A stretch of DNA of 41,902 nt from a virus. A program made the position numbers and the translations under genes. Below the pieces are notes generated by a model. That model did no database searches, was not told the origin of the DNA, and was given only the letters and a program-made list of their open reading frames with translations. Of this stretch, positions 1 to 41,902 are shown piece by piece (position 1 is the stretch's first letter; every line of letters starts with the position of its first letter). The stretch lies in the IMG/VR virus record IMGVR_UViG_3300042304_000146, positions 1 through 41,902 of that record; one strand, 5' to 3'.

Positions 1-7
1 TTGGAGT

Positions 8-40
8 ATTTATCCTACCAGAATTACCGAATTATGTCAA
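8..40 (-). promoter_or_regulatory. Candidate promoter reading off the left edge
   Basis: On the minus strand a TTGACA box (35-40) is followed after 17 bases by TAGGAT (12-17), which matches TATAAT at four of six positions. The same place also carries GATAAATA (8-15), one base away from the phage late motif TATAAATA. It overlaps the 3' end of the DruA-like gene, so it would serve a gene beyond the window. The two overlapping readings (sigma-70 or gp55 type) cannot be separated here. Confidence 0.35.
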
Positions 41-1139
41 GCACTTTATCACCAGTCCAGACTTCTTGTTCTGTACGAATACGACCTTCTGTCTTCAAGG
101 TCTCAAATCGATTGATAGCCTTCTTACGCCACCACTCTGTAATATTGGCCAGATTATGTTTCTCATAGTTCTCACCTGGAATTAACTTGTCAGTCTTTCC
201 ATTTACAAAATCAACCATGTTCTTAAAACCATAGTCTGAAATGAAGTAACGTTTCTGTTCATTCAGATTCTTGGCATTCTCAATCGTCTGTGCAAACTTA
301 GTAGCCTCTGGTGTGCCTTTGAGGCCAATCTTAATCATAGACACCATTGCATTAGAAATCTTCAACTTGCGTGAAGAAGCACCTTCTGGTGCAAGTGGTT
401 CACCAATGATATTCTCAATGTATTCTTTGAGGTCACTATAAGTTTTACCATGTAACATCGGCAAGAAATCACTATCAGTTAAACCTTTGAAACGAATCAG
501 AGGTTTCATACCATCATACTGTGATACTGCCTTTGAAGAACCATACAAACTGGTTGTTTCAAACAAGCAGGTGGTCATCTTATACTTTTCATCCAACATT
601 CTACGTACTTCATGTGTTGTACAAATGGCTGCAAGTAATTTACCACCGAGATAATTGAAACCAAATGGTTGTGCAGGTACAATCACAAAACCCATAGCGG
701 CACATTGATTGAACAATTGAGCACCACCTTCATGTTGCGTGAATACTTGGCCAAGCATTTCGTTGCGTGGTTTACAATTGATAACAGGAGAACCAAGACG
801 AATAAAACCAACCCACTTCTGTGATTTCTTTTCCCAAATTGCCAATCTTAAACACCGACCAGGAATACTGGTCATGTTTGAGTGACTTGAAATCATATTG
901 AGATAAATGTCCCACCTATCTTGTGGTAACTCCATGATTTCAAATTCCATATCAGCAGGTGACATAGTGAAATCAGAAAACAAATCTTCTTCTGGTCCCA
1001 TGCCAGGCAAAGTAAATGGTCTTTCGGCCATTGAATTTAGTTTCTGTTCTCTCATGTATTCATCAATACGACCAAACTTATCAAAGTAGTTGGAGAATAC
1101 ATTTGCACAATGTACGGCTTGTTCTTTAGTTAATGTCAT
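24..1139 (-). CDS. DruA-like (DUF4338-type) protein, paralogue 2
   Basis: This 371-residue protein is the last gene of the polymerase-recombinase-helicase run, and its start overlaps the gp41 stop by 4 bases. It is clearly related to the product of 17643-18920: both carry an IVPxQPxGFNYxGGKLLA block and then a TTSLYG...SQYDG block. This pattern resembles the core of DUF4338/DruA proteins, which have a GNAT-like fold, where an ILPW...NLAS segment is followed by LLETFV...GT.YRAA. That resemblance is from memory and remote. The C-terminal 120 residues (EWWRKKAINRF and around) are not shared with that core. Function is unknown; an acyltransferase-type or nucleic-acid-associated role is only a guess. 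The gene itself is certain, the family is moderately supported. Confidence 0.75.
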   Translation of the reverse strand: MTLTKEQAVHCANVFSNYFDKFGRIDEYMREQKLNSMAERPFTLPGMGPEEDLFSDFTMSPADMEFEIMELPQDRWDIYLNMISSHSNMTSIPGRCLRLAIWEKKSQKWVGFIRLGSPVINCKPRNEMLGQVFTQHEGGAQLFNQCAAMGFVIVPAQPFGFNYLGGKLLAAICTTHEVRRMLDEKYKMTTCLFETTSLYGSSKAVSQYDGMKPLIRFKGLTDSDFLPMLHGKTYSDLKEYIENIIGEPLAPEGASSRKLKISNAMVSMIKIGLKGTPEATKFAQTIENAKNLNEQKRYFISDYGFKNMVDFVNGKTDKLIPGENYEKHNLANITEWWRKKAINRFETLKTEGRIRTEQEVWTGDKVLDIIR

Positions 1140-2536
1140 ACTTTAAGTCCACCAAAATTCTTACTGAATTTCTTCTCACGGTTTCCAAATGTATTCAAAG
1201 GTTTATCTTCAACTTGACCTGCATCAACAATATCTGCCTGTGCTGAATCTTCTGCATCATACAGCCGCATCTTTGCTCTATCAACACCAACAACGAATCG
1301 TTTGAAGTTGTTAGGGTCAGAGTATCGATTCTTCAATTGTTTCACCAAGATTTGGTTTAATTGTTGCAATTCTTCATTAGTCACCAATGCAAACATAAAG
1401 TCGGCAGTTGCAGGCAAACCAAATGATTCTGAAGTATCTTCAAGGCCTGGATCCGAATTGCTGAAACCACTACGAGTTGTTTGTGTTGCAGAAACAATTG
1501 GCACATTGTGTTCAACAGCCAAACCACGCAGTTCTTCAGCGATAGACTTGATGTAAGTATAAGAGTTAACAGAACCACCTGCCTTGATACGTGAAGATGC
1601 ACAAATGTTCAAATAATCAATAAAGATAATATGTGGAACAAAGTTCTTCTTCAGATGCAATTCACTTAACAATGCTCTGAAATGTAGTGATGAAGCACTA
1701 GCAGTTGGATATTCTTTGATAATCAATTTACCATGAGCCTTGTTTTGTAACACCTTGAATTTACGTTCATAGTCTTCTTTACTGATTGTGTGAAGTTCAT
1801 TCAAATCAATATTTAGCAAATTAGCATCGATACGTTCTGCAATACGTTCTTCGGCCATTTCCATTGTAATGTACAAAACATTATGACCTTGATTCAAGCA
1901 ACCAGCGGCAACGTGACACATGAACAATGATTTACCAACACCAGTACCTGCAAGTGCAATGTTCAAGGTCTTGGTCGGCAGTCCGCCTTTTGTAATCTTA
2001 TTGAAGATATCAAGGTCAAACTTGATACGAGATTCTACCTTGTGATAGAAATCAAAACGAGAATCATAATCTGCCATGTAATCATGGCCAATGTGTTGGT
2101 CAAAAGAAACACCAAGAGCATCACTCAGTAGTTTTGGAATCTCACCCTTAGGTTTATCTCCGTGTTTGTCATCAAGGATTGATACTGATTCCATGATGGC
2201 ATTGTAGATGGCTTTATCTTGGCAGAACTTCTCAGTTTGCTCAATTAACCATTTACTCTCAACCTTTTCTTCTTTACTTGAATGTAATTCTTTAAGAAGT
2301 TCAATTGATTGTCTTACTTCAGGTTCAGTTAGTTTTTTACTCTCGGTGAAATTAATGATGAGAGATTCATGAGTCGGTAGATTTTTGTATTTGTTTACAA
2401 ACTCAAAGATTTCTTTGAATACTACCTTCTCTGTATTGTCGGCAAAGTAATCCGACTTGATGAATGGCAAAACTTTACGGGTAAAGTCCTCATTGTATAT
2501 CAGATTCTTCAGTATCGTTTGTTCTAGTCGATTCAT
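1136..2536 (-). CDS. 41: Replicative DNA helicase gp41 (DnaB family)
   Basis: Replicative 5'-3' helicase of the T4-type replisome, a hexamer that unwinds ahead of gp43 and works with the primase. The RecA-type ATPase core has a Walker A motif AGTGVGKS about 200 residues in and a Walker B-like IIFIDYLN about 100 residues later. The N-terminal domain (EQTILKNLIYNEDF...YF) lines up with the T4 gp41 N terminus. I chose the ATG at 2536 (466 residues, MNRLEQT), because the in-frame GTG at 2566 only adds a stretch unlike the family. No good Shine-Dalgarno sequence is visible for either start. The gene overlaps the small gene upstream by 47 bases, which suggests translational coupling. Confidence 0.93.
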   Translation of the reverse strand: MNRLEQTILKNLIYNEDFTRKVLPFIKSDYFADNTEKVVFKEIFEFVNKYKNLPTHESLIINFTESKKLTEPEVRQSIELLKELHSSKEEKVESKWLIEQTEKFCQDKAIYNAIMESVSILDDKHGDKPKGEIPKLLSDALGVSFDQHIGHDYMADYDSRFDFYHKVESRIKFDLDIFNKITKGGLPTKTLNIALAGTGVGKSLFMCHVAAGCLNQGHNVLYITMEMAEERIAERIDANLLNIDLNELHTISKEDYERKFKVLQNKAHGKLIIKEYPTASASSLHFRALLSELHLKKNFVPHIIFIDYLNICASSRIKAGGSVNSYTYIKSIAEELRGLAVEHNVPIVSATQTTRSGFSNSDPGLEDTSESFGLPATADFMFALVTNEELQQLNQILVKQLKNRYSDPNNFKRFVVGVDRAKMRLYDAEDSAQADIVDAGQVEDKPLNTFGNREKKFSKNFGGLKV

Positions 2537-2840
2537 TTTGTATAATAATTTCTGTAAGTATGTCACCTATGATTGTAACAAAATTATCATTATTTTGCAA
2601 GGCCTGCTTGTCATGTTGACCTGAATGATAAATGTTATAGTTAAACTGAAGTATCGGTATCACCGATTCGGGCTTCAATTTAACCATACCATAAGAGTAA
2701 ACCACACCGGTGTATTCACCCGATGTGATTTCTACCAAAGTTGAGTCATCAGACTCACTTTGTTGGAACCGATACTCAACTTTCTTCGGTTTCTTCGACC
2801 ACGGGAGTTTCTCCCATAATGCTGCCATAAGCGATTTCAT
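2490..2840 (-). CDS. Small conserved-position protein between uvsX and gp41
   Basis: A 116-residue protein (112 if the second ATG at 2828 is used) that I do not recognise. It starts with a basic, tryptophan-containing segment (WEKLPWSKKPKK), then has a beta-rich middle (ITSGEYTGVVYSYGMV) and an acidic tail. It overlaps the end of uvsX by 65 bases in another frame and the start of gp41 by 47 bases. The stretch between those overlaps (2537-2775) has no other use, which supports it being real. Its position in the replication operon suggests a helper of replication or recombination; nothing in the sequence shows which. Confidence 0.65.
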   Translation of the reverse strand: MKSLMAALWEKLPWSKKPKKVEYRFQQSESDDSTLVEITSGEYTGVVYSYGMVKLKPESVIPILQFNYNIYHSGQHDKQALQNNDNFVTIIGDILTEIIIQNESTRTNDTEESDIQ

Positions 2841-3831
2841 ATTTGTGTTTAATGAATTGTTTAAATTTCGGATCTTTTAAAATTGGTTCCATGAATTCAG
2901 CTGACGTTGTGTCAGCAATTCGTTTCTTGTCACCAACTTCACCAGTTGCTTGGTCTACTTTTGCATACCAACCATTGGCAGGTTTAACCACATGTCCGGA
3001 TTCAATAGCAAGGTCAAGCAGACCAGAGTAACGGCTGATGCCACCGTCAAAAGATACAGAGATAGGAATTTTAGATTTTTCTTTAACATAACGTGATTTT
3101 TCGACATTGATAATAAAATGATAACCAACAATTTCAGTACCTTCTTTGTCTTGTTGACGACCGAGAATATAAATGTTGTCAGCTGAGTAATATGAACCTG
3201 TACCACCACCAACAATATCTTTAGGGAACATTCCAATTTCTTTGTATGTGTGATTCACAACAACCATAGGAATATCTTTAATGGTTAAGTGTGGTGTTAC
3301 CATACGGAACAAACTCTTAACTTGTTTTGCTCTAGACATATCTGCAACTGATTTGCCTTCAAGAGCATCTTCAACTTCTTTCTTCGAAGCCAAATTGCCA
3401 ATTGAATCGAGGATAACCATAAGTTTATCACCACGTTCAATGTTTTCAAACTGTTGCATAATATCAAACTTCAACTGTTCAATATTGGTCAATGGTGTAT
3501 GCAACACACGATCCATATCAATACCAAATGTTTCAAAGTATTTAACTGGTGTACCAAACTCTGAATCATAGAACAATAGAATTGCTTCTGGATATTTGTC
3601 CATGTAAGATTTAGCCATCAACAAACTAAACGCTGTCTTGAAGTGTTTAGATGGACCTGCCCACATTGTAAGGCCTGGTGTAATGCCGCCATCTAACCGA
3701 CCAGATAGTGCAACGTTAATCATTGGCACGGCAGTCGGAATCATATCTTTTTCTGTGAAGAATTTAGACTTAGATAGAATTGCACTATCTTTAATTGTCG
3801 AATTCTTTTTCAATTTCTCAAGTAAACTCAT
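2776..3831 (-). CDS. uvsX: RecA-like recombinase UvsX
   Basis: Strand-exchange recombinase (351 residues) that coats single-stranded DNA with the mediator UvsY and starts recombination-dependent replication. The Walker A motif is the UvsX-type GPSKHFKT around residues 58-65, following a tryptophan-containing strand (TMWAG). A Walker B-like LMVILDSIGN and a polymerisation-type N terminus (LLEKLKKNSTIKDSAIL) are also present. It starts 12 bases after the gp43 stop with an AGAGG-type ribosome site (AAAAAGAGGTTAAA before the ATG). Its partners UvsY and UvsW lie at 29.4-31.3 kb. Confidence 0.95.
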   Translation of the reverse strand: MSLLEKLKKNSTIKDSAILSKSKFFTEKDMIPTAVPMINVALSGRLDGGITPGLTMWAGPSKHFKTAFSLLMAKSYMDKYPEAILLFYDSEFGTPVKYFETFGIDMDRVLHTPLTNIEQLKFDIMQQFENIERGDKLMVILDSIGNLASKKEVEDALEGKSVADMSRAKQVKSLFRMVTPHLTIKDIPMVVVNHTYKEIGMFPKDIVGGGTGSYYSADNIYILGRQQDKEGTEIVGYHFIINVEKSRYVKEKSKIPISVSFDGGISRYSGLLDLAIESGHVVKPANGWYAKVDQATGEVGDKKRIADTTSAEFMEPILKDPKFKQFIKHKYEIAYGSIMGETPVVEETEES

Positions 3832-3843
3832 TTTAACCTCTTT

Positions 3844-6384
3844 TTAAAAAAAACTCTCTAAGGAATTCTGTTGTTCTGTTGTCCAATTCATGCAATCTAA
3901 AATTACTTTAATTGGTTCAAGGAATGCCTTATTGAATTGCATATCATAATCAATAAACTCTTGCAAGCCAAACTCCACTGGCAATCTATTTGGGTATGAA
4001 ATAACCGTATCTTTCATGGGATTTGGTTGTTTCAAATATGTGAATTTAATCTTCTCACCTTCTTGAATCAATGCATACTTTTTATCAAGTTTCATTGCTT
4101 TCAGTTTGGTGTTATAAAGAATAGCACCCTTCACATGGATTGGTGTACCCTTCTTATATAGAGTCACATTGTCAGAGTATTCTTTCAGACCATTCAGACC
4201 ACGGGGGAAAGAAATATCTTCAGCCGGCAACTGCTTAAATTCATTTCTGAAATCTTCAATGAATTTATGAATATCGGATTCGGTGCCGTTAATCATAATG
4301 TCAATTGATTTTCTCATCTTCTCACGGATGGCAGCAGGTGTAGATGACTTAATCATCTCAAGGCCCATGACTTTCATCTTAGGTTCTTTGTACTGCACAC
4401 CTTCATTATTAAACACATTTAGAATGTAACGTTTCTTGGCAGTCCAAATACCTTTGTTAGCCAAACCTTCACGTTTCATCTGCATCTTCTGAGCATAGGC
4501 ATGAACATAATCAGCCAACTCTGTATAAGATTTATCTATGTGTGGTTGAAGTTTTTCTTCACAAACTTTGTCCATGAATTCAATAATCTTTTGTTCAGGC
4601 ACACCACTTTTCTTACCATAAACTTTTTCAACCAATTCACCAAGACGGAGGTAAATCGAATCAGTATCAGAAGCAATCACATAGTCTTTATCACTATCTA
4701 GCAACTTGTTCATGTACTGGTTAATTTTAGCTTCGATCCAACGAATAGAAAATTGACCAGCAGTAGTAACACCCAAGGCCATTCTAAGGTCATAGAATCT
4801 GAAATACTGGGAACCTAGAGCACCGTAAGCACTATTGAGAGAGACTTTCTTGGCCAATTGCAGGTTATCATAACGAGCAATCTTGTTTTTCAGTTCATAC
4901 TTTTTATTAGGATCAGTCTCAACTTCATAATCTTTCTTAGCTTGAATCATCATTTTCTTAAACTTTGAACGATCCACATACATTTCTTCTAGCATCTGAG
5001 GTAAGAAACCTTTTTTAGTTGTTGAGAAGAATTGACCATTTGGAGTAATAGTTACACCACTCATATTTGATAGATTAACTTCTTTAAGCAACAATTTATC
5101 AACGCTTACACCAGAAGAAATGATTTGTCTCATCTCAGGAGTATAATCATGTGGCTCAACCAATGTTTCAGGTGAAATGTTATATTGCATCATCAGGTGA
5201 GGATACAAACTGTTCAAGTCAAATGATGCCACATAGTTATGCATACCGACTTGTGGGTCTTTAACATAGGCACCTTCAAAGGCCGCAGTCTTACTCTTTA
5301 CAACTTTAGGAGGAACAATAATCTTTTTGTCCAACAAGTAATTGTAAATCAAAGAATCCCACATACGAGTTTGTGCAAAGATATCTTCGTAGTTTGTTTT
5401 GGTATCATAAGCAAGAGTCAAGCCCAACTCAATCAACTTCAACTTGTTCTCTAGTTTGAAAATCAACTCTACGTCTTTGATGTTGTACTCAATAAACTTT
5501 TGGTAATCTAAACGATACAACTGATGCAAGTTATCGAACTCATCATATGAAATCTTACCTTCACCCAATTCAACTTGTGAAATATTATCCAAACGATATG
5601 ACTCTTGTGATTTACCACCTGGCGCATACCATCTGTACAATTCAATATAATCTAATGTGGAAACACCTGTGAATTCATATGCAATTAGCTCACGATTGTT
5701 CACAACAGCCTTACGACTATTGATATAATTCCATGGTGATAGTTTCTTAACATCGTCATCACCGAGAATTTTAGTGATACGATTCACAAGATATGGAATA
5801 TCAAAGAACTTAACATTCCAACCAGAAATTACATCTGGACAATTTTCTGACCAAAAGGCCAAAAACTTTTTACACAGGTCATATTCATCATCACACTTGG
5901 TGTAGATAACATCTTCACGGTCATTTCTAAACTCACCACAACCAAATACAGTTGCAACACCATTCAAATACTTGACACAAATAGCTGTGATAGGTTCATT
6001 TGCTTGATATGGGTCAGGGAAACCATTTTCAGAACCAACTTCAATATCGATAACTGCAATTGAAACATGGTTAATGTCCCAATCAATCATACCTTTGTGT
6101 TGGTCAGCAATGAAAGCATATTGAAAGTTGGCATTACCAAATACATCAAAGCCTTGAACACCATCATAACGTTTAACGAAATCACGAGCCTCACGCATAC
6201 CTTCGAACTTCATAGGCTCAAGATATTCACCTTCAAGTGTTTTGAAGTTAGTGGTTTTATTAGAGCGTAAAAACAAAGTCGGCGTGTAAGCAATTTTATA
6301 CTTAACACGCCGGCCGTCTTTTACACCACGATAGAAAATATTGTTGCCAACACCGACAACGTTAGTGTAATATTGATTAGTCAT
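3844..6384 (-). CDS. 43: DNA polymerase gp43 (family B)
   Basis: Replicative polymerase with 3'-5' proofreading, 846 residues (T4 gp43 is about 898). Exonuclease motifs: DIE at about residues 113-115, NVKFFDIPYL, and YNIKDVELIF. Polymerase motifs: A, DLNSLYPHLM near 387; B, KKVSLNSAYGALG; C, SDTDSIYL near 572. The protein ends in QQNSLESFF, a canonical clamp-binding peptide (QxxLxxFF) that should dock on gp45. No Shine-Dalgarno sequence is evident before the ATG, and a TATAAT lies 8-13 bases upstream of it; T4 gp43 is autoregulated at its own ribosome site, so weak initiation may be meaningful. The sequence shows a standard family B enzyme, not a modified-base specialist. Confidence 0.97.
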   Translation of the reverse strand: MTNQYYTNVVGVGNNIFYRGVKDGRRVKYKIAYTPTLFLRSNKTTNFKTLEGEYLEPMKFEGMREARDFVKRYDGVQGFDVFGNANFQYAFIADQHKGMIDWDINHVSIAVIDIEVGSENGFPDPYQANEPITAICVKYLNGVATVFGCGEFRNDREDVIYTKCDDEYDLCKKFLAFWSENCPDVISGWNVKFFDIPYLVNRITKILGDDDVKKLSPWNYINSRKAVVNNRELIAYEFTGVSTLDYIELYRWYAPGGKSQESYRLDNISQVELGEGKISYDEFDNLHQLYRLDYQKFIEYNIKDVELIFKLENKLKLIELGLTLAYDTKTNYEDIFAQTRMWDSLIYNYLLDKKIIVPPKVVKSKTAAFEGAYVKDPQVGMHNYVASFDLNSLYPHLMMQYNISPETLVEPHDYTPEMRQIISSGVSVDKLLLKEVNLSNMSGVTITPNGQFFSTTKKGFLPQMLEEMYVDRSKFKKMMIQAKKDYEVETDPNKKYELKNKIARYDNLQLAKKVSLNSAYGALGSQYFRFYDLRMALGVTTAGQFSIRWIEAKINQYMNKLLDSDKDYVIASDTDSIYLRLGELVEKVYGKKSGVPEQKIIEFMDKVCEEKLQPHIDKSYTELADYVHAYAQKMQMKREGLANKGIWTAKKRYILNVFNNEGVQYKEPKMKVMGLEMIKSSTPAAIREKMRKSIDIMINGTESDIHKFIEDFRNEFKQLPAEDISFPRGLNGLKEYSDNVTLYKKGTPIHVKGAILYNTKLKAMKLDKKYALIQEGEKIKFTYLKQPNPMKDTVISYPNRLPVEFGLQEFIDYDMQFNKAFLEPIKVILDCMNWTTEQQNSLESFF

Positions 6385-6396
6385 TCATACATTATA

Positions 6397-6693
6397 TCAG
6401 AATTTTGGAATAGATGTGGCAATTTGAATGCCAGACCCAAACATTTCACTATACTGATTCATCAATTCCCGTAAAGGAGTTGTGGTACAAAGAATGTCCT
6501 CATTATTGATTCTGATACCAGTTTCAAATTCTTCACAGAATTGGATAAAAGGAGAGAATGCCATCATAGGGCCATCTTTAGTTGGTTGCATGATGCATTG
6601 AACAGGTTTCTTTACCAGAATATAACCTGATTCTTCCACAACCTCAGCCAAAAGGGTGTGGTTTGTTTTGAAAGTAATTAATTGGAGATTCAT
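6397..6693 (-). CDS. Small Sm-like protein upstream of gp43
   Basis: A 98-residue protein that overlaps its upstream neighbour by 4 bases and ends 12 bases before gp43. The pattern is a short strand with a polar turn and small residue (ITFKTNHTLLAEVVE), then IL.KKPVQ, a hydrophobic strand (MMAFSPFIQF), and a second motif INNEDIL. The same order appears in the protein at 29002-29436, so the two look like paralogues with an Sm/Lsm-like beta-barrel. The fold is inferred from pattern only. Cotranscription with gp43 hints at a replication or RNA-related role. Function is unknown. Confidence 0.65.
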   Translation of the reverse strand: MNLQLITFKTNHTLLAEVVEESGYILVKKPVQCIMQPTKDGPMMAFSPFIQFCEEFETGIRINNEDILCTTTPLRELMNQYSEMFGSGIQIATSIPKF

Positions 6694-6908
6694 ACACGAA
6701 CCTCCGCATCAACTACACCAATGGTAACCCAACGTTTTGGGATAAGCATCTCACGGCCGTTAAACTTGTGAGCATCAATGGTTGGGTCTTGCATCCAACC
6801 AACAACCTCGACCTTGTTATCAAACTCACGCAAGAACAGTTCATATCTGTCCGCATGAGGCATTTTGTACTCATTGACCAACCTTTTGGCCACTTCACGT
6901 AAATTCAT
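6690..6908 (-). CDS. Hypothetical 72-residue protein, first gene after an early promoter
   Basis: Small soluble protein with an amphipathic N-terminal helix (LREVAKRLVNEYKM) and a beta-rich remainder ending VTIGVVDAEVRV. I do not recognise the family. The start at 6908 is supported by an AGAGG ribosome site in the leader (TTAAGAGGTAAATATG) and by the TTGCAA/TATAAT promoter 30-60 bases upstream. It overlaps the next gene by 4 bases. Being promoter-proximal, it should be made early and in excess over gp43. Confidence 0.7.
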   Translation of the reverse strand: MNLREVAKRLVNEYKMPHADRYELFLREFDNKVEVVGWMQDPTIDAHKFNGREMLIPKRWVTIGVVDAEVRV

Positions 6909-6938
6909 ATTTACCTCTTAAAAAATATACGATAATGT

Positions 6939-6967
6939 ATTATAACAGACTTCTTAATAAATTGCAA
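6939..6967 (-). promoter_or_regulatory. Sigma-70 type promoter for the gp43-uvsX-gp41 operon
   Basis: On the minus strand TTGCAA (6962-6967) is followed by a 17-base spacer and a perfect TATAAT (6939-6944). The expected start is about 30 bases upstream of the first start codon (6908). It sits in the only real gap (6909-6971) of this part of the map and would drive the small genes, gp43, uvsX and gp41. Confidence 0.7.
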
Positions 6968-6971
6968 GCTT

Positions 6972-7337
6972 TTACTTGGCAAACTTGGTGAAATCTGGCT
7001 TCTTCCAACCTTCAGGTTTAAGAACTTTGCCGTCTTCACGTTTGATTACCGTTTTAGTTTTGCTATCAATCTTCTTTAGGTTACTAAGGGAACCTTCATC
7101 CCAAACACCCTTTGTGTCCCAACCACGAGACTTCATATACCCAATGATTACCCACATAGTATCAAAACAGGCATCGATGGTTTCAACATCATCATTCTTA
7201 CTAACAGCATCAATGAATTCGTGGTATTCTTCATTGATTAGCCTTCGGTACAACAATGCTTGTTCACCATTATCCGTATCTGTAGTTTGGCCTGCAGCCG
7301 TCATAAACGTTTCAACATCTTTAAAAACACTAGTCAT
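6972..7337 (-). CDS. MazG-like nucleotide pyrophosphohydrolase
   Basis: 121-residue all-alpha protein with the metal-binding signature of the MazG/PRA-PH superfamily: E36, E37 and E40 (NEEYHEF) followed by an ExxD pair (E52, D55) and D59 in the next helix. Such enzymes cleave nucleoside triphosphates or phosphoribosyl-ATP to monophosphate and pyrophosphate. Here it overlaps dCMP deaminase by 8 bases, so a role in the deoxynucleotide pool or in alarmone control is likely. The tail (KREDGKVLKPEGWKKPDF) is a basic extension. The substrate cannot be read from the sequence. Confidence 0.8.
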   Translation of the reverse strand: MTSVFKDVETFMTAAGQTTDTDNGEQALLYRRLINEEYHEFIDAVSKNDDVETIDACFDTMWVIIGYMKSRGWDTKGVWDEGSLSNLKKIDSKTKTVIKREDGKVLKPEGWKKPDFTKFAK

Positions 7338-7788
7338 ATTTAATTACCTCTACGTTACACTTCTTTAAAAATTCAATTCCGTCATCATCACGATAACTAT
7401 TCCGATAATAAACACTATTGATACCACTTTGGAAAACCAACTTGGCACAATCAATACAAGGCGCATGAGTTACAAACATAGTAGCACCTAAACCACTCTC
7501 AGTAGTCCTAGCCAATTTAGCGATTGCATTGGTTTCGGCATGTAGTACCTCTGGTTTGGTTTTAAGTTCTTTGCTAAAATTATTGTAATCATATCTAGGA
7601 TCACTAGGATGAACATCAGCAACATATTCACAGTTGTTATCCCATCCACTTGGCATACCATTGTAGCCAATAGAAATGATGCGGTCATCTTTTACAATAA
7701 TTGCACCAACTTGAAGTCTCTTTGCTGAAGATAATCCTGCATATACTTCAGCCACTTTCATGTGTGCATCTATAAATTTCTGTTTCAT
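7330..7788 (-). CDS. cd: dCMP deaminase
   Basis: 152-residue zinc-dependent deaminase of the ComEB/T4 Cd family, converting dCMP to dUMP for thymidylate synthesis. The catalytic HAE motif is at 83-85 and the zinc ligands are in HAPCIDC (C111, C114). The N terminus (KRLQVGAIIVKDDRIISIGYNG) is the typical deaminase start. An insertion of about 30 residues before HAE matches the family's extra loop. It overlaps the neighbours on both sides by 8 and 4 bases. A thymidylate synthase is not in the window. Confidence 0.93.
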   Translation of the reverse strand: MKQKFIDAHMKVAEVYAGLSSAKRLQVGAIIVKDDRIISIGYNGMPSGWDNNCEYVADVHPSDPRYDYNNFSKELKTKPEVLHAETNAIAKLARTTESGLGATMFVTHAPCIDCAKLVFQSGINSVYYRNSYRDDDGIEFLKKCNVEVIKYD

Positions 7789-8573
7789 ATTAAAATAGCA
7801 AGTGGAAATTGCTTCGCTTTCAATTTATTTGCATAAACAAAGAAAGGTAAAAACCTTTCACCCAAATAACCAGGATATCTCCAAGGATATATTTCACTAC
7901 ATCTTCCATCTTGTACTGGATAAACTTCACTACAATTATCGAAAACATACTTTAATATTTGGAACAACTCAGTAGCATACTTAACAAAGCATTCACGTTT
8001 CATAATATAGGATGTTTCAGCGTGCATTGAGTTGTTCTCTGTAAACCACGACATATCATTTACATATTCAGGACATAATTTTGTAATAGCCTCTTTGAAT
8101 AGGAACCAATGTTCAGGCAGTTCATACATTAAGTATTGTTGCTCGATTGAACAATTAAAGGTAACATTCTTATTGGTGATTACATCATATGACTTGAATA
8201 GTTCTTCAATCAAATCTTTTTCTTCTTTTGTACCAAATTGGTCAGCAACCTCTTGTGTCGGAGGCATATTGACTTTATCTTGTGGTATCTGGTCGTTCAG
8301 CAAAAGATATCTACGATAGGTTAAACATCCAACATAATCAGGAAGATTTGTTGAAGACTTTAACATCATATACTCAGTTGCTTGAGCACCCATTGCACGA
8401 TAAAATTGTTCGTCACTTACACCAACATAGTAGTGTCGGAAGTCTTTGATTTCTTCTGTAGCATCAACTGCCTTAATTGATAGTTTATCACCCGCAAAGG
8501 ATGGAATCAACCAAGACGAATTGAGGTTAATTGGAAAATCTTTATGGAAATGACTGAGAACAAGTAATGACAT
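7785..8573 (-). CDS. DUF4422-type glycosyltransferase
   Basis: 262 residues without membrane segment or signal peptide. Features typical of the DUF4422 family are visible: an early YYVGVSDEQFYRAM segment, YVGCLTYRRYLLL (the family's YIG.CHYRRY block) near residue 80, a MHAETSYIMKRE segment, and a C-terminal YLGERFLPFF. DUF4422 proteins are GT-A-like transferases found in capsule, O-antigen and virion-modification loci. It may use a sugar made by the 23-29 kb cassette. It lies after the hsp20 terminator with no clear promoter of its own, so read-through is likely. The donor and acceptor are unknown. Confidence 0.75.
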   Translation of the reverse strand: MSLLVLSHFHKDFPINLNSSWLIPSFAGDKLSIKAVDATEEIKDFRHYYVGVSDEQFYRAMGAQATEYMMLKSSTNLPDYVGCLTYRRYLLLNDQIPQDKVNMPPTQEVADQFGTKEEKDLIEELFKSYDVITNKNVTFNCSIEQQYLMYELPEHWFLFKEAITKLCPEYVNDMSWFTENNSMHAETSYIMKRECFVKYATELFQILKYVFDNCSEVYPVQDGRCSEIYPWRYPGYLGERFLPFFVYANKLKAKQFPLAILI

Positions 8574-8584
8574 AATATATTAAA

Positions 8585-8602
8585 ATGGAGCCGAAGCTCC
8601 AT
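8585..8602 (-). terminator. Rho-independent terminator after hsp20
   Basis: Seven-base-pair stem ATGGAGC/GCTCCAT closed by a UUCG tetraloop as read on the minus strand, starting 3 bases after the hsp20 stop and followed by TTTTAA. The stem is perfect; the short U tract makes termination probably partial. Confidence 0.75.
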
Positions 8603-8605
8603 CAA

Positions 8606-9076
8606 TTAAACTGTTTCTTTTTCTTGAAGCAGTTGTGGTTTAGGTAACTTTAATCCATTACCGATTTCAATTTTACGTGGTTTCTTGTGTTCAGGAATTA
8701 CATTCTCCAAACCAATTCGCAAAATTCCATCCTTGAATTCTGCACCACGGACTTCAACTGTATCAGCAATTGTTAAAGATTTTGTGAACGAACGAGTACC
8801 AATACCACGATGGATATATGTTACTTCGGTGTCCTTATCTTTCTTTTCACCTTTGACAACAAGAAGTCCATCGTCCAACTCAATGTCGATTTCATCCTTG
8901 GCAAAACCAGCAACGGCCAGTTCAACGACATAATGACTGTCATCTACTTTGATTACGTTATGTGGTGGAAAAGAAGTGTTGCGTGTCGGTGCTTGACCTT
9001 CAACGAGTCTTTCGAGCTCATTAAACAATTGGTCAAATCCAACAAACTGAGGATACAATGTTGTAAAGCGAGTCAT
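8606..9076 (-). CDS. hsp20: Small heat-shock protein (Hsp20/alpha-crystallin)
   Basis: 156-residue ATP-independent holdase. The alpha-crystallin domain spans about residues 38-138: it starts NVIKVDDSHYVVELAVAGF, contains FKDGILRIGLENVIPE, and the assembly motif follows in RKIEI. Similar proteins are common in T4-like phages of aquatic bacteria and are thought to help fold virion proteins. The start is set by a strong AGGAG site 7 bases upstream of ATG. It is preceded by about 200 bases of untranslated, highly structured sequence and followed by its own terminator, so it is probably an independently regulated unit. Confidence 0.95.
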   Translation of the reverse strand: MTRFTTLYPQFVGFDQLFNELERLVEGQAPTRNTSFPPHNVIKVDDSHYVVELAVAGFAKDEIDIELDDGLLVVKGEKKDKDTEVTYIHRGIGTRSFTKSLTIADTVEVRGAEFKDGILRIGLENVIPEHKKPRKIEIGNGLKLPKPQLLQEKETV

Positions 9077-9078
9077 AG

Positions 9079-9127
9079 TTTTCTCCTATTAAGCGAGTTG
9101 ATAAAATTGATACCCCGAAGGCATATC
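9079..9127 (-). promoter_or_regulatory. hsp20 5' leader hairpin and ribosome site
   Basis: On the minus strand a hairpin GATAT-CC / GG-GTATC with a single bulged G and a cUUCGg tetraloop (9109-9127) precedes an A/T-rich segment and the AGGAG site (9083-9087). A CTC at 9095-9097 could pair weakly with GAG of the ribosome site. The stable hairpin is directly visible; control by temperature is only a possibility. Confidence 0.45.
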
Positions 9128-9137
9128 ATCCAGCTTA

Positions 9138-9144
9138 CTTTATA
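9138..9144 (-). promoter_or_regulatory. Possible late-type promoter for hsp20
   Basis: The minus strand reads TATAAAG, which matches the first six bases of the late motif TATAAATA. It lies about 60 bases upstream of the hsp20 ATG, in the loop of a TCCAG/CTGGA hairpin (9129-9149). No -35 box is present at a proper distance. The match is weak. Confidence 0.3.
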
Positions 9145-9183
9145 CTGGACCAACTAACGTGTGGCAGTTCAATTGCACGGACG

Positions 9184-9273
9184 CCTTGTTACCGTAGCAT
9201 CAAACGGCCCTAAGGTGGGTTCGTTGAAGGTGTTTAACAAGGTTACCTCCCACCTTGTCCCATCCCGAGTGGG
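9184..9273 (-). ncRNA. Structured RNA with pseudoknot and competing hairpin
   Basis: This gene-free stretch between the 60-residue protein gene and hsp20 contains perfect inverted repeats. As RNA (minus strand): stem A pairs AAGGTGGG (9249-9256) with CCCACCTT (9212-9219). Stem B pairs CCTTGTTA (9235-9242) with TAACAAGG (9184-9191). The order A-B-A'-B' makes a pseudoknot, with a CCGT/ACGG hairpin (9192-9207) between A' and B'. A local hairpin ACAAGGT/ACCTTGT (9237-9243 with 9252-9258) uses bases from both stems, so the two folds exclude each other. A CCCA/TGGG hairpin (9259-9273) comes first. It could be a riboswitch-like leader, an independent small RNA or an operator for a phage protein. No known class is recognised. 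Confidence 0.55.
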
Positions 9274-9278
9274 TTTAA

Positions 9279-9461
9279 TTATTTAGTTAGCGTTTCGAAT
9301 GCCAAGCGGTTAACAAAATACTTTCGTTGTGGGTTACTCTCTTTATAGACAAGTATAAACTCAACTTCATTTATTTTGTTAACATCATTATAATTATCCG
9401 TCCACACAATATCACCCGTGTAGAGGTTTTTCAATTGTACTTTTTTTGGTTCTGTTTTCAT
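9279..9461 (-). CDS. Conserved small protein downstream of regA
   Basis: A 60-residue protein with a beta-rich, KOW- or SH3-like pattern: a basic N terminus, LYTGDIVWTDNYNDV, then a variable turn, VEFILVYKE, NPQRKYFVNRLAFETL. From memory, proteins with LYTGDIVW and a FLVNR-like motif occur near regA in other T4-like phages, but I cannot name a function. It lies 14 bases after regA, and its stop is followed by the structured region upstream of hsp20. Confidence 0.7.
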   Translation of the reverse strand: MKTEPKKVQLKNLYTGDIVWTDNYNDVNKINEVEFILVYKESNPQRKYFVNRLAFETLTK

Positions 9462-9475
9462 AATGTATCACCATA

Positions 9476-9880
9476 TCAATAATCCTGAGTTTTCTTACCA
9501 ATGTTATACTTAGCAATAAGTTCCCATTGGTCTTTCTCTTTGAAAGCTATAATTTTAATTTGATGTAATGGTGCAATGTTGTCAGTCATAATTTCTTTAT
9601 TCAAGATTTTAATCAGACCCCATTCTTCTAATAAATTGGCAATAGCATTACGTCTTTGAATATCATTCTCAGAAATATTAGATGGTTTTCCGTCTAATGC
9701 AAACAATTCTTTAAAGTGTACAATATAATACTTACCCTGCTTATGCAGAATATGGCAAGATTGGTATAACACTTTCTCTTTGCGAGAGGATACACCAATT
9801 CTTGTTAGGGTTTCACGAACCTTTAAAAAATCATCCTGTTCGTTAAGAATAACCTCAACGAACTTTGATAAATCAACCAT
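9476..9880 (-). CDS. regA: RegA translational repressor
   Basis: 134-residue RNA-binding protein (T4 RegA is 122) that represses translation of early mRNAs by occupying their start regions, including those of clamp and clamp-loader genes. Recognisable segments are the N terminus VDLSKFVEVIL, LTRIGVSSRKEKVLYQSCHILHK, YYIVHFKELFALDG, and IQRRNAIANLLEEWGLIKI. The gene is 1 base after gp62, as in the T4 order 45-44-62-regA. It probably regulates the genes immediately upstream of it. Confidence 0.95.
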   Translation of the reverse strand: MVDLSKFVEVILNEQDDFLKVRETLTRIGVSSRKEKVLYQSCHILHKQGKYYIVHFKELFALDGKPSNISENDIQRRNAIANLLEEWGLIKILNKEIMTDNIAPLHQIKIIAFKEKDQWELIAKYNIGKKTQDY

Positions 9881-9881
9881 A

Positions 9882-10265
9882 TCATTTCCTTAATCCACCG
9901 GTGTCGGTTTTTTCTTTTAATTCTTGGATTTGTTCTTTGCTAAGGAGACGCAAGGCGTCACGAGCTTTAGAATTGGAGAAATTATAGACTTGCTTTATAC
10001 ATTCTAAATCTTCACTTTTTTCAACTTTAGCCCACTTAGCAAATGGTCTTTTCTGTGACCTTACCGTATTTAGAAGGAAATCATTCTGTAGTTTTTTATC
10101 GAGGAAGTGCCTCCGGTTCATCTCATTTGCATACATGATACAGTCTTTATGATAGGAAAGACTGCGATTGACTAGAAAAGGTGCATATTCCTTTTCTGTA
10201 GCCTCATCTACAATTAACTGTTTCTTGTTTTGTAGGATTGAATTGACATAATCAAATGGACTCAT
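9882..10265 (-). CDS. 62: Clamp loader small subunit gp62
   Basis: 127 residues, shorter than T4 gp62 (187) but of the size seen in cyanophage relatives. It joins gp44 to form the 4:1 clamp loader that opens gp45. The N terminus (SPFDYVNSILQNKKQLI) and the segment APFLVNRSLSYHKD are typical of gp62. It overlaps the small membrane protein by 4 bases and RegA follows after 1 base. No ATPase motif is present, as expected for this subunit. Confidence 0.9.
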   Translation of the reverse strand: MSPFDYVNSILQNKKQLIVDEATEKEYAPFLVNRSLSYHKDCIMYANEMNRRHFLDKKLQNDFLLNTVRSQKRPFAKWAKVEKSEDLECIKQVYNFSNSKARDALRLLSKEQIQELKEKTDTGGLRK

Positions 10266-10552
10266 GTTAGCATCCTAATCAATCCAACAGAATCAATTGT
10301 TACCAAAAGCATGTAGTTAGCCAACATGCCAAAAGATTTGCGAGTCCAAGCAGCCCAAGCGTAGAGACCACAGCCGACAATCCAAATAGGGTAAAGATAT
10401 AGTAGGGGAGGATTCGGGACTGTGAGAGCCATGGTAATAGAACACCCAATACTGATACCCCAAGCAATAAGCTCAACGCCAAAACGAAAACGATTACTGT
10501 ACCAGTCATTTTTAATCCATTCTACTGTAGGTTTGAATAAATCTAAAATCAT
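10262..10552 (-). CDS. Small membrane protein inserted between gp44 and gp62
   Basis: 96 residues with about three hydrophobic helices: residues ~26-46 (VELIAWGISIGCSITMALTV), ~49-68 (LLYLYPIWIVGCGLYAWAAW) and ~72-92 (FGMLANYMLLVTIDSVGLI). The N terminus (LFKPTVEWIKNDWYSNRFRFG) is amphipathic. It overlaps gp44 and gp62 by 4 bases each, so it is translated with the clamp loader. The spacing of helices loosely recalls small PnuC-like transporters, but it is far too short to be one. It might anchor replication to the membrane; this is inference. Confidence 0.7.
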   Translation of the reverse strand: MILDLFKPTVEWIKNDWYSNRFRFGVELIAWGISIGCSITMALTVPNPPLLYLYPIWIVGCGLYAWAAWTRKSFGMLANYMLLVTIDSVGLIRMLT

Positions 10553-11481
10553 ACAAACTCACAATTCACCATGATTTCTGTCAAGCAAGCAACTGTATTA
10601 ATCTCATGGTCGGCCACAAAAGCAGACTTGTACTGGTAGTCAGCAAGAATCAATACTGCTTGTGGAATAGATTGAGGTTTCATTACATCATACATCGAAT
10701 CGTAAATCTTACGGAATAATGTACCAGAATCCACTTCATTGGTTGCAACCCATTTACGAATAGCACCAAAGTCCTTATCACGGATAAACTTTACAACTTC
10801 ATCAATAGAAACATCACCGATTTGAGCAAGAATGCCTGTATCGATTTTACCAAACTGTGAGTAACGCTGTAACTCATTTAGAATACGGCGAAAATCTGGA
10901 AAGTGTTTCTTTGTTAACTCAGCAATAACCTTGTCTTCATACTCAACATTTTCACTTTGCAAAACATTCTGAACTCTCTTAAAGAACGCAGAGGCCATCT
11001 TGGCTTTCTCACCATTCTTCAACGAGAATTCAATAACTGCACAACGTGAATGCAATGGTTCAATGATACGATTCTTGTAATTACATGTGAAAATGAATGA
11101 ACAATTGCTTGCAAATTCTTCAATAGCATTACGTAAGGCTGGTTGTGTAGAATTAGGATTCAAATAATCAGCTTCGTCAATGATGATGACCTTGCGGCCA
11201 CCAGTTAAACTCATTGACGAGGCATAATTCTTAATCTTGGTTCTGAATGTGTCAATACCTGATTCGTCAGAACCATTGATTACCATGTAGTCGCAACCGA
11301 TTTCGTTGCACATGGCTTTCGCTACTGTTGTCTTCCCTACTCCTGCCCCACCAGCCAGCAGAAGATTGGGAATGTTTTTCTGATTCACGTATTCTTGGAA
11401 TGGTTTTTTCAACCTTTCTGGTAGAATACAATCCTCGATTGTTTGAGGCCGATACTTCTCTGTCCACAATAGATGTTCCAT
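10549..11481 (-). CDS. 44: Clamp loader large subunit gp44
   Basis: 310-residue AAA+ ATPase (T4 gp44 is 319) that, with gp62, loads the gp45 clamp. Walker A GGAGVGKT at residues 44-51, Walker B IIDEAD near 100-105, and the SRC arginine-finger motif (LHSRCAVIEF) near 145 are all present. The N terminus LWTEKYRPQTIEDCILP is typical of RFC-type subunits. It starts 40 bases after gp45, with AAAGG as ribosome site. Confidence 0.97.
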   Translation of the reverse strand: MEHLLWTEKYRPQTIEDCILPERLKKPFQEYVNQKNIPNLLLAGGAGVGKTTVAKAMCNEIGCDYMVINGSDESGIDTFRTKIKNYASSMSLTGGRKVIIIDEADYLNPNSTQPALRNAIEEFASNCSFIFTCNYKNRIIEPLHSRCAVIEFSLKNGEKAKMASAFFKRVQNVLQSENVEYEDKVIAELTKKHFPDFRRILNELQRYSQFGKIDTGILAQIGDVSIDEVVKFIRDKDFGAIRKWVATNEVDSGTLFRKIYDSMYDVMKPQSIPQAVLILADYQYKSAFVADHEINTVACLTEIMVNCEFV

Positions 11482-11520
11482 AGGAACCTTTCACATAAAT
11501 CATAATAAAAAAAAGAACAA

Positions 11521-12207
11521 TTATTCTTTGGAGAATTTACTACCTTGTTCTGTAGTAATCCAGTATTGCAATGTTACATTTTTGTTTTTGAAATGTGAGA
11601 TGCCTTTTGATGAAATGGATACATCATATGTTCCAGGCAAAATCTTGCTAACATTTTCTGTTTTGAAAATCATACGATACTTACTACCATTACCAACAGT
11701 ATCAAGTTTCAATGCATCAGTATGAGCAGAATCATTTTGTGTGTCTAATGTCACAATGTTTACTTCTGTACCATCAGATTCAATAGCAATTTGTGGTGAA
11801 GACAACACAGATGCCGCACGGAGAATCCAATCAAAATCTTCTGACGTTAGGTTGAAAGTAATTTCAGCCTCAGGCATTGTCAGTTCTTTTTCTGGTGGCG
11901 TGTTAATCATTGTAGGGTCACAGAAGCGGTACTTAATCTTAGAACGGCCTTTGTTGCCAACGATTACAACATGTTTTTCATCAAACTCAAATGATGGGTC
12001 ATCTTTGTGTAAAGAAACAACCGACAAAAAGTTGTTTAGGTCATAAACACCAAAATCTGTAGGCACTTCTTCATTGATTGTCACTTGTGCAAGAATGTTC
12101 TTGTGTGACGATACGGTCTTTAGGGTTTTACCAGTTTTAAAGAACAGACCTTGGTTAATAGTACCAAAATTCTTTAAGACGGAAAGGGTTTCACTCGATA
12201 GTTTCAT
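11521..12207 (-). CDS. 45: Sliding clamp gp45
   Basis: DNA-encircling trimeric clamp that tethers gp43 and, with gp55, activates late transcription. I use the ATG at 12207 (228 residues, the same as T4 gp45), because a GGAG site lies 6 bases upstream of it; the in-frame TTG at 12219 overlaps that site. Family features include LSSETLSVLKNFGTINQGLFFKTG at the N terminus (read in two parts) and the DFDWILRAASVL segment. It is the first gene of the 45-44-62-regA block. Confidence 0.95.
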   Translation of the reverse strand: MKLSSETLSVLKNFGTINQGLFFKTGKTLKTVSSHKNILAQVTINEEVPTDFGVYDLNNFLSVVSLHKDDPSFEFDEKHVVIVGNKGRSKIKYRFCDPTMINTPPEKELTMPEAEITFNLTSEDFDWILRAASVLSSPQIAIESDGTEVNIVTLDTQNDSAHTDALKLDTVGNGSKYRMIFKTENVSKILPGTYDVSISSKGISHFKNKNVTLQYWITTEQGSKFSKE

Positions 12208-12224
12208 AATATACTCCAAAAAAA

Positions 12225-12578
12225 TTAATCATTCACAGAATGGATTGTATCATGTTCATATAGAAACATGAGGCAACACATAGCATGAGCAAGGTGATGT
12301 TTGCCAGATTCAACATCTTCAATTTCACCCGTTTTCCAAGCCCATAAATGCCTCTGTAGGGCATCAAAATACCTGCGTTTTGAATCAGGTACTTTTTTCC
12401 AATTATCACGCTCATACTTTTGGGCACCAAATGTAAGAACGTCAACAGTAGCTTCTAATGCCTTCGGCGGTAACAAGCCGTATTCTAGCTTGTTACCATC
12501 GAATTTGCGACCACCAGTAGTGGCGGTTTGAGAAGCTTTTACTACATCCGTATCTTCTTCATCAAACCTTGGCGTCAT
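12225..12578 (-). CDS. dATP/dGTP diphosphohydrolase-like protein (DUF5664)
   Basis: 117-residue all-alpha protein of the MazG-like superfamily. The pattern GGRKFDGNKLEYGLLPPKAL, FGAQKYERDNWKK, YFDALQRHLWAWKTGE and a C-terminal HHLAHAMCCLMFL is that of the dATP/dGTP diphosphohydrolase N-terminal family, as I remember it (each segment is separated by a few residues). The family hydrolyses dNTPs to dNMP and pyrophosphate. Here it probably adjusts the purine dNTP pool together with the MazG-like protein and dCMP deaminase. It overlaps the glycosyltransferase upstream by 4 bases. Confidence 0.8.
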   Translation of the reverse strand: MTPRFDEEDTDVVKASQTATTGGRKFDGNKLEYGLLPPKALEATVDVLTFGAQKYERDNWKKVPDSKRRYFDALQRHLWAWKTGEIEDVESGKHHLAHAMCCLMFLYEHDTIHSVND

Positions 12579-13390
12579 AGTTTTCCTGTGTACTGTGCAA
12601 CAGCAGGCATATTACCAGTAAAGGCATATGTACCAATGTGTTGTGTTCTCATCCATGGACACAAGAAGATTTTACCACCCATCTTGCGCCACATTTGGCA
12701 GAACATATAGTCTTCACTTAGATAACGTTCAGAACCACCGCCTGTAATACTATCTTTGGTATCAATTACTGTATCAAAGAAAGCATGGATGTATCGTGAG
12801 CCATCAAAGTTTGCTTGGCCAACATGGTCTGGTTTGTATTTGATAGTTGGATATTGTTTTTCCATTTTCTCAAACACTTCACTCTTAACCAACATGAAAC
12901 CTGTACCAATTTCCATAACTTCAAGTGGTTCTGTTACAGTAAATTGTGATGTGCCTTTAACAACGTTGAAGACATATTCGCCAACAAGGTTCTCAAGCTC
13001 TCTAGGTTCCAAACCTGGATGTGTACGTGCCGCAGAAGCGATATTACCCCAGTTGATAGATTTCTTAGGATAAGGACCACCAATAACATCCTTATCAAGT
13101 GCTAGAAGTGCTAACACATCTTGCGGACTGTAATGAATATCAGAATCGATAAACAATAAGTGTGTAAAACCAGAGCGCAAGAATTCGTCAACCAAATAAT
13201 TTCTAGCTCGAGTGATTAGCGATTCATTAAACAGGAATGAAAACTTAGTTTCAACTCCGTATTTCGCCATTGTAGTTTGTAAGTCTAAGCAAGACTTAAC
13301 ATAAAGGCCGTGTGACATGCCACCATACATTGGTGTAGCAATAAACAACTTTGCCTTTTTTAGTTCTTCAAGTTTAACTTCAATTTCCAT
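12575..13390 (-). CDS. GT-A type glycosyltransferase
   Basis: 271 residues. The N-terminal half has the nucleotide-sugar fold: IATPMYGG at 17-24, a variable FNESLITRARNYLVDEFL helix, then the LLFIDSDI strand with the DxD motif at D82-D84, followed by VIGGPYPKK. A GTGFMLVKSEVF segment is also typical of the phage members. It has no membrane helix. It comes after a strong terminator with only 21 bases between terminator and ATG, so expression needs read-through. The substrate is unknown; virion or DNA glycosylation and host-surface change are all possible. Confidence 0.8.
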   Translation of the reverse strand: MEIEVKLEELKKAKLFIATPMYGGMSHGLYVKSCLDLQTTMAKYGVETKFSFLFNESLITRARNYLVDEFLRSGFTHLLFIDSDIHYSPQDVLALLALDKDVIGGPYPKKSINWGNIASAARTHPGLEPRELENLVGEYVFNVVKGTSQFTVTEPLEVMEIGTGFMLVKSEVFEKMEKQYPTIKYKPDHVGQANFDGSRYIHAFFDTVIDTKDSITGGGSERYLSEDYMFCQMWRKMGGKIFLCPWMRTQHIGTYAFTGNMPAVAQYTGKL

Positions 13391-13400
13391 AATGTATCCA

Positions 13401-13443
13401 TAAAATAAAAAAGAGGAGGGATACTATTATATATCCCTCCTCT
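13401..13443 (-). terminator. Strong rho-independent terminator after the winged-helix gene
   Basis: Perfect 12-base-pair stem AGAGGAGGGATA/TATCCCTCCTCT (13412-13423 with 13432-13443), 8-base loop, then TTTTTTATTTTA on the minus strand. It follows the stop of the winged-helix gene by about 20 bases. The loop as read on the minus strand, together with a stem base, spells TATAAT. Confidence 0.93.
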
Positions 13444-13463
13444 GAGTGTTATTCTATAAAGAA

Positions 13464-13736
13464 TTAGGCAAAAGCACGTGTTCCTTGTGAACGAATTGCG
13501 GCGATGCCAGCAGCAACTACACGTTTAGTTGGTGTGCCCAAACGATAGAACGAAACCTTGTCACCAGATGGTGTAACACGGCTGTTCAAGTAGATTGCAT
13601 AGCCTTCGTTACGCAATTCATTGATGGTTGCGGAAGGATTTGCAACACCGAAAACAGATTGCATCTTGGTAGGTGTCAATGTGTTGTAAGAACCAGTCTT
13701 GGAAAGATAGGCGAGGACTTTAGATTTAGCGGACAT
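13464..13736 (-). CDS. Small winged-helix DNA-binding protein
   Basis: 90 residues from the ATG at 13736, chosen because a GGAG site lies 6 bases upstream; an in-frame extension to 13796 would cover the structured leader. The sequence reads as a helix-turn-helix: VLAYLSKTGSYNTLTPTKMQSVFG, then NPSATINELRNEGYAIY as recognition helix, then a beta wing ending in FYRLGTP. Similar short proteins are widespread in T4-like phages. It forms a one-gene unit with a perfect sigma-70 promoter, a structured leader and a strong terminator, so it is likely abundant early and possibly autoregulated. Confidence 0.85.
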   Translation of the reverse strand: MSAKSKVLAYLSKTGSYNTLTPTKMQSVFGVANPSATINELRNEGYAIYLNSRVTPSGDKVSFYRLGTPTKRVVAAGIAAIRSQGTRAFA

Positions 13737-13757
13737 AGTAGTCTCCATAATAAAAAC

Positions 13758-13804
13758 GAATCTCAATTGAGGGGAAGTATTTGAGAGGAGATTCATTCTC
13801 TCAA
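13758..13804 (-). promoter_or_regulatory. Leader pseudoknot candidate of the winged-helix gene
   Basis: In the 5' untranslated RNA, TTGAGAG (13798-13804 read on the minus strand) pairs with CTCTCAA (13781-13787), 7 base pairs. The 10-base loop contains GAATCTC (13788-13794), which is complementary to downstream GAGATTC (13758-13764). Loop-to-downstream pairing makes an H-type pseudoknot. A CTCAATTGAG palindrome (13762-13771) overlaps the last element. It ends about 20 bases before the start codon. Confidence 0.5.
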
Positions 13805-13814
13805 AATATGATAT

Positions 13815-13843
13815 ATTATAACACGTTTAAGTGAGTGTGTCAA
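13815..13843 (-). promoter_or_regulatory. Perfect sigma-70 promoter for the winged-helix gene
   Basis: Minus strand TTGACA (13838-13843), 17-base spacer, TATAAT (13815-13820): both boxes match the consensus exactly with the optimal spacing. The expected start is near 13808, giving a leader of about 70 bases that contains the pseudoknot candidate. Confidence 0.92.
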
Positions 13844-13852
13844 CACTTTTTA

Positions 13853-13874
13853 CGGCAAAGAATAATCTCTGCCG
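13853..13874 (-). repeat. Inverted repeat after the CobS-like gene
   Basis: CGGCAGAG/CTTTGCCG (minus strand, 8 pairs with one G-U, 6-base loop) lies between the stop of the AAA ATPase gene and the next promoter. It is followed by TAAAAAG, not by a U tract, so it is a poor terminator. It could protect the mRNA 3' end or mark a processing site. Confidence 0.5.
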
Positions 13875-13880
13875 CATTTA

Positions 13881-15047
13881 TTAGAATGGAATTTCTTCCG
13901 ATTGTTGTGTGGTTTCAGGCACAATAACAGGTGGCGCATCAGGATTAATACCTGCATCAATCTTGGTATACAAATCAACAAAACTTGCCTTTGTGTCATC
14001 ATCAAAACGGTTTAAGCACAAGCCAATAGATTTCATTTTATCACCATGAATACCAAATGTATTCACAATGTGTACCAAACGGCGAGTGGAAATCACTTCA
14101 TCACAACCACCATCCAAGAATGTTTTACGAATGGTATCTGCCCACATTACCAGTTTGTCGGCAAAGTCTTCATCATCACGACCAACAGAAACCAATTCTT
14201 TCTTAATGATTTTCTTTTCAATATTAGTTGGTGGCCATTGTTGTTCGTATGTATTGGGGAAACGCTCAAGGAACGCTTCGTTCAAAACATTGGTGAACAT
14301 GTAACGACCATCATCTGAACCTTTACCTTTAGTATTTGCAGTAGCAAACACGGTGAAACCTTCAGCAGGTGTAATCAATTCACCTTTCTTTTTCAACATG
14401 AAAGGTTTGCCTTCAAGTACACGTTGCAAAGAGGAAAGGTTCTGAGCACCATAATCGATTTCATCAATACATAACACAGCGCCTTGACGAGCCGCTGTTG
14501 TTACAGGACCATCACGCCATTCCATATTACCATCAATCAACACATAGTTACCAAGCAAATCACCTTCATCAGTTTCAGGTGTCATTGATACGCAAATGAA
14601 TTTACGGCGAGCCTTTGCACAGGCCTGTTCAATAGACATTGTTTTACCATTACCTGAATGACCAGTAATGAATACTGGAAAGAATCGATTTGATTTCACG
14701 ATTGAAACAATATCGTCAAAGTCACCGAATGGGACATAATTGCGATATGGTGTTGGAATTAAGTTTGTAGTATCAAGGTCAGTAACTACATTAACAATTC
14801 TATGATTTGATTGTTCAACTGGTTTTTTCATAGGCACAACATTGGCTTGCATTGATATTAATGCGGGATTAGGTACAAGGTATTTACCACGACCAACACG
14901 GTTCGATTCTTCTTTGGTAAACCATTGAGCACCAGAAATGCCAAGAGTTGCACAAATGGATTTGATTTCTGCTTTAGTCACTTCGGCTTTGCCAAGTGCT
15001 TGCAGAGTGGACATAAACTTTTCACGGATTTCAGTACGAGCTGTCAT
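13881..15047 (-). CDS. cobS: MoxR/CobS-like AAA ATPase
   Basis: 388 residues. An N-terminal winged or helical domain (to about residue 60) precedes a AAA+ core: Walker A GHSGNGKT at 129-136, Walker B AVLCIDEID at 190-198, sensor-1-type FATANT, and arginine-containing LERFP. This is the CobS/MoxR type that works with a von Willebrand A partner, encoded here immediately upstream. CobS-like genes are well known in T4-like cyanophages, where a cobaltochelatase role has been proposed; the sequence equally fits a general MoxR chaperone that remodels a protein complex. It is transcribed from its own consensus promoter. Confidence 0.9.
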   Translation of the reverse strand: MTARTEIREKFMSTLQALGKAEVTKAEIKSICATLGISGAQWFTKEESNRVGRGKYLVPNPALISMQANVVPMKKPVEQSNHRIVNVVTDLDTTNLIPTPYRNYVPFGDFDDIVSIVKSNRFFPVFITGHSGNGKTMSIEQACAKARRKFICVSMTPETDEGDLLGNYVLIDGNMEWRDGPVTTAARQGAVLCIDEIDYGAQNLSSLQRVLEGKPFMLKKKGELITPAEGFTVFATANTKGKGSDDGRYMFTNVLNEAFLERFPNTYEQQWPPTNIEKKIIKKELVSVGRDDEDFADKLVMWADTIRKTFLDGGCDEVISTRRLVHIVNTFGIHGDKMKSIGLCLNRFDDDTKASFVDLYTKIDAGINPDAPPVIVPETTQQSEEIPF

Positions 15048-15073
15048 AATAAATCTTTCATAATATAGGGTAT

Positions 15074-15101
15074 ATTATAACACAACAGGAGGTATTGTCA
15101 A
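15074..15101 (-). promoter_or_regulatory. Sigma-70 promoter for the CobS-like gene
   Basis: Minus strand TTGACA (15096-15101), 16-base spacer, TATAAT (15074-15079), both exact. It lies in the 79-base gap after the CobT-like gene. The expected start is about 20 bases before the ATG at 15047. The ribosome site is weak (GAAAGA). Confidence 0.88.
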
Positions 15102-15107
15102 CCACCC

Positions 15108-15125
15108 TGTTGTATTAATACAACA
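15108..15125. repeat. 18-base perfect palindrome upstream of the cobS promoter
   Basis: TGTTGTATTAATACAACA is self-complementary over all 18 bases. It begins two bases after the stop codon of the CobT-like gene and ends six bases upstream of the -35 box of the next promoter. Without a U tract it is not a normal terminator; an operator for a dimeric regulator or a cruciform is more plausible. Confidence 0.6.
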
Positions 15126-15126
15126 C

Positions 15127-17430
15127 TCAGGCAGCAATGCCTTGAATGAACTTGGAGACTAACACTCGGTTAATCTGTTTGCCTTTATTGAACTTCATAA
15201 AAGCATTCTTGAGCTTAGATGCTGTAAGTTTACCATCAACCTCAATTTCACCATCATTGGTCATTAAATCATTTCCACCAGAAATTAGGAAGAACGAATC
15301 ATAACCAGGATTGAATGAATGTAAAAACTTCTGAGTATCCAATTTACGCTTCAGTTGTTTAATCAACTCAGCATCTATGTTAGCATCAGAACGCTTAGTG
15401 TATAGAGGTAATCTATTTTCATTATGGTAGTAATGTCTAATGATGCCCTTTGAACGATGAGGAGGAACAATAAAGAAACCAAAAATCTTAGAGTTGGTTG
15501 TAGCGGTAAACCACTCAGCAACCGAAACAAACATTTCATTGCTTAAGTTGTTAGACTTAACTAGCTTCTGGTATTTTAATTTGTTATCTTGAAGGATAAC
15601 ATTCTCATACAATGGATGAAACCAATTGTAACCACCTTCATCATTTGCCACACAATTAGTGGAGTCAGCATCACCGTCATGGATAATTACCAAGTTTGTA
15701 ATATCCAAATTGTTGCTACGTTTAAAGTTTTTCATAATTGCTTGTGTTGCAACCAAAGCTTCTGTCAAAGGAGTATTTGAAAGTCTTTCAGAATGTGGTC
15801 TTTGCACAACACGAGCATAACGACCGCCTTCATAGGACTTTTTCAACAATACCATGTTACGCAAGGCCTTGGTAAATTCAGCATTTGTCATTTTAGAATT
15901 TAAATATTCACGCAATGAAATAGCTTCAAATTTTAATTCACCAGATTGGTACATAAAACATTGACGAACTTCCATAGGATTTCCAAGAACGCTAAGTGGT
16001 ACAGCAGTAGTCTTGGGATTATCAATTGACCATGTGGAAGAATCATTACTGAATGCATAAACATGGAATGGAATGTTTACTTTACGGCAGAACATGGAAA
16101 GAACCAAGATTTGTTCAATAGAACCTGCCATGTTATCTGACATAGAACCAGAATAATCAAGCAACAGAATCAAACCATGTGATTTGCCTTTTGGCACTTG
16201 CATGATTTTACGGAAGATATTGTCATCAAAACGGTATGAAGCCAGTTTGTTAACATCAACATCACCAGTATCCGATTGCTTTGCCTTACTGAATGATTTG
16301 GCAGCCTTACGCATTTCAAACTCTTTGGCAAGCAATGCAATGTAACGTTCATTTCTATTACGAAATTCTTGTACAAAACCATTGATTCTTTCATCTGTTA
16401 TATAACCATCTTTAACCTGATTTGCAAAATCTAATGTCAACAACTCTTGAACCCGTTTTGCAGGTGTGATAATTTTAGACAAAATAGGTGTAGGCATATT
16501 AGCGTACACATAAGGCTTGCATTTTTCATCAAGCAATGTCACTTCGTTTTTGCGGTAGTTATCGTCAGTTACACATTCTGGATCAAAATCTTCTGAATCG
16601 AAATTGGACATTTGCGAATCTTTATCACGATTCACATTGTTGCCGTCATCATCAGAATCGGAATCGTCACCTTCACCATCAGAGTTACCATCGGTTTCTT
16701 CATCGGTAGTTTCATCTGAGGTTTCATCCGAATCTTCGCTGTCGCCAGATTCACCATTATCCAATTCAGTATCATAATCATAATCGGAATTGGTATCATC
16801 TTCATCTAAGGGATTGCCTTCAGCGTCATATTCAAAATCATCACCAATTGATAATTCAAATTGTTCATTCTTACAATAACCATAAATCTTTTCAGTTACC
16901 CGAAGCACATCATTCCATGTTTCAAGCATTTGAACTTCACCAATCATTTGCATTTCTTCAACAGAAAATCTAATGTTTTCGCTGTATTGGCTCTTGGTAT
17001 AGATATTCAATCGGTCAATGAATGACATATGGTTAATGTCACGATGTTGGATGCCAAAGAAATCACGGTCACTTAATTCAGCATATGCTTTACGGAATGA
17101 TGATTTAAGGCCTGGATATTTACGAATAACTTTTTTCTCAATGCGAGCATCTTCAATCACATTAAGGAAAGCTTTATAATTCTTACCTCTGTTTTTATCG
17201 GTAACAACATCATGCCAACCATCCGCAGGAGTATAAAGAGCATGACCGACCTCATGGCCGCCAAGCAAATCATACATGAAACTTGACATATCTTTCCACA
17301 TAGGAAGATAAAGAATCCGTTTAGTTGGGTCAAATTTGGCAGTATGGATTTTTGAATGTTGAATGGTAAGGTTCTCAGTTGCCATCAACTTGGCAAGCTG
17401 AGATTTTTGTTCTACTGTAAATGCTGTCAT
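15127..17430 (-). CDS. VWA-domain protein with HEXXH motif (CobT-like)
   Basis: 767 residues in three parts. The N-terminal third has a zinc-metallopeptidase-type HEVGH at 59-63 followed by ALYTPADGW. The middle, about 200-285, is extremely rich in D, E and S, like the acidic linker of CobT chelatase subunits. The C-terminal part is a von Willebrand factor A domain with the metal-site motif DYSGSMS near 425 and a later IHDGDADS. CobT pairs with the AAA protein CobS, encoded next. Whether HEXXH is catalytic or structural is not visible, but its helix context (GGHEVGHALY) looks like a real metal site. It could be a metal-insertion or protein-remodelling machine; no CobN subunit is present here. 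Confidence 0.88.
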   Translation of the reverse strand: MTAFTVEQKSQLAKLMATENLTIQHSKIHTAKFDPTKRILYLPMWKDMSSFMYDLLGGHEVGHALYTPADGWHDVVTDKNRGKNYKAFLNVIEDARIEKKVIRKYPGLKSSFRKAYAELSDRDFFGIQHRDINHMSFIDRLNIYTKSQYSENIRFSVEEMQMIGEVQMLETWNDVLRVTEKIYGYCKNEQFELSIGDDFEYDAEGNPLDEDDTNSDYDYDTELDNGESGDSEDSDETSDETTDEETDGNSDGEGDDSDSDDDGNNVNRDKDSQMSNFDSEDFDPECVTDDNYRKNEVTLLDEKCKPYVYANMPTPILSKIITPAKRVQELLTLDFANQVKDGYITDERINGFVQEFRNRNERYIALLAKEFEMRKAAKSFSKAKQSDTGDVDVNKLASYRFDDNIFRKIMQVPKGKSHGLILLLDYSGSMSDNMAGSIEQILVLSMFCRKVNIPFHVYAFSNDSSTWSIDNPKTTAVPLSVLGNPMEVRQCFMYQSGELKFEAISLREYLNSKMTNAEFTKALRNMVLLKKSYEGGRYARVVQRPHSERLSNTPLTEALVATQAIMKNFKRSNNLDITNLVIIHDGDADSTNCVANDEGGYNWFHPLYENVILQDNKLKYQKLVKSNNLSNEMFVSVAEWFTATTNSKIFGFFIVPPHRSKGIIRHYYHNENRLPLYTKRSDANIDAELIKQLKRKLDTQKFLHSFNPGYDSFFLISGGNDLMTNDGEIEVDGKLTASKLKNAFMKFNKGKQINRVLVSKFIQGIAA

Positions 17431-17457
17431 GCAAAACCTTTTTGAATTTATCTAACC

Positions 17458-17485
17458 ATTATATCAAAACTGGAGGATTTGTCAA
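17458..17485 (-). promoter_or_regulatory. Sigma-70 promoter for the CobT-like gene
   Basis: Minus strand TTGACA (17480-17485), 16-base spacer, exact TATAAT (17458-17463). The start is expected near 17451, about 20 bases upstream of the ATG at 17430, with AAAAGG as ribosome site. It lies directly downstream of the tRNA-like RNA. Confidence 0.88.
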
Positions 17486-17489
17486 GAGC

Positions 17490-17530
17490 CTGTTGCGTAA
17501 AAACAACAGTTGGGAAGTCGCATGGGACTT
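17490..17530 (-). repeat. Two 3' trailer hairpins of the tRNA-like transcript
   Basis: Minus strand: AAGTC/GACTT with a 6-base loop (17515-17530), then CTGTTG/CAACAG with an 8-base loop (17490-17509). The second ends five bases before the next -35 box and lacks a U tract, so termination would be inefficient. They may define the processed 3' end of the upstream RNA. Confidence 0.5.
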
Positions 17531-17535
17531 AGGAA

Positions 17536-17598
17536 TGGAGCGGATAACAGGAGTTAAACCTGTCTGCCCGTTGGGACGGGCTGTCTCGGACTCTCCGC
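17536..17598 (-). tRNA. tRNA-Gly(CCC)-like RNA with miniature D arm
   Basis: Read on the minus strand. Acceptor stem GCGGAGA/TATCCGC has one mismatch, then U as discriminator base and an encoded CCA (ends 17536). The T arm is a perfect 5-bp stem ACAGG/CCTGT with a 7-base loop TTTAACT. The anticodon-like arm GCCCG/CGGGC has loop TCCCAA, reading U33, CCC, AA. The D arm is reduced to a 3-bp mini-hairpin GTC-CGA-GAC and the variable region to two bases, so the whole is only 63 nt. G1-C72, C2-G71, U73 and C35-C36 are the glycine identity elements of bacterial tRNAs. The T-loop C56 is replaced by U, in keeping with the missing D loop. It is probably not a normal elongator tRNA; tRNA-like regulatory RNA or decoy are alternatives. 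Confidence 0.6.
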
Positions 17599-17608
17599 AT
17601 TTGTGTCT

Positions 17609-17637
17609 ATTATATAATTATATAGGCTGTTTGTCAA
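17609..17637 (-). promoter_or_regulatory. Perfect sigma-70 promoter for the tRNA-like RNA
   Basis: Minus strand TTGACA (17632-17637), 17-base spacer, TATAAT (17609-17614), an exact consensus promoter. The predicted start (about 17601-17602) is only three or four bases upstream of the 5' end of the tRNA-like fold, which ties the promoter to that RNA. Confidence 0.93.
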
Positions 17638-17642
17638 GCGTT

Positions 17643-18920
17643 TTAACGACCAACTTGGCAAAGATACTTCTCTTTTGCCTGTTCCCATGTTAGATAACAG
17701 AGGTCGTCATAGAACAAGGTTTCGTTATTGTTACGGCCTTTTTTGGCCAATTGTTTGATACGTGGTTTGGCATGTTTAGTTCTCCAAATATCAACTAAGG
17801 CTTCAACGCTTGTATCAAATGATTTAACCAAGTCATCATCACCAATTTTCTTATTAAGGTAATCAATAGAGTTATCGTATAGTGGCGACCAATAAATGCC
17901 TCGAGCATGGTCTGTACGAATCAACTCTTTAGGAATATTCAATTTAGAATAAACAAACTGAAGTGAACGATTCTTATGGTCACGCTTATGTGGTTGTCCG
18001 CTTGGCTTCTTTGCAACATACCATTCAAAGTATTTACGTGTATGTTTTGTTTTCAACCAATCACGAATATCATATCGTGTTTCTTTTTCTGGTTCAAATG
18101 ATACCGAACCTGCCGTAAATCCCATTTTCTGCCAGTGGTCTAGACCATCATACTGAGAAAGTCCATCAGCCTTAGTTCTACCATACAATGAAGTTGTAGT
18201 TACAGAAACTAATGTGTCGCCATATAATTTCTTCCACAATTCTTGTACAGGATCGGCAAGACATAGAAGTGCCAGTAATTTACCACCAACATAATTAAAA
18301 CCAAGTGGCTGCAATGGAACAATTGTAGAACCAATTGCAGTATGGTTAATCATACCGCCTTGTGTTTTAAGTTCTCTTGGCCAACCAATGTGATTATCTC
18401 TTGGTGTCAAATCAAGAAAGTCTGATGAAATACAAATAACACCAAGATACTTCTTTGTTACCTTATCACGAATGATGAAGTTTAGATTGCGGCCAATGTT
18501 AGAGTTGTTCTTCATTGTAGAAGAAAAGGTGCGAATACAATTCCACAATTCAGGCAAGTTCTCACCTTTGTTTGTGTAAATCATTTCAGGTTCAAGTTTC
18601 AGATAATCTTCAAGTGTTTCTGGAATCCAAAAGTTGTTCTTAATGTCATCAATAGCATCACGTTGAACATCACTCTGTAATACAACCTTCTCACCTTCCC
18701 ACAAATCATTAACAGTCATTGTAGGATATCTGTCTTGCACTTCACACCATTTTTGGTATAATGTATATTCTTTGACATCCATCTTTGATACAAATGTAAG
18801 GTCACTAATGATTTTCTCACGTAAAGTCTCATCAGTCAAAACAGCAGGCTCTTTAAAGTCTGCATGCCATTTTGTCCATTGCGTATCTACATCATCTTTT
18901 GGGTCAAATCCGTATGCCAT
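17643..18920 (-). CDS. DruA-like (DUF4338-type) protein, paralogue 1
   Basis: 425 residues. The central region carries KKYLGVICISS, then RDNHIGW, then IVPLQPLGFNYVGGKLLALL, TTTSLYG and SQYDGLDHWQKMGF. From memory, DUF4338/DruA proteins show the same order: a G.(L/I) strand, RD.WIGW, ILPWVRV..LAS and a GT.Y.AA.W block, so a shared GNAT-like fold is likely. The product of 24-1139 is a clear relative. The N-terminal 140 residues and the basic C-terminal 130 (KPSGQPHKRDHKNRS and onward) are extra. Its ATG overlaps the peptide deformylase stop by one base. Function in phages is unknown; DruA is known as a component of the Druantia defence system. Confidence 0.78.
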   Translation of the reverse strand: MAYGFDPKDDVDTQWTKWHADFKEPAVLTDETLREKIISDLTFVSKMDVKEYTLYQKWCEVQDRYPTMTVNDLWEGEKVVLQSDVQRDAIDDIKNNFWIPETLEDYLKLEPEMIYTNKGENLPELWNCIRTFSSTMKNNSNIGRNLNFIIRDKVTKKYLGVICISSDFLDLTPRDNHIGWPRELKTQGGMINHTAIGSTIVPLQPLGFNYVGGKLLALLCLADPVQELWKKLYGDTLVSVTTTSLYGRTKADGLSQYDGLDHWQKMGFTAGSVSFEPEKETRYDIRDWLKTKHTRKYFEWYVAKKPSGQPHKRDHKNRSLQFVYSKLNIPKELIRTDHARGIYWSPLYDNSIDYLNKKIGDDDLVKSFDTSVEALVDIWRTKHAKPRIKQLAKKGRNNNETLFYDDLCYLTWEQAKEKYLCQVGR

Positions 18921-19495
18921 TATTTCTTTCTATTTCGCACATGTTTCTTAATGCGTTTTTCTTGTTTATCTTTAGCCAGTCTGAGTGCAACTGGACCAAC
19001 ATGTTCGGTAAACTTAGTACCATTCATATGATCCAATTCATGTGCAAAACATCTTGCAGTCAGACCTTCAATTCTTTGTCGTATTAGTTCGCCATTTTCA
19101 GTAACGTACTCTACTTCCAACCAACTAGGCCTTGATATCTTAACATATAAACCAGGGAAAGAGAGGCAACCTTCATTGTCTTTAATCAAGTCTGCCGAAG
19201 CATCAATGATTTTAGGGTTGATACAAACCATATTAGTTTCTTCATACCCAATAACGAATACTCTTTCCATAACACCACATTGGTTTGCAGAAAGGCCAAT
19301 GCCGCCATATTTTAGTTTTGTTTGTTTCAACCTTTTAACCAATTTGGTCATCAATGGGTTAGGCAACTGTATTCTATATTCTGGAATAACAGCCTTTAAC
19401 ATAGGATGATTATCATTATATAAAGGCAGGTCTTCAATAGTGTCTGTTGCTTTTGTTACACCAGCACTAGTATCAATTCTTAGTATTTCACTCAT
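18920..19495 (-). CDS. def: Peptide deformylase
   Basis: 191 residues. Removes the N-formyl group from new proteins. All three motifs are present: GIGLSANQ around 65-72 (the usual second alanine is replaced), EGCLS with metal ligand C110, and HELDH at 152-156 with two histidine ligands. Phage deformylases are known from T4-like cyanophages and from marine metagenomes and keep protein maturation running late in infection. The gene sits between gp46 (overlap of 4 bases) and a DruA-like gene. The basic tail (KDKQEKRIKKHVRNRKK) is an extension that could contact the ribosome. Confidence 0.95.
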   Translation of the reverse strand: MSEILRIDTSAGVTKATDTIEDLPLYNDNHPMLKAVIPEYRIQLPNPLMTKLVKRLKQTKLKYGGIGLSANQCGVMERVFVIGYEETNMVCINPKIIDASADLIKDNEGCLSFPGLYVKISRPSWLEVEYVTENGELIRQRIEGLTARCFAHELDHMNGTKFTEHVGPVALRLAKDKQEKRIKKHVRNRKK

Positions 19496-21204
19496 TTTAT
19501 TATCCTTGAAAAATTCTTTTCTTTACCGAATCTAATTACGTTAGCAAACTTATCTTGTAGAATGTCACCCTTGTGGCTAATAACAAATAGGTTAACACCC
19601 TCAAGCATGTGTAGAATCTTCATCAATTCTTCCGTACCAGTAGTGTCTAATGAAGAATCAAATGTTTCATCCAAAATCAACAAGTTGGTATTAGATGAGT
19701 TCTTTAACTTAGCAACAGCACGCCATGTTAACATCAAGGCCATATCAATACGTTGTTTCTCACCTTCAGAAAAGTTGTGGTAAGAAAAGTCATCACGATG
19801 CCTTGATTTGATTGTTTCTTTAAATGATTCATCTAGGTTAAAGTTTACAAAGAAATCTAGTGATGATAAATATTTGTTGACCAACTTATTGATGATAGGC
19901 AAATACTGTTTGATAATCTTGGTCTTAATACCAGTATCTCTTAACAATGACGTTGCCGTTTCATAATATGTTTTTTCTTCTATCAATTCTTTTAAGTCTG
20001 ATTCTAGTTGTTTCAACTGACTTGCGAGTTCTTGCAGCTGTGTTTCTTGTAGCTGTGTTGAACCTTTTGTCTCTTTCAATAACTCTACCTCTTTTTGCAT
20101 CTTAACAATATACTTGTTAACTTCTACAATGGTAGTGTTCTTTGTTGCAATATCAATTTGTAACTTCTGAATAGCTCTCTGTACTTCAGCAATCTCATTC
20201 AACTTAGACTGTTCTTCTAACAGTTTCGTTTCTAGTTCTTTTAACCCGTGTTCACATTGTTCAGTCTTGGTTTGTAGGGACTGTATTTGTCCTTCTTTAA
20301 ACTCGGCGGCAATGGATTGCCTACACGTTGGACAATCATCATTGTGTGAAAAGAAACTGATATCTTTCTGAAATTTGGATAAGTTGCTTTCAATTTGTGA
20401 TTCAAGCTTACCAAGTTTTTTAACCTTATTCTCAGTTTCAACCTGTAATGCCACCTTGGTAGAGTAGTCTGCAACGTATGTTGAGGCATTAGCAATTTCT
20501 GCATGTAAGGTTTGTATGGTTTGATTATTACGTTCAATCTCACCTTCATATTGTTTCACTTTCTCATCATTGTTCTGTTTCAACTCATCAATATGTTTCT
20601 TTTCTAAATCATATTTTTGTTTTGTCAAATCAATATCATACTTCTTATTTGAAGTTGAATCTTTATTGGCTGATAATCTACCTTTTACCAACCCATTCAT
20701 TGTAGAGAAGATTTGAATGTCAAGTAAGTCTTCAATAATAGTTCTGCGGTCAGAAGATGATAGCTGCATGAATGGCGTGAATGATGCCGAACCAAGAATA
20801 ACAATCTGTGTGAAAGATTTGTAATTCATTTTGAGAATGAACTTCTCTAAGAATTCTTGGTAGTCTCTTGCAGCCGCATCTTGGTTTAACAAGTCACCAT
20901 TCTGTTGAATCTCAAACACATTTGGTTTAATACCACGAATAATCTTATATGATTTATTATTGGCATCAAACTCAACTTCAACGACACAATCTTTTTGATT
21001 GATTGAATTCAACAATTGTGGCTTGTTAACATTACGAAATGCTTTGCCAAACAGGCCGAAACACAATGCATCAAGCATTGTACTTTTACCTGATCCATTT
21101 TCACCAACAACTAATGTGTTGGAGTTACCATCAAGTTGTATCTCAGTAAAGTGGTTGCCCGTTGAAAGTAAATTCTTCCAACGAACCTTACGAAAAATAA
21201 TCAT
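19492..21204 (-). CDS. 46: Recombination endonuclease subunit gp46 (SbcC/Rad50-like)
   Basis: 570 residues, SMC-type ATPase that with gp47 resects DNA ends for recombination-dependent replication and host DNA degradation. Walker A GENGSGKST at 34-42, two coiled-coil arms, a zinc hook CPTC near residue 294, a signature motif NFSEGEKQRID and a Walker B LLILDETFD are all visible. It overlaps gp47 upstream by 4 bases. Confidence 0.97.
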   Translation of the reverse strand: MIIFRKVRWKNLLSTGNHFTEIQLDGNSNTLVVGENGSGKSTMLDALCFGLFGKAFRNVNKPQLLNSINQKDCVVEVEFDANNKSYKIIRGIKPNVFEIQQNGDLLNQDAAARDYQEFLEKFILKMNYKSFTQIVILGSASFTPFMQLSSSDRRTIIEDLLDIQIFSTMNGLVKGRLSANKDSTSNKKYDIDLTKQKYDLEKKHIDELKQNNDEKVKQYEGEIERNNQTIQTLHAEIANASTYVADYSTKVALQVETENKVKKLGKLESQIESNLSKFQKDISFFSHNDDCPTCRQSIAAEFKEGQIQSLQTKTEQCEHGLKELETKLLEEQSKLNEIAEVQRAIQKLQIDIATKNTTIVEVNKYIVKMQKEVELLKETKGSTQLQETQLQELASQLKQLESDLKELIEEKTYYETATSLLRDTGIKTKIIKQYLPIINKLVNKYLSSLDFFVNFNLDESFKETIKSRHRDDFSYHNFSEGEKQRIDMALMLTWRAVAKLKNSSNTNLLILDETFDSSLDTTGTEELMKILHMLEGVNLFVISHKGDILQDKFANVIRFGKEKNFSRIIK

Positions 21205-22271
21205 TCAGCTACTTCTGTATTCAATGCCTCAACATAGAGTTCACGCATTATGTTTTTTAATTTCTCTGGTTCAACCTGCAATTGAAGGTTATCAATGTAC
21301 TTTGAAAGTATTGTCATTGTATCTTCCGCTTGGTCAATAATATCTTGGTCAGTATCAAATGCGGTATCAGTAAAATCTTCTACGATAGAAATATCAGATA
21401 GGCCTGCTTTGTATAGGTTGTCTAATACATTATCAAACAAATATGGATTTTGTTTATTGATAACAACAACTTTCACATAACAGTCTTTCAAAGATGGGTA
21501 GTCATATTGTTTCCAAGATTCAAAGTCTTGTTTTGAATCATCATACATTACCTTTCGGAACATACGATTTGGATTTACTATGAACTCCATATTTCTAGTA
21601 TCAGTATCAAAGACATGAAAGCCTTTATCATCCTGATAGTCTGCCCAAGTCATCTCATAAGGAGTGCCTGTGTAGAAGATATTCCCATCATCCGATTTGT
21701 GATGAAAGTGACCAGTAATGACCATATCATACTTGTTTAATGTCTTCTTGTCAATACCTACATCGCTAACATTGCCTCTATCCATCTCAAAGCCTGAAAT
21801 CTCAAAATGCCCAAAACAAATTTGTGATTTCGATTCTTTGATTTTGGTAAAGATTTCATCTTCATTGTCATCGCATAGCCATGGTATCACATCGATAGGA
21901 ACACCACCAAAATCGATTGTGGCGAACTCATCGAACACCGTGACATTATCATACTCTTTCAATAACATACTTGATGAATTAACTTCAAGTGTATTCTTAT
22001 AGGCAACATCATGGTTACCTAATAGAGTGTACATTGTAATGTTGTGTTCTTTGAGCTTATTAAAAAAGTATTTGCGAGCAAGATAGAGTGAATTGAAATT
22101 AATAAACTTGCGTCTATCAAACAAATCACCCAACTGTACAACTACCTTAATATCATTCTCTAATAGGTATGGGAAAAATACCTCATCATAAAATCTTTGG
22201 AAGAATCTGTGGAAATCTAACGAATCACCACGAGCACCAAAGTGTGTGTCACCAAGAATAACTAATTTCAT
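21201..22271 (-). CDS. 47: Recombination endonuclease subunit gp47 (SbcD/Mre11-like)
   Basis: 356 residues. The calcineurin-type phosphoesterase motifs come in order: GDTHFG (residues 7-12), QLGDLFDRR, LLGNHD, then VITGHFHHKS. The C-terminal region is the gp46-binding cap. It is the nuclease subunit acting with gp46. It overlaps the gp55 gene upstream by 4 bases, so the late sigma factor and the nuclease are cotranscribed. Confidence 0.96.
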   Translation of the reverse strand: MKLVILGDTHFGARGDSLDFHRFFQRFYDEVFFPYLLENDIKVVVQLGDLFDRRKFINFNSLYLARKYFFNKLKEHNITMYTLLGNHDVAYKNTLEVNSSSMLLKEYDNVTVFDEFATIDFGGVPIDVIPWLCDDNEDEIFTKIKESKSQICFGHFEISGFEMDRGNVSDVGIDKKTLNKYDMVITGHFHHKSDDGNIFYTGTPYEMTWADYQDDKGFHVFDTDTRNMEFIVNPNRMFRKVMYDDSKQDFESWKQYDYPSLKDCYVKVVVINKQNPYLFDNVLDNLYKAGLSDISIVEDFTDTAFDTDQDIIDQAEDTMTILSKYIDNLQLQVEPEKLKNIMRELYVEALNTEVAE

Positions 22272-22807
22272 ATTTCTTCAATAAACTTTTCCAGACCTTT
22301 AGCTTTACCCTCTTTCTTCTTTCTCTTACTTTCTTCAAAGTTGAAAATGAATTCGGAGATATTGTCATATAATTGGAACTGTTTCTGATGCCCATCTGCA
22401 TCTTCAAACATTTCAAATTCGTCTAGTATACCAATCTGTTGTGTTGCCTTGTATTTGACATAGAGCTGTTTTTTCTCTTTCATAATACGGCGTAAGAAAG
22501 CATAATACACTATTTGAGTGAAATAAGCAAATGGATTGTTACTCTTTACCGGGTCAAAGTTTCTGAAGTACATCAGGCAGTTTTCAATACCATCGGCAAT
22601 CATCTCATCACGGAAGGAATAGGAGATGAAGTTTGGCTTACGTGATAGGTGTTCTGCAATCTTTAAGAAACATTCACCAATATAGTTTGGTATCTTGGGG
22701 TCTTCTTTACCTAAAGTCTTAGCCTCATCACATTGACTTCTATACTTTACCAAGGCGGCAAGGAAGTCTGGGTTGTTAATATAGTGTTTAGGTTTCTTTT
22801 CAGTCAT
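22268..22807 (-). CDS. 55: Late-transcription sigma factor gp55
   Basis: 179 residues (T4 gp55 is 185). It redirects host RNA polymerase to TATAAATA promoters. The sigma region-2-like segment is clear: ENCLMYFRNFDPVKSNNPFAYFTQIVYYAFLRRI (seen as a continuous helix around residues 75-110). The C-terminal GLEKFIEEI resembles the clamp-binding end of T4 gp55. Its target motif occurs upstream of gp18, gp22 and gp3 in this window. The start has only a weak GAAAG ribosome site. No gp33 gene is seen here. Confidence 0.93.
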   Translation of the reverse strand: MTEKKPKHYINNPDFLAALVKYRSQCDEAKTLGKEDPKIPNYIGECFLKIAEHLSRKPNFISYSFRDEMIADGIENCLMYFRNFDPVKSNNPFAYFTQIVYYAFLRRIMKEKKQLYVKYKATQQIGILDEFEMFEDADGHQKQFQLYDNISEFIFNFEESKRKKKEGKAKGLEKFIEEI

Positions 22808-22841
22808 AATAATATTCTTTCACATTTGCCTGTATTAGCGC

Positions 22842-22870
22842 TTGACAACAACTTCAAATAAGCATATCAT
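22842..22870 (+). promoter_or_regulatory. Plus-strand promoter-like sequence opposing the operon
   Basis: TTGACA (22842-22847), 17-base spacer, TATCAT (22865-22870; five of six matches). It points rightwards, against all genes, and would make RNA antisense to the papain-like and epimerase genes. It may be chance, but it lies in one of the few intergenic gaps. Confidence 0.35.
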
Positions 22871-23265
22871 AGCGGTGTTCCGTTTTCAGATAATTCTTTA
22901 GTTACCTTTTCCAGTAACCTCAAGACACGTTTACGATAGTCAAATCCTAGTATCGATGCCTTGGTCCCATCATTGTAGGGTGGGTTTCTCCCTTGAGAAT
23001 AGTATTGTTCGGCAGTCAGGTCAATCAAATCTCCGTTAACATCTACTACCCACCAATGCCAGATTTGTTCATCATCTAAAGCACGGTATAGTTTAATATT
23101 CTTTGTACCAAATACTTTCTGTAGGCAACCAGAAGCGGTATGACAATGGCCAAACATTGGGTTGTTTGAATTACGTTCAACCCATTTCTTAGGTAATAAG
23201 TCTGGTGATAGATTTCTAATAATGATATCTGACACCAATTTTAAATTCTTCTTATTGTATTCCAT
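22867..23265 (-). CDS. Small papain-like/transglutaminase-like protein
   Basis: 132 residues. A GHCHTASGCL segment (C41 flanked by H40 and H42), then WHWWVVDVNGDLIDLT (H70, D82), gives the Cys-His-Asp order of papain-like and transglutaminase-like enzymes. In this family pattern the cysteine starts a helix and the histidine starts a beta-strand, as it appears here. It could be a protease, amidase or transferase; the substrate is unknown. The start overlaps the epimerase stop by one base, so it is part of the sugar operon, but it is also the last gene before gp55. Confidence 0.7.
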   Translation of the reverse strand: MEYNKKNLKLVSDIIIRNLSPDLLPKKWVERNSNNPMFGHCHTASGCLQKVFGTKNIKLYRALDDEQIWHWWVVDVNGDLIDLTAEQYYSQGRNPPYNDGTKASILGFDYRKRVLRLLEKVTKELSENGTPL

Positions 23266-24191
23266 TAAACATTACCATATTTACGGTTGTTAATCATACG
23301 ATAACCCTTAATGAGTTCTTCAACACCTGAATCTAATGTGTGTTGAGTTTTGAAACCAGTTGCCTCAATCTTTTCATTAGATACAATATAGTTTCGTTGG
23401 TCAGGGTCTTTACCAACTTCAGCTTCCAAAAATGTGAAACTAGGAATATATTTCTTAATCACTTCACACAGTTCCCATTTAGAAACATTAGCCTCTGATA
23501 AACCCACATTGTAGATTTCATCTTTCATGTCTTCAAAGTTATTTAGCGCATGTACAAATGCATTAGAAACATCACGTACATGAACATAGTTACGTTTGAA
23601 ATGGCCTTCAAATAACACAGCACATCCATCATTAACGGCTCGGTGTACAAAATCGTTGACAAGCAAATCAATTCTCATACGTGGTGACATACCAAATACT
23701 GTTGCCAATCGGTAACTAATGGAGTTAGGATGATCCATCAAACGTTTCTCGACTTCAACTTTATCTTTGGCATAAAGTGAAATAGGATTCAATGATGATT
23801 CTTCGGTACAATATGTACCTGTACCATAGGCACTATTAGTTGTAGGCATCAATACGACTTGATTCTGTGACAAGTTATCAAGCATCAAAAAGATGGCATC
23901 TTTATTGGTAGAAGATGCACCAATTGGATCCTTGTTACACAATGGTGCACCAACATATGCAGCCAATGGAATAATAACATCAGCTTGTTTTAACATTGGT
24001 GCAATGTCAGATTTAATACGAACATCACCACTAAACACATTAAAGTTTTTCAAGTGTGCCAATTGGTTCAAAGACGTTTGGCCATACATAAAGTTATCAA
24101 GTACAGTTACGTTATGTCCTTTACTTAAAAGAATTGGTACAAGTGTAGAACCAATATACCCTGCACCGCCTGTCACTAAAATATTTGCCAT
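23265..24191 (-). CDS. NAD-dependent sugar epimerase/dehydratase (extended SDR)
   Basis: 308 residues. Rossmann motif GGAGYIG at 8-14, catalytic S120 in TTNSAYG and the YxxxK motif Y140/K144 are present. Members of this family epimerise or reduce nucleotide-activated sugars. Its place directly after a ColD-like 3-dehydratase suggests it acts on the 4-keto-3-deoxy product, for example as epimerase/reductase. One base separates it from the dehydratase gene. The exact reaction cannot be read from the sequence. Confidence 0.9.
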   Translation of the reverse strand: MANILVTGGAGYIGSTLVPILLSKGHNVTVLDNFMYGQTSLNQLAHLKNFNVFSGDVRIKSDIAPMLKQADVIIPLAAYVGAPLCNKDPIGASSTNKDAIFLMLDNLSQNQVVLMPTTNSAYGTGTYCTEESSLNPISLYAKDKVEVEKRLMDHPNSISYRLATVFGMSPRMRIDLLVNDFVHRAVNDGCAVLFEGHFKRNYVHVRDVSNAFVHALNNFEDMKDEIYNVGLSEANVSKWELCEVIKKYIPSFTFLEAEVGKDPDQRNYIVSNEKIEATGFKTQHTLDSGVEELIKGYRMINNRKYGNV

Positions 24192-24192
24192 T

Positions 24193-25362
24193 TTATACCT
24201 TATTAATTATTTCACAAATCTCATCAATTTCATTTACTGTCATTGATGGAAAATTACCAATGTAGAATCCATAGAAGTGAATATGTTCCGTGTTTTTAAA
24301 TTCTTCGTAGTGTGCAGGAGGCATTAAGTTTTTCAAATAAGGTTGTCTTAATTGATTACCACCACCAGCACTGCCTCTTCTGAATTCAACTCCAGATTCT
24401 TTCAAGGTCTTCATAAGATTAGCCAAACGAACATTATCTTTATCTTTTAACACTAGGTTGAATGCATAGTTACTAGCACCTTCTAGCTCAAAATCAGTAA
24501 AGTATTTGTTTGAATCTATGTTACGTAAGAACCTTTCATTGTTAAAGTTCCTTATTTTAACATTTTCATCTAAGTTTGGCAACTGTTTTCGACCAAGTAT
24601 GCCGCCTATTTCGTTGTTACGCATATTGTAAGCCGGGTAAGCAAAAATGAATTCTGGATTACAACCGGGATTATCTTCAATCCAACAATCTTTATAGTCT
24701 TGGTTAGATAGCTCACGAACCATACCATGTGACCTTAACATTCTCAAGGTCTGATAAGTTTCTTCATCATTGGTACAAACCATACCGCCTTCAATTGTGG
24801 TCATGTGATGAGCATAGTAGAATGAGAAATTAGAAGTCCAACCAAAAGACCCTAGTTTCTTACCTTTATGTGTTGCACCATGTGATTCACACACATCTTC
24901 AATTAAAGGAATATCTCGTTTCTTTAATTCATCCAACAATTCATCAGTAAGGCCATTAAAACCTTGGATATGTGATAAGAAAACTGCCTTAGTGTTTGGT
25001 GTGATGGCATTAATAATACCTTTTGTATCCATTGCCAATGTTCTTGGGTCAATATCAACAAACACTGGTGTGAATCCGCATTGCAATACAGAAGCTATAT
25101 CTGATACCCATGTCAAAGGTGGTACAATGATTTCACCACCAAATGGGTGTTGAATCTTCAATAAGGTCATTGACAACAGATTGGCAGAAGCACCTGAGTT
25201 AACAAAAACAGAATACTTAACGCCTAACCACTTAGACCATTCTTCTTCGAATGCTCGGCAATTAGGGCCATTGGTTAGAATTGGATCATCTTGTTTCAAA
25301 TGCTCAATGACGGCATCTAACTCACTTCTCAAAATATTATTTCGCATTAATGGAAATTTCAT
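24193..25362 (-). CDS. PLP-dependent nucleotide-sugar 3-dehydratase (DegT family, ColD-like)
   Basis: 389 residues, fold-type I aminotransferase of the DegT/DnrJ/EryC1 family. In place of the usual Schiff-base lysine (SFxxxK) the sequence reads SFYYAHHMTTIEGG, with His185 at the lysine position. Histidine there marks the C-3 dehydratases ColD and RfbH (E1), which remove the 3-hydroxyl of a 4-keto-6-deoxy sugar, and not aminotransferases. The PLP-binding aspartate is in IEDVCESHGA (D156). It lacks the cysteine cluster of the iron-sulfur E1 type as far as I can see, so ColD is the closer model. Length equals ColD (388). It is therefore likely a step toward a 3,6-dideoxyhexose. Confidence 0.88.
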   Translation of the reverse strand: MKFPLMRNNILRSELDAVIEHLKQDDPILTNGPNCRAFEEEWSKWLGVKYSVFVNSGASANLLSMTLLKIQHPFGGEIIVPPLTWVSDIASVLQCGFTPVFVDIDPRTLAMDTKGIINAITPNTKAVFLSHIQGFNGLTDELLDELKKRDIPLIEDVCESHGATHKGKKLGSFGWTSNFSFYYAHHMTTIEGGMVCTNDEETYQTLRMLRSHGMVRELSNQDYKDCWIEDNPGCNPEFIFAYPAYNMRNNEIGGILGRKQLPNLDENVKIRNFNNERFLRNIDSNKYFTDFELEGASNYAFNLVLKDKDNVRLANLMKTLKESGVEFRRGSAGGGNQLRQPYLKNLMPPAHYEEFKNTEHIHFYGFYIGNFPSMTVNEIDEICEIINKV

Positions 25363-25370
25363 AATAAACC

Positions 25371-26354
25371 TCAGTTTGATTGATGTATAATTTGGCTACC
25401 ATTTGTATCAAATTTAAATGGCACCCACACTTTAATAGAACTCATTTGTTTTTTAAATTCTCCTTGTCTCTCAGGTGGTACTAAAAACATAAAAAAACCA
25501 CCACCGCCAGCACCCATTAGTTTGCCACCTAATGAGCCACATTGTAAAGAATGTTGGTAGATATCATCAATCCATGGTTCTGTACCAATGGATTGTTTGA
25601 TAGTAAACCCTTCGTGTAGTAACTTTCCAATTTCTTCTACACTACAATGTCTGGTAATACTATTTATGGCGCTGTCCGCAAGTGCTGCCATATCTGTCAG
25701 TTGACTATGAATTTTATCTTCTTTAATTTTGGTAACAACTTTACAAGAATGTTCTCCTGAAAATCTACTTACTCCAGAAAACCCAAGCATGATATGAGAC
25801 TCTAGATTTTTAATGTAATTAGAATCTAATTTTAATTCTTCTGTTGACCAACCATTTTCATTCATTTTAATAACACGAATACCGCCATATGCAGCCATGA
25901 TTTGGTCTTGTATGCCTACATTCTCACCTAGAACATTCTGTTCAATGTGTATGGCTTCTTTTGCCAGGCAATTTAAAGACCCAAAAGGTTTATTCTTATA
26001 TTCATGTAGAGCATTCAATAGACCAACTGTGAATGAAGAACTGGAGCCTATGCCAGAACGTGCAGGTAAGTCTCCATCATGCACAATAGAAATGTCTCCT
26101 GTAATCCCCATGTGTTGTAAACATGCTCTAACAGAAGGATGGTCTATCTCATCTACTGTGTTAACGCTTTCAATTTTGGAGTAAACCACTCTTGTTTTAT
26201 GTTCAAAGAATGGCGGTAACTCTTTAACAGTAATATAACAATAGTTTGCCATTGCAGCTGATAAAATCCTGCATGGATGTTTACTATACCATGCAGGATA
26301 ATCTGTGCCGCCACCAAATAGAGATAAACGATATGGTGTTTTAGTGATAATCAT
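25371..26354 (-). CDS. GHMP sugar kinase, heptose-7-phosphate kinase type
   Basis: 327 residues. Motif 1 TPYRLSLFGGGTDYPAW at the N terminus, the phosphate-binding PARSGIGSSSS at 97-107, and motif 3 GGKLMGAGGGGFF near 290 are all intact. The N-terminal signature matches D-glycero-D-manno-heptose 7-phosphate 1-kinases (HddA) and fucokinase-like relatives. It phosphorylates a sugar or sugar phosphate at the anomeric position, the step before nucleotide activation. It overlaps the TPP enzyme half upstream by 4 bases. No guanylyl/cytidylyltransferase gene is in the window, so activation depends on the host or on genes elsewhere. Confidence 0.9.
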   Translation of the reverse strand: MIITKTPYRLSLFGGGTDYPAWYSKHPCRILSAAMANYCYITVKELPPFFEHKTRVVYSKIESVNTVDEIDHPSVRACLQHMGITGDISIVHDGDLPARSGIGSSSSFTVGLLNALHEYKNKPFGSLNCLAKEAIHIEQNVLGENVGIQDQIMAAYGGIRVIKMNENGWSTEELKLDSNYIKNLESHIMLGFSGVSRFSGEHSCKVVTKIKEDKIHSQLTDMAALADSAINSITRHCSVEEIGKLLHEGFTIKQSIGTEPWIDDIYQHSLQCGSLGGKLMGAGGGGFFMFLVPPERQGEFKKQMSSIKVWVPFKFDTNGSQIIHQSN

Positions 26355-26881
26355 TTTTCATTATAATAATCTCCGTACTCAACAATAATTGTAGAACGGT
26401 TATCATCTCTCAATAACGCAAGTTCATAAGCAGGGAATATATCCTTAGGATTTTCAAGTTTAATAATATCTACCGTTTTACACATCAATTTAAATGCATC
26501 AGTAAAATCACCAACGTGTTGTGCCTGTGGATGTAATGGCCTTTCTGAACCAATACTTGTACGAATAATAGTCTTTACTTTATAATCAGACATTGCTGAC
26601 ACTTTATCTAGGTGACTCACCAACTGATTGGTCGCACATAATAGAAAGTTCCATCTTGGATAGATGCTAACTGGAATATGACCACTCAATGCCATACCTA
26701 AAGTCATACCCATCTGCATATCTTCTGCAACAGGTAACTCTAATAGCTTACTGCGGTCAATATCTTTCAAAGTGTTTGACATGCCTGTACCTGGTTCTGC
26801 TACTGCCTGACCCATAAACAACACACGTTCATGTGTCGCAAGCCATTCCATGCTACGTTTTAATTCATCAAAGTATTTCAA
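26351..26881 (-). CDS. TPP enzyme, pyrimidine-binding half (transketolase/E1-beta-like)
   Basis: 176 residues. The cofactor-activating glutamate is in LPVAEDMQMGMTLGMAL (E53). The SIYPRWNFLLCATNQL and RTSIG segments correspond to the Pyr domain of E1-beta and transketolase. It stops after this domain: the C-terminal transketolase domain of normal E1-beta (about 325 residues) is absent. It overlaps the partner half upstream by 4 bases, so the two subunits are made together. Similar split pairs act in sugar or sulfonate metabolism (transketolase-like, ComDE-like). The reaction is unknown. Confidence 0.88.
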   Translation of the reverse strand: MKYFDELKRSMEWLATHERVLFMGQAVAEPGTGMSNTLKDIDRSKLLELPVAEDMQMGMTLGMALSGHIPVSIYPRWNFLLCATNQLVSHLDKVSAMSDYKVKTIIRTSIGSERPLHPQAQHVGDFTDAFKLMCKTVDIIKLENPKDIFPAYELALLRDDNRSTIIVEYGDYYNEK

Positions 26882-27477
26882 AACTGCACTCTCTTTCCAG
26901 CACCTGCATGTGGGTACTTGTTATCATATTTGTAATAAACAATTTTATCATTAATAGCATTTTCGAAAGTTAATTCTTTAAAACCCCAAGCATCTCTTGT
27001 GTCGGTACATACAGACTTACTATTATCTTCAATGATAAACTTAATTGGCAAATTATGGTTCAAGGCATACTTAATAGACTCATGAGCAATACCTGTTTCA
27101 GAAGTCATATCACCTAAGAAACAATATACCATTGCATCTTTCTTATCACGTTTAAGTGACATAGCAGTACCCACCGCAATTGGTAAAACACCACCAACAA
27201 TAGCAGAGGAGTAAATATTGTAATCGGTAAAACACAATGTAATAGAGTGGCCTTTTACGATTTCTTCTTCCACTTTATTCATTGGAACACCTTTTAGAAG
27301 GCATTGATAGTGTGAGCGCCAAGAACAGAATACCCAATCATCAGGTCTAACGTCTTTCATTATCTCAATCATTTGTTCCTCATTGCCAGAATAAAGATGA
27401 ACTGGTGCTCTAATATCACCATTGTTGAATCTATCGGCAATTCGGTTCTCGAAATTAATTAAATCATCTTTAGTCAC
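26878..27477 (-). CDS. TPP enzyme, pyrophosphate-binding half (transketolase/E1-alpha-like)
   Basis: 199 residues. The thiamine diphosphate motif runs from GDM at 122-124 to N152 with 27 residues between, the standard GDG-x(24-27)-N spacing with methionine for the last glycine. An upstream segment (FCSWRSHYQCLLKGVP, then GGVLPIAVGTAMSLK) is typical of the E1-alpha PP domain. With the next gene it forms a minimal two-subunit enzyme that transfers a two-carbon or acyl unit. It overlaps the radical SAM gene by 8 bases. A route to a branched or chain-lengthened sugar is one possibility. Confidence 0.9.
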   Translation of the reverse strand: MTKDDLINFENRIADRFNNGDIRAPVHLYSGNEEQMIEIMKDVRPDDWVFCSWRSHYQCLLKGVPMNKVEEEIVKGHSITLCFTDYNIYSSAIVGGVLPIAVGTAMSLKRDKKDAMVYCFLGDMTSETGIAHESIKYALNHNLPIKFIIEDNSKSVCTDTRDAWGFKELTFENAINDKIVYYKYDNKYPHAGAGKRVQF

Positions 27478-28984
27478 CTAGAATTTTCCTTTTCAAACGA
27501 ATTTGGGCCATATTTTCTACATTTTGTTTAGACTGAGCACCAAATTTATCATCTACCAAATTAATAAAGTTTTCATTAGAGAAGTATGTGTGCCATGCAT
27601 CATCACGAAACTTCAATACTTCCGCACCTGTCAATGTGTTAGTACGCATTGGTTTACAATCATATGATAAGAAGGCATATTCTTCAAATGATTGCGGCAA
27701 TTCCCAGTTATTACTTTTAGCATGCATATACAATGGACTACCAGGCAAAGCCATAGCTGCATAGAAGTTGGCATGTTCACAATTCAACTCAAGCGCAAGG
27801 TCTAATGTCTCTTGCATTGTTTCATATGTGTCTGTTGGAAAACCAAACATATAGTTACCAAGTACATTGATGCCAGCATCTTTGATATCACTCACAACTT
27901 GGCGGATATCAACTTGTTCAAAACGACCTTTATCAATCTCAAGTCTAACGTTTTGATTACCTGCTTCGATGCCTAATGCTAACCAATTTACACCAGCCTT
28001 TTTAAATAATGCAAGTTGGTCTTTACGAATAGAATCAACACGAGCATATGCCCACATATTAAATTTTAAACCACGGTCAATAATGCCTTGTAGAATCGGC
28101 ACATAGAACTTCTTATTAAGAAAAAACATTTCATCTGTAATACGAATTGTTCTAACACCTGAATTGTACAAGGCTTCGAATTCTTTTAATACCAATTCTG
28201 GAGACCAAAATCTCATACCTTTAGAATCAGCCGATGTTGTTCCCATATCATAAGAAGTTCTGTTGACAATGTTAATCATACAGAAGTTACATGCAAATTG
28301 GCAACCTAATGATGTGTAAATTGCCGCAAATGGTGTTCTTCCTTCATCTAAGAAGTTTGTATGCCAATAGTGAGCACGATATGTGTCTAATAGGTTTTCT
28401 CTTTTAGGTAATAAGTCCCATGCATAACCCGGCATCATAATGTCCATGTCTCTAGTTTCAACAACTTTAGCAGGCGCTGATGGTCTATGTAATGAATGTT
28501 GTTTGTACCAAATACCTGGAACTTTATCCAACTCATTAACTAAATCTGTTTGTAACAATGCGTGGAGGGCATGAACACCTTCATTAATAAAAGCAAAGTC
28601 AACAAAGTTATATTTAATTACTTCATGTGGTAATGCAGACACATGTGAGCCAACAAAAGCAATCTTTAGATTTGGATGACTAATACGTAATTGTTTTGCT
28701 AATGATGTGGCACCAATCATCATTGTGGTGCCTGAGTTTGGATTTTGTCCGTAGAGAACAAATACTACCAACTTTGGTTTTGTATCGGCAATTGATTCTG
28801 CCGCATCTTCGTCTGTCTTTGGTGTTGCATCAAAGTCCAGAATACAAGGCTCATGTCCTTTTGCTCTAACTGATTGAGCAAGTAAACACGCCCATGTTGG
28901 TGGTTCAATTGCTGAGTGGTAGTTTGCTAAATCCTGATAGGCCTTTTTAGCACTACTTGGTACCACGAATGTCACGTTTGCCAT
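27470..28984 (-). CDS. B12-type radical SAM enzyme
   Basis: 504 residues. The N-terminal ~150 residues form a cobalamin-binding-like Rossmann domain (KPKLVVFVLYGQNP, IAFVGSHVSALP), but lack the DxHxxG cobalt-ligand motif. The radical SAM core starts with the iron-sulfur motif C228-x3-C232-x2-C235 (LGCQFACNFC), followed by IRITDEMFFLN and the GIEAGNQNVR segment. Class B enzymes of this shape methylate or rearrange unreactive carbons. It opens the sugar operon, so a methyl-branched or rearranged sugar is a reasonable guess. The exact substrate is unknown. Confidence 0.92.
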   Translation of the reverse strand: MANVTFVVPSSAKKAYQDLANYHSAIEPPTWACLLAQSVRAKGHEPCILDFDATPKTDEDAAESIADTKPKLVVFVLYGQNPNSGTTMMIGATSLAKQLRISHPNLKIAFVGSHVSALPHEVIKYNFVDFAFINEGVHALHALLQTDLVNELDKVPGIWYKQHSLHRPSAPAKVVETRDMDIMMPGYAWDLLPKRENLLDTYRAHYWHTNFLDEGRTPFAAIYTSLGCQFACNFCMINIVNRTSYDMGTTSADSKGMRFWSPELVLKEFEALYNSGVRTIRITDEMFFLNKKFYVPILQGIIDRGLKFNMWAYARVDSIRKDQLALFKKAGVNWLALGIEAGNQNVRLEIDKGRFEQVDIRQVVSDIKDAGINVLGNYMFGFPTDTYETMQETLDLALELNCEHANFYAAMALPGSPLYMHAKSNNWELPQSFEEYAFLSYDCKPMRTNTLTGAEVLKFRDDAWHTYFSNENFINLVDDKFGAQSKQNVENMAQIRLKRKILGD

Positions 28985-29001
28985 AATATGTCCTCAATAA
29001 C

Positions 29002-29436
29002 TTAATGTATTTTACTTTGTTTCTTTTCTTCTAACAATTCTTCGAGTTCTTCTTCATCTAATTCTTCGTCAGTTGGTTCTTCATCATCATCATACTCGTC
29101 AAATAGTTGTGGGCGAATAGAAGCACTTGTAGCTTTTGTCATGTCTTCATCATTAACTGAGTTATGATAATACTCAATCAAATCATCTTTAGGGTCTATC
29201 ATGGTTAGAATGTCTGCACCATATACGTTGGCCACATTCTCTTTAATCAATTCAATAGGCAACCAAGGCATCATCATCATAACACTTCTACCAGATGCAA
29301 TTCTTTTGAATATGATATGCATTGGTTGTTTTAGTGAAATAATTTCTTCATCTTCTGTTGCCATGCAATCAGCTATAATGTCCTCACCACTTTGTAATCT
29401 TACGATTTTGATATTTGTTTCTAAAAGGTTAGGCAT
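29002..29436 (-). CDS. Sm-like acidic-tailed protein downstream of uvsW
   Basis: 144 residues. The N-terminal ~90 residues have a small beta-barrel pattern: IKIVRLQSGEDIIADC, then IISLKQPMHIIF, then MMMMPWLPIEL, then VYGADILTMI. The C-terminal 40 are almost all D and E. The order of strands matches the 98-residue protein at 6397-6693, so both look like members of one Sm/Lsm-like phage family. It overlaps uvsW upstream by 8 bases. An RNA-binding role would fit the fold but is not shown by the sequence. Confidence 0.65.
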   Translation of the reverse strand: MPNLLETNIKIVRLQSGEDIIADCMATEDEEIISLKQPMHIIFKRIASGRSVMMMMPWLPIELIKENVANVYGADILTMIDPKDDLIEYYHNSVNDEDMTKATSASIRPQLFDEYDDDEEPTDEELDEEELEELLEEKKQSKIH

Positions 29437-30898
29437 TTTTTAACTCTATATTGTAAAATTTGTAATTAAATTTTTCTTCATCATATATTTTAACACGTTC
29501 GGCAAAATGTTTCAATGTAAAATTGGCAAATTTGCCTATTCTAAAGTCATCAGCCACATCGAACAAAACTGCTTGTTCTTTATTTTCACCTAAACGAAGA
29601 CCACGACCAATCGATTGTAAGTTTCTAACTCTCGACTTTGAAGGTGATGCGAATATAATATTATGTAGGTTGCGAATATTCACGCCTGTGGAGAAAGTAC
29701 CATATGAAGCCACAATGATTGCGTCTATTTCTTTCTCTGTAATCGCCCTTATTGATTCTCTAATATCTACGTCTGTACCACCGTGAACAAAGAATACTTT
29801 TCTATCACCAGCTTCTTGTTTGATAATCTCATATAAATTCTTACCATGTTTCTCTACGAACTGAAATAAAACAAGAGAGTTGCCTTTCAATGACATAACA
29901 AGGTTCTTAATAAATTCATTACGTGCATTATTCTTTACAATGTATTCCATTTCTTGGTTATAATCCCAAGACCTAGCCTCTTTACAAATTGCATCTGGAT
30001 ATTTTAAAATCAAACACTTAATTTTAAATGAGGCAAGTTGTCCTTTATCAATCAACTCAGCAGTTGTAGTTGCTTTGTAAACAGGACCAAATAGACCTTC
30101 TAGTACCAGTCTGTGTGTCTGTGTGCCATCTAGTGTACCAGTTGTACCGATTCTATATTTTGTGTTGGTACAACCAGATAAAATTGTTGTTAAAGATTTA
30201 GCTTTGAACTGGTGTGCTTCATCACCAAGAACAAAATCAAATTGTTCAAAGTAATCTTTTTCGTTTTTGTATATTGATTGCCATGTTGTAATGGTCAAAA
30301 ACTTATTTGTGTGTTTGTCTTTACCTGCATACTGTCTGTGGCAATACTGGTCTGAATCATAACCATAAGATGCAAAATCAGAATACATCTGTTCAACTAG
30401 TGATGTAGTTGGTACGATTAACAGGCCACGTTTGTAATCCGCCATTTGCAAATAACGAATGATAAGGTAAAGTATAAGAGACTTACCTGATGCAGTTGGT
30501 GATAATAATAACAACCTCTTATTACGGACTGCTTGAATAAAAGATTTCAATTGATAGTCTCTAACCTCATGTGGTAGATTCAAAGACTTGGCAAATTGTT
30601 CTGCCTCAATTGCGGAGAAGTTTTCTGTGACACTAATGATAGGGTCTAATGCGAGTTTGTATTCTCGTTCCTCACAAAACTTCTCAATGTAAGGAATTAA
30701 TCCACGATAGATTAAAAATGTTCTCAGGTCTGCCAGCCTAATTTTCCCGTCCCAAAGCCTATTCTTATAGGCAGGAACAAACTGGTAACCTGGAACATGA
30801 AATGTGAAATAGTCTGATAACTCTTGAGCTATGTTTCTGTCACACTCAAAACGGATGAATGCCTCATCCTTATGATGTAATATTAAATCAACCGACAC
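29429..30898 (-). CDS. uvsW: UvsW helicase (RNA-DNA and recombination helicase)
   Basis: 489 residues. The N-terminal domain (to ~100) is the UvsW-specific substrate-binding part. The superfamily 2 core has LSPTASGKS (Walker A, about 133-140), LGDEAH (Walker B, near 226), GTTGTLDG and QSIGRGLRLG (motif VI). UvsW unwinds R-loops and branched DNA and switches replication from origin-dependent to recombination-dependent mode. It overlaps uvsY by 11 bases, as in related phages. Confidence 0.96.
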   Translation of the reverse strand: MSVDLILHHKDEAFIRFECDRNIAQELSDYFTFHVPGYQFVPAYKNRLWDGKIRLADLRTFLIYRGLIPYIEKFCEEREYKLALDPIISVTENFSAIEAEQFAKSLNLPHEVRDYQLKSFIQAVRNKRLLLLSPTASGKSLILYLIIRYLQMADYKRGLLIVPTTSLVEQMYSDFASYGYDSDQYCHRQYAGKDKHTNKFLTITTWQSIYKNEKDYFEQFDFVLGDEAHQFKAKSLTTILSGCTNTKYRIGTTGTLDGTQTHRLVLEGLFGPVYKATTTAELIDKGQLASFKIKCLILKYPDAICKEARSWDYNQEMEYIVKNNARNEFIKNLVMSLKGNSLVLFQFVEKHGKNLYEIIKQEAGDRKVFFVHGGTDVDIRESIRAITEKEIDAIIVASYGTFSTGVNIRNLHNIIFASPSKSRVRNLQSIGRGLRLGENKEQAVLFDVADDFRIGKFANFTLKHFAERVKIYDEEKFNYKFYNIELKNA

Positions 30899-31325
30899 CT
30901 TGTATGAATCTTTCCCATGCTATAAAGTCCCTTAATTGGAACGTTCTACTATTTAGCTCTTTGAGAATAGATGTACATACGTCAACGATTTCATCATGCA
31001 TCGCCTTGTGTGCCAAGTGTTTGTTCATATCCTCATCACTATCCATATATGTAGTGATGTCGGATTTAAGTAGAAATGGAAATGGTTTCCATCCATACTT
31101 AGCAAGGTCGTCATCGTCTAACTTACCTGTGTAGTATTCCCACTTCAACTTCTTCATCTTGTTATACTTAAACTCAGATTCTTTTGAAAGCAAACGATGC
31201 CTTGAAAGTATATTCAAATACTTACTGTGTAGTTTGGGGATATCTAACAATGCCCTAGCAGGCTCTGTGCGGTCGATATCACAATCTTGCCGCCATGTTT
31301 CTAGTAACTCATCTAACTGTTTCAT
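30888..31325 (-). CDS. uvsY: Recombination mediator UvsY
   Basis: 145 residues (T4 UvsY is 137). It loads UvsX on single-stranded DNA covered with the phage binding protein. The KYEWxxY-like segment (KKLKWEYYTGKLDDDDLAKYG) and the C-terminal SRTFQLRDFIAWERFIQG are typical of the family. The gene order gp23-gp3-uvsY-uvsW is the one found in marine T4-like phages. A clear AGAGG ribosome site precedes the start, and a palindromic element lies just upstream. Confidence 0.94.
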   Translation of the reverse strand: MKQLDELLETWRQDCDIDRTEPARALLDIPKLHSKYLNILSRHRLLSKESEFKYNKMKKLKWEYYTGKLDDDDLAKYGWKPFPFLLKSDITTYMDSDEDMNKHLAHKAMHDEIVDVCTSILKELNSRTFQLRDFIAWERFIQGVG

Positions 31326-31346
31326 AATAAAATTCCTCTTATCGGA

Positions 31347-31375
31347 AGGTTACACTAAGTGTAACTAAATGTCAA
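31347..31375 (-). promoter_or_regulatory. TTGACA box with palindromic element before uvsY
   Basis: Minus strand TTGACA (31370-31375) is followed at 17 bases by TAACCT (31347-31352), a poor -10 (three of six). The palindrome GTTACAC-TAA-GTGTAAC (31349-31365, perfect 7-bp arms) occupies the spacer. It may be an operator over a weak or activator-dependent promoter. It could also be a hairpin at the 3' end of gp3 mRNA. Confidence 0.45.
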
Positions 31376-31381
31376 GTGTTT

Positions 31382-31921
31382 TTAGTATAGTTTTTCAATA
31401 TCGTAATAACTATACCTGAATGTGGCATCGGCCGTCATTGGGTTGGATGGGTCATCAGTTGCCGCCATAACAAAGGTAGAAATAGATGTTGGGAAAACAT
31501 CATGGAATTTAAACCTGTAATAAGGTTTATTACTTGAAGACAACAAGGTAATAGTTGCATCAGAGAATTGTGGCATTTTTTGATTAGCCATACTCGCATA
31601 CTTATTAAGTCTAGGCAACTTTTGGTATTCTTCAAACTCTTTAGGGAAGGTCATTGCACGGATCCAATCGTGTATCTCCAACCACGATTTCATTTCCTCA
31701 TCAATCAAAAAGGTAACACTTAACAAATCATAAATGGCCTTTTCGCCCGGTGAGAATATGTCAAGGAAAGGATTGGTCGTAGGGATTTCAGACAATGATA
31801 TACCAGGTACGCCTAGTGATTGCACAAAGTATTGTACATTAGGTGTGCGTGAGAAGTTCAACTGAAACTTATTCGGTTGAAGAAAGTTTGGATTAGTTGG
31901 GGCTCTTGTTATTGCTGTCAT
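31382..31921 (-). CDS. 3: Tail-tube-fold protein, probable gp3 tail completion protein
   Basis: 179 residues (T4 gp3 is 176). The gene position, directly after gp23 and before uvsY, is that of gp3 in marine T4-like phages. The sequence aligns in outline with gp19 of this phage: PNKFQLNF vs PNLFEVSL, VPGISLSEIP vs LPGSTLGVVP, LSVTFLIDEE vs WTITIINDED, then a helix with WI or RWM. It is thus a member of the tube/tube-terminator fold that caps the tail tube. A late promoter lies 5 bases before the ATG, and there is no Shine-Dalgarno sequence. A tube-initiator (gp54-like) role is the main alternative. Confidence 0.72.
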   Translation of the reverse strand: MTAITRAPTNPNFLQPNKFQLNFSRTPNVQYFVQSLGVPGISLSEIPTTNPFLDIFSPGEKAIYDLLSVTFLIDEEMKSWLEIHDWIRAMTFPKEFEEYQKLPRLNKYASMANQKMPQFSDATITLLSSSNKPYYRFKFHDVFPTSISTFVMAATDDPSNPMTADATFRYSYYDIEKLY

Positions 31922-31926
31922 ATGGT

Positions 31927-31934
31927 TATTTATA
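31927..31934 (-). promoter_or_regulatory. Late promoter abutting the gp3 start codon
   Basis: Minus strand TATAAATA, an exact match to the T4 late motif, is followed by ACCAT and then the ATG at 31921. With the T4 spacing, transcription would start at or within a base of the start codon, giving a leaderless mRNA. The gp23 terminator lies immediately upstream. Confidence 0.8.
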
Positions 31935-31938
31935 AAGC

Positions 31939-31970
31939 AAAAAAAAGAGGAACATTTCTGTCCCTCTTTT
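31939..31970 (-). terminator. Rho-independent terminator after the major capsid gene
   Basis: On the minus strand AAAAGAGG/CCTCTTTT (8 bp), an internal mismatch, three more pairs (ACA/TGT) and a four-base loop, followed by TTTT. It begins about 28 bases after the gp23 stop. It would insulate the very high gp23 transcription from the recombination genes downstream. Confidence 0.85.
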
Positions 31971-31997
31971 AAGTACCTCTCTTAACGGAGGTTTAGA

Positions 31998-33338
31998 TTA
32001 CATCAAGTTGCTGATGCGGAATGCACGGTAGTAGTTGTTAGCTTGAGTGTTCAATGCACCCAAACCTTGGTTAGTACCTTCTGCGAATGGGTTTGCAACC
32101 AATCCGTAACGAGTTTTGAAACCAATTTTTGGTTGGAATGTACCCGTATCAACTGCACGAACCATTTGCAACGGTACGTATGGGCAGTAGAACAGACCAG
32201 CGTCATAGGCATTAGTACCTTTGTAACCAACAACAGCGAATTCGCTAGAGAAGTTAGCTGGGAAGTATGGGTCAATATAGACCTTGATACGACCGAAGAT
32301 GGTACCAGCGAATGTGTTACCTGTGTCATCAACTGTCAAGCTAACTTGTGAGCTGAGAGCAGATTGATAATCAAGGATACCAGCCATTGCCAAAGCGGAA
32401 GCAACATCAGATGAACAAATCATGATGTTACCTTTGCCTCTACGAGTAGTCTTGGCAATAGTATTAGCTTCACGCTCGATTTGGAATGCCAAACCTTTAA
32501 CTTTTTCGACCATCCAACGACCATTAGAGTCTGTGTCAAGGTTGAACACACCAGCAGTAGTTGTACCAACTTGTGCACCGATTTTAGCAGATGCATAAAC
32601 TGTACGAACCACTTCACGGTTAATTTCAGCAAGAATTTCAGAAGACAAGATGTTTGCCAATTCTGTTTCTGCGTCCAAACCGTGGACTGCTTTCAAGTCT
32701 TGTGCAAGTTCCATTGAGTATTCTGCCTTCAAAGCACGAGTCTTTGCAGTAACAGTAACTTTCTCAATAGAGAATGCCATTTCTTGGAATGCGTTAGCAG
32801 CAGCGCCATCACCCAAGGCTTCAGCACGAGCTGTTGACATAGCACCAACAGCAGCGGCATTACCTGTGAAGATTTCTGTTGGCAATGTGCCTTCTGCAAA
32901 TGCTTGGTTACCAGAGGTACCCAAACCAGAGAAACCAGTGTTAGCTTCGTTGAAGAAGGCTTCAGTACCGGATTGACCTGCATACTTAGTACGCATTGCG
33001 AAGATAAGACCTGTAGGTCCAGTCATTGGCTGAACGCCGCAGATATCATAAGCAATCAGGTTAGGCAATGAACGGCGAACCAAGCTGATAAGGATTGGAT
33101 CGAAACCGGCAACAGGACCTGCAGCAGCTGAACCGCCTTGGAAACCACCGTTTGTAGAACCCATAGAGTTCGTTGGTGCTGTTTCATACAACATACCAGC
33201 AGATTTCTGCATTTCAACGGCTTGGTTCTCAAGCACGACAGCAGTAACGGCCTTACGGTATGGATCTTTAATAGCTGGGAGGTCTGGGTGCTCCAGTACG
33301 CCTTCCCATTTCTTTTGTAGACTTTCTGACAAATACAT
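31998..33338 (-). CDS. 23: Major capsid protein gp23
   Basis: 446 residues, HK97-fold capsomer subunit, processed near its N terminus by gp21 during head maturation. Segments typical of gp23 include PIDYLISLVRRSLPNLIAYDICGVQPMTGPTGLIFAMR (here DPILISLVRRSLPNL, then GVQPMTGPTGLIFAM), AYSMEL-like ALKAEYSMELAQDL, and DYQSALS. A strong AAGGAG ribosome site precedes the ATG. It is the most expressed gene expected and has its own terminator. No TATAAATA lies in the short gap upstream, so it should be transcribed with gp22. Confidence 0.97.
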   Translation of the reverse strand: MYLSESLQKKWEGVLEHPDLPAIKDPYRKAVTAVVLENQAVEMQKSAGMLYETAPTNSMGSTNGGFQGGSAAAGPVAGFDPILISLVRRSLPNLIAYDICGVQPMTGPTGLIFAMRTKYAGQSGTEAFFNEANTGFSGLGTSGNQAFAEGTLPTEIFTGNAAAVGAMSTARAEALGDGAAANAFQEMAFSIEKVTVTAKTRALKAEYSMELAQDLKAVHGLDAETELANILSSEILAEINREVVRTVYASAKIGAQVGTTTAGVFNLDTDSNGRWMVEKVKGLAFQIEREANTIAKTTRRGKGNIMICSSDVASALAMAGILDYQSALSSQVSLTVDDTGNTFAGTIFGRIKVYIDPYFPANFSSEFAVVGYKGTNAYDAGLFYCPYVPLQMVRAVDTGTFQPKIGFKTRYGLVANPFAEGTNQGLGALNTQANNYYRAFRISNLM

Positions 33339-33364
33339 ATAATTCTCCTTGTGGATTTGTTTAA

Positions 33365-34363
33365 TTAAATTTTAGTTTTCGAAATTGCTTGCATGACAGA
33401 AGCAACGTATGGATCAGCAGCGGTTACTTGTTTCTCGCTACCATCTTCTACTTGCTCATGTAGGTCTCTCACATCAGCCTTTTTAGTGCCAGATGGGAAA
33501 TAGTTCTCACGGATTGTCTCAAGCTTTTCTTTGTATTCTTCCTCTGTAGAAAAATCAACACTCTCTGCAAGTGCTTTTACTTTTTCAGCTTGAGTAGCTG
33601 CAAGTCCATCACAGACTTCATGTGCAATTTCTGCTTTATGGGATTCAATGAGCGATTTCTTCAATTGAATACCTGTTTCAATTTCTTCATTAAGTTTAGA
33701 CTCTAGTTCTTCCACTTTAGTAGAAAGTTCTTCAACTAGGTCCACTTTGTCAGCAGGAACATCGATGTAATGTTCTGTGAACAAATTCTTCAAGCCGCCA
33801 ATGAAGTCTTCAGTCAATTCGGCACGAAGACCGGATTCAACTGCAATTTCATTGTCTGCCATCCATTGCTCAACAACATAAGAAAGGTAGTCATCAACCT
33901 TTTCGGTCAAGTCGGCCTTGATAGTCTCAACTGCTTCTTCAAGCATGCCGGCATATCGTTCTTCTGTTTCTTCTTCAATTTGAGATACACGGTCAAAGAC
34001 ACGAGCTTCAAAAATTGTTGCAGCTTTGGATTTAAAATCTTCTGAAATGGTATCGTCATCTGAGAACAACGAATTCATGTCATGTGTTATTTCTTCTTCA
34101 CTCATAGTTTTTTTGCCACCAACTGGCTTGTTCTGAGTGTCAGCAGAAGCTGCTGATGGTTTTGTAGCTGGTGGTGTAGCGCTCTTAGCACCTTTGGTAG
34201 CATCAATCTTCTCAGAGTCACCCATTGGATGAGCATCTGTATTAGTTGGGCCACCGAGGTCTTGAACCTCACCAGGCAGTTTTTGGGCTGGCATGCTTGA
34301 GGCTGTCTTCTTGCTTCCTGCAAGAATATCGGCTGCGGCTTCCATTAGTTTACTGTTTGCCAT
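33365..34363 (-). CDS. 22: Prohead core scaffolding protein gp22
   Basis: 332 residues, acidic and largely helical (EELSTKVEELESKLNEEIE and similar), the main internal scaffold of the prohead, later degraded by gp21. The N-terminal 100 residues are low-complexity (A, P, T, K) and include MEAAADILAGSKK. A late promoter and AGGAG ribosome site precede it. It is longer than T4 gp22 (269) but of the size usual in cyanophage relatives. It ends 26 bases before gp23. Confidence 0.92.
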   Translation of the reverse strand: MANSKLMEAAADILAGSKKTASSMPAQKLPGEVQDLGGPTNTDAHPMGDSEKIDATKGAKSATPPATKPSAASADTQNKPVGGKKTMSEEEITHDMNSLFSDDDTISEDFKSKAATIFEARVFDRVSQIEEETEERYAGMLEEAVETIKADLTEKVDDYLSYVVEQWMADNEIAVESGLRAELTEDFIGGLKNLFTEHYIDVPADKVDLVEELSTKVEELESKLNEEIETGIQLKKSLIESHKAEIAHEVCDGLAATQAEKVKALAESVDFSTEEEYKEKLETIRENYFPSGTKKADVRDLHEQVEDGSEKQVTAADPYVASVMQAISKTKI

Positions 34364-34385
34364 TAGGAATCTCCTTTTGATTTCT

Positions 34386-34393
34386 TATTTATA
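34386..34393 (-). promoter_or_regulatory. Late promoter for gp22-gp23
   Basis: Exact TATAAATA on the minus strand, 22 bases before the gp22 ATG, with the AGGAG ribosome site between. It lies in the 33-base gap after gp21. Confidence 0.88.
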
Positions 34394-34396
34394 AAA

Positions 34397-35047
34397 TTAA
34401 AGTTTTCGTAAGTAATTTTCAAATAATTTTAGCGCAACTTCCTCTATTTGTTTGGAAGAAGCCGCTCTTATTTGTTTTTTAGCATCATCAAAGTCCATTT
34501 CTACGAAACGGCCTTCAACAAACATCCATTCTTTATTCTCCATAATACCATTGACGAAAGCGCCAGGGGCTGATGGGTCGGCAACAATGTCAGCTGCCGT
34601 GGCAAGTTTAAGGTCGTCTTGAACTAGGTTGTATCCTTCTCTTGTTTGCACAACAGAACCCATAGCTCTCGATGACACTCCAACTTGAATATTGTTCTCA
34701 ATAAAATTCTTTACGATTTGACCGTAAGGAGTTTCTAGAATTAATGCTTTACCATAGAAGGTGTTGCCATCTTCATCTAAGGACACAATCTTATGTGACA
34801 CACGTTCTAAGTTAATAGATGGTGTGTCAGGGTGGCCTAGTTCACCTAAAGCACGGTTTGTTTTAATGTATTCTTCATTATATCTCTTTACTTCTTCACG
34901 TAACGTGTTCATTTTATACATTCTATTGTTACGATTTACTTTATCGCCAACTAGGAATGTGCCTTCAATGTACAAGTGTTTTTTACCATTCTCAGAAGCT
35001 TCTGATAGGTACTTAACACTTTCAATTGTTTCGGTAATTAATTTCAT
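34397..35047 (-). CDS. 21: Prohead protease gp21
   Basis: 216 residues from the ATG at 35047, selected because GGAG lies 9 bases upstream; an in-frame start at 35071 would overlap the previous gene. It is a serine protease of the T4 prohead type with a herpesvirus-protease-like fold. The catalytic histidine is H72 in GELGHPDT and the serine is S125 in VGVSSRA. It cleaves scaffold and gp23 after glutamate-containing sites. The segment LYIEGTFLVGDKVNRNNRMY is the family's signature start. Confidence 0.94.
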   Translation of the reverse strand: MKLITETIESVKYLSEASENGKKHLYIEGTFLVGDKVNRNNRMYKMNTLREEVKRYNEEYIKTNRALGELGHPDTPSINLERVSHKIVSLDEDGNTFYGKALILETPYGQIVKNFIENNIQVGVSSRAMGSVVQTREGYNLVQDDLKLATAADIVADPSAPGAFVNGIMENKEWMFVEGRFVEMDFDDAKKQIRAASSKQIEEVALKLFENYLRKL

Positions 35048-35051
35048 TGGG

Positions 35052-35408
35052 TTATGCTCCAGTATTAACATCTACAGAGAATGTAGCTTGCTTACTTAAT
35101 TCCATAACCAAAGTGCCGCCAGTTGCAATCGTAACAACAACATTAGCTGTATTGTTATTTGCAATCGAGTGGCCAAATTCATCAAATCTCATTTCACCAG
35201 AACCTTGTAGTGACAAGACTGGAGTAATATTACGAACAATAGTAATACTGCCATTCGTTGACCATGTAACACGCTTAATATCGGCAGATGTTACTGTTTC
35301 TATAACTGTATTTTTTCTCAAATCTGTAAGATTGATAGTGTATGTTCCAGGTTCAACGCATCTGATAACAGATGGACCTCTTAGTGAGTTTGTAACTTCT
35401 AGTGCCAT
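35052..35408 (-). CDS. Beta-rich small protein in the head cluster
   Basis: 118 residues. Alternating beta-strand and turn pattern (ADIKRVTWSTNGSITIVRN, ANVVVTIATGGTLVMELS) suggests a small beta-sandwich. There is no cysteine-rich or charged motif and no signal peptide. Its position between a basic prohead-type protein and the protease gp21 suggests a virion or head-decoration protein. From memory, similar proteins sit at this place in cyanophages, but I cannot name a T4 counterpart. The stop lies 4 bases upstream of the gp21 ATG. Confidence 0.7.
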   Translation of the reverse strand: MALEVTNSLRGPSVIRCVEPGTYTINLTDLRKNTVIETVTSADIKRVTWSTNGSITIVRNITPVLSLQGSGEMRFDEFGHSIANNNTANVVVTIATGGTLVMELSKQATFSVDVNTGA

Positions 35409-35409
35409 T

Positions 35410-35844
35410 TTATTTTATTCCCATGGATGAGCGCCTACGCATTGACATTTTTCTTTTTAACAATGAACGGCGCAATTTAGCTTTACGTGTTGTTTTCCAA
35501 GAACGCTTTAACATTCTCGCTTTATGAAGGCGTGATGTAGCAGATATACGTTTAAGTGTATTGCCCGAAATTCTGTAACCTTTAATGCCTGAACGTTTAA
35601 CATTCTTTTGAACGACAATACGACCTTTAGCATTTCTTCTAATTCTACGGCGAATCTTTTGAATTCTACCCATTTTAATAATGTTTGAACTTGCTTCATC
35701 TAAAATAACTTCTTCAAACATGTCGGCTGCAATATAACGCTTTGCTTCTTCAAGACGTTGAGACACGATTTCATTAAGACGAGCATGAATTGTTTCTCTT
35801 GCTTCATCCAACTTTCTATGTATAATAGATTCCACAAAGGTCAT
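35410..35844 (-). CDS. Highly basic prohead core-like protein (gp68 candidate)
   Basis: 144 residues, close to the 141 of T4 gp68, and in the position expected for a prohead core protein upstream of gp21. The N-terminal 45 residues form an amphipathic helix (VESIIHRKLDEARETIHAR, VSQRLEEAKRYIA). The C-terminal 90 are extremely rich in arginine and lysine (for example QKIRRRIRRNAKG), suitable for nucleic-acid or acidic-scaffold binding. Sequence similarity to T4 gp68 is not evident to me, so the name rests on size, charge and location. It overlaps the neighbour upstream by 4 bases. Confidence 0.7.
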   Translation of the reverse strand: MTFVESIIHRKLDEARETIHARLNEIVSQRLEEAKRYIAADMFEEVILDEASSNIIKMGRIQKIRRRIRRNAKGRIVVQKNVKRSGIKGYRISGNTLKRISATSRLHKARMLKRSWKTTRKAKLRRSLLKRKMSMRRRSSMGIK

Positions 35845-36620
35845 TTCATATGCCTAAATGCAAAATCAGAAGCACGGCCTAAATGTTCTTTAGACTTATT
35901 TACCATCGACTCATACTTCTTTTTATTATCATCGTTCAAAGCTTTATGTACTTGAGTAATTGCTGACGCAGTATAGTGGTCAACTTTCATCTTTGTACCA
36001 TCGGCAAATTGAACTGGTTCGTGTTGTTTGGTCTTTACAATTCTATGCAAAGCATCCATAACTGATTCTTGAATCTGAGTTTCTTCAGATTGGATTGGTG
36101 CATCAATTTTTGGTCCATAAGGGATCGAAAAGTATTTGTCCAATGTATTGTTATAATAAAGGGCAATTCTAGTATTGTCTGGATACATACGAATAGATTT
36201 GCGCTTTAGTACAAGAACAGCAGGAGGGTCACGTGGTGTATCTACACCTTCAAGTTGAATAGACTCTTTAACTTCAGTATCAAATTCAACCTTGTGTGCT
36301 TTTAATTTACGACCACTTGGACTAACCTTAAAGTCTGCCGTGTCAATTACGTCAGTAACTTCTTTAATTGAACGGCGAGCTTGTTGGTTAATCTGTTTGT
36401 TATTCGAAATTAAGTCTACCATTTTATTGAAAAGGTTTTGGACAATCATGCGGTCTGCATTATTGAAAGTAGGTCTTTCTTCTTTCATTTTATCCAACAC
36501 GGCATGAATTCGTTGCATCTGTGCCTTATTGGCCAGACCAGCACGAACTAAAACATCGAACTTGGAATAGTCCGACTTTTCTTCTTCAACAATAGACTTA
36601 AATTCGTTTAACGATTTCAT
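35841..36620 (-). CDS. Hypothetical 259-residue head-cluster protein
   Basis: Unrecognised. The N terminus MKSLNEFKSIVEE is shared in style by several phage structural genes. The first 110 residues are helical (LVRAGLANKAQMQRIHAVLDKM, VQNLFNKMVDLISNN). The middle includes a beta segment (PAVLVLKRKSIRMYPDNTRIALYY). The C terminus (VHKALNDDNKKKYESMVNKS) is helical and basic. It overlaps neighbours by 4 bases on both sides, within the prohead operon, so it is probably a head assembly or virion protein. From memory, related proteins occur in the same place in other marine T4-like phages. Confidence 0.75.
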   Translation of the reverse strand: MKSLNEFKSIVEEEKSDYSKFDVLVRAGLANKAQMQRIHAVLDKMKEERPTFNNADRMIVQNLFNKMVDLISNNKQINQQARRSIKEVTDVIDTADFKVSPSGRKLKAHKVEFDTEVKESIQLEGVDTPRDPPAVLVLKRKSIRMYPDNTRIALYYNNTLDKYFSIPYGPKIDAPIQSEETQIQESVMDALHRIVKTKQHEPVQFADGTKMKVDHYTASAITQVHKALNDDNKKKYESMVNKSKEHLGRASDFAFRHMK

Positions 36621-36799
36621 TCTGCTTCTGTAGTTTCTGGTGTCTCTGCTTGCTTATCATTGAACAAAGATTGAGCAATTTCAATTTTCTTTGCTGCCAA
36701 AGCATCAAAGGCTCGTGCTGATAGCAAATCATTCAAAGTGTCTTTTGCTTCAGATGCATTGCCTGTGGCAACACTATTAATAAAATCTTGAACTTCCAT
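36617..36799 (-). CDS. 67: Small acidic prohead core protein (gp67-like)
   Basis: 60 residues from the ATG at 36799, preferred because GGAG lies 6 bases upstream; the earlier ATG at 36811 overlaps that site. The protein is helical with an acidic tail (ETPETTEAE). T4 gp67 is a similar small acidic core protein located right after gp20. The segment VATGNASEAKDTLNDLLSAR is typical of the marine members. It sits between portal and the 259-residue protein and overlaps the latter by 4 bases. Confidence 0.75.
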   Translation of the reverse strand: MEVQDFINSVATGNASEAKDTLNDLLSARAFDALAAKKIEIAQSLFNDKQAETPETTEAE

Positions 36800-36810
36800 T
36801 TTAATCTCCA

Positions 36811-38469
36811 TTATTTTCTATTTAGTCTCGATGAAAATTTATCCACTTCAGCATCTAAAGTTGGTGTTTTAGATTCTGCGGATTTATCATCAATTGTATT
36901 ATCCTCTGGAGGATAATCTTCATTAGTGGCCTGTTGTTCTTGGCCAGGAATAGGCATTGTCGGTCCGCCAGTTCCATCTTTTTCTTCTACAGCAATCTGT
37001 TTGTCCATTTCATCAATGGTTTCATCAGACATTTGTAGAATGTTTCTTCTAACCCAATCAGCGGAGTAGTAACGACCAATATATGGGTCAACCACTTGCA
37101 ACAGTTGTACTCTAGTTTGCAACAACTCTGCATCACGCATTTCGGTAAAGTTATTATCTTTCTTGTAATCATAATAGATTACTTCTCTGAATTCATCCCA
37201 TTCGTCAGCAGTACAGATACCTTTCAGTACCAACTGTGTTCGCAAAGCATGGTCAAAGATTTGAGAGAATTTATTACGCAATCTAATAATAAACTTAGTG
37301 AACTTAACTTCATCACGGGTAACTTCTGTTGTACGACCAACACCAATCATACCACCTTGTTGTGGTTCTAAACGGCTGATAGGCACATTCAATGACTGAA
37401 GAAGTTTCTGTCTGAAATACTTAACATCTTCCAACTCACCAAGGTTTTGGCCAGCAGGTAGTGTAGTAATCTCTGTACCTTTACCACCTTCACGGCGAGG
37501 CAACCAGAAGTCTTCAAGCATAGACATGTGTTTACGGTCATCACGCAACTCACCAGTCTGAGCATCATACACCATCTTGTTACGATACTTAACCATAACA
37601 TCACGCAAGTATTGTTCAGCCTTACCTTTTGGTAAGTTACCAACGTCAATGTAGAAAATGCGGCGTTCAGGTGCTCTTGAAATACGGTAAATAACAACCG
37701 CATCTTCAATCATACGCAACTGATTCAGAGGCTTAATAGCCTTATGTAAATAAGAAATCACAAATGTATTCTTAGCATCCATCAAACCAGAAGTCACATT
37801 TAGAATGGACTCAGGCGCAATACGAATACCTTGAGATACTTGTGCGCTATATTGTTGTGTCGTAGTACCCTTGTCATTATAGACATAGTATTCGGCAATA
37901 GACTTAATAATTTGAGTACCTGTTTTAGGGTCTCTATCTTTTTTAATCTCACGTACTTTACGAATCTTACGTGGATCAATATATCTTAACTCTTGGATAC
38001 CTTGTTTAGGTTGACTCTCATCGACCACAACATGGTAATAAATTCTACCATCAATATACCAACGTTTGAACAAGTCATCAGAAAGGTTATTGAAGTTTAA
38101 AAGTTTAAGAACAGTATTGAATTCTTCAATAATCTTTTTCTTAATTGATTCTGGTTGCTTTAGTTTATCTAAAACAATGTCAACAGTACGACCAGTAACA
38201 TCATGAGTGATAGCTTCATTGACGATATCATCAATGGCCATTTCTAACTCAGGGTGGTTTGCCATCTCACGATAGCGGGTAATTAGTTCCAGTTCATTAC
38301 GAACTGCACCTTCTAAATCTACGTATGTTCCATAGTAAGCATTCTGGGTAATGGTAACTGCACCATCATCCATTGCACTTGTTGGAAGCGTAAAGGAAGC
38401 TTGTTCAGGTTTTTGTTCCTGAACAATGTCCTTTTCTCCGAGTGTAAACCCGAATAATTTTATTGCCAT
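36811..38469 (-). CDS. 20: Portal vertex protein gp20
   Basis: 552 residues (T4 gp20 is 524), forming the dodecameric DNA entry ring. Recognisable blocks include YREMANHPELEMAIDDIVNEAI, then FKRWYIDGRIYYHVVVDE, RYIDPRKIRKVREI, YRISRAPERRIFYIDVGNLPK, and GRTTEVTRDEVKFTKFI, each typical of gp20. The ATG is preceded by ATGGATATAAT, with no good ribosome site, and a strong terminator lies just upstream. Expression must therefore start very close to the ATG or come from read-through. Confidence 0.96.
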   Translation of the reverse strand: MAIKLFGFTLGEKDIVQEQKPEQASFTLPTSAMDDGAVTITQNAYYGTYVDLEGAVRNELELITRYREMANHPELEMAIDDIVNEAITHDVTGRTVDIVLDKLKQPESIKKKIIEEFNTVLKLLNFNNLSDDLFKRWYIDGRIYYHVVVDESQPKQGIQELRYIDPRKIRKVREIKKDRDPKTGTQIIKSIAEYYVYNDKGTTTQQYSAQVSQGIRIAPESILNVTSGLMDAKNTFVISYLHKAIKPLNQLRMIEDAVVIYRISRAPERRIFYIDVGNLPKGKAEQYLRDVMVKYRNKMVYDAQTGELRDDRKHMSMLEDFWLPRREGGKGTEITTLPAGQNLGELEDVKYFRQKLLQSLNVPISRLEPQQGGMIGVGRTTEVTRDEVKFTKFIIRLRNKFSQIFDHALRTQLVLKGICTADEWDEFREVIYYDYKKDNNFTEMRDAELLQTRVQLLQVVDPYIGRYYSADWVRRNILQMSDETIDEMDKQIAVEEKDGTGGPTMPIPGQEQQATNEDYPPEDNTIDDKSAESKTPTLDAEVDKFSSRLNRK

Positions 38470-38482
38470 ATTATATCCATTC

Positions 38483-38514
38483 TAAAAAATGGAAAAGGAC
38501 CGAAGTCCTTCTCC
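38483..38514 (-). terminator. Rho-independent terminator after gp19
   Basis: Minus strand GGAGAAGGAC/GTCCTTTTCC (10 pairs, one G-U) closed by a UUCG tetraloop (38491-38514), followed by ATTTTTT. It begins at the stop codon of the tube gene. Confidence 0.92.
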
Positions 38515-39060
38515 TTAAATCACATTGTCTGATACTGATTCCCACCATTGATAGGTGAGAGACACGGAAAACTCCTCAATCGTATCATTAGAACCCCAAT
38601 CAACATCGATTGGAGTAATGTCTGAAGGGAACAAGCCAATAAACTTGTACTTCTTCAGAGAGTCGCCTTTTTTACCATACTGTGTAACTGTACCATCTAC
38701 AGTATAACCGCCTGGTGTCAAAGCAGCTGGGTTACGGACATTAGTACCATGTGAATTGATACCAGCCATCCAGCGTTCGAAAGCATTACGAATGACGAAA
38801 TCTTCATCATTGATAATTGTGATTGTCCAATCTGCGAAAGTTCTGTTACCTACAAACTTCAACTCTCTACCAAAGTAATTCATAGGCACAACACCTAGCG
38901 TTGAGCCAGGCAATTGTGCTGATTTACACATGAAAGTTGTTTTTGCTTGTGCGTTTCCTGGAACAGAGAACGCAGGGAACGGCAACGAAACTTCAAATAA
39001 ATTTGGACGGGCACCGTCTCCAGTTAACTGTGAGCGGAATTCGTTTACATTAAAAGCCAT
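38515..39060 (-). CDS. 19: Tail tube protein gp19
   Basis: 181 residues (T4 gp19 is 163). It forms the inner tube of the contractile tail. The N terminus MAFNVNEFRSQL, then PNLFEVSLPF, CKSAQLPGSTLGVVPMNYFGR and WTITIINDEDFVIRNAFERWM are the family's core; the C terminus ends in VSLTYQWWESVS. A strong AGGAG site precedes it, and the terminator follows immediately. It shares its fold with the probable gp3 of this phage. Confidence 0.96.
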   Translation of the reverse strand: MAFNVNEFRSQLTGDGARPNLFEVSLPFPAFSVPGNAQAKTTFMCKSAQLPGSTLGVVPMNYFGRELKFVGNRTFADWTITIINDEDFVIRNAFERWMAGINSHGTNVRNPAALTPGGYTVDGTVTQYGKKGDSLKKYKFIGLFPSDITPIDVDWGSNDTIEEFSVSLTYQWWESVSDNVI

Positions 39061-39080
39061 TTAATATTCTCCTGTTTCTC

Positions 39081-39088
39081 TATTTATT
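39081..39088 (-). promoter_or_regulatory. Possible late promoter for gp19
   Basis: Minus strand AATAAATA, one mismatch to TATAAATA, ends 20 bases before the gp19 ATG and overlaps the gp18 stop codon. The spacing to the ribosome site is similar to that at gp22. It may raise tube synthesis over sheath synthesis. Confidence 0.4.
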
Positions 39089-41009
39089 AGAAGCGGCCAA
39101 CAACTTCTTCAAATGTAACGCCTGTGCGAACTGCAACAAAGTTAAGTTGAATAAAGTTAATTGAACGGGCAGGTTTAATATAGATATCGCCAACGAATTG
39201 GTTTGAATCAATTACGTTTGCTGTGTTATTTGTTTCATCACAAACAACACGGAAGTCAGTAATACCACGGCGACCCTGAATATCACGGAGGTATGGTTCA
39301 ACCAAGTTTACAAACTGAGCTCTTGTGAATTGGTCGTTGAATTCGAACATTGAAGAACGAGCTGCACGAGCAATAGACTTTTCAAGCACAACGAACAAAC
39401 GGCGAACATTGATTCGGTCAAATACTGATGGACGAGCCAACATTGTCTTGTCACCAAACAAGATAGTACCTTCACCTGGGAATGTAACAACTGGGTTAAC
39501 GCCTTTAACATACAAGCTATCACGTTCAGCCTTAGTTGGATTCCATGCCAATTTGATAACGTTCTTAACGATACCACGGTTAACACCACCTGGAGAGAAC
39601 CATGGGTCACGCTCTAGGTCTGTACGAGCACAGATACCTGCAATGTCACCATTCAATGGAACCCAGCGGTATACGTCATTGTACTTGTCGAATTGGTATT
39701 TGTAACCAGAGTCCATAACTGCATATGAAGTTGAAGTCAATGCATCACGGTAAGCAATTACTGAAGTCAATTCTGAACCAGCGTTATCTACAACAGAAGC
39801 TTTAGATGGTGACAAGAACACCAAGCAGTCTTTACGCACTTCAGCAAGACTTGAAATCAAGTATGCCTCAACAGTAGCATCAGCACTACCAGAAACAACT
39901 AATGAAATATCAACGGAATCTGGATTAACAAACAGTCCGTATGCAGTAATTGTACTAGCAGCAGTAATAGTACCATCAGCACCACCTGCAAGAGAAGCAT
40001 AAACTGGGTTTCTTGTACCGTTTGCGGCATCAAATGTTGTGCCTGCAGCAGCGCTACCCCAACTTGAGTTACCAGAAATATGTGAAGTCCACCATACATA
40101 ACGTGAACGGTCATTCAATGCGTTAACATAGTAGTTGGAAGAACCATCGTTTGTCTTAGCATCAGATGCTTTAGAAACAAAACCAAACTTCTCAAGGACT
40201 GTATTAGCAATACCATTAGAGAACTTACCATCTTCATCAACAACAATAACGTGCAATTCGTCATTAGAACCACCGGCTGCTGTAGCGTAGTCAGAAGTAC
40301 CTGGTGCAACACCAAACTGGTCAGCATATTGCCATCTACGAAGAATAGCAGTATTAACGGCAACGTTAGCAGTCAAAGCAGATGCAACAACAATCGCAGT
40401 TGCATTAACAGAAGCAACACGAATATAAGATACTCCAGCATCAACTGAAATTTGGTCACCAGCTTGAACGTTTGCAGCTGCGTTAGCAGTACCATTAACA
40501 TTAATAACAAATTGGTTATCAACCAAAGTGTTAAGAGCGTTAGCTCTCATAGAGTCTGTAACGGTCAAGTTAGAAGAAAATGCCGCAGGTGATGGGCAAA
40601 TAGAAACACGAAGACTGTTACCAAATGCACCAGCATAACGTGCTGCTACTGGTCCAAGTGATGTGTTTGCTGTAGAATAATTGTCTGTATAATCGTCTTC
40701 ATTTTTAATCAATACGCCAGCGCCGTTAGCAGAAGCGTTTAATGTACCAGTGCCAGAAGCACGGACAACTTTAAGATTATTAGAATATGCAAGAAAGTTT
40801 GCGGCTGAGAACCAGTTTTCATAATTTGTACTGTCTGGTTTACCAAATCGTTCAACGAGGCGAACCTCATCCGAAATGGTAACGACTTCACCGACTGGAC
40901 CCCACGAAAACGGACCTGCAAATGCGCCAACTGATGTGGCTACTGATGGGACTACTGTTGTCAGGTCGATTTCTGACACATTTACCCCAGGTGATAGCTG
41001 AAATGCCAT
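39087..41009 (-). CDS. 18: Tail sheath protein gp18
   Basis: 640 residues (T4 gp18 is 659), contractile sheath subunit. The N terminus (FQLSPGVNVSEIDLTT, then TSVGAFAGPFSWGPVGE) and the C terminus (INFIQLNFVAVRTGVTFEEVVG) are typical. The central, low-complexity and alanine-rich part (about residues 150-380) is the variable protruding domain and is unlike T4. A late promoter and AAGGAG site precede it. It is transcribed with gp19. Confidence 0.97.
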   Translation of the reverse strand: MAFQLSPGVNVSEIDLTTVVPSVATSVGAFAGPFSWGPVGEVVTISDEVRLVERFGKPDSTNYENWFSAANFLAYSNNLKVVRASGTGTLNASANGAGVLIKNEDDYTDNYSTANTSLGPVAARYAGAFGNSLRVSICPSPAAFSSNLTVTDSMRANALNTLVDNQFVINVNGTANAAANVQAGDQISVDAGVSYIRVASVNATAIVVASALTANVAVNTAILRRWQYADQFGVAPGTSDYATAAGGSNDELHVIVVDEDGKFSNGIANTVLEKFGFVSKASDAKTNDGSSNYYVNALNDRSRYVWWTSHISGNSSWGSAAAGTTFDAANGTRNPVYASLAGGADGTITAASTITAYGLFVNPDSVDISLVVSGSADATVEAYLISSLAEVRKDCLVFLSPSKASVVDNAGSELTSVIAYRDALTSTSYAVMDSGYKYQFDKYNDVYRWVPLNGDIAGICARTDLERDPWFSPGGVNRGIVKNVIKLAWNPTKAERDSLYVKGVNPVVTFPGEGTILFGDKTMLARPSVFDRINVRRLFVVLEKSIARAARSSMFEFNDQFTRAQFVNLVEPYLRDIQGRRGITDFRVVCDETNNTANVIDSNQFVGDIYIKPARSINFIQLNFVAVRTGVTFEEVVGRF

Positions 41010-41040
41010 GGATTTCTCCTTTTTGTTATTGGGTCAATTG

Positions 41041-41048
41041 TATTTATA
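41041..41048 (-). promoter_or_regulatory. Late promoter for gp18-gp19
   Basis: Exact TATAAATA on the minus strand, 31 bases before the gp18 ATG, located in the 62-base gap after the terminase gene. Confidence 0.88.
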
Positions 41049-41071
41049 TACTTAATGTAGTATTTAGTTTT

Positions 41072-41902
41072 TTAGAATCTTGAGGATAGATAGCCTTTTT
41101 CTGACCAAACATCTGCACCATCATGCACATATTCTTCTTTGCGACCATCATCAATAATTCCCACTGGTACCAAATCTTCTTCCACAAGCATATTTCTTTC
41201 CTCTAACATGTATCTACGGATATCAATGTTAGTGGCTTCTTTGAAATAATTTTGTGCAGCCAACCACGCAAATAGTACCAGCCCCATAGCCAAGTCATCA
41301 TTATTGCCTTCTTCTGCCTCATAACTGTCTCGAACTCTGACAAAGGTATTAAGCTCTGCAATAGTATCAAAGTCATTGACAATCAGTTTGTCACCTTCAA
41401 TTAAAGTCTTCAAGTTGGCACAACCAATTTTCTTAACTGTCTTGGTTGTTTTAATACCGAAAGAGGTTGAACGTTTAAATCCACCTGAAATTGCCTGCCC
41501 TTTGATGTGGTGGTGTTCTAGCTTATATATGTTCTCATACTCCAAATCGTAATGGAGAATGTCCACGACCTGCTGGCCCACGTTATTCGTTTCGATGAGA
41601 GCATATGCTTCATTATACTTCTTACATAGCGAATAAATGATAGTTGGAAAGAACAACAGAGGCAACTTGTTATTGCGGTATTTAGCAACCTGTTTATAAG
41701 GCACCTCAGTTACATCAATAATATTAATGGTAGAATAGTCTTGTTCAACACCCTCCGAACAGTCAACTGTACCGATGTACATTCGACCTGGTTTTGGTTG
41801 TACATATATGTCCAAACCTTCTTCTTGGTGAATAGGGTTAAAGAACGCCATAGAACGGAGTTTAGAACCAGAGATGAGAGTTGCAGATGAACCAATAAAC
41901 TC
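41072..41902 (-). CDS. 17: Large terminase gp17, nuclease domain (5'-truncated by window edge)
   Basis: The reading frame stays open to the last base of the window, so this is the C-terminal 276 residues of a longer gene; the ATG at 41851 is internal. The first residues (EFIGSSATLISGSKLRSM, encoded at 41849-41902) match the gp17 linker before the nuclease domain. The RNase-H-like nuclease has its acidic triad in VDCSEG, ALIETNNVGQQ and NNDDLAMGL, corresponding to D401, E458 and D542 of T4. The protein cuts and packages DNA at the portal gp20. It ends 62 bases before gp18. Confidence 0.95.
   Translation of the reverse strand, partial: EFIGSSATLISGSKLRSMAFFNPIHQEEGLDIYVQPKPGRMYIGTVDCSEGVEQDYSTINIIDVTEVPYKQVAKYRNNKLPLLFFPTIIYSLCKKYNEAYALIETNNVGQQVVDILHYDLEYENIYKLEHHHIKGQAISGGFKRSTSFGIKTTKTVKKIGCANLKTLIEGDKLIVNDFDTIAELNTFVRVRDSYEAEEGNNDDLAMGLVLFAWLAAQNYFKEATNIDIRRYMLEERNMLVEEDLVPVGIIDDGRKEEYVHDGADVWSEKGYLSSRF

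Follow-up and report, generated by a model that had tools for sequence, protein, structure and literature searches.

A 63-nt RNA encoded by a T4-like phage is a tRNA-Gly-like mini-RNA and belongs to a family in which, as sequence comparison has shown, the helices covary and a minimal tRNA fold is conserved together with an encoded CCA end. Judging from its sequence, the mini-RNA seems to be built for charging with glycine and not for use on the ribosome. A preliminary description of this DNA had suggested a decoy, an aminoacyl donor or a regulator that keeps recognition by glycyl-tRNA synthetase (GlyRS) and has lost its D loop. Our analysis supports this interpretation in so far as we find a phage RNA with glycine identity that is unlikely to be an elongator, but not in the assumption that the D loop is simply lost. 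Among the three roles, that of a donor is best supported. We see about an even chance that the mini-RNA is a non-ribosomal tRNA-Gly, which is charged by the host GlyRS and hands over its glycine to an enzyme of the phage, for which the DruA-type protein encoded next to it is the leading candidate.

The window, by which we mean the whole analysed stretch of 41,902 nucleotides, represents part of a T4-like myovirus genome from IMG/VR and encodes portal and sheath proteins, a DNA polymerase, SbcC/SbcD-like subunits and a late sigma factor. Among isolates, Pelagibacter phage Mosig (55%), Methylophilales phage Melnitz (55%) and Synechococcus phages (51-52%) come closest in the portal protein, and Mosig and HTVC008M in the DruA-type protein. 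The mini-RNA is flanked upstream by a DruA/DUF4338 gene (PF14236, phrog_19197; 425 aa; 17643..18920, minus strand), assigned by its profile match and the predicted GNAT fold of its product, and downstream by a phrog_459 'peptidase' gene (767 aa; 15127..17430, minus strand), which served as synteny marker and has its own exact promoter at 17485..17458 on the minus strand. A second DruA-type gene (371 aa; 24..1139, minus strand) was assigned by a full-length match to phrog_19197, to which a cyanophage relative also belongs. Such a second, shorter paralogue is present in all eight large RNA-bearing records searched, each of which has two DruA-type genes.

The 157.7-kb record G001 is identical to the window in the mini-RNA and in both neighbour proteins. 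It carries 23 ordinary tRNAs, among them a tRNA-Gly(UCC) located 60 kb from the mini-RNA, so the earlier term 'solitary' holds for the 41.9-kb fragment but not for this larger record. The 23 tRNA genes are clustered at 86.6-90.3 kb (L262:6647-10274) and cover most amino acids. With the Rfam tRNA model, 21 ordinary tRNAs of G001 but not the mini-RNA were matched in the seven of eight slices covered.

The mini-RNA is located at positions 17536..17598 on the minus strand, with G1 at 17598 and the CCA end at 17536, and reads GCGGAGA GUCCGAGAC A GCCCGUCCCAACGGGC AG ACAGGUUUAACUCCUGU UAUCCGC UCCA from 5' to 3' (17598..17536). Its assignment is based on sequence, fold, pair counts and a covariance model, which gives it 85.5 bits, the same sequence having also been used in building the model. 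The acceptor stem consists of the 5' strand GCGGAGA with G1 and C2 (17592..17598) and the 3' strand UAUCCGC followed by U73-CCA (17536..17546), both assigned by sequence and pair counts. Between these strands, and likewise on the minus strand, there are a mini D hairpin of 3 bp (GUC-CGA-GAC; 17583..17591), seen in the fold and with a triloop A that covaries with T-loop position 56, an anticodon-like hairpin with a C-rich tetraloop (GCCCGU-CCCA-ACGGGC; 17566..17581), based on fold, pair counts and arm parsing, a variable link of 2 nt, and a T arm (ACAGG-UUUAACU-CCUGU; 17547..17563) with the pairs A49-U65 and A51-U63, based on fold, pair counts and the T-stem count. All four arms are present in the minimum-energy fold of the stretch 17599..17537, i.e. 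from U-1 through the second C of CCA (z = -3.9), and none of 200 shuffled sequences was equally stable. The composition that had been described before, a 63-nt RNA with acceptor stem, CCA, T arm and a 3-bp mini-hairpin, is therefore confirmed by sequence and fold, with the qualification that acceptor pair 6-67 is a G.A mismatch. Also the CCC of the anticodon-like loop is present, but it is predicted to lie in a CCCA tetraloop closed by 6 bp or in UCCCAA closed by 5 bp instead of a 7-nt anticodon loop.

By motif search we found the exact sigma-70 promoter TTGACA-17-TATAAT reported before at 17637..17609 (17609..17637, minus strand). It ends 10 nt before G1 and transcription would therefore be expected to start 4-5 nt before G1, where three or four bases had been proposed. 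The window contains four exact promoters with a spacer of 15-19 nt, including this one, and all of them are on the minus strand. Among 108 relatives examined, 54 have a match to TTGAC[AT]-15..19-TANNWT at most 60 nt upstream of the RNA, and G1 is nearly always directly preceded by U, which suits RNase P. Inverted repeats of the type TGTTG-loop-CAACA recur just upstream of TTGACA promoters, both in the window (17490-17509) and in relatives.

We also looked for a longer conventional tRNA fold that might explain the same bases and reject this possibility. ARAGORN did not report the mini-RNA in its default, intron and metazoan-mitochondrial modes, and with thresholds lowered to 75% or 60% the matches listed are other, mutually overlapping folds. 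Rfam assigned no family at gathering score within the window, and a permissive Rfam scan of 17400-17700 gave no tRNA match up to E = 10. We found no description of the RNA family in Rfam or in the part of the literature covered by our search.

The family comprises at least 110 distinct members, 63-70 nt in length and found in IMG/VR phage contigs, that start with GCGG and end with CCGCUCCA, both ends, including the acceptor part of the glycine identity set, being imposed by the search filter. It recurs in many T4-like phage contigs from aquatic (freshwater and marine) environments. Three kinds of searches in IMG/VR were used, with protein neighbours, with a pattern for the 63-nt kind and with a pattern for the longer kind of RNA. 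The D-hairpin variants of class I stem from the protein-neighbour searches (best 80 loci each), and the invariance of the class I D hairpin is partly built in by the 63-nt pattern. A further copy outside the filter, in locus L009, has C2 changed to A, which breaks the acceptor pair. In genome_contigs there was a single match, on the MAG contig L266 (labelled Deltaproteobacteria). It is without the acceptor ends and seems fortuitous; we rejected it, and the genome_contigs scan thus gives no cellular class I copy.

Two classes can be distinguished by parsing the arms without an alignment, a procedure that could not resolve the anticodon arm in a few cases. In class I RNAs of 63-66 nt (some members 68 nt), the D hairpin ends in a triloop and the anticodon-like loop has 4-7 nt and is rich in C, examples being CCCA, CCCC and UCCCC, with some loops consisting of C only. 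Class II RNAs have mostly 67-70 nt. Their D stem of 2-3 bp closes a loop of 3-7 nt, a 5-nt loop (GUCCA, UACCC, CACCC, UCCCC) caps an anticodon-like stem of mostly 7-9 bp, and sequences such as UGCGAAU form the T loop. The GUGC motif at the class II T loop presumably resembles staphylococcal tRNA-Gly forms. Tandem pairs of RNAs occur in nine loci (L139, L149, L098, L111, L038, L039, L042, L044 and L237).

Conservation of the stems in relatives had been set beforehand as a check, and the stems are indeed kept. In a MAFFT alignment of 30 sequences, with the D arm one column out of register in its last two rows, 91.5% of the pair cells show standard pairing compared to 78.8% after shuffling, and there are 65 cells with a double change compared to 18.5 in the shuffles. 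If the partner is slid by one to three columns, pairing falls to 36-52%. The acceptor stem has two weak pairs in this alignment, as 6-67 is unpaired in 22 and 7-66 in 17 of the 30 sequences.

The covariation extends to the contact between D loop and T loop. In ordinary tRNAs, the D-loop residues G18 and G19 contact psi55 and C56 in the T loop. Within the mini-RNA family both loops change together, with CGA facing U56, CGU facing A56, GGAU facing A56 and AG-bearing loops facing C56; the combination CGU/A56 is found in two RNAs with the D stems GUC/GAC and UUC/GAA. Positions 19 and 56 form a Watson-Crick pair (A-U, U-A or G-C) in all 31 unambiguous distinct D/T combinations, with residues assigned by hand, the inner AG of loops such as AUAGA taken as 18-19 and three of 34 combinations left out as ambiguous, and none of 100,000 shuffles was as good. 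Position 18-55 alternates between G.U (once G-C) and A.G. It was correctly noted before that T-loop position 56 is U in the window. The proposal that it adapted to a lost D loop needs to be revised, as U56 can pair with the remaining, covarying D loop. Since U56 covaries as one half of a D-loop pair, the elbow contact appears to be kept in miniature, and the D hairpin is, by this comparative evidence, shrunken rather than lost. The family illustrates to what extent a glycine tRNA can be reduced in size without losing its synthetase identity and an elbow contact.

At least 13 changes of RNA type are found on a tree of DruA proteins, the 79 rows of which were chosen for having an RNA. This points to RNA forms that have repeatedly been replaced by one another at the same place. 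As a consequence the D/T combinations are not all independent, yet the two CGU/A56 cases lie apart on the DruA tree. The switch at 18-55 is also found in otherwise ordinary tRNAs, since among related tRNA-Gly(GCC) genes of 75 nt that of L569 reads G18/U55, while those of L525 and L566 read A18/G55.

The bacterial glycine identity set is given in PMC9976931 as G1-C72, C2-G71, U73, C35 and C36. The window RNA possesses this set completely, in agreement with the preliminary description, and across the family CC is retained at the loop position corresponding to 35-36, while the 7-nt anticodon loop with U33 is gone. From the features of a canonical elongator, the mini-RNA has the CCA end, the paired acceptor stem and the 5-bp T arm. 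It lacks the 7-nt loop with U33, the loops being placed instead mostly on stems of 5-9 bp, and it lacks the combination of G18G19 with U54, U55 and C56, instead of which the window RNA has the triloop CGA, the T loop UUUAACU and the covarying pair.

There is a further peculiarity in the T stem. At 51-63, a pair that modulates EF-Tu binding, 95 of 100 mini-RNAs have A-U or U-A (10 of the 110 members, for which a 4-bp T stem scored better, were omitted) compared to four of 17 full-size tRNA-Gly of 74-75 nt from related phages (16 picked via a match to the RNA model, one with an odd T loop; Fisher p = 2.7e-10). This applies to 45 of 47 RNAs of class I, defined here as at most 66 nt or a T loop beginning with UUU or UCU, to 50 of 53 RNAs of class II and to all 16 of the marine 74-nt forms described below. 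As 49-65 is C-G or G-C in 45 of 53 class II RNAs, only 51-63 is consistently weak throughout the family. The window RNA has both A49-U65 and A51-U63 and lacks GG at 18-19. The same three features, A49-U65, A51-U63 and the missing GG at 18-19, are described in PMC4052509 for non-proteinogenic tRNA-Gly of S. aureus, and tRNA-Gly with weak 49-65 and 51-63 pairs is held there to serve cell-wall synthesis.

The next piece of evidence is the link of the RNA with the DruA-type gene. In 36 comparable loci, in which the sequence extends 2.5 kb or more upstream of the phrog_459 gene, RNA and DruA gene occur or are missing together without exception if the mutated RNA of L009 is counted. Both are present in 24 loci, many of them near-identical, neither in 11, and L009 has the DruA gene and the RNA with the acceptor change; no locus has the RNA alone. 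Ten of the 11 RNA-free records, fragments of 8-84 kb, were searched as a whole and revealed neither PF14236 nor a match to the RNA model, and the eleventh (L076) is also without PF14236. Within a single phage lineage such a linkage may stem from shared descent.

Considering all 376 placements, in which overlapping loci are recounted and many loci were fetched through the DruA gene itself, the RNA lies at most 250 nt downstream of a DruA gene in 188 of 201 cases for RNAs of at most 66 nt (class I in this count) and in 124 of 175 cases for longer ones. For 34 of the 175 class II placements at least 1.5 kb of upstream sequence is free of a DruA gene, and in six further ones the DruA gene is more than 250 nt away, up to about 9 kb. 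Several of these DruA-less or DruA-distant class II RNAs sit in tRNA clusters beside a canonical tRNA-Gly(UCC). Through this RNA family the function of DUF4338/DruA proteins becomes accessible to testing. Other potential partners were considered as well. Neither FemAB (PF02388) nor FemAB-like proteins (PF13480) were found in any of six large records, while control genomes matched, and we rejected them as partners of the RNA. The N-terminal family of lanthipeptide dehydratases and PEARLs (PF04738) also had no match in the six large records, and none in the control genomes either, so that this result carries no weight.

The DruA-type protein (17643-18920) matches PF14236 with 63.4 bits (cut-off 27) and its structure was modelled from 36 window and locus sequences with a mean pLDDT of 84; a model of the DruA core alone reached 54.6. 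The best ten Foldseek matches in the PDB are nine acetyl- or acyltransferases (E 0.005-0.017) and, as the tenth, malonyl-CoA decarboxylase, none being below 0.001. Among the 50 VIA-align matches listed, 49 are acetyltransferases or Mom. The top one is Mom of phage Mu (8bv8_B; Z 9.3, rmsd 4.2, 173 of 202 residues aligned, 9% identity), followed by SpeG and others with Z 8.7 and below. The DruA-type protein is therefore predicted to have a GNAT fold, and since the lead of Mom is narrow and no PDB match of Foldseek reaches E 0.001, the designation 'GNAT' is safer than 'Mom-like'. The GNAT fold is common to Fem, L/F-transferase, MprF and Mom-type transferases. FemX, MprF and L/F-transferase do not occur among the 50 VIA-align matches listed, which does not exclude them, and the DruA profile, run against PDB sequences, weakly matched one irrelevant entry (E 0.25). 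Strong Foldseek matches of the DruA model in BFVD are uncharacterised proteins of the giant viruses Faunusvirus, Yasminevirus and Dasosvirus (E 8e-18 to 2e-8).

The upstream protein clearly belongs to the same domain family as DruA from Druantia (PF14236, PADLOC DruA models) but, unlike the latter, it is a phage gene product. A cyanophage relative has been labelled 'methylcarbamoylase mom' by its depositors, while its PHROG family is listed as of unknown function. In PMC12458937, the mentions of DruA listed concern Druantia as a whole, and the terms acetyltransferase, GNAT and Mom are absent; parts of PMC3874153 were also taken into account for DruA and Mom. According to a passage in PMC7824862, the Mom family moves an acyl group, 'such as glycyl coA', to N6 of adenine.

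Taken together, the weakness of 51-63 as in S. aureus, the canonical tRNA-Gly in G001 and the co-occurrence with a gene for a GNAT-fold protein favour the donor over the other two roles. The mini-RNA would be transcribed by the host RNA polymerase from its own promoter, trimmed by RNase P after U-1 and charged by the host GlyRS via U73, G1-C72, C2-G71 and C35/C36. The charged RNA would bind poorly to EF-Tu and would not decode, so that its glycine might be reserved for an aminoacyl-transfer reaction of the phage. The likeliest user of this glycine would be the DruA/DUF4338 protein encoded just upstream, with its predicted GNAT fold. Since Mom of phage Mu puts a glycine-derived group on N6 of adenine, the acceptor may by analogy be DNA, or else a protein or a small molecule. 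The more specific version, in which the mini-RNA serves as glycine donor for the modification of a nucleobase or macromolecule and the DruA GNAT transfers the glycyl group in the manner of Mom to phage DNA, is doubtful in our opinion.

If the charged RNA is indeed a donor, the uses of aminoacyl-tRNA outside the ribosome would extend to phages and possibly to DNA modification. If the DruA GNAT transfers glycyl groups to DNA, this would constitute a tRNA-dependent DNA modification, provide a biochemical activity for the DUF4338 family including DruA of Druantia and suggest a possible source of the glycine-derived groups of the Mom type.

It is also conceivable, although we think it rather improbable, that the mini-RNA is a decoy. 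As a mimic of tRNA-Gly, charged or uncharged, it would soak up a host defence enzyme or toxin that targets tRNA-Gly, for instance TacT-like acetyltransferases or nucleases, and thereby spare the tRNAs of the phage. The 23 tRNAs of G001 could reflect such a pressure on host tRNAs, and TacT is described in PMC9976931 to recognise Gly-tRNA-Gly by U73 and G71, both of which are present in the mini-RNA. However, the anticodon hairpin is the most altered part of the mini-RNA, and a stoichiometric decoy leaves the DruA link unexplained. Nucleases that act on tRNAs usually target the anticodon hairpin.

We consider it improbable that the RNA is a base-pairing regulator, in which the tRNA-like shape would ensure processing or stability and the C-rich loop (CCCA, CCCC, UCCCC) would pair with G-rich sites such as Shine-Dalgarno sequences. 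The class I forms do have a C-rich loop of 4-7 nt, but class II loops are mostly GUCCA, UACCC and CACCC and little beyond CC at 35-36 is kept throughout the family. Moreover, a regulator has no need for G1-C72, C2-G71, U73, the CCA end or a weak 51-63.

Even less probable is a titration of GlyRS, by which the RNA would occupy the host enzyme and either starve host translation or signal the glycine status. It would account for the conserved GlyRS identity elements, but phage translation would be harmed equally, and the weak 51-63 and the DruA linkage are not explained.

That the mini-RNA is a functional minimal elongator tRNA-Gly(CCC) for GGG codons, comparable to D-armless mitochondrial tRNAs, can hardly be expected. 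It does have CCC in the loop, the CCA end and the glycine identity set, and GGG accounts for 109 of 3005 glycine codons in G001 (ORFs of at least 100 aa). On the other hand it has a tetraloop on a 6-bp stem in place of a 7-nt loop with U33, some class I loops consist of C only, class II loops give GUCCA, and the canonical tRNA-Gly(UCC) that coexists with the mini-RNA in G001 can cover both GGA and GGG. Finally, tRNA genes are common recombination sites, and a decaying tRNA gene or recombination scar without function would fit the degenerate look and the broken acceptor pair of L009, but we reject this pseudogene reading as almost certainly wrong, since it is contradicted by 110 distinct sequences with compensatory changes in the helices and the tertiary pair and by a promoter-like site in half of the relatives.

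Returning to the donor, the closest known counterpart is the non-proteinogenic tRNA-Gly of S. aureus, described in PMC4052509 and PMC9976931 as donor for the Fem pentaglycine. The mini-RNA shares with it the glycine identity, the loss of GG18-19 and the existence of a separate canonical tRNA-Gly, and the window RNA additionally has both weak EF-Tu pairs, A49-U65 and A51-U63. In contrast to the staphylococcal RNAs, it is phage-borne, has 63-70 nt within its family and a mini D hairpin, lacks the 7-nt anticodon loop and is linked to a DruA/GNAT protein, with no Fem gene found in six records. Like D-armless mitochondrial tRNAs, for instance human mt-tRNA-Ser(GCU) (PMC9976931) and the minimal tRNAs of mites (PMC2797822), the mini-RNA is short, has a reduced D arm and is missed by the standard tRNA finder used. 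However, these tRNAs decode, whereas the mini-RNA has an altered anticodon loop and a reduced D loop that pairs with T-loop position 56. The likeness to the Mom system (PMC7824862) is that Mom of phage Mu is the top structural match of the adjacent DruA-type protein; the differences are that the donor there is an acyl-CoA, that an RNA partner is not mentioned in the relevant part of this source, and that sequence identity is 9%.

Marine loci with a DruA-type gene have an odd tRNA-Gly of 74 nt instead of the mini-RNA. We found it in 17 of 18 loci tested, namely those with at least 7.5 kb downstream among the best 80 relatives of the Mosig gene; L573, a marine DruA locus with 10 kb downstream, has no such RNA. 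The 74-nt forms have a T loop GGCAGUA or AGCGUUA, and their D loop reads A18-G19 and faces G55-C56. They keep a full-size D arm and a 7-nt anticodon loop with U33 and could still be able to decode. In HTVC008M, a solitary tRNA-Gly(ACC) with the T loop AGCGUUA is the only tRNA reported by ARAGORN (91140-91213; L488:11140-11213) and is placed 62 nt 3' of cobS. The corresponding 74-nt tRNA-Gly-like RNA of Mosig (MT647606.1, 7779-7852, minus strand) is not reported by ARAGORN and overlaps with the annotation of a hypothetical protein. It is also missed by the RNA model R1, so that an empty answer of R1 leaves this form possible. Melnitz, whose tRNAs are a subject of PMC9004378, yielded neither a DruA match nor such an RNA. 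The RNAs of HTVC008M and Mosig resemble the mini-RNA family in the start and end of the acceptor, in U73-CCA, in A18-G19/G55-C56 and in the presence of a DruA-type gene in the phage, but they differ from the mini-RNA in their length of 74 nt, the full-size D arm and the 7-nt loop with U33. Furthermore, they lie some kb downstream of DruA, whereas the mini-RNA is directly 3' of it.

Two additional observations concern the surroundings of these genes. The window contains a run of sugar and cofactor genes at 23265-28984, encoding an epimerase, a DegT aminotransferase, a GHMP kinase, transketolase-like and E1-like proteins and a B12-binding radical SAM protein. HTVC008M and Mosig share a short element 5' of the peptidase gene (L253:4117-4252 and L254:4697-4831), which is not tRNA-like and reads AGAAC ... 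GCTGTGCGA ... TGACGCA.
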